The notes beneath the pieces are model-generated. The model made no database searches, had not been told where the DNA came from, and saw only the letters and a program-made list of their open reading frames with translations. Source: Hyphomicrobiales bacterium (GTDB lineage: Bacteria > Pseudomonadota > Alphaproteobacteria > Rhizobiales > Beijerinckiaceae). From it: a stretch of 64,000 nt of DNA. Of the stretch, positions 1 through 64,000 are shown in pieces (within the stretch, counting starts at the first letter, position 1; each line of letters opens with the position of its first letter). The DNA lies in assembly GCA_027484655.1 (NCBI GenBank), contig JAIXSM010000003.1, positions 1-64,000 on the forward strand, in the 5' to 3' direction. The translations under genes and the position numbers were made by a program.

Positions 1-188
1 AACAGCGAAACTCGCCGCCCTGATCGATCAATGACCAATCAGGTTGAAAACGCCCCGAGAAGCTCGAGAAGTCCGAAGCAACCGCGCCGCATCGCAGCAG
101 CGTCGCCGTCGGTGAGCGGGTTCTAGTCGCCTTCCCGAACCTTTGCAAGGACAAATTTCGCCTGCGACGTTTTTGGCCGCGCGAGCCC

Positions 189-213
189 GGAACCCAAAGG
201 CTTCGCCCACGTT
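189..213 (+). promoter_or_regulatory. Putative EcfG (general stress sigma) promoter upstream of response regulator
   Basis: GGAAC (189-193) - 16 nt - CGTT (210-213), matching the alphaproteobacterial EcfG consensus GGAAC-N16/17-CGTT. Confidence 0.6.
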
Positions 214-275
214 GTCGGCCGGTCGCAACCAGCGGCAACGTCACCGAAAACGACAACGAAAGCGCGCCATTACCC

Positions 276-707
276 ATGTCATTCAGTCATGCGCTCCCCT
301 TGAGACCGAGGATCATGGTCTGCGAGGATGAACCCCTGCTCGCAGCCGATCTTTGCGACAAGCTGCAGGCGAAGGGCTTTTACGTCGTCGGCCCCTTCGG
401 ATTCCAGCGGGACGCCATCCGGGCGCTTGAGCTGGAGCCCGTCGATGGCGTGATCCTCGATGTGGAGCTCGCCGATGGCGCCAGCACGCGCCTGGCCGGC
501 CTGCTGCAGGACGGCGGTATCCCGTTCATCGTCGTTTCCGGGCTCACGACCCCTGCCCCGCCACCCGAGTTCGCGAATGTCGAATGGCTGCTCAAGCCCG
601 CAGAGATGTCACGGGTTTTCGCCTTTTGCGATGGAGTGGGACGGCTTTCCCACGCCACGCCCCCGTCCCTGCGCCGGCCCTGGGAAGGCTCCCGCCCAGC
701 GCCCTGA
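276..707 (+). CDS. Single-domain response regulator (receiver)
   Basis: MVCEDEPLLAADLCDKLQAKGF...VDGVILDVELADG receiver motif; start may be 276 or 315. Confidence 0.8.
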   Translation: MSFSHALPLRPRIMVCEDEPLLAADLCDKLQAKGFYVVGPFGFQRDAIRALELEPVDGVILDVELADGASTRLAGLLQDGGIPFIVVSGLTTPAPPPEFANVEWLLKPAEMSRVFAFCDGVGRLSHATPPSLRRPWEGSRPAP

Positions 708-714
708 TCGCGGC

Positions 715-739
715 GGAACAATCACTTGCGCGCGCCGTT
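715..739 (+). promoter_or_regulatory. Putative EcfG promoter upstream of CsbD gene
   Basis: GGAAC (715-719) - 16 nt - CGTT (736-739). Confidence 0.65.
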
Positions 740-816
740 GTATTTGGCGTTGCGCAGGGGCTCTGCGCAGACGCTCAGGGCGCCACAGCACGCCAGAGCA
801 ACAGCGGGAGGCCGCC

Positions 817-1002
817 ATGACCATCGACAAGGACAGGGTTCAAGGGTCAATCGACCAGACCAAGGGCCACATCAAGGAGGCCGTTGGAAAGCTCACCGGC
901 GACGAGAAGCTGCGCGCGGAAGGCAAGATCGATACGGCCAAGGGCAAGATCCAGAGCGCCATTGGCGGTCTGAAGGATGCGCTGCGCGGGAAGCGGAGCT
1001 AG
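817..1002 (+). CDS. CsbD family stress protein
   Basis: MTIDKDRVQGSIDQTKGHIKEAVGKLTGDEKLRAEGKIDTAKGKIQ, typical CsbD; internal start of ORF 460-1002. Confidence 0.9.
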   Translation: MTIDKDRVQGSIDQTKGHIKEAVGKLTGDEKLRAEGKIDTAKGKIQSAIGGLKDALRGKRS

Positions 1003-1055
1003 AGCGGAAACCGACCTGACTGCATCAGGTCGTCCGCTCTGGCTTCTTGTCTTTT
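1001..1055 (+). terminator. Rho-independent terminator candidate after CsbD
   Basis: AGAGCGGA..CGACCTGA-ctgca-TCAGGTCG-TCCGCTCT followed by a T-rich tract. Confidence 0.6.
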
Positions 1056-1142
1056 ACGCGTTGTCTTGCGCCCGACCGGCATCCACTTGGACGGAAAACT
1101 CTCAAACGCCGCAGTGACCGCGGCGTTCTCTCCCATGGCGGA

Positions 1143-2366
1143 TCAGCGGATGTGGACGAGTTTGTAGAGCCCCACATCGATGGTGCGAACGCGGAACCCC
1201 GCCTCGCAGTAGCAGAGGTAGTACTCCCACAGGCGCCGGAACCGGGCGTCGAAGCCCTGAGCGGCGATCTGCGGCCAGGCCAGCAGCATCCGCCGACGCC
1301 ACTCCGCGAGGGTCAGCGCGTAACCATCGGCGAAGCACTCGGTCTCGACGATCTGGAGCCCGGCCTTCCGCGCGCTCTCGGCGAGGATTGTCTTGGATGG
1401 CAGCATCCCGCCCGGAAACACATAGCGCTGGATGAAGTCGGCCGCGCGGCGATACGCGTCGAACCGGTCGTCAGCGATAGTGATCGCCTGCAGCACCGCG
1501 CAGCCGCCGCGCTTCAGGCGATCGCTGATGACGCCGAAGTATTGCGGCCAGTAGCGCTCACCGACCGCCTCGATCATCTCAACCGAAACGATGCGGTCGA
1601 AATCGCCGCGCACGTCGCGGTAATCCTCCAGGCGCAGGTCGAGGCGGTCCGCCAGTCCGTCGGCTTCGCCCGCCCGTTGCGCCCACTGAAGCTGCGACGG
1701 AGAGAGCGTCAGCCCGGTGACATGAGCGTCGCGCTTGGCGAGAGAGCGGGCCAGCCCGCCCCAGCCGCAGCCGATCTCGAGGATCTTTTCGCCGCCGGAC
1801 ACCTCCAGCATGTCGGCGATGCGCGCAAGCTTGGCCCGCTGCGCCTCTTCGAGCGTATCCTGCGGGCTGCGGTACAGCGCGGCAGAGTACATCATGCTCT
1901 CGTCGAGCCAGAACTTGTAGAAATCGTTGCCGAGGTCGTAGTGCGCCTCGATGTTGCGCCGGCTGCCGCGCTTCGTGTTGGCGCGCAAAAGGTGGAGTAT
2001 GCGGTTGGCCACCCGTGCGAGAAAACCGCCGCTGATCGCGGGATCCAGCGTCTCAGCGTTGCGCGCGGCCAGTTCGATGACGGCGGTCAGATCCGGGGTC
2101 GACCAGTCGCCGTCCATGTAGGATTCTGCGAAGGCCACGTCGCCGCCAATCATCAGACGACGGATCGGCCGCCAACGATGAAGGATGACCGTCGCCTCAG
2201 GCCCCGCAGTCGCCCCATGGTGCAGAATGCGCCCACCAGACGGCGTGACAACGGTCAGTCCGCCGCAGCGGATCCGCGCGATGAGCGGGCGAAGCACGGC
2301 GGCGAACGCCTCCTCGGCCCCGCCGCTGCTCCCTTCCCGCAAGCCTTCGTTCGACTCCCTCCCCAT
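1143..2366 (-). CDS. Cyclopropane-fatty-acyl-phospholipid synthase family methyltransferase
   Basis: EAHYDLGNDFYKFWLDESMMYSAA..., ILEIGCGWGGLA SAM motif. Confidence 0.92.
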   Translation of the reverse strand: MGRESNEGLREGSSGGAEEAFAAVLRPLIARIRCGGLTVVTPSGGRILHHGATAGPEATVILHRWRPIRRLMIGGDVAFAESYMDGDWSTPDLTAVIELAARNAETLDPAISGGFLARVANRILHLLRANTKRGSRRNIEAHYDLGNDFYKFWLDESMMYSAALYRSPQDTLEEAQRAKLARIADMLEVSGGEKILEIGCGWGGLARSLAKRDAHVTGLTLSPSQLQWAQRAGEADGLADRLDLRLEDYRDVRGDFDRIVSVEMIEAVGERYWPQYFGVISDRLKRGGCAVLQAITIADDRFDAYRRAADFIQRYVFPGGMLPSKTILAESARKAGLQIVETECFADGYALTLAEWRRRMLLAWPQIAAQGFDARFRRLWEYYLCYCEAGFRVRTIDVGLYKLVHIR

Positions 2367-2375
2367 ACATACACC

Positions 2376-3149
2376 TCAACTTTCCAAACGCGGAGCCACC
2401 GTCGCCGGCCGCTCGGGCGGCGACGGTCTCGGGTGCAAGCGAACGCCCTTGAGCCAAATCTTGAGAGCCTCCCAGTGGATGCCGCCAATCACCTTCAACG
2501 CCATAAGCGGATGGGTGAACAGCGCGCGCAAGAGAGACCCGTCGGTGAGCGGTATACGCCTCGCGGTATGCACAGCCGCGATCAAGGAGCCCTGCGCGTC
2601 GCTGGCGTTAATGGCGACCGTGACGGTATCCCCCGGCGGCGCCAGACGAAAATCGTATGTGAGATCCATGCCGGCGAAGGGTGAGACATAAAACGTCTTC
2701 GCACAAGCGCTGCGGACCAGCCCAGCGCCGGACGCGCCAAGCACATAGGAATGGCGCTCACCGAACGTGTTGTTGACCTCGCAAACCACGCCCAGCAGCT
2801 CGCCGCTCGCGCGGTGGCAGAAGTAGACATTCAACGGGTTGAATGCGTAGCCCAAGATGCGCGGGATTGTCAGAAGGCGCACCGCGCCACCGTCCGGCGA
2901 AAGGCCGCCCTCCACAAGAAGCGCCTCCACCTGGGACTTGAGAGATCCTTCACCTGAGTGACCGTAGTCCCGGTCGCGGAAGGAAAAGAGGTTGAACCTG
3001 TTGCGCGAGAACAGGCGAAGGCCGCGATCCAGCTCGTCCAGCTCGTCGAGATCGATCAGCAGCGAAAAAATTCCATACCGCAAACGGTGGCGCCGCGGGC
3101 GCATCCGCCTGTGCATAACCGACCCGGCGTAGATCGCCGAACCCTGCAT
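2376..3149 (-). CDS. DUF1365 domain-containing protein
   Basis: YAGSVMHRRMRPRRHRLRYGIFSLLIDLDEL...PRILGYAFNPLNVYFCH. Confidence 0.92.
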   Translation of the reverse strand: MQGSAIYAGSVMHRRMRPRRHRLRYGIFSLLIDLDELDELDRGLRLFSRNRFNLFSFRDRDYGHSGEGSLKSQVEALLVEGGLSPDGGAVRLLTIPRILGYAFNPLNVYFCHRASGELLGVVCEVNNTFGERHSYVLGASGAGLVRSACAKTFYVSPFAGMDLTYDFRLAPPGDTVTVAINASDAQGSLIAAVHTARRIPLTDGSLLRALFTHPLMALKVIGGIHWEALKIWLKGVRLHPRPSPPERPATVAPRLES

Positions 3150-4495
3150 CAGGCAAGCTCCGCGCCGGCGACCACCGGCGGAGGTCCGACAAACACGCGG
3201 CTCGATTCACCCGGCACGAGCCATGGCCGCCGGACGCCGCCCAACGCCTCGGCGACAGCAAGGCCCGATTGGAGACCATCCTCGTGGAAGCCAGCGCCCA
3301 TCCAAGCTCCGCAGAACCAAGTGTTTCGTCGGCCCTGAAGAGACCAGACCTGCGGCTGCGCGGCAAGTGCGCGCGAGTCGAACAAGGGATGTTCGTAGGG
3401 GATTTCCCGGATGATCGCTTCGTCCCGCGGCGCCCGCACGCTGTTGAGCGACACGAAGACATCCTCCCGCAGGGGGAGGCCCTGCAGACGGTTCATCCAG
3501 TAGGTGATGGACGGGGGGCGCTTGTCCGCGCCACCGTCGGCGATGTAGTTCCAGCTCGACCATACCGAGCGGCGCATTGGCATAAGGCGCTGATCGGTGT
3601 GGAGAACCGCCAGGTTCTTCGAGTACTTGAACGCGCCAAGAACGCGCTCCTCCTCCGCATCCGCGTCGCCGAGCATGGCCAGCGACTGGTCGGCGTGGGT
3701 GGCCAGCACCACGTGGTCGAACGTGTCCGACCCGCCGAGGCCGTCGAACACTGTCACGCCTCCGTCTTCGCCGCGACGGATTTCGCGCACCGGCGTCGCA
3801 AGGCGCACATCCTCGCCGATCATACGGGCGAGCATCTCCACATAGACCCTGCTGCCGCCGTCCACGGTGCGCCACTGCGGCCGGTCGCCCAGCTCGAGAA
3901 GCTTGTGGTTCTGGCAGAAACGAATGAAGGCGGCGGCCGGGTAATCACCGACCCGACCCGCGGGCGTCGACCAGATCGCGGCGGCCATGGGATACAGGTG
4001 AAGCTCACGGAAAGCCTGCGAATAACCGCCACGGTCGAGATATTCGTCGAGCGTGATCTCACCGATGTCCTGCGTCTGGGCCCGAGCAGCGCGGTAGAAC
4101 CGCACGAGGCTCGACAGCATCGACCAGAAACGCGGACGCAACGCATTGCGCCGTTGGGCGAAAACCCCGCCGATGCCGGATCCGCAATACTCCAGTCCGC
4201 CGCCGTCGAGCGAAACCGAGAACGACATGTCCGAATGCTTCGTCGGGACGCCAAGATGGTCGAACATGGCGACCAGATTTGGATACGTGTCTTCGTTGTA
4301 GACGATGAAGCCTGTATCCACGGGGGTCCGCATACCACCGAGATCGACGGTAAGCGTGTTGCTGTGGCCGCCAAGGCGCGGGCCGGACTCGTAGAGGGTC
4401 ACGCGGTGCCGGGTGGCGAGGAGCCATGCGGCGGAAAGGCCGGTAATGCCGGAGCCGATCACGGCGATCCGGAGCGGCCGGGGGACGAAATTCAC
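3149..4495 (-). CDS. FAD-dependent oxidoreductase (amine oxidase-like)
   Basis: IAVIGSGITGLSAAWLLATRHRVTLYESGPRLGGHSNT Rossmann FAD motif. Confidence 0.92.
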   Translation of the reverse strand: MNFVPRPLRIAVIGSGITGLSAAWLLATRHRVTLYESGPRLGGHSNTLTVDLGGMRTPVDTGFIVYNEDTYPNLVAMFDHLGVPTKHSDMSFSVSLDGGGLEYCGSGIGGVFAQRRNALRPRFWSMLSSLVRFYRAARAQTQDIGEITLDEYLDRGGYSQAFRELHLYPMAAAIWSTPAGRVGDYPAAAFIRFCQNHKLLELGDRPQWRTVDGGSRVYVEMLARMIGEDVRLATPVREIRRGEDGGVTVFDGLGGSDTFDHVVLATHADQSLAMLGDADAEEERVLGAFKYSKNLAVLHTDQRLMPMRRSVWSSWNYIADGGADKRPPSITYWMNRLQGLPLREDVFVSLNSVRAPRDEAIIREIPYEHPLFDSRALAAQPQVWSLQGRRNTWFCGAWMGAGFHEDGLQSGLAVAEALGGVRRPWLVPGESSRVFVGPPPVVAGAELA

Positions 4496-4556
4496 GTGGA
4501 CCTCATGGGGAACGTTGCGCGGCCCGTCGCGACCGCTCCCGAGTCACGACCGGAGA

Positions 4557-4585
4557 ATTTACGCCAGCTGAACCCAAACAGATCA
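4557..4585 (-). promoter_or_regulatory. Putative sigmaE (RpoE/ChrR-type) promoter for FAD oxidoreductase operon
   Basis: Minus strand TGATCT-N18-TAAAT (consensus TGATCC-N18-TAAGA). Confidence 0.55.
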
Positions 4586-4597
4586 CACGCGCGGGCG

Positions 4598-4626
4598 TGA
4601 TCCGCAATGCTACTCGCGTCGTACAG
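4598..4626 (+). promoter_or_regulatory. Putative sigmaE (RpoE/ChrR-type) promoter for DUF1295 gene
   Basis: TGATCC-N18-TACAG. Confidence 0.55.
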
Positions 4627-4681
4627 CATCATGACTGCAAATCGTTCGTCGCGCATCTCCGCTAAACCAAGGGTTCGGGAC

Positions 4682-5497
4682 ATGATCGCGCCCATTCTGA
4701 TAGCAGCCGTTTTCATGAGTGTGGCCATGGCCTTGGCGTGGGCCATCCAGCGACGGACGGACAATTCCGGCTGGATCGACGCAACGTGGTCGTTCGCAGT
4801 GGGCGCGTGCGCGTTCGGCCTGGCGCTGACATCTTCCGGCGACGGCGGACGCCAGTTCCTCGTGGCGACGCTGGTCGGGCTCTGGTCCCTGCGGCTCGGC
4901 GGCTACATCGCTGCGCGCAGCGCCGGCGCGGGCGAGGATCCCCGTTATGCGTGGCTCATGAGGGAATGGGGCGCGGACGCGGGGAAGCAACTTTTCAAGT
5001 TTCTGCAGGTGCAGGCGATCGCGGGCCTTGTGCTCGCTCTTTCCGTTTACGCCGCGGCGATGAACCCCGCCCCCGGCTTGCGCGTCCTCGACTTCGCTGG
5101 CGCGGCGGTGTTCGTGATCGCGCTCGTGGGAGCGGCCATCTCCGATGAACAACTCCGCCGCTTCCGGGCCAATCCTGCGAACAAGGGCAAGGTGTGCGAC
5201 GTTGGGCTCTGGGGCCTCTCGCGTCACCCGAACTACTTTTTCGAGTGGCTTGGTTGGGTTGCTTTCCCGCTGATCGCCCTCGCCGGCGGGAACCTCTGGG
5301 GCGCCCTCGCCTTCGCGGCGCCGGCGCTGATGTACGTCCTACTCGCCCATGTTTCCGGCATACCGCCGCTGGAAGCCCACATGGAACGCTCACGCGGCGC
5401 CGCATTCGCTGCTTACAAGGCGCGGGTCAACGCCTTCTTCCCGGGGCCAGCGCGCAAGGCCACGGGCGCGCCCCCGGATCACGCAAACACCGTGTGA
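4682..5497 (+). CDS. DUF1295 / steroid 5-alpha-reductase-like membrane protein
   Basis: GLWGLSRHPNYFFEWLGWVAF motif; multiple TM segments; start chosen downstream of the putative promoter. Confidence 0.88.
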   Translation: MIAPILIAAVFMSVAMALAWAIQRRTDNSGWIDATWSFAVGACAFGLALTSSGDGGRQFLVATLVGLWSLRLGGYIAARSAGAGEDPRYAWLMREWGADAGKQLFKFLQVQAIAGLVLALSVYAAAMNPAPGLRVLDFAGAAVFVIALVGAAISDEQLRRFRANPANKGKVCDVGLWGLSRHPNYFFEWLGWVAFPLIALAGGNLWGALAFAAPALMYVLLAHVSGIPPLEAHMERSRGAAFAAYKARVNAFFPGPARKATGAPPDHANTV

Positions 5498-5522
5498 TCG
5501 TCATCACTGGAGCCAGACGAAA

Positions 5523-6551
5523 ATGAACATGATCGCCGCGGCTGCCCGGTTCGCCGAGCGCGCGCCCATTCCGGACGCGCTCACCCTGCGCGCCATAGAC
5601 TACCTCTGCGGCCGCACGAGCCGCTCGTTGCGCGAGCCCGCGCCGGACGCCGACGCCGCTTTCGCGCGCGACATGGCCAGCTTCGCCATCGCCGAGCACA
5701 CGAAGGCCGCGAACGATCAGCATTACGAGCTTCCGCCCGCATTCTTCGGCCTCGTTCTGGGTCCGCGCCGCAAGTACTCAAGCTGCCTGTACACCGGCGG
5801 CGCACAGACCCTCGCCGTGGCGGAGGACCGCGCCCTGGAGGAAACCATTGCGCACGCGGCGCTCGAAGACGGCGCCCGCATTCTTGAACTGGGATGCGGC
5901 TGGGGCTCGCTCACGCTCGCCATGGCGGAACGCTTTCCGCGCGCCTCCATCACGGCGGTGTCGAACTCGCATTCCCAACGCGCCCACATCATGGAGCAGG
6001 CGCGCGTGCGTGGCTTGGGCAACGTGGAGGTCATCACGGCCGACATGAACGCCTTCGAACCTGCGGGAACGTTTGATCGCGTCGTCTCTGTGGAAATGTT
6101 CGAGCATATGTCGAACTGGCGCGAACTGTTGTCACGGGTGCGCGGGTGGTTGTCGCCCGACGGCCGCTTGTTCATGCACGTGTTCAGCCACCGCACCCAG
6201 CCTTATCGCTTCAACGTGAACGATCAGGCGGACTGGATCGCCCAGCACTTCTTCACGGGCGGAATCATGCCCAGCCATGCGCTCATTCGCCAGTTCAGCG
6301 ACCTCTTCGAGGTGGAGGAAGATTGGCGGTGGAGCGGCGAGCACTATCGCCTCACCGCCATGGACTGGCTGGAAAACTTCGACGCGAACGCGGATCAGAT
6401 CGCGCAGCTCATGCGCGAGACTTATGGACCTGACGCATCGGTGTGGACGCGCCGCTGGCGGCTGTTCTTCCTCGCGACTGCGGGGCTGTTCGGGTACGGC
6501 GGCGGCGATGAATGGGGCGTCAGCCATTACCGGCTGCGGCCGGTGGCCTGA
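5523..6551 (+). CDS. CFA-synthase-like SAM-dependent methyltransferase (second copy, divergent type)
   Basis: HYELPPAFFGLVLGPRRKYSSCLY...ILELGCGWGSLTLAMAERFP. Confidence 0.88.
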   Translation: MNMIAAAARFAERAPIPDALTLRAIDYLCGRTSRSLREPAPDADAAFARDMASFAIAEHTKAANDQHYELPPAFFGLVLGPRRKYSSCLYTGGAQTLAVAEDRALEETIAHAALEDGARILELGCGWGSLTLAMAERFPRASITAVSNSHSQRAHIMEQARVRGLGNVEVITADMNAFEPAGTFDRVVSVEMFEHMSNWRELLSRVRGWLSPDGRLFMHVFSHRTQPYRFNVNDQADWIAQHFFTGGIMPSHALIRQFSDLFEVEEDWRWSGEHYRLTAMDWLENFDANADQIAQLMRETYGPDASVWTRRWRLFFLATAGLFGYGGGDEWGVSHYRLRPVA

Positions 6552-6570
6552 ACCACCCGAAACAAACTAA

Positions 6571-6600
6571 AAAAGGCGGCGTGGAAGCGCCGCCTTAATT
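6571..6600. terminator. Bidirectional terminator candidate between convergent genes
   Basis: AAGGCGGCG-tggaag-CGCCGCCTT, A-rich left and TTAATT right. Confidence 0.7.
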
Positions 6601-6638
6601 GCATTCAAGCCCGCCCTCGTTCAGGGGCTGGCAGGGCG

Positions 6639-7049
6639 TCAGGGACCGTTCGTGACCGCCCGCGCGATGAGGTAGCCCGCGGTGGCGCTGGCGGACGTTA
6701 GAAACGCGCCCCAAGCCATATCGATCACCGTCAGCGTGGTCGTCCACGCCTTCAGGGTCGCGTGGTTTGTCAGATCATAAGTGCCGTAGCAGACGAGGCC
6801 CAGAAAAGCCCCGTACATCAGCGCCGACGTCCACTTGCCTGAACTCGCGGCCGGAGCCACAGCGAAAACGACGATCGCCGCCACATAGAGGAAGTAGAAA
6901 ACGGCGGCGGGCGCAAGGCGGAATCCGTCGAGAAGAATGTCGCCCAGGATCGGCCGATAGAGAAGTTTGCCCATTGTGCTCAGCCACACGGCGTCAATAA
7001 CGAGCATGACAACGCCGGTCCCGAGGTAGGACACCAGCCAGAATTTCAT
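6639..7049 (-). CDS. DUF2177 family membrane protein
   Basis: MKFWLVSYLGTGVVMLVIDAVWLSTMGKLLYRPILGDILLDGFRLAPAAVFYFLYV...YDLTNHATLKAW. Confidence 0.92.
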   Translation of the reverse strand: MKFWLVSYLGTGVVMLVIDAVWLSTMGKLLYRPILGDILLDGFRLAPAAVFYFLYVAAIVVFAVAPAASSGKWTSALMYGAFLGLVCYGTYDLTNHATLKAWTTTLTVIDMAWGAFLTSASATAGYLIARAVTNGP

Positions 7050-7072
7050 TGGTTTGCTCCGGATCATGCTTC

Positions 7073-7101
7073 TTTTACGACCTCGCTGGCGATGCGGATC
7101 A
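7073..7101 (-). promoter_or_regulatory. Putative sigmaE (RpoE/ChrR-type) promoter for DUF2177 gene
   Basis: Minus strand TGATCC-N18-TAAAA. Confidence 0.6.
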
Positions 7102-7300
7102 AATGGAAGGCGCGAGAGTTGCGGGCATGGGCGCCGCGTTCCTGCCCGGACATCCATTAGCGCCGCCAATGGCGTCATAACCAACTGTTTCTGTTTTTGT
7201 TCAGGTTATGGGCGCCCTTATTGCGGCCTCGGTCTCGAGCCCAAGCGCCAGATCACAGCCCGGCGCCGCCGCTGAGCGCATGCAGGTGTTGACCGTGTAA

Positions 7301-8434
7301 TCAGCCGCCGCACACAGCCCGCGCCTGATCCAGTAGCGCGCCGCCGTTGAGCCCGTCGAGCAGCGAGAAATGGTTCGCGCCCGCCACGACAAGCGGCGCC
7401 GGTGCGCCCCACAGGCGCGCAAGCTCTGCGCTTTGACGCTTGAACTCGTCGCTTTCGGCGCCGCCCACCACCAGCGCTACGCGCACACCGGCGCGCGGAC
7501 GCAGCCACATGGGCGACAGGCGCGCGGCGTCGTCCGCGCAAGCAAGTCCGAGAATAGCCCCCATGGGCAAATGCATCAGCGGCTCAAGGTCGAGCACGCC
7601 CGATAGCGGATGCGCCGAGACGAGCGGCGGCGCGTGCGGATCGCAGGCCATCATCGCTGCTAGGTGCCCGCCCGCCGAGTGCCCGCAGACATGCATACGT
7701 CCGGCGTCGATGGCGAGGTTGTCCGCCTCCCGCGCGAGAAAACACAGCGCGGCGCGCACCTGCGCGACGATCTGCGCCAGCGGCGTTTCCGGCGCCAGCC
7801 CGTAGTCGATATTCGCCACCGCGTAACCAGCCGCCAGCATTCCGGCGCAGAACTGGGCGTGCTGATCCTTGCTGGAGGCCTGCCAGTAACCGCCGTGGAT
7901 GAACACCCACACAGGCGGACGCTCCGCGCCCTGCGGGCGGTACAGATCCAGCGTCTGGTCGCGCGCGGGGCCATAGGCGATATCCAGCCCGCCGCCGAGC
8001 CGGGCGCGCGCGGCTGCGCCGTCGCGGGTCCAGGCCGCGAACACGGCGCCCATGTCGGGAACCTGCCCGCGCGGGCTCATCTGCCCCGCAAGCTGGGCGG
8101 GCGCGTAGCCGCGATACACGGGCTCAGCGGAGGGAGCCGACGCCGGCCGCGCATGGATGCGCACGCGGACCTCGTCAGCCTGCGCGCGCTCCACACGCAC
8201 CGGGGGGCGGAAGCCTGCGAAAATCTCCCGACGCGCCCGGTCCACCTCGCGGCGGGCGGGGTGGATGGCGGCCGGATCCGGACCGGCCCAGACCATCTGC
8301 GTCATGGTCCCCGGCGCAGCGCCTGCGGGGGCCAGAGCGGCGGCGGCCTTGGAGAGGGCGAGAGCCAGCGCCCCGACGTCGCCGCCGACGGCGAGTCCCT
8401 CAACCACAATCACATCAGAGCCCGACCCAGCCAT
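7301..8434 (-). CDS. Rid-like N-terminal domain fused to alpha/beta hydrolase (kynurenine formamidase-like)
   Basis: N-term GGDVGALALALSKAAAALAPAGAAPGTMTQMVWAG...RREIFAGFRPPVRV (Rid-like); C-term VFIHGGYWQASSKDQ...HVCGHSAGGHLA (HGG-W and GHSAGG motifs). Confidence 0.75.
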   Translation of the reverse strand: MAGSGSDVIVVEGLAVGGDVGALALALSKAAAALAPAGAAPGTMTQMVWAGPDPAAIHPARREVDRARREIFAGFRPPVRVERAQADEVRVRIHARPASAPSAEPVYRGYAPAQLAGQMSPRGQVPDMGAVFAAWTRDGAAARARLGGGLDIAYGPARDQTLDLYRPQGAERPPVWVFIHGGYWQASSKDQHAQFCAGMLAAGYAVANIDYGLAPETPLAQIVAQVRAALCFLAREADNLAIDAGRMHVCGHSAGGHLAAMMACDPHAPPLVSAHPLSGVLDLEPLMHLPMGAILGLACADDAARLSPMWLRPRAGVRVALVVGGAESDEFKRQSAELARLWGAPAPLVVAGANHFSLLDGLNGGALLDQARAVCGG

Positions 8435-9116
8435 TGACCTTGCTCCTGTCCCGGTCGAGATCGAACGGCCCGCCGGTCCACACAATCCGCCCTTTCTCGA
8501 TCACCGCGTGGCGGTTTGCGAGCCGACGCAGCACATCGATGTTCTTGTCGACCACGAGGATCGATTGCTTCTGCTGCTTGAGGGCCGCCAGACAACTCCA
8601 GATCTCGGCGCGGATGACCGGCGCCAGGCCCTCTGTCGCCTCGTCCAGGATCAGCAGCAGCGGATTGGTCATCAGCGCGCGGCCAATGGCCAGCATTTGC
8701 TGCTCACCGCCCGAGAGCGTGCGCGCCCACTGGTTCTGGCGCTCGCCGAGCCGGGGAAAAAGCGCGTACACCCGCTCCAGAGTCCAGGGCTCCGCGCGGG
8801 CGAAGCGATTGGCCGCTGTGGCCACGAGATTTTCCCGCACGGTGAGCGTGGGGAAGATCTGCCGCCCCTCCGGCACGAGGCCGACGCCCAAGCGCGCCAC
8901 GGCCTCCGGCATGCGGCCGGTGATGTCGCGCCCCTGAAAGCGCACGCGCCCGGCCTGCGCCGGCACAAGGCCCATGATGGTCTTGATCGTCGTGGTCTTG
9001 CCCATGCCGTTTCGCCCGAGCAAGGTCGCGACCTCGCCCTCGGGGATCTCGAACGACACGTCGAACAGCACCTGGCTAGACCCGTACGAGGCCTGCAGGT
9101 TGGAAACCTCCAGCAT
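8415..9116 (-). CDS. livF: Branched-chain amino acid-type ABC transporter ATPase
   Basis: MLEVSNLQASYGSSQVLFDVSFEIPEGEVATLLGRNGMGKTTT, LSGGEQQMLAIGRAL. Confidence 0.92.
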   Translation of the reverse strand: MLEVSNLQASYGSSQVLFDVSFEIPEGEVATLLGRNGMGKTTTIKTIMGLVPAQAGRVRFQGRDITGRMPEAVARLGVGLVPEGRQIFPTLTVRENLVATAANRFARAEPWTLERVYALFPRLGERQNQWARTLSGGEQQMLAIGRALMTNPLLLILDEATEGLAPVIRAEIWSCLAALKQQKQSILVVDKNIDVLRRLANRHAVIEKGRIVWTGGPFDLDRDRSKVNGWVGL

Positions 9117-9880
9117 CAGGCGTCCCCCTCGCCCAGATAGGCGGCGCGGACCTGCGGGTCCGCCTGAATCTGCGCCGGCGTTCCGGATGCGATAATGCGA
9201 CCGTAAACGAGCACCGAGATACGGTCCGCGAGCGCGAACACGACGTCCATGTCATGCTCCACAAGCAAGATCCCGACGCCGCCCTTCATCCGGGCGAGCG
9301 CGTCCACCATGCGCCGGCTTTCCGCCGCGCCGAGCCCCGCCATGGGCTCGTCCAGCAGCAGAAGGCGCGGCCTTGCCGCAAGCACGATCGCCAGCTCAAG
9401 CTGTTTGCGCTCGCCGTGGGAGAGCGCCGAGACACGCACGCCCCCGCGCTCCGCGAGCCCGGCCGCCGCAAGGTGCTCATGCGCCGGCTCAAGAAGGCTG
9501 CGGTCGCGACGAGCGTCGCGAAAAAAGCGGAACGAGTGCCCCTGCCCCGCCTGCACGGCCAGCGCCACGTTGTCGAGCGCGGTCTCCTCGGTCAGAAGCT
9601 CTGTGATCTGGAACGTGCGCGCGAGCCCCCGGCGAACGCGCGCAGGCGTCGACAGACGGTCGATCCGCTCGCCTGCGAAGCTGATCTCGCCAGCATCCGG
9701 TGCGATCTCGCCCATGAGCTGACCGATGAACGTGGTTTTGCCAGCGCCGTTGGGGCCGATCAGCGCATGGACCTCGCCCGCAAACACGTCGAGCGACAGA
9801 TCATCCGTGGCGGTGACGCCGCCGAAGCGCTTGAACAGGCGCGTCACGCGCAGCAACGGCTCCGCGGTTCGCTCAGTCAT
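9116..9880 (-). CDS. livG: Branched-chain amino acid-type ABC transporter ATPase
   Basis: LTKRFGG-like start, GPNGAGKTTFIGQLMGE, LSHGERKQLELAIVLA. Confidence 0.92.
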   Translation of the reverse strand: MTERTAEPLLRVTRLFKRFGGVTATDDLSLDVFAGEVHALIGPNGAGKTTFIGQLMGEIAPDAGEISFAGERIDRLSTPARVRRGLARTFQITELLTEETALDNVALAVQAGQGHSFRFFRDARRDRSLLEPAHEHLAAAGLAERGGVRVSALSHGERKQLELAIVLAARPRLLLLDEPMAGLGAAESRRMVDALARMKGGVGILLVEHDMDVVFALADRISVLVYGRIIASGTPAQIQADPQVRAAYLGEGDA

Positions 9881-10886
9881 TGCGCCCTCCCCGCACAAGC
9901 CGCGCAAGGCCGCTTAAGCCCCCGCGCGTGAAGAGGATCATCAGCACCAGCAGCGGCCCGAGGATCGCCTGCCAGTGCTCGGTCCACGCGGCCAGCTGGG
10001 TTTCGAGGCCGATGAGGACGGCAGCGCCCGCGGCCGGCCCCAGCAACGTTCCCGCGCCGCCGAGAATGACCATGATCATGAGTTCGCCGGATTGCGTCCA
10101 ATGCAGCATGTCCGGGCTCACAAACCGGGCGTGGTTGGCCATCAGCGCGCCGGCGAGGCCCGCGCCCATGCCGGAAATGATGAAGCACACCAGCTTGTAG
10201 CGATACGTTGCGACCCCGATGGCCGCCATGCGCCGCTCGCTCTGGCGAATGCCCGCCAGCACCTTGCCGAAGCGCGAATTGACGATGCGCCACATGAGCA
10301 GAAACCATGCGACCGCGAACGCAAGGCACACCCAGTAGAACGTCGGGCCGTCGCGCGTATCGATGAAGGGAAGCGCGTTGCGCCGCCGCACGATGAGCCC
10401 GTCATCCCCGCCGTAGGCCTTCAGCGCGACGAAGAAGAAGAACAGCATCTGCGCGAACGCCAGCGTAATCATGATGAACTGCACGCCGGATGTGCGCAGC
10501 GACAGCGCCCCCAGCACTGCGGAGAAGAGCCCCGCAACAAGGATCGCCAGCGGCAGGGTCACCAGCAGTTGGTCGCTTCCGGGAATGAACCCGAACAGCG
10601 GCTCTCCACTCACGTGGTGGCGCCAGAGTATGCCGACGACATACCCGCCGACGCCGTACCACGCCGCATGACCGAAACTGACCAAGCCGCAGTAACCGAG
10701 CGCGAGGTTCAGGCTCGCCGCGGCAATCGCAAGGATCACGATGCGGGTCGCCAGCGAGGTCATCGCGGGCTGGCCCGTCGCGGTTGCGATGAACGGCAGG
10801 GCCGCGAGCAGCGCCAGCAGCACAGCAAGCGCGAGGAGCTTCAGCGCGGAGCGCTGCGCCCCGCCAGTCTTCAGGGGATCAACCAT
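9873..10886 (-). CDS. livM: Branched-chain amino acid-type ABC transporter permease
   Basis: SLNLALGYCGLVSFGHAAWYGVGGY motif. Confidence 0.92.
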   Translation of the reverse strand: MVDPLKTGGAQRSALKLLALAVLLALLAALPFIATATGQPAMTSLATRIVILAIAAASLNLALGYCGLVSFGHAAWYGVGGYVVGILWRHHVSGEPLFGFIPGSDQLLVTLPLAILVAGLFSAVLGALSLRTSGVQFIMITLAFAQMLFFFFVALKAYGGDDGLIVRRRNALPFIDTRDGPTFYWVCLAFAVAWFLLMWRIVNSRFGKVLAGIRQSERRMAAIGVATYRYKLVCFIISGMGAGLAGALMANHARFVSPDMLHWTQSGELMIMVILGGAGTLLGPAAGAAVLIGLETQLAAWTEHWQAILGPLLVLMILFTRGGLSGLARLVRGGRND

Positions 10887-11793
10887 GGGCGGGCAACAGC
10901 CCTTTCGGCCGCACGAGGAGAACAATGGCCATGAGCAGATAGACGCCCATGGCGGAGAGGCCTGCGGCGAGCGCGTCAGCCTCCGGCCCCATCATCACCT
11001 GACGCAGGAGGCCGGGCAGGAACGCGCGCAGGACCGTGTCCACGATGCCAACGATCATCGCGCCCGCGAACGCGCCGCGGATCGAGCCCACGCCACCGAT
11101 GACGACGACGACGAAGGTGAGAATGAGCACCTGCTCGCCCATGCCAACCTGCACCGAGAGAATGGGCCCGGCCATGACGCCCGCGAGCCCCGCCAGCATG
11201 GCGCCCAGGCCGAAGAGCACCGTGTAGAGCAGGCGAATATCGACGCCCAGCGCACGCACCATGTCGCGATTGGTGGCGCCGGCGCGGATCAGCATCCCAA
11301 GGCGCGTGCGCGCGATCAGCACGTAGAGGCCAACCGCCGTCGCAAGGCCGACGGCGATGATCGCCAGTCGGTAGAGCGGATAGCGCACGCCCGCGACGAT
11401 GGGCACTGAGCCTTCAAGGAAGTCAGGAATTTCTACAAACAGGGGCTGCCGGCCGAAGATGAGCGTCGTCATCTGATTGAAGAAGAGTATCAGCCCGAAG
11501 GTCGCGAGCACCTGATCGAGGTGATCGCGCGCGTAAAGTTTTCGGATAACGAGATATTCCATCGCCATGCCGGCGACGGCCGCCGCCAGAAGACCAGCCG
11601 GCGCGGCGAGCCAGAACGAGCCCGTCTTCGCCGCCACCGCCGCCATGGCGTAGGCGCCGACCATGTACAGCGAGCCCTGTGCCAGATTGATGACGCCCAT
11701 GATGCCGAAGATCAGCGTCAGTCCCGCCGCGAGCAGAAACAGCATCACGCCGAGCTGGAGACCGTTCAACGCCTGTTCGATGAGTAGAGGCAT
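10879..11793 (-). CDS. livH: Branched-chain amino acid-type ABC transporter permease
   Basis: QALNGLQLGVMLFLLAAGLTLIFGIMGVINLAQGSLYMVGAY. Confidence 0.93.
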   Translation of the reverse strand: MPLLIEQALNGLQLGVMLFLLAAGLTLIFGIMGVINLAQGSLYMVGAYAMAAVAAKTGSFWLAAPAGLLAAAVAGMAMEYLVIRKLYARDHLDQVLATFGLILFFNQMTTLIFGRQPLFVEIPDFLEGSVPIVAGVRYPLYRLAIIAVGLATAVGLYVLIARTRLGMLIRAGATNRDMVRALGVDIRLLYTVLFGLGAMLAGLAGVMAGPILSVQVGMGEQVLILTFVVVVIGGVGSIRGAFAGAMIVGIVDTVLRAFLPGLLRQVMMGPEADALAAGLSAMGVYLLMAIVLLVRPKGLLPAHG

Positions 11794-11866
11794 TTACGCG
11801 TGGGCCTGTTGGAAGACGAAGGGTTGCGAGGGCTCAAACGCCGTCATGCTCGCGACGGCGAGCATC

Positions 11867-11899
11867 CACGGCAGGCCACGAGCACGATGGCCTGCCGTG
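11867..11899 (-). repeat. Intercistronic hairpin between binding-protein gene and permease genes
   Basis: CACGGCAGGCCA-cgagcacga-TGGCCTGCCGTG, 12-bp perfect stem; followed by CCCGGCcttcGCCGGG. Confidence 0.75.
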
Positions 11900-11966
11900 G
11901 TCCCGGCCTTCGCCGGGATGACGTTCACCGGACCGCGCGCCTGTCAGCGCGCAGCGCGGGCGTAGA

Positions 11967-13136
11967 CTAGAGCTTGCAATCCCTGGCGTAGATGTCGCTG
12001 TGGGACTCAAGCACCTTGCCCTTTGTGACGATGCCAAGGTTGCCGTCGGCGCCACGCTCGACGCGCAGGGAATACCAGTCATGCACCGGATGCTGGTTCG
12101 GCCCGAACCTGAACGAGCCGCGCACGGACTGGAAGTTCGCCTTGCGCATCGCGGCGCTGAAAGCGTTCACGTCATCAACCTTGCCGCCGGTCTCCTTCAG
12201 CGCCGCAGCGATTGCGAGCGCCGTGTCATAGCCCTGCGCGGCGTAGTACGTCGGCATGCGGCCGTACTTCTTCTGGAAGGCTGCGACAAACGCCTTGTTG
12301 GCCTCGTTCGGCAGATCCGAGTTCCAGTGGCTCGAGATGTGAACGCCCAGCGCGGCGTCGCCGATGGCCTTCAGGATCACGCTGTCGAGCGACGGCGCCG
12401 CAACAACCATCGGCACGTTCTGGAGCAGACCGGCCTGCTGATACTGACGCGCGAACGCAATGCCGAGGCCGCCCGGATGGAACTGGAAGACCACGTCGGG
12501 GTTGGCCGCGCGGATCTGCGCCATTTCGGCCGCGTAATCCGTCTGGTCGAGACGGGTGTAGATTTCACCCACGACCTGGCCCTTGAAGAAGCGCTTGAAG
12601 CCCGCGATCGCGTCCTTGCCGGCCTGATAGTTCGGCGCCAGCACGAACGCGCGCTTGAAGCCGAGGTTGGTGGCGTTCTGGCCCGCGCTCTCGTGCAGCG
12701 TGTCGTTCTGCCACGAGACGACGAAGTAGTTCTTGTGGCACTCGCGGCCAGCGAAGTTGGACGGGCCAGCGTTGGGGCTCACGTACACGCCGCCGTTGTC
12801 GAGGACGTCGGGAACGGTCGCGCCCGCCACGTTCGAGAAGATGATGCCGGTGAGAAGCTTCACCCGCTCCGTCTTCATGAAGCGCTCGGCGATCTCCTTG
12901 CCCTGGCCGGGCTTCAGAGCGTCATCCTCCACGAGGAGTTGCACCGGCGCGCCGCCGAGCCTGCCGCCCTCCATCTCGATGGCGAGGTTGAACGCGTCGC
13001 GCACATCCTGCCCCAGATAACCGCCAGGCCCGGACAGCGTCGTAATCATGCCGATCTTCACCGGCTGTTGCGCCAGCGCCGGAAAGGCCGCGAACAGCGA
13101 CAGCGCCGCGGCGGAAATGCACCCCTTCAAATTCAT
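11967..13136 (-). CDS. ABC transporter substrate-binding protein (Leu/Ile/Val-binding type)
   Basis: Signal peptide ...AAFPALAQQPVKIGMITTLSGPGGYLGQDVRDAFNLAIE. Confidence 0.93.
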   Translation of the reverse strand: MNLKGCISAAALSLFAAFPALAQQPVKIGMITTLSGPGGYLGQDVRDAFNLAIEMEGGRLGGAPVQLLVEDDALKPGQGKEIAERFMKTERVKLLTGIIFSNVAGATVPDVLDNGGVYVSPNAGPSNFAGRECHKNYFVVSWQNDTLHESAGQNATNLGFKRAFVLAPNYQAGKDAIAGFKRFFKGQVVGEIYTRLDQTDYAAEMAQIRAANPDVVFQFHPGGLGIAFARQYQQAGLLQNVPMVVAAPSLDSVILKAIGDAALGVHISSHWNSDLPNEANKAFVAAFQKKYGRMPTYYAAQGYDTALAIAAALKETGGKVDDVNAFSAAMRKANFQSVRGSFRFGPNQHPVHDWYSLRVERGADGNLGIVTKGKVLESHSDIYARDCKL

Positions 13137-13198
13137 CTCAAACCCTCCAGACCATGCTTTCGGGACCGGCGACGCCGGGCCCCCCCTCTTTGGAACCG

Positions 13199-13747
13199 TC
13201 AGAGCTTCACCCAGCCCTCGGGCGGCTTCTTGCCCGGATGCAGCGCGCCGCAGTTCGTGCAGGTGCGCTTTTTCTCGTCCGCGAAGAACGCCTCGAAGAG
13301 CGGCGGCAGATCGCGCACGATGTTCTCAACCGTCACCTCCACCCGGTGCAGCTTCGTGCCGCACTCAAAGCAGAACCACTCGAAGCCGTCGATAGCGCCG
13401 GGCGGGCGCGCGGGCTCGACGACCAGGCCGATGGAGCCTTCCTGCGGGCGCTGCGGCGAATGGCGCACGTGGGCTGGCAGCAGGAACACCTCGCCCTCGC
13501 GAATCGGCACATCGTAGAACTTGCCCTCGTCATGGACCTTCAGGACCATGTCGCCCTTGAGCTGATAGAAGAATTCTTCCACCGGATCGTCATGGTAATC
13601 GGCGCGCGCATTCGGGCCGCCGACAACCTGCACAACTGTATCCGCCCCCTCGAAGACGAGCTTGTTGCCCACGGGCGGCTTCAGCAGGTGCTTGTGCTCG
13701 TCTATCCATTTCTGGAAGTTGAACGCCTTCAGGCGACCGGTCTGCAT
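13199..13747 (-). CDS. nbaC: 3-hydroxyanthranilate 3,4-dioxygenase
   Basis: FNFQKWIDEHKHLLKPPVGNK...YHDDPVEEFFYQLKGDM..., C-terminal CTNCGALH rubredoxin-like metal site. Confidence 0.92.
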   Translation of the reverse strand: MQTGRLKAFNFQKWIDEHKHLLKPPVGNKLVFEGADTVVQVVGGPNARADYHDDPVEEFFYQLKGDMVLKVHDEGKFYDVPIREGEVFLLPAHVRHSPQRPQEGSIGLVVEPARPPGAIDGFEWFCFECGTKLHRVEVTVENIVRDLPPLFEAFFADEKKRTCTNCGALHPGKKPPEGWVKL

Positions 13748-13779
13748 CTTCGTCTCTCCTGCGGCCGTTCGGCCTTTCA

Positions 13780-14760
13780 TCATGCCGCGTTCGTTCCCGC
13801 CGACGCAAGGCGAAGACCGCAACTCCCGAACGCGGTCCGGATCGCATCCTTCTCGGCGCTGGTGAGCTGCAACATGGGCCGGCGCACGCCGCCACCTGCC
13901 TGCCCCAGCAGATCCTGCCAATATTTTGAGGCCGCCTGCGGCTTCTCCTTCGGCGTGGTCGACTTGATGGCGTGACGCACCGGATCAAGGCTGTCACGGA
14001 TGCGCCGCGCCTCCTCGATGCGGCCAGCGAACGCGAGGTCCGTGTACTCGCGCATACGCCGGTCCGCAGCGGTCTGCAGCAGATAGGGCGGCGAGGAGCA
14101 CAGATACAGCTTCCAGCCCAGCTCGACGATGTTGTCGAACCACTCTTCCTCAGAGGCAGTGGAGACGATGAGCCGGTCGCCGGCGAGGCGGGTGAGCTTC
14201 GTGTACATCTCGCGCGGGACCGAATACTTGATCGCGACCACGTTCGGGATGTCGGCGAGACGGGCGCACAGCTCCGGGCTCAGCAGGTAACCGGAATCGG
14301 GGTGGCTCCACAGGGCGATGCCCAGATTCACCTGCTCGCTGATGTACTTGTAATACTCGTAGACTGTCTCGTCGTGCGCCTTCAGAAAATGCAGGACCGG
14401 CGCATGAACGACGATGCTCTCGGCGCCAATCGCTTCGGCGTACTTCGCAAGCTCGATCACCACGTCCATGTTCTGGTCCGAGCAGGACATGATCGCCCGC
14501 TTGCCAGCCGCGCGGCTTTCCTCAAGGGCGATCCGGAACAACAGCTTGCGCTCATCGAGGGTGAGCGAGAAAAACTCGCCCTGCTTGCCCGCGATGAACA
14601 CCCCGTCAACGCCAAGATCGCGGAACCAGTGGCGCAGGTTGGAGCGCAGCCCGGCCTCGTCGATGGACATATCCGGGTTGAACGGCGTCAGCGCCGCGGC
14701 CCAGATGCCGCGCATGTGCTCCCGCGCCCAGTCCTTCGCCTCGTTCCGCCCATAGGCCAT
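13780..14760 (-). CDS. Dihydrodipicolinate synthase/N-acetylneuraminate lyase superfamily aldolase
   Basis: GIWAAALTPFNPDMSIDEAGLRSNLRHWFRDLGVDGVFIAGKQGEFFSLTLDER. Confidence 0.88.
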   Translation of the reverse strand: MAYGRNEAKDWAREHMRGIWAAALTPFNPDMSIDEAGLRSNLRHWFRDLGVDGVFIAGKQGEFFSLTLDERKLLFRIALEESRAAGKRAIMSCSDQNMDVVIELAKYAEAIGAESIVVHAPVLHFLKAHDETVYEYYKYISEQVNLGIALWSHPDSGYLLSPELCARLADIPNVVAIKYSVPREMYTKLTRLAGDRLIVSTASEEEWFDNIVELGWKLYLCSSPPYLLQTAADRRMREYTDLAFAGRIEEARRIRDSLDPVRHAIKSTTPKEKPQAASKYWQDLLGQAGGGVRRPMLQLTSAEKDAIRTAFGSCGLRLASAGTNAA

Positions 14761-14937
14761 ACCGATCACTCCCAAACGGGGCCATTGCGCCCCGGTTACG
14801 CCGCCGCGTCAATGGGGAATAGCGCCACGCCCGCACGGGCCGCAACTTCCAGGCAGCAACATTATTGCAACGAGGCGCGGGCCAAACGATTGTCGCGAAG
14901 GCGGGCCTTTGGGCTGGGGGACGCCGGAGGAGGCGAA

Positions 14938-15894
14938 ATGGCCCTGTCGGTAGCGACGTTCAACGCCGAAAACCTCGACTTCGAGGCGGACGAGGCGATT
15001 TTCGAAGCCCGCAAGGCCGCGCTTGCGCCGCTGCTTTCGCAGCTTCGCGCAGACGTTTTGTGTCTTCAGGAAGTGAACGCGCCCCGGCGGGACGCAAATG
15101 CTGTGCGCGATTTCGCGCCCCTCGATGATCTGCTGTCCCTCACGCCCTACGCCGGATATGAGCGCGCGACGAGTCTGCGCCCCGGTGGGGACGAGCCCGC
15201 GGATGTGCATAACCTCGCGATCCTGAGCCGGCTTCCGATCATGGAGCGGCGCCAGATCCACCACGACTTCGTGCCGTCGTGGGAGTGGCGCCCGCCCATG
15301 GCGGGCGAAGACGAAACAGTCTCCGCCGTCTTCGACAGACCGATCCTCTATGCGCGTATCGCTGCGCCCGGCGGTCCGCTGCACGTGCTCAATCTCCACC
15401 TGCGCGCGCCGCGCGCCGCGCATCTGCCGGGCGAGAAAAGCGAGGGGCGCTGGAAGACCAGCGCGGGGTGGGCGCAGGGCCTGTTTCTGGCCGCGCAATT
15501 GCGGCAGGCGCAAGCGCTTGAGGCGCGGCTCTTTGTCGAAACGCTGTTCGACGCGGACCCCGACGCGCGCGTCATCGTCTGCGGCGACTTCAACGCGGAC
15601 TCGTACGAAACGCCCACGCGGATTTTGTGCGGATCACCGGAAGAACGCGATGGGGCCGCCTTCGCAGCGCGCTACCTTGAGCGCCTTGAGGCCCGCGCGC
15701 CCGCGCAGCGCAGATACACCGTGATTCATGGCGGCAGACCGGTGCTTCTCGACCATATCCTCGCCTCCCGCGCGCTTTCACGCCGCTGTGAAAGCGTCGA
15801 GATCTTCAATGATGATCTTGTTGATGAACTCACGGCGCAGGCGCCTGTGATCGGCTCGCTGCACGCGCCGATCGTGGCGCGCTTCAAGGCCTGA
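14938..15894 (+). CDS. Endonuclease/exonuclease/phosphatase family protein
   Basis: VATFNAENLDF...ADVLCLQEVNAP...VIVCGDFNAD. Confidence 0.9.
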   Translation: MALSVATFNAENLDFEADEAIFEARKAALAPLLSQLRADVLCLQEVNAPRRDANAVRDFAPLDDLLSLTPYAGYERATSLRPGGDEPADVHNLAILSRLPIMERRQIHHDFVPSWEWRPPMAGEDETVSAVFDRPILYARIAAPGGPLHVLNLHLRAPRAAHLPGEKSEGRWKTSAGWAQGLFLAAQLRQAQALEARLFVETLFDADPDARVIVCGDFNADSYETPTRILCGSPEERDGAAFAARYLERLEARAPAQRRYTVIHGGRPVLLDHILASRALSRRCESVEIFNDDLVDELTAQAPVIGSLHAPIVARFKA

Positions 15895-16301
15895 AGAAGC
15901 TGCGAGCAACAAAAAACACCGAAGCATTGCTGCTTCGGCAAGGCGGCGCCAAAAGGCGCGGGAGGATGCGGGGCGCGCCATAAGGAGTGGCGCTGGAAAC
16001 AGTGACAGGACGGGGACTTCTCAAGCGCGCGACAAGCGTGGCGCAAGGCCCCGTCTACAGGCTTGGCGGTTATCTCGCCGCGAAAAACAAGAACATCGCA
16101 GCAGTGTCGCGACGAAGCCAGAACTCCTCCCTTGCGTGCGCCCGTTCAGCGGTCGCTACAAAAACCATACTGCGCCTACTCCCGCTCTGCGTCCAGACGT
16201 TTCATGACGGATCTTTCATTCGCCAACGAGGCGCGAGCGCCTATGTTGTTACAGATGATGCAAGGGCCATGGAACGAGCGCCCAAGCTTGCAGGAGCGGC
16301 G

Positions 16302-17606
16302 ATGACGCAAAGAGTCGTTCTTCGTTGGACCGCAACCGTTTTTGCGCTCGCAGCGCTTTCGCTGGCGGCATGGTATCTCGCCACCGCTCCCAAGACGCTG
16401 CGCATTGCAGCCGGCCCGCAGGGGTCGCAGCAGCTTCGTTACCTTCAATCCATGGCGCGCGCGCTTTCGGAGAATAGAGAGCCCTTCCGTCTTGAGATTA
16501 CGCCTGCGGAGTCCTCAGCGAGCGCCGCGGCCGCGCTCGACGCCGGCAAGGTCGACCTCGCCCTGTTGCGCAGCGACGATCCAACCTCCGTGGACGGCCG
16601 CTCGATTGTTGTTCTGCAAAAGCGCCATGTGTTCGTGGTCGCGCGGCAGGACCGCGCCATCTCTGACTGGACGGACCTGCGCGGCAAACGCATCGGGCTT
16701 GTGCGCAGCGAGTTCGACGAAACAGGCCCGCTGGTGGAGCGCATCCTCAACCAGTATGGCGTGAAACTGGCCGAGGTGACGCTTCAGGAGACCCCGATCC
16801 AGATCGCCGGCGCCGTTCTCGCCGACGGCGCCATGGACGCGCTGGTGTTTCTCGGTTTCCCCGGCCAGCGCGTGCGCCGGCTCGTCGGCGAGGTGACGGA
16901 CTGGCGCAAGACGCCGGTCACGGTGCTTGGCGTTTCGGCGGCGAGCGCGCTCGCCTTCCGCTACCGCGACCTTGAGCACACGGAGTTGCCGGCAGGCGTA
17001 TTCAGCGGGTCGCCGCCCCAGCCGCCCCAGGCGATCAACACGGTGGCCATCACCCACGAGATCGTGGCCAGCGCGGACATGAGCGAGAGTACAGCCACCG
17101 ACCTCACCCGCGCGCTGCGCGACAGCGCGACCCGCATCCGCCAGCTGGAGGACAACGCCTTCAACGTGGAGCCGCCCCCGGTTGAGCGACCCCGGCGCTA
17201 CGCCCCGCACCCGGGGACCGCCGCGTACGTCAACGATCAGGCCATGGGCTTCCTTGAAACGTACAGCGAGTATATCTGGCTGACATTATTCGGACTTTCG
17301 ATTGTGGGGTCGTCAATAACGGGCTTCCTCGGCTGGGCTGGCCTGCGGGAGGAGCCCGACAGCGCCTCGTTTGGCGCAGGCATGGCCCAGCTTCTGGCGC
17401 GTCTCGATGCGGCCCGCTCGCTGAACGAGGTTGACCGCGTCGAGGACGATTTCGACGCCCTCCTCAAGGTGCTCGTGCGCGACTACGCCAGCGGCGCGCC
17501 CAATCGCCCGGCGGAGGATCCGGCGCCCCTGATCGCGCTGTTTTCCCGCCTTATCGACAGGCGCCGGGCCGAATTGTCGCGGGCGCGCAACACCTCCACG
17601 GGCTGA
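16302..17606 (+). CDS. TAXI-family solute-binding protein with C-terminal TM segment
   Basis: LRIAAGPQGSQQLRYLQSMARALSE...DLALLRSDDPT; C-terminal hydrophobic YIWLTLFGLSIVGSSITGFLGW. Confidence 0.8.
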   Translation: MTQRVVLRWTATVFALAALSLAAWYLATAPKTLRIAAGPQGSQQLRYLQSMARALSENREPFRLEITPAESSASAAAALDAGKVDLALLRSDDPTSVDGRSIVVLQKRHVFVVARQDRAISDWTDLRGKRIGLVRSEFDETGPLVERILNQYGVKLAEVTLQETPIQIAGAVLADGAMDALVFLGFPGQRVRRLVGEVTDWRKTPVTVLGVSAASALAFRYRDLEHTELPAGVFSGSPPQPPQAINTVAITHEIVASADMSESTATDLTRALRDSATRIRQLEDNAFNVEPPPVERPRRYAPHPGTAAYVNDQAMGFLETYSEYIWLTLFGLSIVGSSITGFLGWAGLREEPDSASFGAGMAQLLARLDAARSLNEVDRVEDDFDALLKVLVRDYASGAPNRPAEDPAPLIALFSRLIDRRRAELSRARNTSTG

Positions 17607-17761
17607 TCGCCCGGGGTGACCGCCAGCCGTTACGCCTGCGCTCTTGAAATTGCTCCAATCGTGCGTAACTGGACGAGCAGCGTCGGCGTGGATAAAGCTG
17701 GCGCGCCAAAGAGGCCCGCGCCGCCTATCCAAGGCGGGGTCGATCCAGGGGGAGATCAGGC

Positions 17762-18526
17762 ATGGTGCTCGTCGAGACGCGCGCCCTCGTGAAACGGTTC
17801 GGGGCTTTCACCGCCGTCGACGGCGTAACCTTCAAGGTGAACCGCGGCGAGGTCGTCGGATTTCTCGGGCCCAACGGCGCGGGCAAATCGACGACGATGA
17901 AGATCATCGCCGGGTTCCTTGAGCCCACATCGGGCGAGGCTTTCGTGGCCGGCCACGACAGCCAGACCGATCCGGTCGCGGCCCGGCGTCGCCTCGGCTA
18001 CCTGCCCGAGGGCGCGCCGGCCTACCCCGACATGACGGTTGGCGCTTTTCTGGAATTCGTCGCCGCCATGCGCGGCCTCTCGCGGGCTGACGCCCGAAAC
18101 AGGCTCGCGGAGCTGGTGGAGCGGGTCGATCTCGCCGAGGTGTGGAACCGCCGTTTCGAGGCGCTGTCGAAGGGCTTCAAGCGCCGCGTTGGCATCGCTC
18201 AGGCTCTCGTCCACGATCCCGACGTGCTGATCCTCGACGAGCCGACCGACGGCCTCGATCCCAACCAGAAGCACGAGATGCGCGAGTTGATCCGCACGCT
18301 GGCGCCCAACAAGGCCATCGTGGTGTCCACGCACATTCTCGAAGAAGTAGAGGCGATCTGCACCCGCGCGATCGTCATCGCCCGGGGCAAGCTACTCGCT
18401 GACGCGACGCCGGCGGAGCTTCTTGCGCGCGCGCCCGAGCCCGACCCGGAACGCCAGCGGCTGGTGCGGACCACCCGCCTTGAGGACGCTTTCCGCCATA
18501 TCACGCTCGAAACCGCAGGTTCCTGA
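17762..18526 (+). CDS. ABC-2 type transporter ATPase (GldA-like)
   Basis: FLGPNGAGKSTTMKIIAGFLEPTSGEA, LSKGFKRRVGIAQAL. Confidence 0.92.
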   Translation: MVLVETRALVKRFGAFTAVDGVTFKVNRGEVVGFLGPNGAGKSTTMKIIAGFLEPTSGEAFVAGHDSQTDPVAARRRLGYLPEGAPAYPDMTVGAFLEFVAAMRGLSRADARNRLAELVERVDLAEVWNRRFEALSKGFKRRVGIAQALVHDPDVLILDEPTDGLDPNQKHEMRELIRTLAPNKAIVVSTHILEEVEAICTRAIVIARGKLLADATPAELLARAPEPDPERQRLVRTTRLEDAFRHITLETAGS

Positions 18527-18529
18527 GCC

Positions 18530-19264
18530 ATGAACAAGACGCTTCTCGTGTTCCGGCGGGAGTTCGCCGGCTATTTCGCGACTCCTCTCGCCGCCGTGTT
18601 TCTCGTGGTGTTTCTCGCGGTCTCCACCGGCATGACCTTTTTCGTGGCGAGCTTCTTCGACCGCGGACAGGCGGACCTCACCGCGTTTTTCCTCTGGCAT
18701 CCGTGGCTTTATCTGGTGCTCATGCCCGCTATCGGCATGCGCCTGTGGGCTGAGGAACGCCGCTCCGGCACCATCGAGCTGCTGATGACACTGCCCGTTC
18801 GCCCGTGGCAGCTTGTGGTCGGCAAGTGGCTAGCCGCATGGGCTTTCGCCGGGCTCGCGCTTGCGCTCACCGCGCCGCTGTGGATCACGGTCAACTATCT
18901 GGGCTCGCCCGACAACGGCGTGATCCTCGCGTCCTACATCGGCTCGTGGCTGATGGCGGGCTCCTTCCTCGCGATTGCGGCCTGCATCTCGGCGCTGACC
19001 AAGAACCAGGTGCTGGCCTTCATCGGCGCAGTCGTGGCGGGGTTCGTCTTCGTGATGGCGGGGTTCGACCTCGTGCTCTCCGCCGTGCGCCCGTGGGCGC
19101 CGGACATCATCGTGCAGGCCATCGCGTCGATGTCGTTCATCGGCCACTTCCAGCGCATCACGGACGGCGTTCTGGAAGCCCCTGCCCTTATCTTCTTCAC
19201 CTCCCTGATCGTCTTCGCCCTGTGGCTCAATGTCCAGGCGCTCGAAGCGCGCAAAGCGGCTTGA
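18530..19264 (+). CDS. ABC-2 type transporter permease (GldF-like)
   Basis: LVFRREFAGYFATPLAAVFLVVFLAVS...IGMRLWAEERRSGTIELLMTLPV. Confidence 0.9.
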   Translation: MNKTLLVFRREFAGYFATPLAAVFLVVFLAVSTGMTFFVASFFDRGQADLTAFFLWHPWLYLVLMPAIGMRLWAEERRSGTIELLMTLPVRPWQLVVGKWLAAWAFAGLALALTAPLWITVNYLGSPDNGVILASYIGSWLMAGSFLAIAACISALTKNQVLAFIGAVVAGFVFVMAGFDLVLSAVRPWAPDIIVQAIASMSFIGHFQRITDGVLEAPALIFFTSLIVFALWLNVQALEARKAA

Positions 19265-19271
19265 GGCGACC

Positions 19272-21143
19272 ATGAACGCAAGCAAATTCACCACCGGACG
19301 CATGGTGATCGTCAGCGCCATTCTCGCCGCGGTCATCTTCGGATGCGTCAACATCATCAGCGCGCAGCTCTTTCGTTCGGCGCGCATCGACCTGACGCAG
19401 CAGAACCTCTACTCGCTGAGCCAGGGCACGAAGCAACTGCTGGGCGAAATCACCGAGCCAGTGCGGTTCCGCTTCTTCATGTCGTCGGGCCTCACCAAGG
19501 AAGCGCCGCAGCTCGCCGCGTTCAGCCAGCGCCTGCGCTCCATGCTGGACGCCTACGTGGCGGGCTCGCGTGGAAAGATTATCATCGAGGTGATTGATCC
19601 CAAGCCCTACTCGGAGGAAGAGGACCGCGCCGTCGCGTTCGGCGTGAGCCCCATCCGCTCCCAATCCGGCGACCGCATGTTCTTCGGTCTCGCGGCGACG
19701 AACTCGACCGACGGCAAGGCCGTCATCGGCTCGTTTTCGCCTGAGCGCGAGGCTTTTCTCGAGTACGACCTGACGCGCCTCGTCGCCGAACTCGGCCGTC
19801 GCGGCAAGCCTGTCGTCGCCCTGTTCGATGGGCTCGGCCTCAGCGGCAATCCGCAGATGGGCCAGCGCGAGCAGCAGGTGCTCACGCAGATGAAGCAATT
19901 CTTCGAGGTGCGCGTCGTCCAGCCGGACGCCGAAGCGCTGCCGGAGAACACCCGCGTCGCCATGGTGGTGCATCCCCAGAACCTTGGCGACAAGGTTCTC
20001 TACGCCCTCGACCAGTGGGCGCTGTCGGGCGGCGCGACCCTCGTCTTCGTCGATCCGAACGCGGAGAACCAGCTCGGGCCGCGCGGCGCGCCGCCGCCGG
20101 AAGCCTCCTCGAACCTCGAGAAGCTGTTCGCGGCATGGGGCGTCGGCTTCGACGCGACGAAGACCGTGGCCGATCCCGGCTTCGCGTTGCAGACCGAACG
20201 CAACATCAACGGGCGCCCGACGCCCATGATCAACCTGCCGTGGCTCGCAATCCGCAACGAGGGCCTGCGCAAGGATGAGGCGATCCTCGCGCAGCTGTCG
20301 GCGATTGTCGTGACGACCGCCGGCGCGTTCGACGCGAAGAAGGAAGGCGTGAGCATCCGCCCGCTGCTCGTGGCCTCGCCCGATGGCGGCACGCTGCCGG
20401 TCTCCTCCACCAAAGACCGCACCACCGACCTGCGCACGCTGCTCAACTCCATCGAGAAGCAGCCGCGCGCGCTCGTGATCGCCGGTCGGCTTACAGGAAC
20501 GCTGGCGAGCGCCTACGAGGCGAAGCCCGAGGGCTCGTCGCGCAAGGAGGATCACATCTCCCGCGGCCAGAGGCCTGCAAACGTCATCCTTGTCGGTGAC
20601 GCGGACATGCTGATGGATCGCAACTGGGTGCAGCGCCGCAACGTTCTTGGCACCGAAGTGGCGCAGGCGTTCGCCAACAACGGCGACTTCGTCATCAACG
20701 CCATCGAGCAGATGACCGGCGGCGCCGCGCTTGCTGACCTGCGCGGTCGCGGCGTGTCGTGGCGGCCCTTCGAGCTGATCCAGAAAATGGAGACGGACGC
20801 TGACCGGCGCTTCCGCGCCAAGGAACAGGCGCTCCAGGAGAAGCTGAAGACCACGGAGCAGAAGCTCACCGAACTCGGTCGCGGACAGCAGGGCGGCAGC
20901 GAAGTGCTGACGCCCCAGCAGATGGAGACCATCGAGAAGTTCAAGAGCGAGTTGCTCGCCACCCGTGAGGAACTGCGCCAGACCCAGTTCGCGCTGCGCA
21001 GCGACGTGGACCGCCTGAAAAACACGATCACGGCGCTCAACGTCGCGGGCGTGCCGATCCTTGTCGGTCTCATCGCGCTGTTCTTCGCTTTGCGCCGCGG
21101 CCGTCGCACGCCGCCGCAAAAGTCACTCGACAAGATCGCCTGA
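19272..21143 (+). CDS. GldG-like ABC-type auxiliary protein
   Basis: RIDLTQQNLYSLSQGTKQLLGEITEPVRFRFFMS...; C-terminal TM plus basic tail. Confidence 0.88.
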   Translation: MNASKFTTGRMVIVSAILAAVIFGCVNIISAQLFRSARIDLTQQNLYSLSQGTKQLLGEITEPVRFRFFMSSGLTKEAPQLAAFSQRLRSMLDAYVAGSRGKIIIEVIDPKPYSEEEDRAVAFGVSPIRSQSGDRMFFGLAATNSTDGKAVIGSFSPEREAFLEYDLTRLVAELGRRGKPVVALFDGLGLSGNPQMGQREQQVLTQMKQFFEVRVVQPDAEALPENTRVAMVVHPQNLGDKVLYALDQWALSGGATLVFVDPNAENQLGPRGAPPPEASSNLEKLFAAWGVGFDATKTVADPGFALQTERNINGRPTPMINLPWLAIRNEGLRKDEAILAQLSAIVVTTAGAFDAKKEGVSIRPLLVASPDGGTLPVSSTKDRTTDLRTLLNSIEKQPRALVIAGRLTGTLASAYEAKPEGSSRKEDHISRGQRPANVILVGDADMLMDRNWVQRRNVLGTEVAQAFANNGDFVINAIEQMTGGAALADLRGRGVSWRPFELIQKMETDADRRFRAKEQALQEKLKTTEQKLTELGRGQQGGSEVLTPQQMETIEKFKSELLATREELRQTQFALRSDVDRLKNTITALNVAGVPILVGLIALFFALRRGRRTPPQKSLDKIA

Positions 21144-21151
21144 GGTTGCCC

Positions 21152-22180
21152 ATGAACGCGAAGCAACTTGTCGTCCTCGCAGCCGCCGCAGTGATCGCCA
21201 TCGGCGCCACCGCCGTGACGCTGCGCACATCGCCGCAGAACATCGCCTCCGACCGGCGCGGCGAGCGCGTTTTCCCGGACCTTCTGGCGCGGGCGAACGA
21301 CGTCACCACGATCTCGATCCGCGACGATGACCGCACCTTCACGGTGGAGCGTCGCGGCGACGGCTTCTTTGACAAGGACTCCGGTTACGTGGCCCGCGGA
21401 GAATCCTTCCGCGATCTCGTCGCCGGCGCCGCGTCGCTCACCTTCGAGGAGAGCAAGACAGCGGACGCAGCGCGCCACGCAGACCTTGGTCTCGCCGAGC
21501 CCGGCAAGGGCCTGGGCGACAAGGCCGGGCGCGAGGTCATCATGCGCGACGCCAAGGGCGTGGCGCTGGCCTCCGTCGTTGTGGGCAACCGCGACAACAC
21601 AGTCGGCGGCGCACGCGGGGGCACGTTCATCCGCCCGCCGGGCATGAACCAGACGTATCTCGCGCGCGGCGAGCTGCGGGTGCCCGTGCCTCACGCCGCG
21701 TGGTTCGAGATCAACCTCATCAATTTCACCCGCGACATGCTCGCACGTCTTGAGGTGCGCGGCGCCGGCCAGGGCGATTACGTCATGGTGTCGGAACCGA
21801 AAGGCACGGACCTGAAGCTGCAAACGGTCGTCGAGGGCCGCCAGCCGGACTCGGGCAAGGTTCTGCGCCTGTCGTTCATGGTGGATCCGATCTCGTTTCA
21901 GGACGTGCGCGCGCCGAAGGGCGAGCCGAAGCCGGACGCGCGCCAGTACATCGCCACCAGCCATGAGGGCCTGCGCGTCACTGTCACCAGCGTGGGTGAG
22001 CAAAAGGATGGCTGGGTGCGCATGGCGGTCGAAACGACGCCGGAGGCGAGCGACGCCGCGAAAAAGCAGGCCGCCGACCTTGCGCCGAAGATGCACGGCT
22101 TCGAGTTCAAGCTCTCCCAGAACGACATCGACCAGATGGCGTGGACGCTCAATGACGTGACCACCGAGCCCAAGAGCTGA
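21152..22180 (+). CDS. DUF4340 domain-containing protein
   Basis: N-terminal TM; RGERVFPDLLARANDVTTISIRDDDRTFTVERRGDGF; fourth gene of GldAFG-like cassette. Confidence 0.85.
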   Translation: MNAKQLVVLAAAAVIAIGATAVTLRTSPQNIASDRRGERVFPDLLARANDVTTISIRDDDRTFTVERRGDGFFDKDSGYVARGESFRDLVAGAASLTFEESKTADAARHADLGLAEPGKGLGDKAGREVIMRDAKGVALASVVVGNRDNTVGGARGGTFIRPPGMNQTYLARGELRVPVPHAAWFEINLINFTRDMLARLEVRGAGQGDYVMVSEPKGTDLKLQTVVEGRQPDSGKVLRLSFMVDPISFQDVRAPKGEPKPDARQYIATSHEGLRVTVTSVGEQKDGWVRMAVETTPEASDAAKKQAADLAPKMHGFEFKLSQNDIDQMAWTLNDVTTEPKS

Positions 22181-22404
22181 GACTGGCGCGCGGCGGGCCT
22201 GCTCGGCCGGGGCGTTTTGCGAACGCCCCGCTCGTGACTTGCCGGGCGCACCACTCTTGCCAACTTGCGATGTCGGGCAAGCCCGACTTCGTCGCTCGAT
22301 AAGGCGGCGGCTGGCCCCCAGCGTGAACCACGCGCGAAATCCCCGTCTGGCCGAAGTTTTCCTCCGTGATAAGGTCGCGCCCTCTACAACATGAGGAAAC
22401 GTCC

Positions 22405-23367
22405 ATGGCGCGCAGGCCTTATCCCGTCATCGCCCTTGAAGAACACTACTGGGATCGCGAACTCGTCTCCCATCTCTCCGGCGCCGAAGGCAGCCGCTCG
22501 AAGCCCCTGCTCGACAGGCTGTATGATCTTGGCGACTTGCGCCTGCGCGAGATGGACGAGGCCGGCGTGGATGTGCAGGTGCTCTCCCATGGCGCGCCCT
22601 CGGGCCAGAAGCTTGCGGCAGATGTCGGCCCCGCGCTGATCCGCGGCGTCAACGACCGGCTCGCGCAAGCCATCGCGCTTAATCCCTCGCGGTTTGCTGG
22701 ATTTGCGGCCCTTCCGACGGCTGCGCCCGAAGCAGCGGCCGACGAGCTGGAACGCTGCGTGCGCGAACTCGGCTTCAAGGGCGCCATGGTGCATGGCCTC
22801 ACCAACGGTGAGTTTCTGGATCTGCCAAAATACTGGCCGATCTTCGCGCGCGCCGAAGCGCTCGACGTGCCGATCTACTTCCACCCCTCGTTCCCGCACC
22901 CGGACGTCACGGCGGCCTATTACAAGGATTACATGGACGACTTCCCCATGGTGATCCGCGCCGCATGGGGCTACACGGTGGAAACCGCGACGCAGGCGAT
23001 CCGTCTTGTGCTGTCAGGCGTGTTCGAGCAGCACCCGAACCTCAAGATCGTCATCGGCCACATGGGAGAGACGCTGCCCTACCTGCTGTGGCGCATCAAT
23101 CAGGCGCTCTCGCGCCCCGGTCACAGGCCGCTGGATTTCGCGGCGACCTTCCGCAAGCATTTCTGGATCACCACGAGCGGCAACTTCTCCACGCCAGCGC
23201 TTGAGTGCGCGATCAAGGAAATCGGGCTCGACCGGATCATGTTCTCCATTGACTGGCCGTTCGTCGCCAACGGTCCCGGCGTGGAGTGGCTTGACGGGCT
23301 CGCCCTGCCGGAAGCTGAGAAAGCCGCGCTGGCCAGCGGCAACGCAAAAGCGCTGCTGAAGATGTAA
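22405..23367 (+). CDS. Amidohydrolase family protein (ACMS decarboxylase-like)
   Basis: YPVIALEEHYWDRELVSHL...FYHPSFPHPD-like motif, KIVIGHMGETLPYLLWR, MFSIDWPF. Confidence 0.88.
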   Translation: MARRPYPVIALEEHYWDRELVSHLSGAEGSRSKPLLDRLYDLGDLRLREMDEAGVDVQVLSHGAPSGQKLAADVGPALIRGVNDRLAQAIALNPSRFAGFAALPTAAPEAAADELERCVRELGFKGAMVHGLTNGEFLDLPKYWPIFARAEALDVPIYFHPSFPHPDVTAAYYKDYMDDFPMVIRAAWGYTVETATQAIRLVLSGVFEQHPNLKIVIGHMGETLPYLLWRINQALSRPGHRPLDFAATFRKHFWITTSGNFSTPALECAIKEIGLDRIMFSIDWPFVANGPGVEWLDGLALPEAEKAALASGNAKALLKM

Positions 23368-23412
23368 CGCCGAAGATGTCGCGCCATTGGCCTCCCGCCG
23401 CGCGCGGGAGGC

Positions 23413-24300
23413 TCACATGATGGTGAGCAGGAACAGCGGCAGCGCAGGGATCGACATGATCGTGGAAATGACCACGATGCTGGCAGCTTCCTGTGGGTCG
23501 TTGTTGTAGCGCACCGCCCACAGGTAGTTGAGCACCGCCGAGGGCATGCCGCTCTGGATCACGACGACGCCACGCGCGACAGGATCCAGTTGGAGGATCA
23601 AGGCGACGAGCCAGCCAATCGCAAAACCGCCGATCAAACGCGCGGCCGAGAAGGCGACGCTGCGCCCGTATGACGTAATGCGCAGCGATGAGAGCGCGTA
23701 ACCCAGTGACAGCAGCATCAGCGGCACGGTGAGGCCCCCAAGCAGGCTCACCGCACGCTGCGCCACCGTGGGCAGCCGCGTTTCCGTGGCTATCATCGCC
23801 ACGGCGCCGACGATGGCCCAGGTCATCGGCATACGGATCACTTCCCGAAACGTGATGCCGCCGGCGGCGATAGCCTGCCCGAATGTGTAGTTGGTGATGC
23901 TGGAGACAGCGAAGAACGCGATCGACAACCCAAGGCCCACCTCACCGAACGCGAAGAGGCACAGCGGCAGGCCCATGTTGCCGCCATTCGACCAGATCAG
24001 TGGCGGCGCATAGGCGCGCAGCGAAACGCCCATGGCGCGCGCCATGCCCCACGCTCCTGCAGCGGTAAGCGCGAGACAAAGAACCGCCGCAAGCCACATC
24101 TGGCTGAGCGCGGGAATGGTGAGCCCCGGACGCGTCAACATGTCGATGACCAGACACGGGGTCGACACGCCATTGACGATGAGGCCAACGAAATTGGACT
24201 CAAACGGCTTGCCGGCGCGCCCCCACGCATAGCCAACGGCTATGATGAGAAACACCGGCCCAACGACATCGAACAAGGCGCCAAAAAGCTGCATCACCAC
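23413..24300 (-). CDS. AEC (auxin efflux carrier) family transporter
   Basis: VGPVFLIIAVGYAWGRAGKPFESNFVGLIVNGVSTPCLVIDML; multi-TM. Confidence 0.9.
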   Translation of the reverse strand: MVMQLFGALFDVVGPVFLIIAVGYAWGRAGKPFESNFVGLIVNGVSTPCLVIDMLTRPGLTIPALSQMWLAAVLCLALTAAGAWGMARAMGVSLRAYAPPLIWSNGGNMGLPLCLFAFGEVGLGLSIAFFAVSSITNYTFGQAIAAGGITFREVIRMPMTWAIVGAVAMIATETRLPTVAQRAVSLLGGLTVPLMLLSLGYALSSLRITSYGRSVAFSAARLIGGFAIGWLVALILQLDPVARGVVVIQSGMPSAVLNYLWAVRYNNDPQEAASIVVISTIMSIPALPLFLLTIM

Positions 24301-24385
24301 ACCGCAGGTTGCGAGCGGCGACCTCTAGCGGCTTGGCCGCCGCGGCGCCAGTGCGGCGTGGGCGCACGACCGGTCGCGGGCGCGA

Positions 24386-24700
24386 TCAGCGGTCGAACAC
24401 ACGATCGCGGGTGCGTTCGCAGCGGTGGCCCACCAGGCACTGGGCAGCGTCACGCGTGGGCGCCCATGTGGGCTCAAGGTTCTCGTCCGGGGTGCAGAAG
24501 CTCCGGTCGCGAACGAAGCGGTCGAATGTGTAGGGGCCGGTGGTGAGCACCACCGCGCCCGATTGCGTCACCAGCGCCTTGGCCTGCGCGCAGGACATGG
24601 CGAGCGTCGAGGGGCGACCCTGCGCCAGGGCGCCGCTGGCGAGCGCGGCGGTGAAAACGGTGGAAACGGTGACAGCGATAGCGAAGCGGCGCACGGACAT
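24386..24700 (-). CDS. Small secreted Cys-containing protein, paralog A
   Basis: Signal peptide then AQGRPSTLAMSCAQAKALVTQSGAVVLTTGPYTFDRFVRDRSFCTPDENLEPTWAPTRDAAQCLVGHRC. Confidence 0.85.
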   Translation of the reverse strand: MSVRRFAIAVTVSTVFTAALASGALAQGRPSTLAMSCAQAKALVTQSGAVVLTTGPYTFDRFVRDRSFCTPDENLEPTWAPTRDAAQCLVGHRCERTRDRVFDR

Positions 24701-24801
24701 TCGGTCTGCTCCTGTTTTCTGGAACGACGATTCAGAACATAGGGCGCGCGCAGCCCGGCATCACCTGTGCGGCGGCGACATGACGCGCCGTTCGCCTGCG
24801 A

Positions 24802-25119
24802 TCACCGGGCGGTCGGAGAGCGCCCGGCCCGAGGCTCGCAGGTGTAACCCACCATGCATTGCCGCGCATCCGCCGTGGGCGCCCAGAATGGCTGCGTGAA
24901 CTCATCAGGCGTGCAGAATTGCGCGCTGTTGACGACACGCTCGAAGGTGGGGCCGCCGGTTCCCAGAACAATGGCGCCAGCCCGCGTCACCACGCCCCGC
25001 GCCTGCGCGCAAGACATGGCGGTTGAGTCCGGGCGCCCCTGCGCAAAAGCGGACACCGGCGCAACGGCTATAAAAGCAAGCGCGATCCCTATGCGCGCTG
25101 AACAGCGGTTGGCGGACAT
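24802..25119 (-). CDS. Small secreted Cys-containing protein, paralog B
   Basis: Signal peptide then AQGRPDSTAMSCAQARGVVTRAGAIVLGTGGPTFERVVNSAQFCTPDEFTQPFWAPTADARQCMVGYTC. Confidence 0.85.
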   Translation of the reverse strand: MSANRCSARIGIALAFIAVAPVSAFAQGRPDSTAMSCAQARGVVTRAGAIVLGTGGPTFERVVNSAQFCTPDEFTQPFWAPTADARQCMVGYTCEPRAGRSPTAR

Positions 25120-25214
25120 GGCGAAGCTCCTCAGATATTCGAAGCCCCGCCAGTTGATTCCAACGGGATCGCACTCGAAACGACTGAGTGAGCGTGCGGG
25201 TTGCGCCAATCCGC

Positions 25215-26576
<1,362 letters not shown>

Positions 26577-26593
26577 TCAGGACCGTGCGCGCC

Positions 26594-27001
26594 TCAGGCC
26601 TGCGCGCCCTGCCCCTCGTCGAGGCTCGCGGGCGTAATCGCCACGCTTTCGCCGCAGCCGCAGGCCGACGTCTGGTTCGGGTTGTTGAAGACGAATCCCG
26701 CCGACATCTTCTCGATGCGGTAATCCATCTCCGTGCCGAGCAGGAACATCACCGCCTTGGGGTCAACAAGGATCTTCACGCCCTTGTCGTCCACCACCTC
26801 GTCGAAGCGGCCCACATCCTCCGCGAAGTCCATGGTGTAGGACATGCCGGCGCAGCCAGCGTTCTTCACCCCGACGCGCACGCCGACAATGGGCTTCTCG
26901 GAGTTCTCGATGATCTCGCGCACACGCTGGGCCGCGGCATCGGTGATGCGCATGACCTGCGGTCGCGGTCGCCGCGCTGGCTTGTTGGCTTCCATCTTCA
27001 T
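26594..27001 (-). CDS. sufA: HesB/IscA/SufA-family Fe-S assembly protein
   Basis: ITDAAAQRVREIIEN...GVKNAGCAGMSYTMDFA...CGCGES. Confidence 0.95.
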   Translation of the reverse strand: MKMEANKPARRPRPQVMRITDAAAQRVREIIENSEKPIVGVRVGVKNAGCAGMSYTMDFAEDVGRFDEVVDDKGVKILVDPKAVMFLLGTEMDYRIEKMSAGFVFNNPNQTSACGCGESVAITPASLDEGQGAQA

Positions 27002-27081
27002 CCTCCGGCCGGGTTCAAGGTCCGGCGAAGCAAGAGCATCGCAACTCAGTCACGTAAGCGCACGCATGCGCGTTTACATCC

Positions 27082-27489
27082 TCACCACATGTCGAGCGCG
27101 ACTCGCGCAACATCCGACATGCGGCCATGGTTCCACGCCGGCTCGAAAACGAGCCGCACGTTGACGCCTGAAATGCCCTGGACCGCGCTGACAGCGTTCT
27201 CGACCCACCTGGGCATGTCGCCGGCGACGGGGCAGCCGGGCGCGGTCAACGTCATCTCGATGTCGACCAGCCGCGAATCGTCCACAGCCACCTTATAGAT
27301 CAGCCCAAGCTCGTAAATATCGACCGGGATTTCCGGATCAAACACCGTCTTCAGGGCCGTGATGATCTTCTCGGTGAGATCATCCATCTCCTCCGGCGGG
27401 ATGCCCGGCGCGAGATCAAGATCCGGCCTGTTGGGCTGAACCTCTGCGGCGTCGGGCGGGCTCGTGGTCTCAGACATGTCGTTCCTCAC
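27082..27489 (-). CDS. sufT: SUF system Fe-S assembly protein SufT (MIP18-like)
   Basis: IITALKTVFDPEIPVDIYELGLIYKV...MTLTAPGCPVAGDMP. Confidence 0.93.
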   Translation of the reverse strand: MRNDMSETTSPPDAAEVQPNRPDLDLAPGIPPEEMDDLTEKIITALKTVFDPEIPVDIYELGLIYKVAVDDSRLVDIEMTLTAPGCPVAGDMPRWVENAVSAVQGISGVNVRLVFEPAWNHGRMSDVARVALDMW

Positions 27490-28736
27490 GAGAACAGAGC
27501 TTCGGCGCGCGTGAGTGCGTCCGCCAGAGCATCCACTTCATCCATGGTGTTGTACAGGGCGAATGAGGCGCGGCACGTGGATGTCACGCCGAAACGCTGC
27601 ATCAGCGGCATGGCGCAGTGGGTGCCGGCGCGCACCGCGACGCCCGAACGGTCAATCACTGTCGCCACATCATGCGCATGGGCGCCCTTCATCTCGAACG
27701 AGACAATGGCGCCCTTGTCCTTCGCCGCGCCGATGATGCGCAGCGAGTTGATGCGCGACAGACGCTCGTGGGCATAGACGCCAAGCGCGTGCTCGTGCGC
27801 GCGGATGCCCTCACGGCCGAGCCCTTCCATGTAATCGAGCGCGGCGCCGAGGCCGATCGCCTGAACGATGGGCGGCGTGCCAGCCTCGAAGCGGTGCGGC
27901 GGCTCGTTGTAGGTGACTGTGTCCATGGTCACGTGTTCGATCATCTCGCCGCCGCCAGCGTATGGCGGCAGGCTCTCGAGCCACTTGCGCTTGCCGTACA
28001 GGACGCCAATGCCCGTGGGGCCGTAGAGCTTGTGACCGGTGGCGATGTAGAAATCGACATCGAGCTTGCGCACGTCCACGTCCAGATGCACCGCGCCTTG
28101 AGAGCCGTCGACGCACACAGGGATGCCGCGCGCGTGGGCGATCTCAATCACCTTGTCGATGGGCACGACAGTGCCGAGCACGTTCGACATGTGCGTGATG
28201 GCGACGATCTTCGTGCGCGGCGACAGCGCCTTCTCGAACTCCTCAAGCGAGAAGTTACCATCCTCGTCGACGCCAACCCACTTCAGGACCGCGCCGTTGC
28301 GCTCCCGATGGAAATGCCACGGCACAATGTTGGAGTGATGCTCCATGATGGTGAGCACGATCTCATCGCCCGGCCCGATGTGGGCGCGGCCGTAGGACGC
28401 GGCGACGATGTTCAGCGCCTCGGTGGCGCCGCGTGTAAAGATGATCTCGTCGGTAGAAGCTGCGTTCAGGAACGCCCTCACCTTTTCGCGCGCCGCTTCG
28501 TAAGCATCCGTCGCGGCGTTGGCGAGATAATGCAGGCCGCGATGCACGTTCGCATACTCGTGCTCGTACGCATGCTTCACGCGCTCGATCACCTGCCTCG
28601 GCTTCTGCGAGGATGCGGCGTTGTCGAGATACACGAGCTTTTTGCCGTACGGGCGCTCGGCGAGGATCGGGAAATCCTCGCGCACCTTCATGACGTCATA
28701 CGGCGCCGCCGTCGCAGTTGTCAGAGCGTCGGTCAT
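27486..28736 (-). CDS. sufS: Cysteine desulfurase SufS
   Basis: LVYLDNAASSQKP...ATGHKLYGPTGIGVLYG, RAGTHCAMPLM. Confidence 0.96.
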   Translation of the reverse strand: MTDALTTATAAPYDVMKVREDFPILAERPYGKKLVYLDNAASSQKPRQVIERVKHAYEHEYANVHRGLHYLANAATDAYEAAREKVRAFLNAASTDEIIFTRGATEALNIVAASYGRAHIGPGDEIVLTIMEHHSNIVPWHFHRERNGAVLKWVGVDEDGNFSLEEFEKALSPRTKIVAITHMSNVLGTVVPIDKVIEIAHARGIPVCVDGSQGAVHLDVDVRKLDVDFYIATGHKLYGPTGIGVLYGKRKWLESLPPYAGGGEMIEHVTMDTVTYNEPPHRFEAGTPPIVQAIGLGAALDYMEGLGREGIRAHEHALGVYAHERLSRINSLRIIGAAKDKGAIVSFEMKGAHAHDVATVIDRSGVAVRAGTHCAMPLMQRFGVTSTCRASFALYNTMDEVDALADALTRAEALFS

Positions 28737-29992
28737 CGATTGCGCTGCGCGAGCCAGCCGCGCACCTTCTCCATGAGGGATTCAAATAGCGTTTCGTCCA
28801 TATCCTCGAAGGCGCCCGCCACGAACGCCTCGAGCAACAGCGCCTCGGCCTCCCGGCGCGGGAGCCCGCGCGCCATGATGTAGAACAGCAGGTTCTGGTC
28901 GAGTTCGCCGCACGTTGCGCCGTGGGCGCACTGCACGTCGTCGGCGAAAATCTCCAGCTCTGGCTTGTTGTACATCGCCGCGCCGTCGGAAAGCAGCAGC
29001 GCGTTCGAAGACATGCGCGCATCGGTCTTCTGCGCGCCCTGGGCCACGTTGATGCGGCCCTGAAACACGCCGGTGGCGTCCTCGTCGATGATGTTCTTGA
29101 ACATCTCGCGGCTCTCGCAATGGGCCGCCGCGTGGGTGACGACAAGCGTCGTGTCCGCGTGCTGGCGCCCGCGCACGAGCGTCGCGCCGCGAATGGCGGC
29201 GTTGGCGTTCTCGCCGGAAAAGCGCAGGAACACCTGGTGCCGGGACACCCCTGCGCCCATGGTCAACGAACACGTATCGAATGCAGCGCCGGCGCCAATC
29301 TCGACTCCCAGTGTGGAGAGCGATGAAGCCTCGGGAGCAAGATCGTTTACACGCACATGGCGCACGTTCGCGCCATCGCGCACGTCGAACTCAACCAGCG
29401 CCTGCGCCAGATGCGCCTCGCCCGCAGCGCTTGTATGGCTCTCAAGGATCGTGACAGAGGCGCCGGGTTCAACGCTGACGACCACATGGGCTGCGCTGAC
29501 AGCCGCCGGCCCCGCATTGCGGAAAGCCAGGTGGAGAGCGCCAGCGTCAACGCCCGCCGCAATGCTGATGACCACCGTCTCGCGCGCAAACGCACGGGCG
29601 AGGCTCACGGCGCCATCGTGTTCATCAATGATCGCGCTCGCAGCCGGGGGTGAAACGTCGCGACGCGCGATGCTGACGCCAGCGGGGGCGCTAACATCGC
29701 CCACGAGCGCACCGCCGGAAAAGAGAAGATCGCGACCGCCCCCGAGTTCGAACAGCGCACCTGCGAGGGACGCAGGCGCGGGCTCAACGAGCGCAGGCGG
29801 AGCACTCTTCAGAAGCGTGCGGAGATCCGTATAGTGCCACGCCTCGATGCGGCGGCTCGGCAAGCCGCGCTCGACGAAGCGGGCGAAAGCCGCCTCGCGC
29901 GACGGCGAGACGCCCCTGTTGCGCAGCGCCTCGAAAGAGTCGATCAGAGCCGCCTCGGCGGGCGGGCGGGCTGGTCTGAGGGTTGCGTTCAT
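28733..29992 (-). CDS. sufD: Fe-S cluster assembly protein SufD
   Basis: RRIEAWHYTDLRTLL...HGATCGELDQNLLFYIMARGLPRREAEALL. Confidence 0.95.
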   Translation of the reverse strand: MNATLRPARPPAEAALIDSFEALRNRGVSPSREAAFARFVERGLPSRRIEAWHYTDLRTLLKSAPPALVEPAPASLAGALFELGGGRDLLFSGGALVGDVSAPAGVSIARRDVSPPAASAIIDEHDGAVSLARAFARETVVISIAAGVDAGALHLAFRNAGPAAVSAAHVVVSVEPGASVTILESHTSAAGEAHLAQALVEFDVRDGANVRHVRVNDLAPEASSLSTLGVEIGAGAAFDTCSLTMGAGVSRHQVFLRFSGENANAAIRGATLVRGRQHADTTLVVTHAAAHCESREMFKNIIDEDATGVFQGRINVAQGAQKTDARMSSNALLLSDGAAMYNKPELEIFADDVQCAHGATCGELDQNLLFYIMARGLPRREAEALLLEAFVAGAFEDMDETLFESLMEKVRGWLAQRNR

Positions 29993-29999
29993 TGCATCC

Positions 30000-30761
30000 T
30001 CACGCGGCGTGCGCGACGTAATCGCGGTAGCCGTTCTTTTCGAGTTCGAGCGCCAGTTCCGGGCCGCCCGACTTCACGATGCGTCCATCAGCGAGCACGT
30101 GCACGGTGTCCGGCTTGATGTAATCGAGCAGTCGCTGATAGTGCGTGATGACAAGGAACCCGCGATCAGGCGAGCGCAATGCGTTCACGCCTTCCGCAAC
30201 GATGCGCAGCGCATCGATATCGAGGCCGGAGTCGGTCTCGTCCAGAATGGCGAACTTCGGCTCCAGCAGCACCATCTGCAGCACTTCCATGCGCTTCTTC
30301 TCGCCGCCGGAGAAACCGACATTGAGCGGCCGGCGCAGCATGTCCTGCTTGATGCCGAGCTTGTCGGCGGCGACGCGCACGCGCTTCATGAAATCCGGCG
30401 TGGAAAGCTCTTCCTCGCCGCGCTGCTTGCGCTGCGCGTTCATGGCGGCCTTGAGGAACGTCATCGTGGTGACGCCGGGAATTTCGAGCGGATACTGGAA
30501 CGCAAGGAACAGGCCCTTGGCCGCGCGCTCGTTAGCCTCGAGGCCCATCAGGCTCTCGCCGCCTAGCGTCACGTCGCCGCCCGTCACGTCATAGCCCTCG
30601 CGCCCTGCGAGCACATACGACAGCGTGGACTTGCCCGCGCCGTTCGGCCCCATGATGGCCGCCACTTCGCCCGGCTTCACGTTGAGCGAAAGGCCCTTGA
30701 TGATCTTCTTGTCGTCCACGTTCGCGTGGAGGTCGTTGATGGAGAGCATCTTATAACCCAT
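30000..30761 (-). CDS. sufC: Fe-S cluster assembly ATPase SufC
   Basis: MLSINDLHANVDDKKIIKGLSLNVKPGEVAAIMGPNGAGKSTLSYVLAG. Confidence 0.97.
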   Translation of the reverse strand: MGYKMLSINDLHANVDDKKIIKGLSLNVKPGEVAAIMGPNGAGKSTLSYVLAGREGYDVTGGDVTLGGESLMGLEANERAAKGLFLAFQYPLEIPGVTTMTFLKAAMNAQRKQRGEEELSTPDFMKRVRVAADKLGIKQDMLRRPLNVGFSGGEKKRMEVLQMVLLEPKFAILDETDSGLDIDALRIVAEGVNALRSPDRGFLVITHYQRLLDYIKPDTVHVLADGRIVKSGGPELALELEKNGYRDYVAHAA

Positions 30762-30798
30762 GTTCCGATTATGTAATGCGCCGCACCGGCGCTGAGAT

Positions 30799-31197
30799 CT
30801 AGATTTGAATGTGCGCTTTGACCTGCTCTCGCAGGGCGCGCAGCCGAACAAGCCAGTCGTGGACATCAGCGGCAGCCGGCGATGAGAGGCCGCCGCTCGG
30901 ATTGGGATACCGGTATCGCGTCGATGCAGCGCTCAGCGGATCGAAGGCGACGAAGGAGGATTTCAGGAGATGGTGATCCGGCAACAATTCGCACAAATAG
31001 CGAATGTTATGGCTCGGACCAGCGGCGATTCCCTCTTTCTCCAGCACGGCGCGCAACAGTTTCTCTACTGACTGCTGAACAAAATACGCTGCTTGCCTCG
31101 GAAGTGGCCCCGACAGCTTATCCGCGGCCTCGAACTCTTCCTGCGCGAGTTGCAGAAAGGAGGCGATCCGCGCGCGCTGCTGCGATTCCGCGGTCAT
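30799..31197 (-). CDS. HEPN domain-containing protein
   Basis: LQLAQEEFEAADKLSGPLPRQAAYFVQQSVEKLLRAVLEKEGI...HNIRYLCELLPD; C-terminal REQVKAH (R-x5-H). Confidence 0.85.
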   Translation of the reverse strand: MTAESQQRARIASFLQLAQEEFEAADKLSGPLPRQAAYFVQQSVEKLLRAVLEKEGIAAGPSHNIRYLCELLPDHHLLKSSFVAFDPLSAASTRYRYPNPSGGLSSPAAADVHDWLVRLRALREQVKAHIQI

Positions 31198-31555
31198 GAC
31201 TGGCCCGCCATATAGACACGCCGGCCCTCGCGCACGATCTGCGCGATGAACGACGTCGCCAACGCCAACCCATCCTGAAAGTCAGCCGCGGCGCAGGGAA
31301 CGATATCGCAACCAATGCGCAGGTCGCGCACGCACTTGTCGGCTACTTCGTAGTCGTCGGACCCAAAATGGCCTTCAGGCTTCGCAACGACAAGGATGTC
31401 GAAATCGCTGTCGGGACGCGCATTGCCGCGCGCACGACTTCCGAACAGCCAGACGGACTGAGGATCAAGCCCAGCAACAAGGCGCTCGACGAGTGCGCCG
31501 AGCGCGTCCTCTTGCGTCTTGAAGCCGCTGAGATTCGGGACGACAGCGCCGCCCA

Positions 31556-31556
<1 letters not shown>
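31194..31556 (-). CDS. MNT-type minimal nucleotidyltransferase
   Basis: VWLFGSRARGNARPDSDFDILVVAK: GSxARG...DSDFD catalytic motif; ATGA overlap with HEPN gene; GTG start at 31559 also possible. Confidence 0.88.
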
Positions 31557-33025
<1,469 letters not shown>

Positions 33026-33132
33026 AACCTTCTCCCCCTTGGCGGTTTCAAGGACCGCTGGTTGGACCAACTCCTACGCGCCGGTCGCCCGGCCCGATCA
33101 CCCGCGCGCCACAAGGCGCGCAAACCCAAATC

Positions 33133-34302
33133 TCACGCGGCGGCCCTGCGCCGCTCCAACACCCGGCCCGCAACCCGGGCGAACGCATCCGCGAACCGCT
33201 CCACGTCCGCGGCGCCGGTCGTGCGGCCCAGACTCACGCGCACCGCGCCAGTCGCTATATCGGGCGCTACCCCCATCGCGGCGAGGACGTGCGACGTCTT
33301 CACCTTGCCCGACGAACATGCGGAGCCCGACGACACCGCAAATCCCTCAAGATCCAGACCTATCAGCATGGTCGCAGCAGCCGCTCCCGGCGCAGCGACA
33401 GCGCTGGTGTTCGGCAGCCGCTCGACGTCCGCCGAGAACACGGTCAGGCCCGGAACGACCCGGACCAGCCGCGCTTCCAGATCATCCCGAAGCGCCGCCA
33501 GCCGAACCGCCTCAACGCCGCAGTTTCGGGCCGCCCACTCAGCGGCGACACCAAACGCGACGATCCCGGCCACATTCTCCGTGCCGGCCCGCATGCCGCG
33601 CTCCTGCCCGCCGCCGCGGACGAGACGTTCTTCGATATCTGCATCCCCCGACGCAAGCGCAAGTGCTCCCACGCCTTTTGGCCCACCAATCTTGTGGGCG
33701 GAGAGAATAATCGCGTCCGCGCCGAGCGGACCTGCCAGGCAGCTCATGCGCCCGGCCGCCTGCACGGCGTCGCACACCACCACGCCGCCCTTCGCATGGA
33801 CCATGTCCGCAGCGGCCCGCACGGGCTGGATGGCGCCGGTCTCGTTGTTGGCGGCCTGAAGCGCAAGCATCACCCGGGCGTCGCCCGCCTCATCCAGCAT
33901 CGCGGCCAACGCACACAGGTCAACCACGCCAGATGGCGTCAGCGGGACGACGCGCGTCTGTTCCGCCCGAAACCGGTGGCCTTCAAGCACGCATGCATGC
34001 TCGCCGGCGCTGATGAACAGCAGGTCGAGAGGCCGTTCCCCGGCCCGCGCGAACGTGGGCGAAAGCGCGAGATTGGCCGCCTCGGTGCCGCCGGACGTAA
34101 ACGTGACCCCGCCTGGGGAAACGCCGACCAGCGAGGCGATGCTGGCGCGCGCCTCCTCCACCAGGGCGCGGGCGCGGCGGCCTTCCGCATGGACCGACGA
34201 GGGGTTCCCGAACGCCTCCATAGCCTCGACCAACGCATCGCGCGCCGCCGGCAGAAGCGGCGACGTGGCGTTCCAGTCGAGATAGACGCGCTCGCGCGCC
34301 AT
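33133..34302 (-). CDS. Cysteine desulfurase (IscS/NifS-like), first gene of suf operon
   Basis: VYLDWNATSPLLPAARDAL...LSAHKIGGPKGVGAL...SSGSACSSGKVKTSHVL. Confidence 0.93.
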   Translation of the reverse strand: MARERVYLDWNATSPLLPAARDALVEAMEAFGNPSSVHAEGRRARALVEEARASIASLVGVSPGGVTFTSGGTEAANLALSPTFARAGERPLDLLFISAGEHACVLEGHRFRAEQTRVVPLTPSGVVDLCALAAMLDEAGDARVMLALQAANNETGAIQPVRAAADMVHAKGGVVVCDAVQAAGRMSCLAGPLGADAIILSAHKIGGPKGVGALALASGDADIEERLVRGGGQERGMRAGTENVAGIVAFGVAAEWAARNCGVEAVRLAALRDDLEARLVRVVPGLTVFSADVERLPNTSAVAAPGAAAATMLIGLDLEGFAVSSGSACSSGKVKTSHVLAAMGVAPDIATGAVRVSLGRTTGAADVERFADAFARVAGRVLERRRAAA

Positions 34303-34450
34303 GGCCGCACCTTTCACCCGGCGATAAGCCGGACCGCCTGAAAATCCTTGCGCTCGCGGGCGCCCCGCATGCTAGAAGCCTCGCGGCCCTTTGAACGCGT
34401 TCCTCATAGACGCCGCAACGTTCGAGCCGGGACACGCCCGGCTCTTCTAG

Positions 34451-34467
34451 TTTAGAATAATTCTAAC
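34451..34467. promoter_or_regulatory. ICE-box-like palindrome (candidate Irr site) upstream of suf operon
   Basis: TTTAGAATAATTCTAAC; perfect arms TTAGAAT/ATTCTAA around central A in an otherwise GC-rich intergenic region. Confidence 0.65.
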
Positions 34468-34574
34468 AGTTATTCTGAACCGTCGCGGCCCCCAAGTCAA
34501 GGAAAGCGGCTCTTTTCACGGGGCGAACGGCTCGCGCGCGACACGGTGTTTGCGCCAAACTCTTGGGAGTCACG

Positions 34575-35270
34575 ATGCCTGAAGTCATCTTCGCCGGACC
34601 TGCGGGACGCCTCGAAGGCCGCTTCCATCCGTCGAAGCAGCGCGGCGCGCCGATTGCGGTCATCCTGCATCCGCACCCGCAATTTGGCGGGACGATGAAC
34701 AACCAGATCGTCTATCAGCTCTATTACGCCTTTGCGGAGCGCGGGTTCTCGGTGCTGCGCTTCAATTTCCGCGGCGTGGGCCGCAGTCAGGGGTCGTTCG
34801 ACCATGGCGCCGGCGAACTCTCGGACGCGGCAGCCGCACTCGACTGGGTGCAGTCCATCAGTCCGGACGCGCGCGCCTGCTGGATCGCCGGCGCATCCTT
34901 CGGGTCGTGGATTGGCATGCAGCTGCTCATGCGCCGCCCGGAGATCGAGGGCTTCATCTCCATTGCGCCGCCGGCGAACCGCTTTGACTTCTCGTTCCTC
35001 GCGCCCTGCCCGTCATCCGGTCTGTTCGTCCACGGCGATCAGGACCGCGTGGCGCCGCTGAAGGAGGTTATGGGTCTCATTGAAAAGCTGAAGACCCAGA
35101 GGGGCATCGTGATCGAGCACGCGGTGATTCCCGGCGCCAACCACTTCTTCGAGAACTGCATCGACGACCTGATCGCGGAGGTTGGGGCCTACCTTGATCG
35201 CCGCCTCGACAATCCGCCCAAGCGCCCAACCCCTGCGAAAGCCCTCAAGGGACCGGCCACGGACGCTTGA
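34575..35270 (+). CDS. Alpha/beta hydrolase
   Basis: VILHPHPQFGGTMNNQIVYQLYYAFAERGFSVLRFNFRGVGRSQG...GASFGSWIGMQL. Confidence 0.92.
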   Translation: MPEVIFAGPAGRLEGRFHPSKQRGAPIAVILHPHPQFGGTMNNQIVYQLYYAFAERGFSVLRFNFRGVGRSQGSFDHGAGELSDAAAALDWVQSISPDARACWIAGASFGSWIGMQLLMRRPEIEGFISIAPPANRFDFSFLAPCPSSGLFVHGDQDRVAPLKEVMGLIEKLKTQRGIVIEHAVIPGANHFFENCIDDLIAEVGAYLDRRLDNPPKRPTPAKALKGPATDA

Positions 35271-35300
35271 CGTCCAGACCGGTGCAACCAACGCCCGTCG

Positions 35301-35843
35301 TCACGCCATCAGCGCGGTGACGGGCGACGCGCCGTCGATAATCGGGAGCACCGTGCGCTTGAGGTGTTCGCGGGTGAGCGGCCCGCGCACCACGTGAATG
35401 ATCTGGCGCCCCGGGTCCAGCACGACCGTGCTCGGCGCCTCGCGCACGCCGAGCTGGCGCTCCACCCGGCCGTCGGGATCAAACCCCAGCGCGTCGTAGG
35501 GATTGCCTACCCGGGCGATGAAATCCCGGGCCGCGGCCTCGCTGTCCCGCACGAAGACGCCGGCGATCTGGAATCGCGGGTCACCCCTCAACTCGAGCCA
35601 CATGGCGACCTCGTCCGCGCATTCGGGTCGCCAACTGGCGAGCGCGTGGATCACGGTCACCGACCCCTCCAGTTGCGCGAAGCGAAAGCCTTTCACAGGC
35701 GCCCCTGAAGCATGGAACGCGCCCGCCAACGGAGGAACGTCCAGCGCCTCCAGCCCGTCGATAGGGTCACTGAACCAGGACGCCGCGGCGACAGCGGCAG
35801 CGGGGGGCGCAAGCAGGAAAAACCGGCGATTGATGGGGGCCAC
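35301..35843 (-). CDS. CcmG/DsbE-like thioredoxin-fold protein lacking one active-site Cys
   Basis: Signal/anchor; VTVIHALASWRPECADEVAMWLEL...; monothiol SWRPEC. Confidence 0.75.
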   Translation of the reverse strand: MAPINRRFFLLAPPAAAVAAASWFSDPIDGLEALDVPPLAGAFHASGAPVKGFRFAQLEGSVTVIHALASWRPECADEVAMWLELRGDPRFQIAGVFVRDSEAAARDFIARVGNPYDALGFDPDGRVERQLGVREAPSTVVLDPGRQIIHVVRGPLTREHLKRTVLPIIDGASPVTALMA

Positions 35844-35915
35844 GGCGCGTCTCCTTGAACGCCGCGCACCTTACTGGTAAAGCCCAAGCCGCTCTAGCGA
35901 ATGGTTTACAAATGG

Positions 35916-37037
35916 TTAACCTGGCAGGCCCAGGCGAGGACGACTGACGACGCCGCCCGTCATCGGCGCCGGCGCGCCGGTGGTGGTGGGATAGGTGAGC
36001 GGCAAGCCTTCCAGCGCGCGGACCGCAAGGTAGGCGAAGGCTTGCGCCTCCATGGCGTCTCCATCCCAGCCGCAGCTCCGCGCCGCGTCCACCGGGCAGG
36101 CGAGGGAATCCGCCAGCATTTTCATCAGCGTCGGGTTGCGGGCCCCGCCGCCGCACACAACCGCCCGGCGCGGGCGAGCGGGCAAGTGCTCCAGAGCGCG
36201 GGCCGTGGCGCGGGCGGTGAAGGCTGTCAGGGTGGCGGCCGCGTCATCGGTTGCGAGCCCGTCCACGGCGGCGCGGGAAAATGCATTCCGGTCGAGGGAT
36301 TTGGGCGGGGTTCGCTCAAAAAACGAATGCGTCAGCAGGTCCGCAAGCGCCGCCTCATTCACCAGCCCGCGCGCGGCGGCCTCCCCGTCCCGATCCATGG
36401 CGACGCCGGTCCGCTCCAGCATCAGGTCGTCGATCAGCGCGTTCGCGGGGCCTGTGTCAAACGCGATGGGCTCGCCATCGCCCGGCACGTAGGTGACGTT
36501 GGCGACCCCCCCCAGATTGACCACCAGCGCCGGCGTTTCGACGCCCGCCGCCCGCACCAGCGCCCGGTGCCACACGGGAACAAGCGGCGCTCCCTGCCCG
36601 CCGGCGGCCACATCGGCCGCACGCATGTCCCAGACGACGGTGAGGCCAAGGGCGGCGGCCAGCGCGGCGCCGTCGCCGATCTGGATGGTGAGCCGCTGCT
36701 GCGGCTTGTGCAGGACCGTCTGCCCGTGGAAGCCGAGCACGTCGATTGCCGCGCGATCGAGCCGGTGCTCGGCGATGAACGCGTCCACTGCCTCCGCGTG
36801 GCGGGCGGTGACGAGGCGCTCCGCCTCCCCCACCCGGCCCGGGCGGGCGGCGCGGTCCGTCAGCACAGCGCCCTCATCGAGCGCGGCGCGCAACAGGGCG
36901 CGCTCGGCGCCGGCATAGGGGTAGAAGCTCGCGGGGCCTGTTCGCGAGCGGCTGCGGCCGTCCGTCTCCACAAGGGCGACGTCGATCCCGTCCATGGACG
37001 TGCCGCTCATGAGGCCAATGGCGCGATACAGGTGCAT
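35916..37037 (-). CDS. anmK: Anhydro-N-acetylmuramic acid kinase
   Basis: [22 protein letters not shown]...[14 protein letters not shown]...[13 protein letters not shown]. Confidence 0.95.
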
Positions 37038-37113
37038 TGTGCGTCTCCGGGGGCACAATAGCACGCGAACTGGACCGCGAGCATTCTGGACCGCGAGCGT
37101 CCCCGCTCGCCAG

Positions 37114-37222
37114 ATGGAGCCAATGCGCGCGAGAACGCGCGCGGTCCAGTATGGCGCCAATGCGCGCGAGGACGCGCGCGGTCCAGTATGGAGCCAATGC
37201 GCGCGAGGACGCGCGGTCCACT
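37114..37222. repeat. Three tandem copies of a 37-bp repeat
   Basis: ATGGMGCCAATGCGCGCGAGRACGCGCGCGGTCCAGT at 37114, 37151 and 37188 (third copy has a 2-bp deletion). Confidence 0.9.
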
Positions 37223-37453
37223 AAGGCCCCGTCATTCCGGCAACGGGGCCAGTTCCAATGTGCTCCACATTCCCGGGACGCGCGCAGCGCGGACCCTGGA
37301 CCCAGTCACGCGCAGCCCATGGGCCCCGGATCGCCTGCGGCGTCCGGGGAAGTGGAAAAAGTCGCCAGCGGGAGAACGCGCGCGGTCCCCCCCCTCGGTT
37401 GCGCCAGCGCGCAGCCTCTTCTAAACCACGGGCCAATCTGGAAAGGCCCGCCC

Positions 37454-38701
37454 ATGACCGTCGCGTTCTCCCCAAAATCCGATTTCCTGCGCGTGCTCAT
37501 CGAGCGCGGCTTCGTGCATCAGTGCTCTGATTTCGCCGGGCTGGACGAAAAGGCGCTGGCGGGCGGGCTGACGGCCTACATCGGCTTCGACTGCACGGCG
37601 CCTTCGCTGCACGTGGGCTCCATGCTGCCCATCATGATGCTGCGCTGGCTGCAAAAAACCGGCGGCAAACCCATCGCGCTGATGGGCGGCGGCACAACGC
37701 GCGTGGGCGACCCCTCTGGCAAGGACGAGGCGCGCAAGCTGCTCACCATCGAGCAGATCGAGCAGAACAAGGACGGCATCCGTCAGGTGTTCGACAAGTT
37801 TCTCGATTTTCAGTCCGGCGCGATCATGATCGACAACGCGGAGTGGCTGACGAAACTCAATTACATCGACTTTCTGCGCGACGTCGGCCGCCACTTCTCG
37901 GTCAACCGCATGATGTCCATGGACTCCGTGAAGATGCGGCTGGAGCGCGATCAGGAGCTGTCGTTCATCGAGTTCAACTACATGTGCCTGCAGGCCTATG
38001 ATTTCGTCGAGATCAACCGCCGATATGGCTGCCTGCTGCAGATGGGCGGCTCCGACCAGTGGGGCAACATCGTCACCGGCATCGATCTGGGCCGGCGCAT
38101 GGGCGCGCCGCAGTTGTACGCCCTCACCGCGCCGCTGCTCACCACCGCGTCGGGCGCCAAGATGGGCAAGACCGCCGCCGGCGCCGTGTGGCTGAACGCC
38201 GACATGCTGGCGCCCTACGGCTACTGGCAGTTCTGGCGCAATACGGAGGACAGCGACGTGGGCCGCTTCCTGCGCCTGTTCACCGAACTGCCACTGGATG
38301 AAATCGCCCGGCTCGAGGCGCTCGGCGGCGCGGAGATCAACGAGGCGAAAAAGGTTCTGGCCAACGAGGCCACCGCCATGCTGCACGGCCGCGAGGCGGC
38401 GGAGACCGCCGCCGAAACCGCGCGCAAGACGTTTGAGGAAGGCGTGCTGGCTGACAGCCTGCCCACCGTCGCCCTGCCCGCCTCCGAGGCGATTGGCATG
38501 GGCGTGCTCACCGCGTTCGTGCGCGCGGGCCTCGTCGCCTCCACCGGCGAGGCGAGGCGCCAGATCAAGGGCGGCGGGCTGCGGCTGAACGACGACGCTG
38601 TGGCCGACGAACGCGCAGCCCTTGTCGCGGGCGACTTCCGCGACGGGGTCGCGAAACTGTCGCTGGGCAAGAAAAAGCACGTGCTGCTGAAGGCGGAGTG
38701 A
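37454..38701 (+). CDS. tyrS: Tyrosine--tRNA ligase
   Basis: [78 protein letters not shown]. Confidence 0.97.
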
Positions 38702-38734
38702 GAGGGGCCAAGTGCCCCTCCCCTGCGCCATCCA

Positions 38735-39262
38735 CTATCAGGTCTCTGTGTAATTAAGCACAAAGCAACGTGCGCGAATCCCTCTCCCATGAAGTGGGAG
38801 AGGGTGGTTTGCAACGCAAACCGGGTGGGGGTTTTCACCATCGAACGCATAGCGCCTGTGACCTGCCGTGGATGCCGGCCGTCGCCGGCATGACGGGGCA
38901 GGCGCCGCGCATAGATCAACAACGTCGGTAAGTTTTCTGCGCATTAAAGACGCGAAAAGCGCCCGCGCCGCAGGCGCGTCATGCCGGCGACGGCCGGCAT
39001 CCACGAGAGGCAAAGGGCCGCCCGCTGGCGACCGCCCCCACCCCGGCGCCATCCGGCGCCGACCCTCCCCCGCTAAAGCGGGAGAGGGATGCTCACGACC
39101 ATCATCGAGCGTGTATAATGAGGCGCAAAGCAACGTGCGCAAAACCCTCTCCTGTGGGAGAGGGTGGTTTGCAAAGCAAACCGGGTGAGGGTTTTCCGAA
39201 GCTCCGAACGCATAGCGCCTGTGACCTGCCGTGGATGCCGGGCGTCGCCGGCATGACGATCG
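38735..39262. repeat. Mosaic intergenic repeat region (inverted relative to 47.2/48.9 kb copies)
   Basis: GTGTAATTAAGCACAAAGCAACGTGCGCG..CCCTCTCC..GGTTTGCAACGCAAACCGGGTGGGGGTTTT and a second related copy at about 39110-39262; CCCCACCCCGGCGCCATCCGGCGCCGACCCTCCCCCGC at about 39037-39080. Confidence 0.8.
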
Positions 39263-39350
39263 CGGGTTCGAGGAAGCATACTATAAAAAAAACCCGGGAG
39301 GCTCTCACCCCCCGGGCTCAATACTTTCACAAACTAACGTTACTTAAGCC

Positions 39351-42300
39351 TCACGAACACCCGGTCGTGGACCCGCACGTGTCGCACTTGAGGCACGTGC
39401 CGTTGCGCACGAGCGTAAAGTTCTGGCACTCGGGGCAGGCTTCGCCCACATAACCCTTCATGCGTGCTTCCGCCCGCTTGTCGGCCATGGCGTCGCGGGC
39501 GCCGGTCGCGACAGCGCCGGCCACACTTCCCGCCGCCTGCCAGTTCAGCGCCTCGACGCTGGTCGAGCCGTCGTCGTGGAAGCCGGTGGTGCGCACGGCG
39601 CCGGTCTGCGCGTAAGAAGTCACCTCCCCGGGGCCATGGGTGCCCGTGCCCTGAATGAGCATCAGCTTGTCGTGCTTGCCGCGCACAAAGCCCGACGAGA
39701 CGAACGGCGTCGCAGCCTCCGGCGCGCGGCTCTGCTGCTCGCCCTTGCCGATCACGGTGCCGCCGATCTCTGAAGGATCGATGTGCGCCAGATCGTTGCG
39801 GCCGAGGTAGGAGATGGCCAGCTCGCGGAACACGTAGTCGAGAATCGACGTAGCGTTCTTGATCGCGTCGTTGCCCTGCACGAGGCCCGCCGGCTCGAAG
39901 CGCGTGAACGTGAACGCGTCCACGTACTCCTCCAGCGGCACGCCGTATTGCAAGCCCACCGAAATCGCGATGGCGAAGTTGTTCATCAACGAGCGGAAGG
40001 CGGCGCCTTCCTTGTGCATGTCGATGAAGATCTCGCCGATGCGCCCATCCATGTACTCGCCGGTGCGCAGGTACACCTTGTGCCCGCCCACCACGGCTTT
40101 CTGCGTATAGCCCTTGCGACGGTCGGGAAGGCGCTCGCGCTCGCGGGTGCGCTCGATGCGCTCCACAATGCGCTCGACGATCTTTTCCGCCACCTGCGCC
40201 GTGCGCGCAGCGTTGGGCATGGAGATGAGCTGCTCCACCGCATCCTCTTCCTCGTCGTCCTCATCAGAGATGAGCTGCGAGTTCAACGGCTGCGACAGCT
40301 TTGAGCCGTCGCGGTAGAGCGCGTTCGCCTTGAGTCCCAGACGCCAGGACAGCATGTAGGCGTCCTTGCAATCCTCGACGGTGGCGTCGTTGGGCATGTT
40401 GATGGTCTTCGAAATCGCGCCCGTGATGAACGGCTGCGCGGCGGCGAGCATCCGGATGTGGCTTTCCACGGAGAGATAGCGCTTGCCCGTGCGGCCGCAC
40501 GGATTGGCGCAATCGAACACGTGGTAGTGCTCCACTTTCAGGTGCGGCGCGCCTTCCAGCGTCATCGCCCCGCACACGTGGGTGTTCGCAGCCTCGATCT
40601 CGGCGCGCGAGAAGCCAAGGAACGGCAGCAGTTCGAAGGACGGATCCTCCAGCTTCTCCGCCGGAACTTTAAGCGTCTGGGTGAGGAAGTCCTCGCCCAG
40701 CGACCACTTGTTGAACACGAACTTGATGTCGAAGGCGCCCGCGAGCGTCTTCTCAAGCCCTTCGAGCTTCTCATCGGTGAAGCCGCGCGCCCGCAGCGTG
40801 GCGTGGTTCACGCCCGGCGCCTGACGCATGCTCGCATGGCCCACCGCGTAGGCCTCGATCTCGGCGATCTCGGACGGGCGATAGCCCAGCACGCGCAACG
40901 CCTCGGGCACCGCGCGGTTGATGATCTTGAAGTAGCCGCCGCCGGCAAGCTTCTTGAACTTCACCAGCGCGAAGTCCGGCTCGATGCCCGTGGTGTCGCA
41001 GTCCATCACCAGGCCGATGGTGCCGGTGGGCGCCACGACGGTGGTCTGCGCGTTGCGGTAGCCGTTCTGCTCACCGCCGGCGAGCGCGCGGTCCCAGGCA
41101 GCCTTCGAGCGGGCGGACAGATCGGCGCCGTTCTCGCCCAGCTTGTCCAGAGTCGCGTGGTCGAGCGCCACCGGCAGCACGGAGAGCTTCTCATACCCCT
41201 CGGTCTGGCCATGCGCCGCGCGGCGATGGTTGCGGATGACGCGCAGCATGTGCGCGGCGTTGGGCTTGTACTCGGGGAAAGGCCCAAGCTCCTTCGCGAT
41301 CTCCGAAGAGGTCTCGTAGCACACGCCGGTCATGATGGCGGTGAGCGCAGCAGTAATCGCGCGGCCCTCCTCGGAGTCATAGCCCAGACCCGACGACATG
41401 AGCAGGCCGCCCACGTTGGCGTAGCCCAGCCCCAGCGTGCGGTAGTCGTACGACAGGCGCGCAATTTCCTTGGAGGGGAACTGCGCCATCATCACCGCGA
41501 TTTCGAGCACCAGCGTCCACAGGCGCACGGCGTGCTCGTAGGCGGCGAGGTCGTAGCGGCCGGTCTGCGCGTCGCGGAACTGCAGCAGGTTCAGCGAGGC
41601 GAGATTGCACGCGGTGTCGTCAAGGAACATGTACTCCGAGCAGGGGTTCGATGCGATGATCGGACCCGACGCCGGGCACGTGTGCCAGTCGTTGATGGTG
41701 GTGTGGTACTGGATGCCGGGATCGGCAGACGCCCAGGCGGCGTAGCCGATCTTCTCCCACAGGTCGCGGGCCTTCAGGGTCTTGTGGACCTTGCCGTCCG
41801 TGCGGCGGTTCAGCTTCCAGTCGGCGTCGCGCTCGACGGCGCGCAGGAATTCGTCCGTCACGCGCACGGAGTTGTTCGAGTTCTGGCCCGAAACCGTCAG
41901 GTAGGCCTCCGAATCCCAGTCTGTGTCGTAGGTGTCGAACTGGATGTCCGTGTAGCCCTGCCGCCCGAACTGGATCACGCGCTTGATGTAGTTGTCCGGC
42001 ACGCTGTCGCGGCGAGCGAGCTTGATCGCCTTCTTCAGCGCCGGGTTCTTCTCCGGGTTGAAGCAATCGTCGCCAGAACCCTCGCAGTTCACGCAGGCCT
42101 TCATGATGGCCTTCATGTGCTTCTTGACGATCTTGGAGCCGGTGACGAGGGAGGCGACCTTCTCCTCCTCCTTCACCTTCCAGCCGATGTAGGCCTCGAT
42201 GTCCGGATGGTCGGCGTCAACCACGACCATCTTGGCGGCGCGGCGCGTGGTGCCGCCAGACTTGATGGCGCCGGCGGCGCGATCGCCAATCTTGAGGAAA

Positions 42301-43067
42301 CTCATGAGGCCCGACGACTTGCCGCCGCCCGACAGCTTCTCGTTCTCGCCGCGCAGGCGCGAGAAGTTGGAGCCGGTGCCAGAGCCGTACTTGAACAGGC
42401 GCGCCTCACGCACCCAAAGGTCCATGATGCCGCCCTCGTTCACGAGGTCGTCAGCCACAGACTGGATGAAGCACGCGTGCGGCTGGGGATGCTCGTAAGC
42501 CGACTTCGATTTCGTCAGCTTGCCGGTGAAGGGGTCCACATAAAAATGGCCCTGCCCCGGACCGTCGATGCCGTAGGCCCAGTGCAGGCCGGTGTTGAAC
42601 CACTGCGGCGAGTTGGGCGCGGCGATCTGCGCGGCGAGCATGTAGCGCATCTCGTCGAAAAACGCCTGCGCGTCAGCCTCGTTGTCGAAGTACTTGCCCT
42701 TCCAGCCCCAGTAGGTCCACGTCCCCGCCAGGCGATCAAAAACCTGCGTGGAGGTCATCTCGCTGCCGAAGCGGCTCTCTTTAGGCAACGCCTCAAGAGC
42801 CGCCTCGTCGGCGACCGAACGCCACAGGAAGGAGGGAACGTCGTTCTCCTCAACTTTCTTCAGGTGCGCGGGGACGCCTGCCTTGCGGAAATACTTCTGC
42901 GCGAGCACGTCGCACGCGACCTGGCTCCACGTCGCCGGGACGTCGATTCCATCGAGCGAAAACACAACCGACCCGTCCGGGTTCCTGATTTCGCTCTTCG
43001 CCTTCCGGAACTCGATCCCTGCATATGGTGACTGTCCCGCCGTCGTATACCGCCGCTCGATCCGCAT
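39351..43067 (-). CDS. nrdJ: Vitamin B12-dependent (class II) ribonucleotide reductase
   Basis: [14 protein letters not shown]...[33 protein letters not shown]-terminal [28 protein letters not shown]. Confidence 0.97.
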
Positions 43068-43675
43068 ATTTCTTCCCCAGTCTGCACGGGCGGAATAGCC
43101 CGCGCGAGGCCGCCGCCCGGCCTCCCCGAAAACCAAGTCGTGTCCCTGAACGCATTGAGCCGATGACGCCGGCCCTCCACGCTCCGCCGGGTGGCGAACT
43201 GCCCACCCGCGGATGTGGCCAAAATGTGCGCCCGCGCCGGCCGCTCGTCAAGAGATTGTGCTCGACGCCTGTGCGTAGACCCAGATGTAGTGCCTTGGCC
43301 ATGAGGTTGGGACTTCTGGGGACAACCGCACCAAGTGTCTGACGACTCGGCGCCTTCACCGCGCAAGGGCCTGTGCGCAGTTTGCGGGGGACGGCCAGAC
43401 ATCCGCGTCGGCTGGTCGCGGCGCGGCGCCTGGGCGCGGCTTTGGGCGACGGCGCCCGGACACGCGGCGCAACGCTGGCGCGGCTGCAAAACACGTCGCG
43501 AAAACAAGCGACTTGGCGCCTCGAATCGGGCCGCCCGGCGCGTGCGCGCGGACCGGGGCGCCTGCGGGCCGCGTGTGCTCCCTTCTGGCGACTGGACAGC
43601 GGCGGCGGGCCTCGCCATAGTCCGCGCGACTTTCGGAGGGGCGCAGCGCCCCGTCAACGCACCGGATCGGCGTTC

Positions 43676-44092
43676 ATGTCCATCAAGACCTGGTTGCTGC
43701 AGACCTTCACCTGGTGGAGCGGGCAGACCATCAACACGCGCTTCCACACGTGGCGGCATGGCGAACTCGTGGGCAAGGACGAGTTCGGCAACATGTATTA
43801 CCGCACCCGCGGGGGCGCTAAGGATCCGGCCCTCGGCTATGAGCGACGCTGGGTGATCTACGCCGGCGAGAGCGAAGGCTCCATGACGCCGCCCGGCTGG
43901 TACGGCTGGCTGCACCACTCCACGGACACGCCACCGACGGAGGAAGCCTACGCAGCGCGCGAGTGGGAGATGCCCCATCGCCCGAACATGACCGGCACCG
44001 GCGAGGCGTATCGCCCGCAGGGCTCGCTCCTGAACGCAGGCGTGCGGCCGGCGGCCACCGGCGACTACAAACCGTGGACGCCGGGCGGCTGA
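43676..44092 (+). CDS. NDUFA12-family NADH:ubiquinone oxidoreductase subunit
   Basis: WWSGQTINTRFHTWRHGELVGKDEFGNMYYRTR...RRWVIYAGESEGSMTPPGWYGWLHH. Confidence 0.95.
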   Translation: MSIKTWLLQTFTWWSGQTINTRFHTWRHGELVGKDEFGNMYYRTRGGAKDPALGYERRWVIYAGESEGSMTPPGWYGWLHHSTDTPPTEEAYAAREWEMPHRPNMTGTGEAYRPQGSLLNAGVRPAATGDYKPWTPGG

Positions 44093-44151
44093 GTCGTCCA
44101 CAACCCGCCTGCGCTTCATCACCCATTCAGTTCGTTAAGGGCGGTCCGTTC

Positions 44152-44466
44152 ATGACCTTCGGAAAAGCCGCCCTCGCGGCGTTCGTTCTCAGTCTCGCCG
44201 CGACGCCGCCTGTGACAGCGGCGCCCGTGGATGATTTCGCAGCCGCCTGCATGAAGCGCGGCTTGCGCGAAAGCGCCTGCAATTGCCAGGCGCGCATGGC
44301 GCGCACGACGCTGGACGCCGCCGAGCGCCGGGCGGCGCTGGCCGCCATCTCCCGCGGTCGCGAGGCGATGATGACGGAGGTCGCCGCCATGGGCGAGGCG
44401 AAGGCGAAGGCTTTCGCCAGCAAAATGAAACGCCTCGGCGAGCGGGCGCAGAAAGAATGCGCCTGA
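44152..44466 (+). CDS. Small secreted hypothetical protein
   Basis: Signal peptide ..ATPPVTAAPVDDFAAACMKRGLRESACNCQARMART. Confidence 0.7.
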   Translation: MTFGKAALAAFVLSLAATPPVTAAPVDDFAAACMKRGLRESACNCQARMARTTLDAAERRAALAAISRGREAMMTEVAAMGEAKAKAFASKMKRLGERAQKECA

Positions 44467-44601
44467 TCGCGACCCGGGCCGTCATGGATTCGCCGGCATT
44501 GGGCGTCACGTCCATAGTGCGGCCACCCGGAATGCCCGGCGGCGCCAACTTGTGCTATCCACCCGACGGCGTACGGTCGAATCCAGGAGCTTGAACACGA
44601 G

Positions 44602-45345
44602 ATGCGCGGGCGCTTGCTCATCCTGGCCACATGCCTGTTCGCAGGCGCGACCGTCACCCCGGCGTCGGCGAACCGCATCTCTCATCCGACCGCGGTTTTC
44701 GCGGGTCTCGATAAAATCACCGGGCGCATCATCGCCTTCGAGGCGGCGATCGGCGAAACGGTGCAGTTCGGTTCGCTCCAGATCACGCCGCGCGTCTGCT
44801 TCACCCGCCCCGCCACCGAGGCGCCGTTGACCACGGGCTTCGTCGAGGTGGAGGAGGTGAACGTCAACAACGAGTACAAGCGGATTTTTGGCGGCTGGAT
44901 GTTCGCCGCAAGCCCGGGCCTGCACGCGGTCGAGCACCCGGTTTATGATGCTTGGCTCACAGACTGCAAAGGCGGCAAGGAGATCATCCCCGACGCGGTC
45001 GCGCGCGCGCCGGCTAGCGCCAGTCCCGCCGGCGTGGCGGCCCCGCCGCCCGCAGCCGCTCAGCAGCCCCCAGCCCGCCGCCAGCCCACGCAACAGCAGG
45101 CCGCCCCGTCGGCGCCCGCAGCCACCTCTGGCGCCGCTCCCCAGCAGGCGGGTCGCCCAACCGAACTCGGCCGCCCTGTGGACATTGCGCCGCCGCCCGG
45201 AGGCGCGCCGCGCCCCCCGGGGAGCATTCCCCGCGAGCCGGAGCGCCGGGCGCCTTCGCAGAGCTTCTTTCCTGACACCCCGGCTGCGCCGTCGCGGCCA
45301 GCCAGCCCGCCGCCCCGCCAGCCGGCGCCCTTCGGCGTTTACTGA
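44602..45345 (+). CDS. DUF2155 domain-containing protein with Pro-rich C-terminus
   Basis: NRISHPTAVFAGLDKITGRIIAFEAAIGETVQFGSLQITPRVCFTRPATEAP...FGGWMFAASPGLHAVEHPVYDAWLTDC. Confidence 0.92.
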   Translation: MRGRLLILATCLFAGATVTPASANRISHPTAVFAGLDKITGRIIAFEAAIGETVQFGSLQITPRVCFTRPATEAPLTTGFVEVEEVNVNNEYKRIFGGWMFAASPGLHAVEHPVYDAWLTDCKGGKEIIPDAVARAPASASPAGVAAPPPAAAQQPPARRQPTQQQAAPSAPAATSGAAPQQAGRPTELGRPVDIAPPPGGAPRPPGSIPREPERRAPSQSFFPDTPAAPSRPASPPPRQPAPFGVY

Positions 45346-45526
45346 GGCGGCATCCGTCATCCAGGACCGGACCTGAGCCGGCGCTCAGCTGCCTGATCGT
45401 GCTCTATGATTCGGCCGCCGAACAGCGCACGGCGCTACGCGCGTGCGTGCGCGATGCGAACGATCGCGCGCGTCGCACGAGGCTCCCGGCGCGCCTGAAC
45501 AATCAGCATGGAGGGGAAAGAAGATT

Positions 45527-45600
45527 TGGAGGCCTCGCCCGGAATCGAACCGGGGTGCAAGGATTTGCAGTCCTCTGCGTAGCCACTCCGCCACGAGGCC
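45527..45600 (-). tRNA. tRNA-Cys (GCA), CCA encoded
   Basis: Cloverleaf GGCCTCGTGGCGGAGTGGCTACGCAGAGGACTGCAAATCC...GGTTCGAATCC..CGAGGCC; U discriminator. Confidence 0.95.
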
Positions 45601-45770
45601 TCAGGGCTCTCGCCCGTGCGCAAGCCTCATACCAATGCGGTGGCCGGGGAGCAAGGACCGACGGCGAAAAGAAAGCGGAGCGGGACGCGAATTTCCCACT
45701 TTGCAAAAGGATCGGAGCTTGTTATACGCCCTCTCGTCGCTGGAGCACACACTGCTCGGGCGCACAATGT

Positions 45771-45846
45771 TCCCCGATAGCTCAGTTGGTAGAGCATTCG
45801 ACTGTTAATCGAATGGTCGCTGGTTCGAGTCCAGCTCGGGGAGCCA
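45771..45846 (+). tRNA. tRNA-Asn (GTT), CCA encoded
   Basis: TCCCCGATAGCTCAGTTGGTAGAGCATTCGACTGTTAATCGAATGGTCGCTGGTTCGAGTCCAGCTCGGGGAGCCA. Confidence 0.98.
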
Positions 45847-46054
45847 TTTTCTTGAAAATCTGACGATCGCTCGGCTGAAAGCTCAGCTGCGCGCGTTCGC
45901 TCTGTACTTTGGCGACCCGCTCCGGGCAACCTGCGGTCCCTCGCCCGCAAGCCATTGGCGACACAAGTGTCGCCGCATCAACGAACAAGCCTGACACGCC
46001 TCGACGCCGCGCGCGCATCGTTTATCCTGCCGTCGAATTCATGGGAGGACGGGA

Positions 46055-47179
46055 ATGGCGAGCGGCGAGAACGTGCGGCGAATCGGGCGGGTGGACTGCC
46101 CCGGCGGCGGACAGGTTTGGGTTGAGGACAACATCCTCTACGTGGGCCACATGCGCGCCCCCAGCGGCACGAGCCTTTATGACGTCGCCGATCCCGCCAA
46201 CCCGCGCCTGCTTGCACGCATCGACATGCCGGAGGGGTGGCACTCCCACAAGGTGCGGGCGTCAAACGGGGTGATGATCGTCAACCACGAGACGAACGGC
46301 GCCGCGTCAACAGAGGGCTTTTCCGGCGGCCTCACCATCTATGACGTGACGCGGCCCTCGACGCCCAAACTCATCACCAAGTGGGAAACCGGCGGCGCCG
46401 GCGTTCACCGCTACGACTTCGACGGGCGCTATGCATACGTGTCCGCCACTGCAGAGGGTTACGTCGGCTACATCGTCGTGATTCTCGACCTCGCCGATCC
46501 AGCGCGGCCGCAGGAGGTCTCGCGCTGGTGGATTCCCGGCCAGTGGCGCGCTGGCGGCGAGGATTACCCGTGGGGCGATTTCGTGGAGCCCAAGTGCCAC
46601 CACCCGCTGCGATTCGGCGACCGGCTTTTCGTGAGCTACTGGCACCACGGATTCTACATCCTGGACATCTCCGACCTCACGAAACCCCGCATGGTGGGCC
46701 ACGACAGACGCAGCCCCGCCTTCCCTCACCCCACCCACACCTGCCTGCGGATGCCCGGCAAGTTGAAGGGCCGCGACATTATGGTGGTGGCGGATGAGGA
46801 CGTGGCGCAGATCCGCCCGTCCGCGCCCGCGTTCGCGTGGGTGTACGACATCAGCGTGGAAAGCCTGCCCACGCCCATCGCCACCATCAACGTGCCGGGC
46901 CTCGACGTTGACGGCGCGACGCAGCCGAAGATGACGGGCTGCCATCAACCCTCCGAGCGCTTCAACGGCACGGTGATCCCGTTCGCGTGGTTTGCCCAGG
47001 GGCTGCAGGTGTTCGATGTGGCCGATCCCTTCGCGCCCAAGCGCGTGGCCCACTACCTGCCCGACCCGGCGCCGGGCCACGAGCGCGCATCCTCCAATGA
47101 CGTGACCATCGACTCTCGGGGGCTGGTGTACCTGATCGACCGCATCCGCGGCGTGGAGATTTTGGAGCTGCGAGTTTAG
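46055..47179 (+). CDS. LVIVD-repeat / beta-propeller-like protein
   Basis: Repeated GGLTIYDVTRPSTPKLITKWE, YILDISDLTKPRMVG, LQVFDVADPFAPKRVAHY blocks. Confidence 0.75.
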   Translation: MASGENVRRIGRVDCPGGGQVWVEDNILYVGHMRAPSGTSLYDVADPANPRLLARIDMPEGWHSHKVRASNGVMIVNHETNGAASTEGFSGGLTIYDVTRPSTPKLITKWETGGAGVHRYDFDGRYAYVSATAEGYVGYIVVILDLADPARPQEVSRWWIPGQWRAGGEDYPWGDFVEPKCHHPLRFGDRLFVSYWHHGFYILDISDLTKPRMVGHDRRSPAFPHPTHTCLRMPGKLKGRDIMVVADEDVAQIRPSAPAFAWVYDISVESLPTPIATINVPGLDVDGATQPKMTGCHQPSERFNGTVIPFAWFAQGLQVFDVADPFAPKRVAHYLPDPAPGHERASSNDVTIDSRGLVYLIDRIRGVEILELRV

Positions 47180-47202
47180 GGAGCGCGCGCTGGACCGCGC
47201 GC

Positions 47203-47497
47203 CCTCGCGGGCATGTAAATAGCGATAAGCCCCCTCCCGGTTTGCTTCGCAAACCACCCTCCCCCGCTTGCGCGGGAGAGGGAGTCGCGCCTGCTGTTTT
47301 GCGCTTAATTACACAGGTTCAATCTAGCGAGATTGGCTTCCCTCTCCCGCTTGCGGGGGAGGGTCGGCGCCGGATGGCGCCGGGGTGGGGGCAGCCCCCA
47401 CATGGATCGCGCGCATTTGCGGATGCAGTGGAGAGTAAGTGCGCCACTCTCCGCAGCGTCATGGCCGGACTTGATCCGGCCACCCAACCGAGCGGCG
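47203..47497. repeat. Mosaic intergenic repeat, long form (contains 165-bp module 47235-47399)
   Basis: Flanks match 48711-48840; module GGTTTGCTTCGCAAACCACCCTCCCCCGC...GGCGCCGGATGGCGCCGGGG. Confidence 0.85.
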
Positions 47498-47517
47498 AAA
47501 TGACGGTCTGCTCTGAG

Positions 47518-48420
47518 TCACGGATCGCCTTGTTCCATTAACATTCGCGCCCATGGCGCACGACAAATTCGGAGAGGGAGACGGTCTTTGAGCACCATGC
47601 ACTTCCGCAGAATATCCATTTGGACCTCGTTGATCTCGAGATTCCCAAATTCCGGAAACCGGTCCTCAATCTCGACGGCCATATCGTAGAGGTAAGTATC
47701 GTCGTACTTCCTCTCACTCATGACCCGTCGCGTCTCGTCAGGATCATCGCACTCAAATTGATAATGCCAAAGCGTCTGCCAAACGAGGTCGGGGCGTTTC
47801 AACCAGATGAACTTGATGGCAGCAGCGCGCAAGGCATCGTTGCTGCCGGGCAGAGGAGAGATGTCAAGATCAGGTGGGGGTGGGGCCGTAGGGCAGATCG
47901 GAAGCAAAGCCGAGTAGAAATGTGAGCGGACTGGCAGCATCCAGCATACTGCCGTTTCGACCTCTTCCAGCCACAATTCATATCCCGCGAAAGGGGGTAT
48001 CTCCCGGCCCTGAAAAAACACAGTCGCGTCCGCTTCATGAGCCGAGGTTGAGATGGAGACATCTGCGCCTCTCCCGCCCTTGATAACGTCAGATCTAAAT
48101 TGGTCTCGCAATTGCCTTGGTGCCGAGGTGGGAATGTAAGCCACCTTCCCACGCACTACGAAGTCACGAATAGCGGCTCCTGTTGGGGATGAGGGCCGAG
48201 CTACCTCGTAATAGACCTGATCCGTGATCCGAACGTCAAAGTGCGCACACAATTTCGTGAACAAGCTAACAGCGTCGAAATGGTTATCCTTAAAGATATC
48301 AAACATCATATCACTACCGATGATGAGGTTGCACTTATCGCCAGGGGGAAACATCGTGCGCGCCAACTTATCGATTGGGATAAGAAAGCTAATGAACTCG
48401 TCGATCTTTCTGAAGAACAT
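47518..48420 (-). CDS. Hypothetical protein, possibly PIN-like
   Basis: 300-aa ORF; NLIIGSDMMFDIFKDN...ITDQVYYEVARPS...GADVSISTSAHEADATVFF spaced acidic residues; AT-richer than surroundings. Confidence 0.6.
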   Translation of the reverse strand: MFFRKIDEFISFLIPIDKLARTMFPPGDKCNLIIGSDMMFDIFKDNHFDAVSLFTKLCAHFDVRITDQVYYEVARPSSPTGAAIRDFVVRGKVAYIPTSAPRQLRDQFRSDVIKGGRGADVSISTSAHEADATVFFQGREIPPFAGYELWLEEVETAVCWMLPVRSHFYSALLPICPTAPPPPDLDISPLPGSNDALRAAAIKFIWLKRPDLVWQTLWHYQFECDDPDETRRVMSERKYDDTYLYDMAVEIEDRFPEFGNLEINEVQMDILRKCMVLKDRLPLRICRAPWARMLMEQGDP

Positions 48421-48710
48421 GAGAAATTCATTTCCGCAAATGAAGAATGATGATGAGGTTAGGGCTAATTCATTCAGAATTGGTTAGCCCACCTTGTGCT
48501 CTGCTTGGAGGGGGCCGCAAAGTAGATCAGTCCTTCTCGATCGGGTCGCAGCGTCAGGGCAACGAACGCACTAAAGGCGCATTGCATCCACGACAGGCAA
48601 ACGCTCCGGCCCTGCGGCCTGTCGTGGATTCCGGCCGTCGCCGGAATGACGGAAAGGTGGGCGCCCAACTGTACCGCGCGCCACATCCCCGGACGCGGAG
48701 CGGTCCGGGG

Positions 48711-48840
48711 CCTCGCGGGCATGTAAATAGCGATAAGCCCCCACATGGATCGCGCGCATTTGCGGATGCAGTGGAGAGTAAGTGCGCCACTCTCCGCAGC
48801 GTCATGGCCGGACTTGATCCGGCCACCCAACCGAGCGGCG
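48711..48840. repeat. Mosaic intergenic repeat, short form (lacks the 165-bp module)
   Basis: CCTCGCGGGCATGTAAATAGCGATAAGCCCCC|ACATGGATCGCGCGCATTTGCGGATGCAGTGGAGAG..., colinear with 47203-47234 joined to 47400-47497. Confidence 0.85.
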
Positions 48841-48930
48841 GAGAGACTGGATCCGCGGGTCAGGCCCGCGGATGACGGAAAGGTGGGCGCCTGCTGGACC
48901 GCGCGCCTACAACTAAGTATCAAGCAGAGA

Positions 48931-49100
48931 TAAGCCCCCACCCGGTTTGCTTCGCAAACCACCCTCCCCCGCCTACGCGGGAGAGGGAGTCGCGCCCGCT
49001 GTTTTGCGCTTAATTACACAGGTTCAATCCAGCGAGATTGGCTTCCCTCTCCCGCTTGCGGGGGAGAGTCGGCGCCGGATGGCGCCGGGGAGGGGGCGGC
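48931..49100. repeat. Second copy of the 165-bp intergenic module
   Basis: TAAGCCCCCACCCGGTTTGCTTCGCAAACCACCCTCCCCCGCCTACGCGGGAGAGGGAGTCGCGCCCGCTGTTTTGCGCTTAATTACACAGGTTC... Confidence 0.85.
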
Positions 49101-49114
49101 GCGCGGTCCAAACC

Positions 49115-50722
49115 TCACTCCCACTCAATCGTGCCGGGGGGCTTGCTCGTCACGTCGTAAACAACGCGGTTGATGCCCTTAACCTCGTTGATGATGCGGG
49201 TCGCAGCGCGGCCGAGGATGTTCATGTCGAAGGGGAAGAAGTCCGCCGTCATGCCGTCAACGCTGGTAACCGCGCGCAGGGCGCACACATGGTCATACGT
49301 GCGCCCGTCGCCCATCACGCCCACCGTGCGCACCGGCAGCAGCACCGCGAACGCCTGCCAGATGTCATCGTAGAGACCCGCCTTGCGGATCTCGTCGAGA
49401 TAGATGAGGTCGGCCTTGCGCAGGATGTCGAGCTTTTCGCGGCTGATCGCGCCGGGAATGCGGATGGCGAGCCCCGGCCCGGGGAACGGATGACGACCCA
49501 CGAACGCCTCCGGCAGACCGAGTTCGCGCCCCAGCGCGCGCACCTCGTCCTTGAACAGTTCGCGCAGCGGCTCCACGAGCTTCATGTTCATGCGCTCAGG
49601 CAGTCCACCCACGTTGTGGTGGCTCTTGATGGTGACGGACGGCCCGCCCGTGAACGACACGCTCTCGATGACGTCCGGGTACAACGTGCCCTGCGCCAGA
49701 AATTCTGGCGCTCCCTTTCCATCGGAGGCGATCTTCTTCGCCTCCGCCTCGAACACATCGATAAACAGCTTGCCGATGGTCTTGCGCTTGGTCTCGGGGT
49801 CGCTCACGCCCTCAAGCGCGCCGATAAACATCTCGCTTGCGTCCACGTGCACAAGCGGAATGTTGTAGTGGTCGCGGAACAGGCCCACCACCTGCTCGGC
49901 CTCGCCCATGCGCATGAGGCCATGATCCACGAACACGCAGGTGAGCCGGTCGCCAATCGCTTCATGAATGAGCACAGCGGCCACAGCTGAATCGACGCCG
50001 CCGGAGAGGCCGCACAGCACGCGCCCCTGCCCCACCTGCTTGCGAATGGCGGCGATGGCCTCGCCCCGGAAGGCGGCCATGGTCCAGTCGTTGCGCAGGC
50101 CTGCGACCTTGTGCACGAAGTTGGAGATGAGCTTCGCGCCATCCGGCGTGTGCACAACCTCGGGGTGGAACATGGTGGTGTAGATGCGGCGCGCCTCGTC
50201 GGTGGCGATGGCGAAAGGCGCGTTCTCGCTGAACGCCTTCACGGTGAAGCCTTCGGGCAGCTTCGTCACGCGGTCGCCGTGGCTCATCCACACGGGATAG
50301 CGCTTGCCGACCTCCCACAGGCCGTCGAAGAGCGCGCTCATCTCCTTGATCTCGATGTCGGCGCGGCCGAACTCCGCCGCGTGGCCGCCCTCCACCGCGC
50401 CGCCAAGCTGCACGGCGGTCGTCTGCTGGCCGTAGCAGATGGAGAGGATCGGCAGGCCGGCGTCAAAAATCGCCTGTGGCGCGCGCGGCGAGCCTTCGGC
50501 GGTCACGGAGGCCGGGCCGCCCGAGAGGATCACGGCCTTGGGCTTCAACTCGTCAAACGCCTTCTGGGCGGACTGGAACGGCGCGATCTCGCAATAGACG
50601 CCGGCCTCGCGCACGCGGCGCGCGATGAGCTGAGTCACCTGCGAACCGAAGTCCACGATGAGCACCTTGTCATGGTGGCTGACGATGTCGGCGTGGGCGG
50701 CGGTGCTGATGGCGTCAGTCAT
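49115..50722 (-). CDS. guaA: GMP synthase (glutamine-hydrolysing)
   Basis: [27 protein letters not shown]...[35 protein letters not shown]. Confidence 0.97.
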
Positions 50723-51077
50723 GGTGCGGCCGGGTCTCGAAAATGGGCGTTGTGGGCCGGATTAGGCCATGGCGCCCCGCCGCGCAATGGCGCCCCGGCG
50801 CAAACGGACGGGTGAACGGGGTCATTCAAATGCGAGCGACCGGTTTGAGCCGGGCGAAACGCGGCCTCGATATGGTTGCGCTCATGCCGATCTGGCGCAG
50901 GAGTTCACCCATGCTCGAAAGAATACGCGCGGGGCATTTCGCCACCCTGTTTTCCGAAGGCCCGGAGCCGGATGAAGCCCCGCTCCCGGCCAAACCGCCG
51001 CCCGCCCCCGAGGGGCTGGTAGAGCGCGCCCGTCGCCTCTCGGGCCTGCTGGCGCGCAGGGCGCCGCGGGCGCCGCT

Positions 51078-52370
51078 TCAGGCGCGCGAAAGCGCGGCCA
51101 CGTAAAAACCGTCGGTGTCGGTGGTCGCCGGCGACAGGCGCAAGCCCGGCCCCAGCGTGGAAACGCGCTCGGCAAGCGCCGGGACGTCCGCCTTGCGGGC
51201 AAGGTGCGCCATGTCGAGGGGCAGAAAATTCCCGTGGGCGGCGAGGAAGGCCTCAACGCGCGCCTCGTTCTCCACCCGCAGAACCGAACAGGTGACATAG
51301 ACGATGCGCCCGCCCGGCTTCACGAACCGGGCCGCTTGCGCGAGTACGGCGTTTTGCTCGTTCACCCGCTGCTCGATGGCGCCGGGGCGCACGCGCCACT
51401 TCGCGTCCGGGTTGCGCCGCCACGTGCCGGCGCCTGTGCAGGGCGCGTCCACGAGCACGAGATCGCAGGCGCCCTCTAGGTCGCCCAGCACGTCCTGCTG
51501 GCCCTTGGGCGAGCGCACCTGCACGTTGCGAACGCCCGCCCGGTCCAGCCGGTCCCAGATCGGCGCCAGACGCCGCCCGTCGCGGTCGGTGGCGTAGATC
51601 TGGCCCTTGTTCTCCATCATGGCGGCCAGCGCGAGGGATTTGCCGCCCCCGCCAGCGCAGAGATCAAGCACCTGCTGGCTGGCGTCGGCGCCGGTGAGGA
51701 GCGCGGCAAGCTGCGAGCCCTCGTCCTGCACCTCCACAAACCCGCGCGCGTACGCGGCTTCCGCGGACAGCGCGGGCTGGCGCCCGTCCACGCCCACAGG
51801 GATACGCACGCCCCACGGCGACAGCGCGGTAGGCTGCGCGCCAAGGTGGGCGAGTTCGGCGAGCGCCTCGTCGCGGGTCGTCTTGAGCAGGTTTGCGCGT
51901 AGATCGACGGGCGCCCGTGCGGAAAGCGCGGCGCCCTCTTCGGCGGCGCGCTCGCCCCAGGCTTCCGCCAGTTGATCAGCAAGCCACTCAGGATAGTCGC
52001 CGCGCACATGGGCGGGCGCGTCCGCGAGGCTTGGGCTGGCGAGGCGGGCCTGTTCGTCGGCGCTCAGCGGCGCCGGCGCATGGCGCTCCCCCGTGCACAA
52101 GGCGGCGATGTCGGAGGCGCTCATGCCGCGCGCGCGGACCAGGGCGCCGAGCACGTGGGCGCGGGGCTCGTCGGCGCCCATGATCCACCCTGCGGAGGAT
52201 TTGACGCGCAGGGCGTCCCAGACGATTCCGGCGATGGCGGCGCGGTCCTTGGAGCCTGCAAAGCGGTGGGTCTGGCCCCACTCTTTCAAGACGTCCGCTG
52301 CGGGACGACGCCGCGCGGCGATGTCGGCGATGATCTCAATCGCGGCGGCGATGCGGGCAGCGGGTGTCAT
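51078..52370 (-). CDS. RsmB/NOP-family class I SAM-dependent RNA methyltransferase
   Basis: VQDEGSQLAALLTGADASQQVLDLCAGGGGKSLALAA...LVLVDAPCTGAGTWRRNPD. Confidence 0.93.
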   Translation of the reverse strand: MTPAARIAAAIEIIADIAARRRPAADVLKEWGQTHRFAGSKDRAAIAGIVWDALRVKSSAGWIMGADEPRAHVLGALVRARGMSASDIAALCTGERHAPAPLSADEQARLASPSLADAPAHVRGDYPEWLADQLAEAWGERAAEEGAALSARAPVDLRANLLKTTRDEALAELAHLGAQPTALSPWGVRIPVGVDGRQPALSAEAAYARGFVEVQDEGSQLAALLTGADASQQVLDLCAGGGGKSLALAAMMENKGQIYATDRDGRRLAPIWDRLDRAGVRNVQVRSPKGQQDVLGDLEGACDLVLVDAPCTGAGTWRRNPDAKWRVRPGAIEQRVNEQNAVLAQAARFVKPGGRIVYVTCSVLRVENEARVEAFLAAHGNFLPLDMAHLARKADVPALAERVSTLGPGLRLSPATTDTDGFYVAALSRA

Positions 52371-52463
52371 GGGATTTTCCGAACAGTCGCGCGGACAGGG
52401 CGCCGCAGCATGAGCCGCCTATTGCCGCCCTTCGCATTCAAAAGTCCAGAGGGGGCAATACGA

Positions 52464-52616
52464 TCAGCCCTCGCCGTCGCTCAGCCGGCCCAGCCCCCAG
52501 CATCCCACGCAGAGGGCGCCAAGCAGCAGGGAGATGACCCACGGGCCAAAAAATCCGGCGATGATCGTGACGAGGATGAAGCCGATCATCGCCATGTCAC
52601 CATACCCAGCAACCAT
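52464..52616 (-). CDS. 50-aa predicted small membrane protein
   Basis: Own translation: MVAGYGDMAMIGFILVTIIAGFFGPWVISLLLGALCVGCWGLGRLSDGEG; below ORF-track length cutoff. Confidence 0.5.
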   Translation of the reverse strand: MVAGYGDMAMIGFILVTIIAGFFGPWVISLLLGALCVGCWGLGRLSDGEG

Positions 52617-52712
52617 GGCCCGCACTCCAAACGCCCTGCGCCACGCGCCTGCTGCGCGCTTGAGTAAAATTGCCGCGAGCAGGTGAACGGGCGGTTAAAT
52701 TTCAGGGCGCCG

Positions 52713-53399
52713 TCACAATATCGGCGGCTTGACTGTCGCCACCCCGATCATGGCGTCGCGGGTGATGAGGGCGGCCAGTTGCTCCTCGCTCATCCCCTCC
52801 GTTCCGGCCGGGCGTCGCGGAACGACCAGATAGCGCAGGTCAGCCGTGGAATCGCGTACGCGGATCTCGACGTCGTCGGGGACGCGAACGCCGAACTCCT
52901 CCAGCACGGCGCGCGGCTCGCGCACGATGCGAGCGCGATAAGCCTTGCTCTTGTACCAGGAAGGCGGCAGCCCCAGCAGCTCGCGCGGATAGCACGAGCA
53001 CAAGGTGCAAACGACGACGTTGTGCACCTTCTCGGTGTTTTCGAGCGCGATCAGGTGGGTTGTCGGCAAAGGATGGCCCAACTCGGCGGCGGCCGCGTTG
53101 GCCTCGGTCAGCAGCCGCTCGCGGTAGGCGGGATCCACCCAAGCGCGGGCGACGAGCTTTGCGCCGTTGCCGGGCGTGATCGAATCGCGCGCTTCGATGG
53201 CCGCGCGGACCTCATCCGCGGTGACGACGCCCTTCTCGATCAGCAGCTCCTTCAGGGCGACGCCGAGGATCTGGTAATACGAATGGACCTTGTCATCAGG
53301 CTGCGGCGGCGCGTGCTCGTGGTCATGATCATGATCATGATCGTGATCGTGATCGTGATCGTGATGATGATCGTGGTCGCCGTGCGCGTGCTGCGTCAT
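52713..53399 (-). CDS. Nitrile hydratase alpha / thiocyanate hydrolase gamma-like subunit with N-terminal His-Asp repeat
   Basis: VVVCTLCSCYPRELLGLPPSWYKSKAYRARIVREPRAVLEEFG; CTLCSC motif; N-term MTQHAHGDHDHHHDHDHDHDHDHDHDHEH. Confidence 0.93.
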   Translation of the reverse strand: MTQHAHGDHDHHHDHDHDHDHDHDHDHEHAPPQPDDKVHSYYQILGVALKELLIEKGVVTADEVRAAIEARDSITPGNGAKLVARAWVDPAYRERLLTEANAAAAELGHPLPTTHLIALENTEKVHNVVVCTLCSCYPRELLGLPPSWYKSKAYRARIVREPRAVLEEFGVRVPDDVEIRVRDSTADLRYLVVPRRPAGTEGMSEEQLAALITRDAMIGVATVKPPIL

Positions 53400-53457
53400 G
53401 CCCGTTTATCCTTTTTGATGGGCGGAGAGGCCGCGAGGCCCCTCCGCCGTTTGCACG

Positions 53458-55617
53458 TCAGGCCTTAAGGGTTTCGAGCACCCGCTCCGGCGTGAACGGC
53501 AGGTGCCGGATACGCTTGCCGGTGAGCCTGTAGAAGGCGTTGGCGATGGCGGCGCCGAGGAACGGATTGCCGATCTCGCCAAGGCCGGTGGGGCGCTGGT
53601 CGCTCTCGATGAAGGAAACCTCCATCACCTCGGGCAGGTCGGACATGCGCATGAGCGGATAGTCGTGGAAGTTGGACTGCTGCACCACGCCGTCCTTGAT
53701 GGTGATGCGCTCGTGCAGCAGGCCGGACAGGCCGTAAATGATGCCGCTTTCCACATTCGCCTTTGCCGGGCCAGGCGTGACAATGACGCCGCCATCGACC
53801 GAGATCCAGACCTTGTGGACCTTGATCTTGCCCGTCTCACGGTCGAGCGAGATCTCCACAACGCCGGCGCCAAGCGAGTTCGAGCGCTCGCTGAGCGAGA
53901 CGCCCAGCGCGCGGCCTGCCGGGCGTGGCGCGTTCCAGTCGCACATCTTGGCGACCTGCTCGAAGCAGCGACGCAGCTTCGGGATCGCCGCCATCCGCTC
54001 GATGCGGAACTGGATCGGATCCATCTTCGCCTCGACGGCCATCTCATCGACGAGGCTTTCAATGGCGAACACGTTGAACACGTGGCCAACGGCGCGCCAG
54101 TGCTTGAGCCGGATGCCGTGGGAGACGCCGCGCCGCTCGATGTCGAGGTTTGGCAAGTCGTAGTAGGGGATGCGGATACCGGTGTGCAGCAGCACGCCGC
54201 CGTCGCCAACGACGCAATGCTTCCACCCTGTGACCTTGCCCGTTGCGTCCTGCGCGGCCTCAAGACACTGGAACGCTGCGGGGCGGAACATGCCGAAGGC
54301 CATGTCCTCCTCACGCGTCCAGATCAGCTTCACAGGTCGCTTGACCTGCTTGGCGATAACGGCGCACTCGGCGGCGTAATCCCCAAGCGTACGGCGCCCG
54401 AAGCCGCCGCCCATGTAGCACTGATGCACAGTCACCGCCTGCGGAGGCAGACCCAGCGCCTTGGCGACCTCGTCGCGGGTGAAGTCAGGCGCCTGCGTGC
54501 CTTCCCAAACCTCCGCGCTCCCGCCGTCGTCCGCGATGCGCACAACGGCGTTCAGAGGCTCCATCTGGGCGTGATAGCCATAGTCAGCCCGATAGTCGGC
54601 CTTGAACTTCTTGGCGGCGGCGGTGAACGCCGCGTTGATGTCGCCCTTCTTTTCGATGCTGAAGACATTCGCCTTCGGATCGTTGTGAACCTTGACGTAG
54701 TTTTCGAGCGCCGCGTCGGAATCAAAGCTGCCGGCCGCGCCTGCGTCCCATTTTACGTTCAGTTTTTCGCTGGCCGCGCGCGCCTCAAGGAAACTCGCTG
54801 CGACGATAGCCACGCCATTCGACAGGCGCACGGTGTCGAGGACGCCCGGCAGCTTGCGGATCTCCGCGTCGTTCCATTCCACGGGCTTGCCGGTGTGGAC
54901 CGGCGCATGAATGGCGGTGGCGTACACCATGCCGGGCAGCTTCACGTCCATGGCGTAGATGGCGGAGCCGTTGACCTTCGCCGGCGTGTCGCGGCGCGCA
55001 ACGCCTCGCCCTATCATTCGCCACTGACTACGCGGCTTGAGTTCGCTTGCCTCCACCTTCGGCAGCGGATCGGGGATCGATCCTTTCGCGGCGATGTCGC
55101 CATAGGAGAGCTTCTGGCCGTTGGCCGGGTTGATGACGAAGCCCGGCTCGGTGCGCAGCGTCTTGGCGTCGGCGCCCCACTGCTGCGCGGCGTTCTGGAT
55201 GAGCACCTTGCGCACTTGCGCGCCGGCCATCCGCAGATCGTTGAAATAGAGCATGACCGCGCGGCTGCCGACGATGGACATGCCACGCTCGTTGTTGAAC
55301 GTGTAGCCGTAGACATCGCGATCCGCCGGCGCCATCTCGATGACGACCTTCGACCAGTCGGCGTCCATTTCCTCGGCGAGGATCATCGGCAGCGAGGTCT
55401 TGGAGCCCTGCCCCATTTCGGCGCCGGCGCTGTAGATCGTCACGACTCCGTCCGGCGCAATTCGCACCCAGGCGTTGATGGCGCGCGCGGCGCCCTGCGC
55501 ATGCGCGTCGGCGAACAGGCTTGCGCCGTCAGAGCCGATGGCGACGGCAAACGACATGCCGCCAAGGCCGGCGAGGAACCCACGACGGGACAGGTTGGAG
55601 CTTTCCAGCATGGTCAT
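53458..55617 (-). CDS. Molybdopterin-binding xanthine dehydrogenase-family subunit (IorB/aldehyde oxidase-like), Tat-type signal
   Basis: SNLSRRGFLAGLGG (twin Arg); GAEMGQGSKTSLPMILAEEMDADW; MGGGFGRRTLGDYAAE. Confidence 0.93.
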   Translation of the reverse strand: MTMLESSNLSRRGFLAGLGGMSFAVAIGSDGASLFADAHAQGAARAINAWVRIAPDGVVTIYSAGAEMGQGSKTSLPMILAEEMDADWSKVVIEMAPADRDVYGYTFNNERGMSIVGSRAVMLYFNDLRMAGAQVRKVLIQNAAQQWGADAKTLRTEPGFVINPANGQKLSYGDIAAKGSIPDPLPKVEASELKPRSQWRMIGRGVARRDTPAKVNGSAIYAMDVKLPGMVYATAIHAPVHTGKPVEWNDAEIRKLPGVLDTVRLSNGVAIVAASFLEARAASEKLNVKWDAGAAGSFDSDAALENYVKVHNDPKANVFSIEKKGDINAAFTAAAKKFKADYRADYGYHAQMEPLNAVVRIADDGGSAEVWEGTQAPDFTRDEVAKALGLPPQAVTVHQCYMGGGFGRRTLGDYAAECAVIAKQVKRPVKLIWTREEDMAFGMFRPAAFQCLEAAQDATGKVTGWKHCVVGDGGVLLHTGIRIPYYDLPNLDIERRGVSHGIRLKHWRAVGHVFNVFAIESLVDEMAVEAKMDPIQFRIERMAAIPKLRRCFEQVAKMCDWNAPRPAGRALGVSLSERSNSLGAGVVEISLDRETGKIKVHKVWISVDGGVIVTPGPAKANVESGIIYGLSGLLHERITIKDGVVQQSNFHDYPLMRMSDLPEVMEVSFIESDQRPTGLGEIGNPFLGAAIANAFYRLTGKRIRHLPFTPERVLETLKA

Positions 55618-55620
55618 GGA

Positions 55621-56073
55621 TCAGCCCTCCTTCGAAGCGGTTTCAATCGCGGCGATGATGTTGTGATAGGTGCCGCACCGGCAGATGTTGCCGTCCATAT
55701 GCTGCACGATCTGCTCGCGGGTCGGCTTCGGCGTCTTGGCGAGGAGTTCCGCCGCCTTCATGATCTGGCCGGACTGGCAGTAACCGCACTGGGGCACCTC
55801 GTGCCGAACCCACGCCTTCTGGAGGGGGTGCGACGAATTGGGGGAAAGCCCCTCGATCGTCGTGACGTTCTTGCCCGCGGCTTCCGACGCCAGCGTCTGG
55901 CAGGAGCGCAGCGCCTCGCCGTTGATGTGAATGGTGCAGGCGCCGCAAAGCCCGGCGCCGCAGCCGTATTTCGTGCCAGTCAGGCCGATCTGATCGCGGA
56001 TCACCCACAAAAGCGGCGTATCGGGCTTGGCGTCCACCGACACGGCGCGCCCGTTCAGATTGAATGAAACCAT
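55621..56073 (-). CDS. (2Fe-2S)-binding protein, partner of Mo hydroxylase
   Basis: GTKYGCGAGLCGACTIHINGEALRSCQ; PQCGYCQSGQIMKA; NICRCGTYHNI. Confidence 0.96.
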   Translation of the reverse strand: MVSFNLNGRAVSVDAKPDTPLLWVIRDQIGLTGTKYGCGAGLCGACTIHINGEALRSCQTLASEAAGKNVTTIEGLSPNSSHPLQKAWVRHEVPQCGYCQSGQIMKAAELLAKTPKPTREQIVQHMDGNICRCGTYHNIIAAIETASKEG

Positions 56074-56172
56074 GTTCCCTCCAAAGCGGCGCGATCTCTT
56101 TTGGGTCTGCGCCAGATGTTGATGCTGCCATGACCGCCAGACGAGAGCAAACCTCCCCGCCCGCGCGGCGTT

Positions 56173-57147
56173 TTACTCAGGCTTGAGGCCCGCAGCGGCG
56201 ACGATCTTCGCCCACACCTCAAGCTCGGCGTTCAAACGCGCCCGCGTCGCCGCCGGCCCATCGCGCAGGACGAAGCCTGCGATACTCTCCATGAACTTGC
56301 GCGCGTCCTCGCCGCTCGACGCCTGATTGAGCCAGCCCGCCAGCTTTTCCACGATGGGCGCGGGCGTGCCCGCAGGCAGGTAGGCGCCCCACCAGGCGGA
56401 AAAGACGAAGCCCTTCAGCCCCGCCTCCTGCATTGTAGGAACATCAGGCATGCTCGCCAAACGCTCGGCGGTGGTGACAGCCAGCGCGCGCAACCGCCCC
56501 GCCCGCACCTGCCCCGACGCGAAGGTGCCGTCCAGAATGATGAAATCCAGCGCTCCGCTGGCGAGGTCGGCGACGGCGTCCGGGCCGTTCTTGTAGGCCA
56601 CGGGCGCAGTCTTCAGCCCCGTGAGCGTCTTGTAATACTCGCTGGTGACAAGCGACATCTGGTTCGCGTACCCGTACAAGCTGCGCGGCTTGGCGCGCAG
56701 AAGCTCGGTCAATTCCGCAACGCTCTTCACCGGAGACTGGGGCGCGACCGTCAGCACGAACGCGCTGTCCGAGAACAGGCCCACAGGGTCGAAGTCCTTG
56801 ATGGTGTCGAACCCCAGATCCTTGAACAGGAACCGGCTGCCGGCCATGTTCGAGTTGGCGGCGAACAGGATCGTGTAACCATCAGGCTTCGACTTGGCGA
56901 CCGTGCCGGCGGCGATGTTTGCGGTGGCGCCAGGGCGGTTTTCGACGACCACGGTCTGGCCGCTTACCTCCTCAAGCTTGCGCGCGAACCAGCGGCAGAG
57001 AATGTCGGCGCCGCTGCCAGCGGGAAAACCGACGATGACGCGGAGCGGCCGGGACGGCCAGTCGCCTGTCTGCGCGCTCGACGGCAGACCGGAGGCGGCA
57101 AAAGCGCCGGCTGTGAGCGCAAGCGCGCGGCGACGTGAGATAGCCAT
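56173..57147 (-). CDS. Tripartite tricarboxylate transporter (Bug-family) substrate-binding protein
   Basis: WPSRPLRVIVGFPAGSGADILCRWFARKLEEVSGQTVVVENRPGATANIAAGTVAKSKPDGYTIL. Confidence 0.95.
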   Translation of the reverse strand: MAISRRRALALTAGAFAASGLPSSAQTGDWPSRPLRVIVGFPAGSGADILCRWFARKLEEVSGQTVVVENRPGATANIAAGTVAKSKPDGYTILFAANSNMAGSRFLFKDLGFDTIKDFDPVGLFSDSAFVLTVAPQSPVKSVAELTELLRAKPRSLYGYANQMSLVTSEYYKTLTGLKTAPVAYKNGPDAVADLASGALDFIILDGTFASGQVRAGRLRALAVTTAERLASMPDVPTMQEAGLKGFVFSAWWGAYLPAGTPAPIVEKLAGWLNQASSGEDARKFMESIAGFVLRDGPAATRARLNAELEVWAKIVAAAGLKPE

Positions 57148-57199
57148 GGATGATCCTCCCTCTTCGTTGATTTTTGATCGTTACTGGCGCTGGCCCGTT

Positions 57200-57511
57200 T
57201 CAACCGCCCGGCGCGGGGGAGAGCCAGTTCTCCTGCAGGTCGATCTCGAGCGCGTCATCGGGCGCGCCGCGATAATCGGGCCACACATCCGCCTGACGAA
57301 AGCGCACTTCGTAGACGTTCTTGCGGTCGCCCTTGAAGCCAAAAGCGAGCGTCTCCGCGTTGCCGAACGCGCCGAAGCAACGTGTGACGACGCCGGTCTT
57401 GCCGCGGATGTAAACCGGGGTCCGGAAGTGGCCGACAGGGTAATCGTCGCGCACGAGAACACGGTCGCCCTCGCGGAAGCGCACGGTGGGAGACGCGCCG
57501 CTCACCGGCAC
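57200..57511 (-). CDS. Nitrile hydratase beta C-terminal half / thiocyanate hydrolase alpha-like subunit
   Basis: FREGDRVLVRDDYPVGHFRTPVYIRGKTGVVTRCFGAFGNAE...YEVRFRQADVWPDY. Confidence 0.9.
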   Translation of the reverse strand: MPVSGASPTVRFREGDRVLVRDDYPVGHFRTPVYIRGKTGVVTRCFGAFGNAETLAFGFKGDRKNVYEVRFRQADVWPDYRGAPDDALEIDLQENWLSPAPGG

Positions 57512-57849
57512 TTCTCCTCTTCGCCCGGGCGCAGCTCCAGTTCGCCGCTCTCCTCGAGGCGCTTGCGCACTTCAGCGACTTTCGCGTCGATCTCATCCTG
57601 GGTGAGGACGCCCTTGTCGATCATTTGCCGCTGCAGCGAGGCGGTCCAGCGCTCGTAGTAGCTCAGGCGCTCGTAGGCGTCGTGGCCAAGCTGCTCGACG
57701 GTGCGGCGGTTCTCATGGCTGCTGACGAGGCCTTTCGCGCCAATGACGGCGCGCACGCCATCGATCTGCTTTTCCCAGAAGGCGAGATCATGGGTCGAGG
57801 TGTCGATGGGTCCGGCGTCGAGGCCGCCCACATCATGGGGTCCGCGCAT
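57502..57849 (-). CDS. Nitrile hydratase beta N-terminal half / thiocyanate hydrolase beta-like subunit
   Basis: MRGPHDVGGLDAGPID...FWEKQIDGVRAVIGAKGL...LSYYERWTASLQRQMIDKGVLTQDEIDAK. Confidence 0.88.
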   Translation of the reverse strand: MRGPHDVGGLDAGPIDTSTHDLAFWEKQIDGVRAVIGAKGLVSSHENRRTVEQLGHDAYERLSYYERWTASLQRQMIDKGVLTQDEIDAKVAEVRKRLEESGELELRPGEEEKCR

Positions 57850-57979
57850 GTCAACTCCTCCCTTTTGTCGTGATCATGACGGCACGCTCGCGCGTTCGCA
57901 AGTAGCCCTCTTGAGGCGGCCCGGTTGAGGCGAGCGCCGGGTCCGCTACCCTGCAGGGTCGGCACTTTGGAGGCGATCC

Positions 57980-58414
57980 ATGGAAAAGACGTTCACGCGA
58001 TTCGCAAACGCGGTGTCCCGCGCCGCAGGACGGCCCCTCACCTTCGTCGTCTGCTGCGCGTCGATTATCATATGGGGCGCGACCGGACCGCTGTTTGGCT
58101 TTTCCGATAGCTGGCAGCTCGTCGTGAACACGACGACGACGATCATCACCTTTCTGATGGTGTTCCTGATTCAGAACACCCAGAACCGGGACGGCGCCGC
58201 CATTCAGGCCAAGCTCGACGAACTGCTGCGCGCTGTATCGGACGCCCGCAATGACTTTATCGGCATCGAGCATCTGACCGAGCGCGAACTCGCCGAGATT
58301 CTGGCGGAGGTGGAGCGGGAGACTGTTGGGGAACTCCCCGGCGCCGGGGGAATGCGGAAGGTCGAGCTGCTGCGCGCCTCCTTCGAGCGGATGGCGCGCA
58401 CGCAGGGCCTGTAA
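57980..58414 (+). CDS. Low-affinity iron permease family protein
   Basis: FTRFANAVSRAAGRPLTFVVCCASIIIWGATGPLFGFSDSWQLVVNTTTTIITFLMVFLIQNTQNRDGAAIQAKLDELL. Confidence 0.93.
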   Translation: MEKTFTRFANAVSRAAGRPLTFVVCCASIIIWGATGPLFGFSDSWQLVVNTTTTIITFLMVFLIQNTQNRDGAAIQAKLDELLRAVSDARNDFIGIEHLTERELAEILAEVERETVGELPGAGGMRKVELLRASFERMARTQGL

Positions 58415-59917
<1,503 letters not shown>

Positions 59918-60051
59918 CTAGGCGTGGGGACGCCGATACGGGAAGAGCCAGCGGAGCAAAACTCGCCGGCAGGATTGGCGAGAGTTCATAGCATGCGCTC
60001 ATCCCCGCGCAAAGCGCCGGCAAGCTCGTTCTGCCCCTCCGAAGCGACACC

Positions 60052-61371
60052 TCAGCTGAGCCACCGCACCAGCGTGAGGGAAAGTGCGGGAAACGCCGCC
60101 AGCAGCGCGAGGCGCGCGGCGTCCGCCACGAGAAATGGCAGCACGCCCCGGTACGTGGCCGCCATGGGCACGTCGCGGGCGACCGCGCTGACGACGAACA
60201 CGTTGAGGCCGATCGGCGGCGCCGTCAGGCCCATACCAACGACGACGAGGACGAGCACGCCGAACCAGATCGCTGTCTCTTCCGCGCCGAGGCCGAAATC
60301 GAGGCCCGCGACGATGGGAAAGAAAACCGGCAGCGTAAGCAACAGCATGGCCAGTTCATCCATCACAGCGCCGAGCAGGATGTAGAACGCCAGCAGCACG
60401 CCCAGAATGACATATGGCGGCAGTTGCAGCTCGCCGATCCACCCGGCGGCGAGCATGGGAAGCTGCGACAGCGCCAGGAACGCGTTGAAGACCTCGGAGC
60501 CCAACAGAATGATGAAGATCATCCCCGTAGTGCTCGCGGTTTGCAGCAGCGCGCGCCGGATTTCTTCCAGCCCCAGCGAGCCCGTGAGGAACCCCGCCGC
60601 GAACATCGCAGCGACGCCCACAGACGCACCCTCGGTCGGCGTGAAGACGCCGCCGTAGATGCCGCCCACCACGATGCAGGCGATGAGCAACGCCGGCCAC
60701 GCGCCAACGAGTGCGCGCAGGGGCGGCTCTCCCTCGGCGCGGTGCTGCACGGGCGCCCATTCAGGGCGTAGCCGCGCGACGACGGCGATCACCACGCAAT
60801 AAAAGGCCGCCGCGATGAGGCCGGGGATCAGAGCCGCCATAAAAAGCTTGGCGATGTTCTGTTCGGTGGCGATGGCGTAGACCACGAGGATCACGGACGG
60901 CGGAATGAGGATGCCCAGCGTCCCGCCGACAGCGATGACGCCGGTGGAAAATCCACCCTCGTAGCCGTAGCGCCGCAGTTCCGGCAGGGCCGCGCGACCG
61001 AAAGTGGCCGTGGTCGCCACAGACGAGCCGCAGATGGCGCCGAAACCGGTGCAAGAGATGATAACCGCATACGCAAGCCCGCCGCGCAGACGCCCAACGA
61101 GCGCGGCCGCGGCGCGAAACAATTTGGTGGAAAGGCCGGATTGCTCCGCGAGAGCGCCCATCAGCACGAACAGCGGAATCACCGAGAGCGTGTAGTTGGC
61201 GAACTGGTGATACGAGTTGGTCTTCATGTACGCGAGAAACGCGTGCCAGCTCGACAGATAGGCGTAGCCCGCAGCTCCTGTGGCGAGCATCGCCAGCCCC
61301 ACGGGCATCCGCGCGGCGATCAGCGCCAGCAGAACGGCAAAACCGCCAACGCCCAGCCATGCCTCGGTCAT
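60052..61371 (-). CDS. dctM: TRAP transporter large permease (DctM)
   Basis: PLFVLMGALAEQSGLSTKLFRAAAALVGRLRGGLAYAVIISCTGFGAICGSSVATTATFGR. Confidence 0.93.
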   Translation of the reverse strand: MTEAWLGVGGFAVLLALIAARMPVGLAMLATGAAGYAYLSSWHAFLAYMKTNSYHQFANYTLSVIPLFVLMGALAEQSGLSTKLFRAAAALVGRLRGGLAYAVIISCTGFGAICGSSVATTATFGRAALPELRRYGYEGGFSTGVIAVGGTLGILIPPSVILVVYAIATEQNIAKLFMAALIPGLIAAAFYCVVIAVVARLRPEWAPVQHRAEGEPPLRALVGAWPALLIACIVVGGIYGGVFTPTEGASVGVAAMFAAGFLTGSLGLEEIRRALLQTASTTGMIFIILLGSEVFNAFLALSQLPMLAAGWIGELQLPPYVILGVLLAFYILLGAVMDELAMLLLTLPVFFPIVAGLDFGLGAEETAIWFGVLVLVVVGMGLTAPPIGLNVFVVSAVARDVPMAATYRGVLPFLVADAARLALLAAFPALSLTLVRWLS

Positions 61372-61859
61372 CGCGCCCGCCTCAGCAAGACGGTGGCAGC
61401 GGCGAGCGCCGCAAAGGCCAGCAGAGCCACAAGCGCCGTCGACACCGCAAGCGCCGGCCAAAGCGCGAGCCGCGCCACCATGGTCTCCTCGCCCGAGCGC
61501 CACGCATCGACCACGCCGGGCCACATGGCCCAGCCAATTGCGCCCATCATGAGCGCGTAGACGAGATCCCACGCGGCGTCGATGCGCTCACGCGCCCTCA
61601 TGGACAGGCGGGCGGTGAAGGCGTCCACGACGATGTTCGCGCGCTCCGTCTGGCAGAACGGCAGGAAGGCGAACACCGCGAGCGCCGTCCCCATCTGCAC
61701 GAACTCGAAGTCGCCGGGCACGGGCATGCCGGACACCCACCGCATCGCGACACTCGTCGTCACGAGCGCCGCGAGCGCGCAAACCAGCGCCCCGCCGCAC
61801 AGCGCCACGGCGCGGGTGATGCGGGCAAGGAGCGAGGCCGCTGGGGGTTCGGGTATCAC
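61368..61859 (-). CDS. dctQ: TRAP transporter small permease (DctQ)
   Basis: RWVSGMPVPGDFEFVQMGTALAVFAFLPFCQTERANIVVDAFTARLS; 4-bp overlap with dctM. Confidence 0.9.
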   Translation of the reverse strand: MIPEPPAASLLARITRAVALCGGALVCALAALVTTSVAMRWVSGMPVPGDFEFVQMGTALAVFAFLPFCQTERANIVVDAFTARLSMRARERIDAAWDLVYALMMGAIGWAMWPGVVDAWRSGEETMVARLALWPALAVSTALVALLAFAALAAATVLLRRAR

Positions 61860-62908
61860 GCGGCGTTCTTTGCGATGCGCTTGCGCACATCCTCAATGAG
61901 CGCAAGACCATCGGCGCCGCGGGCTTTCATCTGCTCCGCCCATTGGGCGTGGATGGGCTCGCAGGCCTTCATCCACAAGACTTTATCGGCCTCGGACAGC
62001 GTCGCGAACGTGTTGCGCCCACCCTTGCGCACGGCGGCCTCAACTTCCGCGCTCGATGCGTCAGAGGAGGCGCCAGCGGCGCGCGCGAACGTCCCGCCGG
62101 TTGTGTCATCGATGATCTGGCGGAATTCGACCGGCAGCCCTTCAAAGCGCGCCTTGTTCATGACCATGAAGAAGGTCGCTGTGTAGAGCGTCGGGTTGCC
62201 GGGAACGTCGAGATGATTGCGCGCGAGATCCGGCAACTTGATGGACGGCGCCACCTCCCACGGCACGACGGCGCCGTCGAGCACCCGCTGGGCGAGGCTT
62301 TCCGGCACCTGCGTCACCGGCATTCCGATGGGCGCGGCGCCTGCCGCCCGCAACGCCTCGCCGGCAAGGCGCGTGGGAAACCGCAGCTTGAGGCCCTTCA
62401 GGTCAGCGAGGGACTCCATCTTCCGCGTGGCATGGATCACGCCGCCGTCATGGCACCAGAAGGACAGAAGCTTCACGTCCCGCGTGTCGGCGCCCAGATG
62501 GGCCTGCGCGAACTCCCACGCGGCCGGAGACGTAACGGCGCTGCGCCGGTCAGCGATGAAGGGCAGCTCGAAGGCTTCCGTCATGGGAAAGCGTCCGGGC
62601 GTATAGCCGGGCAGCGTGTAGACGATATCAACCACGCCGTCGCGGGCCTGATCGAACAGTTGCGGCGGCGTTCCCCCCAGTTGCATGGCGGGAAACACCT
62701 GCACGCGCAGCTTGCCCTGCGATGCAGCTTCAACCTGTTTCGCCCAGGGCGCGATGACGCGGGCGTGGACGTTGGAGACAGCCGGCAAAAAATGATGGAG
62801 GCGCAGGGTGATGGCGGCCTGCGCCCGGGCCCCGCTCACGCGCAGGACCGCAGGGGCGGCGATCAGGCCGGCCGCCGCGGCCATGAGCTGTCGTCTTGTG
62901 AGTGTCAT
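61856..62908 (-). CDS. dctP: TRAP transporter substrate-binding protein (DctP)
   Basis: ITLRLHHFLPAVSNVHARVIAPWAKQVEAASQGKLRVQVFPAMQLGGTPPQLFDQARDGVVDIVYTLPGYTPGRFP. Confidence 0.94.
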   Translation of the reverse strand: MTLTRRQLMAAAAGLIAAPAVLRVSGARAQAAITLRLHHFLPAVSNVHARVIAPWAKQVEAASQGKLRVQVFPAMQLGGTPPQLFDQARDGVVDIVYTLPGYTPGRFPMTEAFELPFIADRRSAVTSPAAWEFAQAHLGADTRDVKLLSFWCHDGGVIHATRKMESLADLKGLKLRFPTRLAGEALRAAGAAPIGMPVTQVPESLAQRVLDGAVVPWEVAPSIKLPDLARNHLDVPGNPTLYTATFFMVMNKARFEGLPVEFRQIIDDTTGGTFARAAGASSDASSAEVEAAVRKGGRNTFATLSEADKVLWMKACEPIHAQWAEQMKARGADGLALIEDVRKRIAKNAA

Positions 62909-63050
62909 TGGTGTGCCCCCGCCCGCGCGCCAACGCGCCGCGTGGGGGTAGGTAGCACCCTCGCCCGCCGATGCAACCGGCACAGCCGCTCGCGTTCCTT
63001 GACCCGCCGGAGCCGGGCGTCCGACAATGGCGGCGGGAGGAAGCAAACAT

Positions 63051-64000
63051 ATGAAAAACCGTCTTGATGGGGGCGAAGCGACGCTCGATGCGTTCAGGCG
63101 TCTGGGGATCGACTACATCATGTCGTCGCCCGGCTCCGAGTGGAGCCCCGTCTGGGAGGCGATGTCGCGCCAGACAGAGAGCCATGCTGCCGGCCCCCGC
63201 TTTCTGGACTGCTGGCACGAGACCCTCGCCGTGGACATGGCGCTGGGCTACACAGCCTTCACCGGCAAGATGCAGGCGGTTCTCCTGCACGCCGGCGTCG
63301 GCCTCATGCATGGCGCCATGGGATTGCTCACCGCGACCAAGGCCGAACTGCCGATGCTGGTGCTGTCCGGCGAATCCACGACCTACGGCGACGATCCCCA
63401 AATCCCCGTTGAGCCTCAATGGTATGGCGGCGTCAGCGAGGGCGGCGCACACCGGTTCGTGGCGCCCGTGGTGAAGTACGCCACGCACGCAGCCCATGGG
63501 GCCACCCTCGTCAACACCATCGCCCGCGCTGGCGAGATCGCCCAGCGTCTGCCGCGCGGCCCAGCGTATGTGAACGTTGCGCTTGAGGCCATGCTGGCCG
63601 ACTGGCGCAAGCCCGAGGAGAGCCGCCCCTACCCGCCCGCCCCGCGCACCCGGCCCCTGCCGGAGGATGTGGAGGCTGTCGCGGCGCTTGTCCGCGCGGC
63701 GTCGAAGCCCGTGATCGTGACGGAGGCCGCCGGCCGTGATCCTGCCGGGTTCGAAGCCTTGTCGGCGTTCGCCGCCGATCTCGCGATTCCCGTCATCGCA
63801 GTGCGCGGCGCGCCCTACACAAACCTCGCCCGCAGCCACGAGATGTGGGCCGGCTACGCTGAGTTCTCCCACCTGGACGAGGCGGACCTGATCCTTGTCG
63901 TCGAGGCGCGCACGCCGTTCAATCCGCCCTCACGGCGCCCGGGCACAGGCCCTGTCGTCGTCATCGGAGAGAACCCGCTGAAGACGCATCTGGGCTATCA
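63051..64000 (+). CDS. Thiamine-pyrophosphate-binding enzyme (acetolactate synthase-like), truncated by window end
   Basis: MKNRLDGGEATLDAFRRLGIDYIMSSPGSEWSPVWEAM...CWHETLAVDMALGYTAFTGKMQAVLLHAGVGLMHGAMGLLTATKAELPMLVLSGE; no stop before 64000. Confidence 0.85.
   Translation, partial: MKNRLDGGEATLDAFRRLGIDYIMSSPGSEWSPVWEAMSRQTESHAAGPRFLDCWHETLAVDMALGYTAFTGKMQAVLLHAGVGLMHGAMGLLTATKAELPMLVLSGESTTYGDDPQIPVEPQWYGGVSEGGAHRFVAPVVKYATHAAHGATLVNTIARAGEIAQRLPRGPAYVNVALEAMLADWRKPEESRPYPPAPRTRPLPEDVEAVAALVRAASKPVIVTEAAGRDPAGFEALSAFAADLAIPVIAVRGAPYTNLARSHEMWAGYAEFSHLDEADLILVVEARTPFNPPSRRPGTGPVVVIGENPLKTHLGY

Follow-up and report, generated by a model that had tools for sequence, protein, structure and literature searches.

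The window, a 64,000-nucleotide stretch of a Hyphomicrobiales contig, carries on its minus strand a putative three-subunit hydratase whose genes enclose a solute-binding protein gene and a molybdenum (Mo) hydroxylase module (Table 1). The six-gene order proposed in a first-pass annotation was borne out, as all six reading frames are open at the minus-strand coordinates of Table 1 and their products match the corresponding Pfam domains. The split-beta architecture, which had been likened to scnB-scnA-scnC of thiocyanate hydrolase (SCNase), also held: two beta reading frames, overlapping by 10 bp, and an alpha reading frame occur in the order beta-N, beta-C, alpha. The beta-C stop codon and the alpha start codon are ~3.8 kb apart, versus ~10-20 bp in close relatives, in agreement with the ~3.7 kb interruption by Mo-hydroxylase and transport genes described earlier. 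The same annotation had seen neither an amidase nor an obvious activator gene. Indeed, no amidase lies in the operon, the genome's amidases all being on other contigs, and a genome-wide PF21006 search for a beta-N-like activator returned only beta-N itself; an activator of an unrelated kind may exist.

Table 1. Features of the interrupted hydratase operon, in window positions.
Feature	Position	Strand	Length, match or remark
beta-N (nitrile hydratase (NHase) beta N-terminal half / SCNase beta equivalent)	57502..57849	-	115 aa; PF21006 (NHase_beta_N) 2e-20
beta-C (NHase beta C-terminal half / SCNase alpha equivalent)	57200..57511	-	103 aa; PF02211 (NHase_beta_C) 3e-20
Bug/TctC-type solute-binding protein	56173..57147	-	324 aa; PF03401 (TctC) 1e-47
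2Fe-2S subunit, xanthine-oxidase-family enzyme	55621..56073	-	150 aa; PF01799 (Fer2_2) 5e-30 and PF00111
Molybdopterin-binding subunit	53458..55617	-	719 aa; PF02738 (MoCoBD_1) 2e-45, PF20256 (MoCoBD_2) 1e-32
12-bp perfect-stem hairpin, Mo-alpha intergenic	53421..53448	-	no U-tract
alpha subunit (SCNase gamma equivalent)	52713..53399	-	228 aa; PF02979 (NHase_alpha) 4e-82
His/Asp-rich N-terminal tail of alpha, HAHGDHDHHHDHDHDH...	53313..53390	-	sequence
Metal-claw codons CTLCSC in alpha	52992..53009	-	sequence
Arg139 codon of alpha (CYP-R)	52983..52985	-	position of SCNase gamma Arg136 / NHase alpha Trp

The alpha subunit has a cobalt-type claw, C131-T-L-C134-S-C136, and its CTLCSCYP motif is followed by Arg139, where NHase alpha has Trp. 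This Arg occupies the position of SCNase gamma Arg136, a feature that the plain label "nitrile hydratase" would overlook. A PDB entry grouped with SCNase, 3vyg, differs from 2dd4_C solely by an R to W change at the same gamma-136 position. The closest solved relative of beta-N is SCNase beta (2dd4_B, 2.5e-9), and a residue table pairs Arg48-Arg49 of beta-N with Arg91-Arg92 of SCNase beta. The first of these, Arg48, is invariant across the superfamily; of 47 split rows, 36 have Arg where SCNase has beta-92, and the present protein has Asn where SCNase has beta Arg90. Solved relatives of beta-C include 3qyg_B (8e-15) and SCNase alpha (2dd4_A, 3e-11), and its YIRGKTG motif contains the second conserved beta Arg. 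A His/Asp-rich alpha N-terminal tail is frequent in the split-beta family and also present in SCNase gamma. No signal peptide was seen on any hydratase subunit.

Split beta tracks Arg instead of Trp after CTLCSCYP. The main sample comprised 48 split loci with Arg, 31 fused with Trp and none fused with Arg; a phylum sample added eight split loci with Arg, and plasmid loci of Agrobacterium, Planktothrix and Streptomyces (L186, L187 and L188) had the same combination in all three cases. Exceptions were two split loci with Trp and two actinobacterial split loci with Ile (L040 and L051). The latter lie outside the Arg clade. ToyJKL, the toyocamycin nitrile hydratase, likewise has three subunits but is part of a biosynthetic cluster. 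The phylogeny against SCNase and classical NHases called for in the first-pass annotation groups alpha and SCNase gamma in one clade. Built with the Arg column left out, the alpha tree gathers the Arg rows and SCNase gamma on one side of a branch with 100/99 support, apart from all fused NHases; whether SCNase gamma, a single long-branch sequence in this tree, falls inside or beside the Arg rows is not settled by an AU test (p-AU 0.225). Split beta and Arg have changed on this tree in only a few places, so that their association does not represent many independent events.

Judged from these residues and the tree, alpha and the split beta belong on the SCNase side of the superfamily, which raises the question of whether the trio would itself hydrolyse SCN- to COS and ammonia. 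Besides the tree position and the kinship of beta-N to SCNase beta, including the frequent Arg at beta-92, the trio shares with SCNase (scnBAC; 2dd4) three subunits with a divided beta and an alpha-type subunit in identical order, the CTLCSC claw, Arg at the gamma-136 position and a His-rich N-terminus of gamma/alpha. Against this, alpha scores 214 bits with the NCBIfam SCNase model TIGR03887, below its cutoff of 291.45, a threshold exceeded by no protein among 399 genomes of the phylum, and alignments show that alpha lacks the SCNase gamma loop preceding the claw and that beta-N lacks ~44 N-terminal residues of SCNase beta. With Asn at beta-90, no beta-like activator gene and an operon interrupted by 3.8 kb as further differences, the trio is, as far as sequence can tell, not SCNase proper, and we consider SCNase activity distinctly unlikely. 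Alpha does exceed the cutoff of the NHase alpha model TIGR01323 (261.8 bits versus 249.85), whose name it bears, and the trio shares with two-subunit cobalt NHases (2dpp, 3qxe and 1ire) the fold, the claw and the invariant beta Arg residues. That it is an ordinary NHase with a divided beta gene, acting on aliphatic or aromatic nitriles, is nonetheless doubtful: the beta subunit comes from two genes, Arg stands in place of the pocket Trp that all fused NHases with a readable motif in the sample possess except two with His, and the tree sets the Arg rows on its other side. The trio belongs to a broad and apparently uncharacterised family that carries the nitrile hydratase annotation. The three plasmid loci, with their split beta and CYP-R alpha, belong to the same family; L186 and L188, unlike the present locus, adjoin genes for an aquaporin and cobalt transport (CbtAB, HoxN/NixA), and none of the three encloses an Mo module.

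The enclosed module is predicted to encode an enzyme of the IsoAB/aldehyde-dehydrogenase type. It pairs a separate 2Fe-2S subunit with an Mo subunit that bears a twin-arginine (Tat) signal, SRRGFLAG, at its N-terminus and the motifs GGGFG and GLGE, the latter with the catalytic Glu, in an IsoB/AldH-type domain order; this combination characterizes the IsoAB/AldFGH type. The Mo subunit aligns over nearly its full length with that of a membrane aldehyde dehydrogenase (8gy3_C, 7e-84), but here no cytochrome c subunit adjoins the pair and the genes lie inside a hydratase operon. The 2Fe-2S subunit is 91-92% identical to those of two other species-level genomes of the genus, G013 and G050, and 78% identical to that of G039. 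In five other genus members, CoxL-like Mo-hydroxylase genes (20-30% identical) occur within 10 kb of the trio; such genes are numerous in these genomes and were not counted as a general link.

In 30 genomes of the genus the beta-N, beta-C and alpha genes follow one another directly, so that the uninterrupted trio is the normal state. The 2Fe-2S and Mo genes stand between beta-C and alpha in three genomes only: the present one, G050 (locus L108) and G013 (L123 plus L002, the alpha gene being cut by a contig end). Presence in three separate genomes rules out chance or an assembly artefact. The Bug gene, whose nearest same-genus proteins are 53-55% identical, is missing from the G013 and G050 operons and hence is not a conserved part. 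The three genomes are monophyletic in the alpha tree (support 100/91), and at the guaB-side locus that they share with G047, G030, G031, G010 and G027 these neighbours still have beta-N, beta-C and alpha side by side. The most economical explanation is that the enclosure derives from one inherited insertion. Purifying selection acts on every enclosed gene (dN/dS 0.08-0.15), and the dS of these genes, near 0.6-1.9 across the three species, is similar to that of guaB, which makes a recent horizontal acquisition of the Mo module less likely. Retention of the enclosure over such distances may reflect a functional link. Searches of the open-access literature turned up no description of a nitrile hydratase whose genes surround an Mo hydroxylase.

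The intergenic hairpin after the Mo gene recurs in G013 and G050 as a 12-pair stem of different sequence at the same place, with z values of -4.0, -3.8 and -3.2 for the enclosed operons. None of these hairpins has a U-tract, in contrast to the textbook intrinsic terminator that closes the 2Fe-2S-Mo unit of G039. The hairpin looks like a terminator that has lost its U-tract, in which case transcription would proceed into alpha by partial read-through, and the Mo genes are likely to be partly co-transcribed with the hydratase operon.

The first-pass annotation had proposed a single pathway for an N-heterocyclic nitrile, cyanide or thiocyanate compound. Here, both the periplasmic Mo enzyme and the hydratase would draw on one family of substrates, such as a cyano-N-heterocycle that the Mo enzyme hydroxylates and the hydratase hydrates to the amide, and their fusion into one operon would be selected. 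The shared strand, short gaps, enclosure under purifying selection in three species and hairpins without a U-tract are consistent with this idea, as is the use of this module type on aldehydes and N-heteroaromatics; in G039, genes for a Bug protein and an FAD monooxygenase come after the module. However, in every other genome examined trio and module lie apart, G039 with both among them; in most, the trio forms a unit of its own next to housekeeping genes, and no conserved pathway partner was found next to it within or outside the genus, its neighbours being housekeeping or variable. Moreover, a Tat-exported Mo enzyme and a hydratase that appears cytoplasmic would reside in different compartments, the operon has no amidase, two of the three enclosed operons lack Bug, and a single inherited insertion is not repeated selection. 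Since trio and module are apart in most genomes and different compartments are expected, a joint N-heterocyclic-nitrile pathway is possible but unsupported, and we regard selection for one pathway as unlikely. A further reading, also unlikely, treats the interrupted operon as a unit maintained by selection, whose Mo hydroxylase in the periplasm and SCNase-like cobalt hydratase in the cytoplasm would process a single nitrile, thiocyanate-like or cyanide-derived compound, the hairpin serving to set the ratio of the hydratase subunits.

Overall, we favour, with moderate confidence, a stand-alone three-subunit cobalt hydratase operon with an SCNase-type Arg that carries a passenger, partly co-transcribed Mo oxidoreductase. 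Under this passenger reading, the trio would be a self-sufficient unit, usually amid housekeeping genes, into which the 2Fe-2S and Mo pair was probably inserted between beta-C and alpha in the ancestor of the three known species; Bug would have been gained in the present genome or lost from G013 and G050. The claw of alpha would hold a low-spin Co(III) and conserved Arg residues of beta-N and beta-C would hold the oxidised claw cysteines, allowing the metal centre to hydrate a small substrate at its C-N triple bond. Beside the claw, the additional Arg may favour small polar or anionic, thiocyanate-like substrates over neutral aliphatic nitriles. Once in the periplasm, the exported Mo enzyme would oxidise an aldehyde or N-heteroaromatic compound, presumably as a passenger and not as the next step of the hydratase pathway, and alpha would be transcribed by partial read-through past the hairpin.

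Database names for the trio proteins are nitrile hydratase alpha and "SH3-like domain-containing protein", and the family ranges over Alphaproteobacteria, a Burkholderiales genome, Acidobacteria and two plasmids, one cyanobacterial and one from Streptomyces. By the split-beta/Arg rule, this family would lie on the thiocyanate hydrolase side, and ordinary nitriles may not be its substrates. The interrupted operon offers a natural case in which genes of a multi-subunit enzyme stand 3.8 kb apart and are still under selection.

Sequence analysis upheld the six-gene minus-strand arrangement described in the first-pass annotation in its coordinates, order and every domain assignment: the two halves of a split hydratase beta subunit (beta-N and beta-C, overlapping by 10 bp), a TctC/Bug-type binding protein, a 2Fe-2S protein, a molybdopterin (Mo) subunit carrying a twin-arginine signal, and the alpha subunit. 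The three genes between the beta-C stop and the alpha start separate them by ~3.8 kb. As that annotation had also noted, no amidase or obvious activator gene is present; the amidases identified are encoded on other contigs, and a genome-wide search found no beta-like activator. The closest solved structure to the Mo subunit, aligned over nearly its whole length, is an aldehyde dehydrogenase large subunit (8gy3_C), and the protein contains GGGFG and GLGE motifs. Homologues (39-44%), on plasmids and within the family, occur as 2Fe-2S/Mo pairs that have regulators, Bug proteins or ring oxygenases as neighbours, a context that fits aromatic or aldehyde oxidation.

Coordinates of the hydratase operon and of features compared with it
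Feature	Sequence	Position	Strand
Hydratase operon with enclosed Mo module	window	52713-57849	minus
Gene of the low-affinity iron permease family, separating the operon from guaB	window	57980-58414	
Hairpin directly after the Mo gene	L106 (G039)	9550-9626	
Split hydratase, aquaporin and cobalt-transport genes	L186 (Agrobacterium pAt1)	3595-7013	
Split hydratase, aquaporin and cobalt-transport genes	L188 (Streptomyces plasmid)	3239-7011	

The alpha protein is present in 38 of 51 same-genus genomes, a few of the matches being fragments or short and weak. When surroundings were compared for most of these 38, beta-N, beta-C and alpha proved directly adjacent in 30 genomes, and the 2Fe-2S and Mo genes lay between beta-C and alpha in three: the window genome, G050 and G013, the last with alpha split by a contig end (L123 and L002). 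Only the window genome has the Bug gene within the enclosure. These three form a single clade (support 100/91) in the alpha tree, a gene tree rather than a whole-genome tree. Their closest relatives (G047, G030, G031, G010 and G027) keep the trio uninterrupted at the location it has in the window, next to guaB and the iron-permease gene, with ~10-20 bp from beta-C stop to alpha start and, in several, rsmB and guaA on the other flank. The interruption is a derived change in a conserved operon, and one insertion in a shared ancestor is its simplest reading. Purifying selection acts on the enclosed genes and on those that enclose them (dN/dS 0.05-0.15, window versus G050 and G013); dS for the inserted genes, 0.62-0.91, resembles that of guaB (~0.68). 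The permease gene keeps its place in several genus members. Separately, five same-genus loci (L107, L124, L134, L140 and L143) encode CoxL-like Mo subunits and 2Fe-2S proteins within 10 kb of an uninterrupted trio, at 20-40% identity to those of the window, a proximity that may be due to chance.

A 12-pair hairpin lies between the Mo and alpha genes in all three enclosed operons (z -4.0, -3.8 and -3.2), alike in sequence in G013 and G050 and different in the window; a U-tract is absent from all three. In G039, a hairpin with TTTTATTTT, a textbook intrinsic terminator, directly follows the Mo gene of a free-standing 2Fe-2S/Mo pair at a similar distance. The sequences suggest that the inserted module carried a terminator whose U-tract was later lost, and alpha would therefore still be reached by transcription. 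Alpha could also have its own promoter; a promoter scan returned nothing above chance.

The first-pass annotation further suggested that hydratase and Mo hydroxylase could act in one pathway. Their genes share a strand with short gaps and the enclosure is retained in three species, but that retention may reflect a single insertion event, and in most genomes the trio occurs by itself, flanked by housekeeping genes (guaB/guaA, rpsB-tsf-frr, fliG and others). In G039, moreover, the 2Fe-2S and Mo orthologues (78% and 71% identical) lie as a pair on a different contig from the intact trio, with genes for a Bug protein and an FAD-binding monooxygenase after them. The two enzymes would also occupy different compartments. 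A shared pathway is accordingly unlikely and unsupported by the sequence; the gene arrangement itself is real, and the finding slightly larger than proposed, comprising a derived interruption and a family on the thiocyanate hydrolase (SCNase) side.

The residue following the metal-binding claw bears on that family assignment. SCNase gamma reads CTLCSCYPR versus CTLCSCYPW in two-subunit nitrile hydratases (NHases), and the corresponding sequence of the window alpha is CTLCSCYPRELLG. By sequence comparison, Trp occupies this position in 3vyg, a PDB entry grouped with SCNase, and 3vyh appears alongside the NHase of the 1ire group; we take these to be deliberate R-to-W and W-to-R mutants. Among 97 loci, sampled by searches with the window alpha or related models and hence not a census, split beta occurs with Arg in 48, with Ile in two (actinobacterial) and with Trp in one, and fused beta with Trp in 31 and with Arg in none. 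A separate phylum sample, likewise query-based, added eight split loci with Arg besides the window and one with Trp, and plasmid split loci from Agrobacterium, Planktothrix and Streptomyces have Arg in 3/3. In beta-N, Arg48 corresponds to the Arg that is invariant across the superfamily and Arg49 to SCNase beta Arg92, a position that is Arg in 36 of 47 split rows and mostly not in fused rows. Actinobacterial L040 and L051, with Ile after CTLCSCYP, fall outside the Arg clade and are possibly a second, perhaps ToyJKL-like, split lineage; L033 and L158, scored as split yet with Trp, might represent frameshifts or another split. The acidobacterial Arg-type trio L017 is ordered beta-C, alpha, beta-N.

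One branch separates the Arg rows plus SCNase gamma from all other rows (SH-aLRT 100), and does so too in a second tree with the Arg column removed (100/99). SCNase gamma, a single long branch, may sit inside or beside the other Arg rows (p-AU 0.225). With 214 bits the window alpha falls below the SCNase gamma cutoff (291), and with 262 bits it passes the NHase alpha cutoff (250), a pattern shared by other Arg-family members. Unlike SCNase, it lacks the loop preceding the claw, and beta-N lacks the first ~44 residues of SCNase beta and has Asn in place of Arg90. Because of this low score and these differences, we call the trio a putative SCNase-side, split-beta cobalt hydratase, and not SCNase. 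It is a member of a broad SCNase-side family whose proteins carry the name nitrile hydratase in databases. On the Agrobacterium (gene order beta-C, alpha, beta-N) and Streptomyces plasmids, genes for aquaporin and cobalt transport (CbtB/CbtA; HoxN/HupN/NixA family) come after the Arg-type split hydratase, an adjacency that hints at cobalt and at a small substrate or product able to cross membranes.
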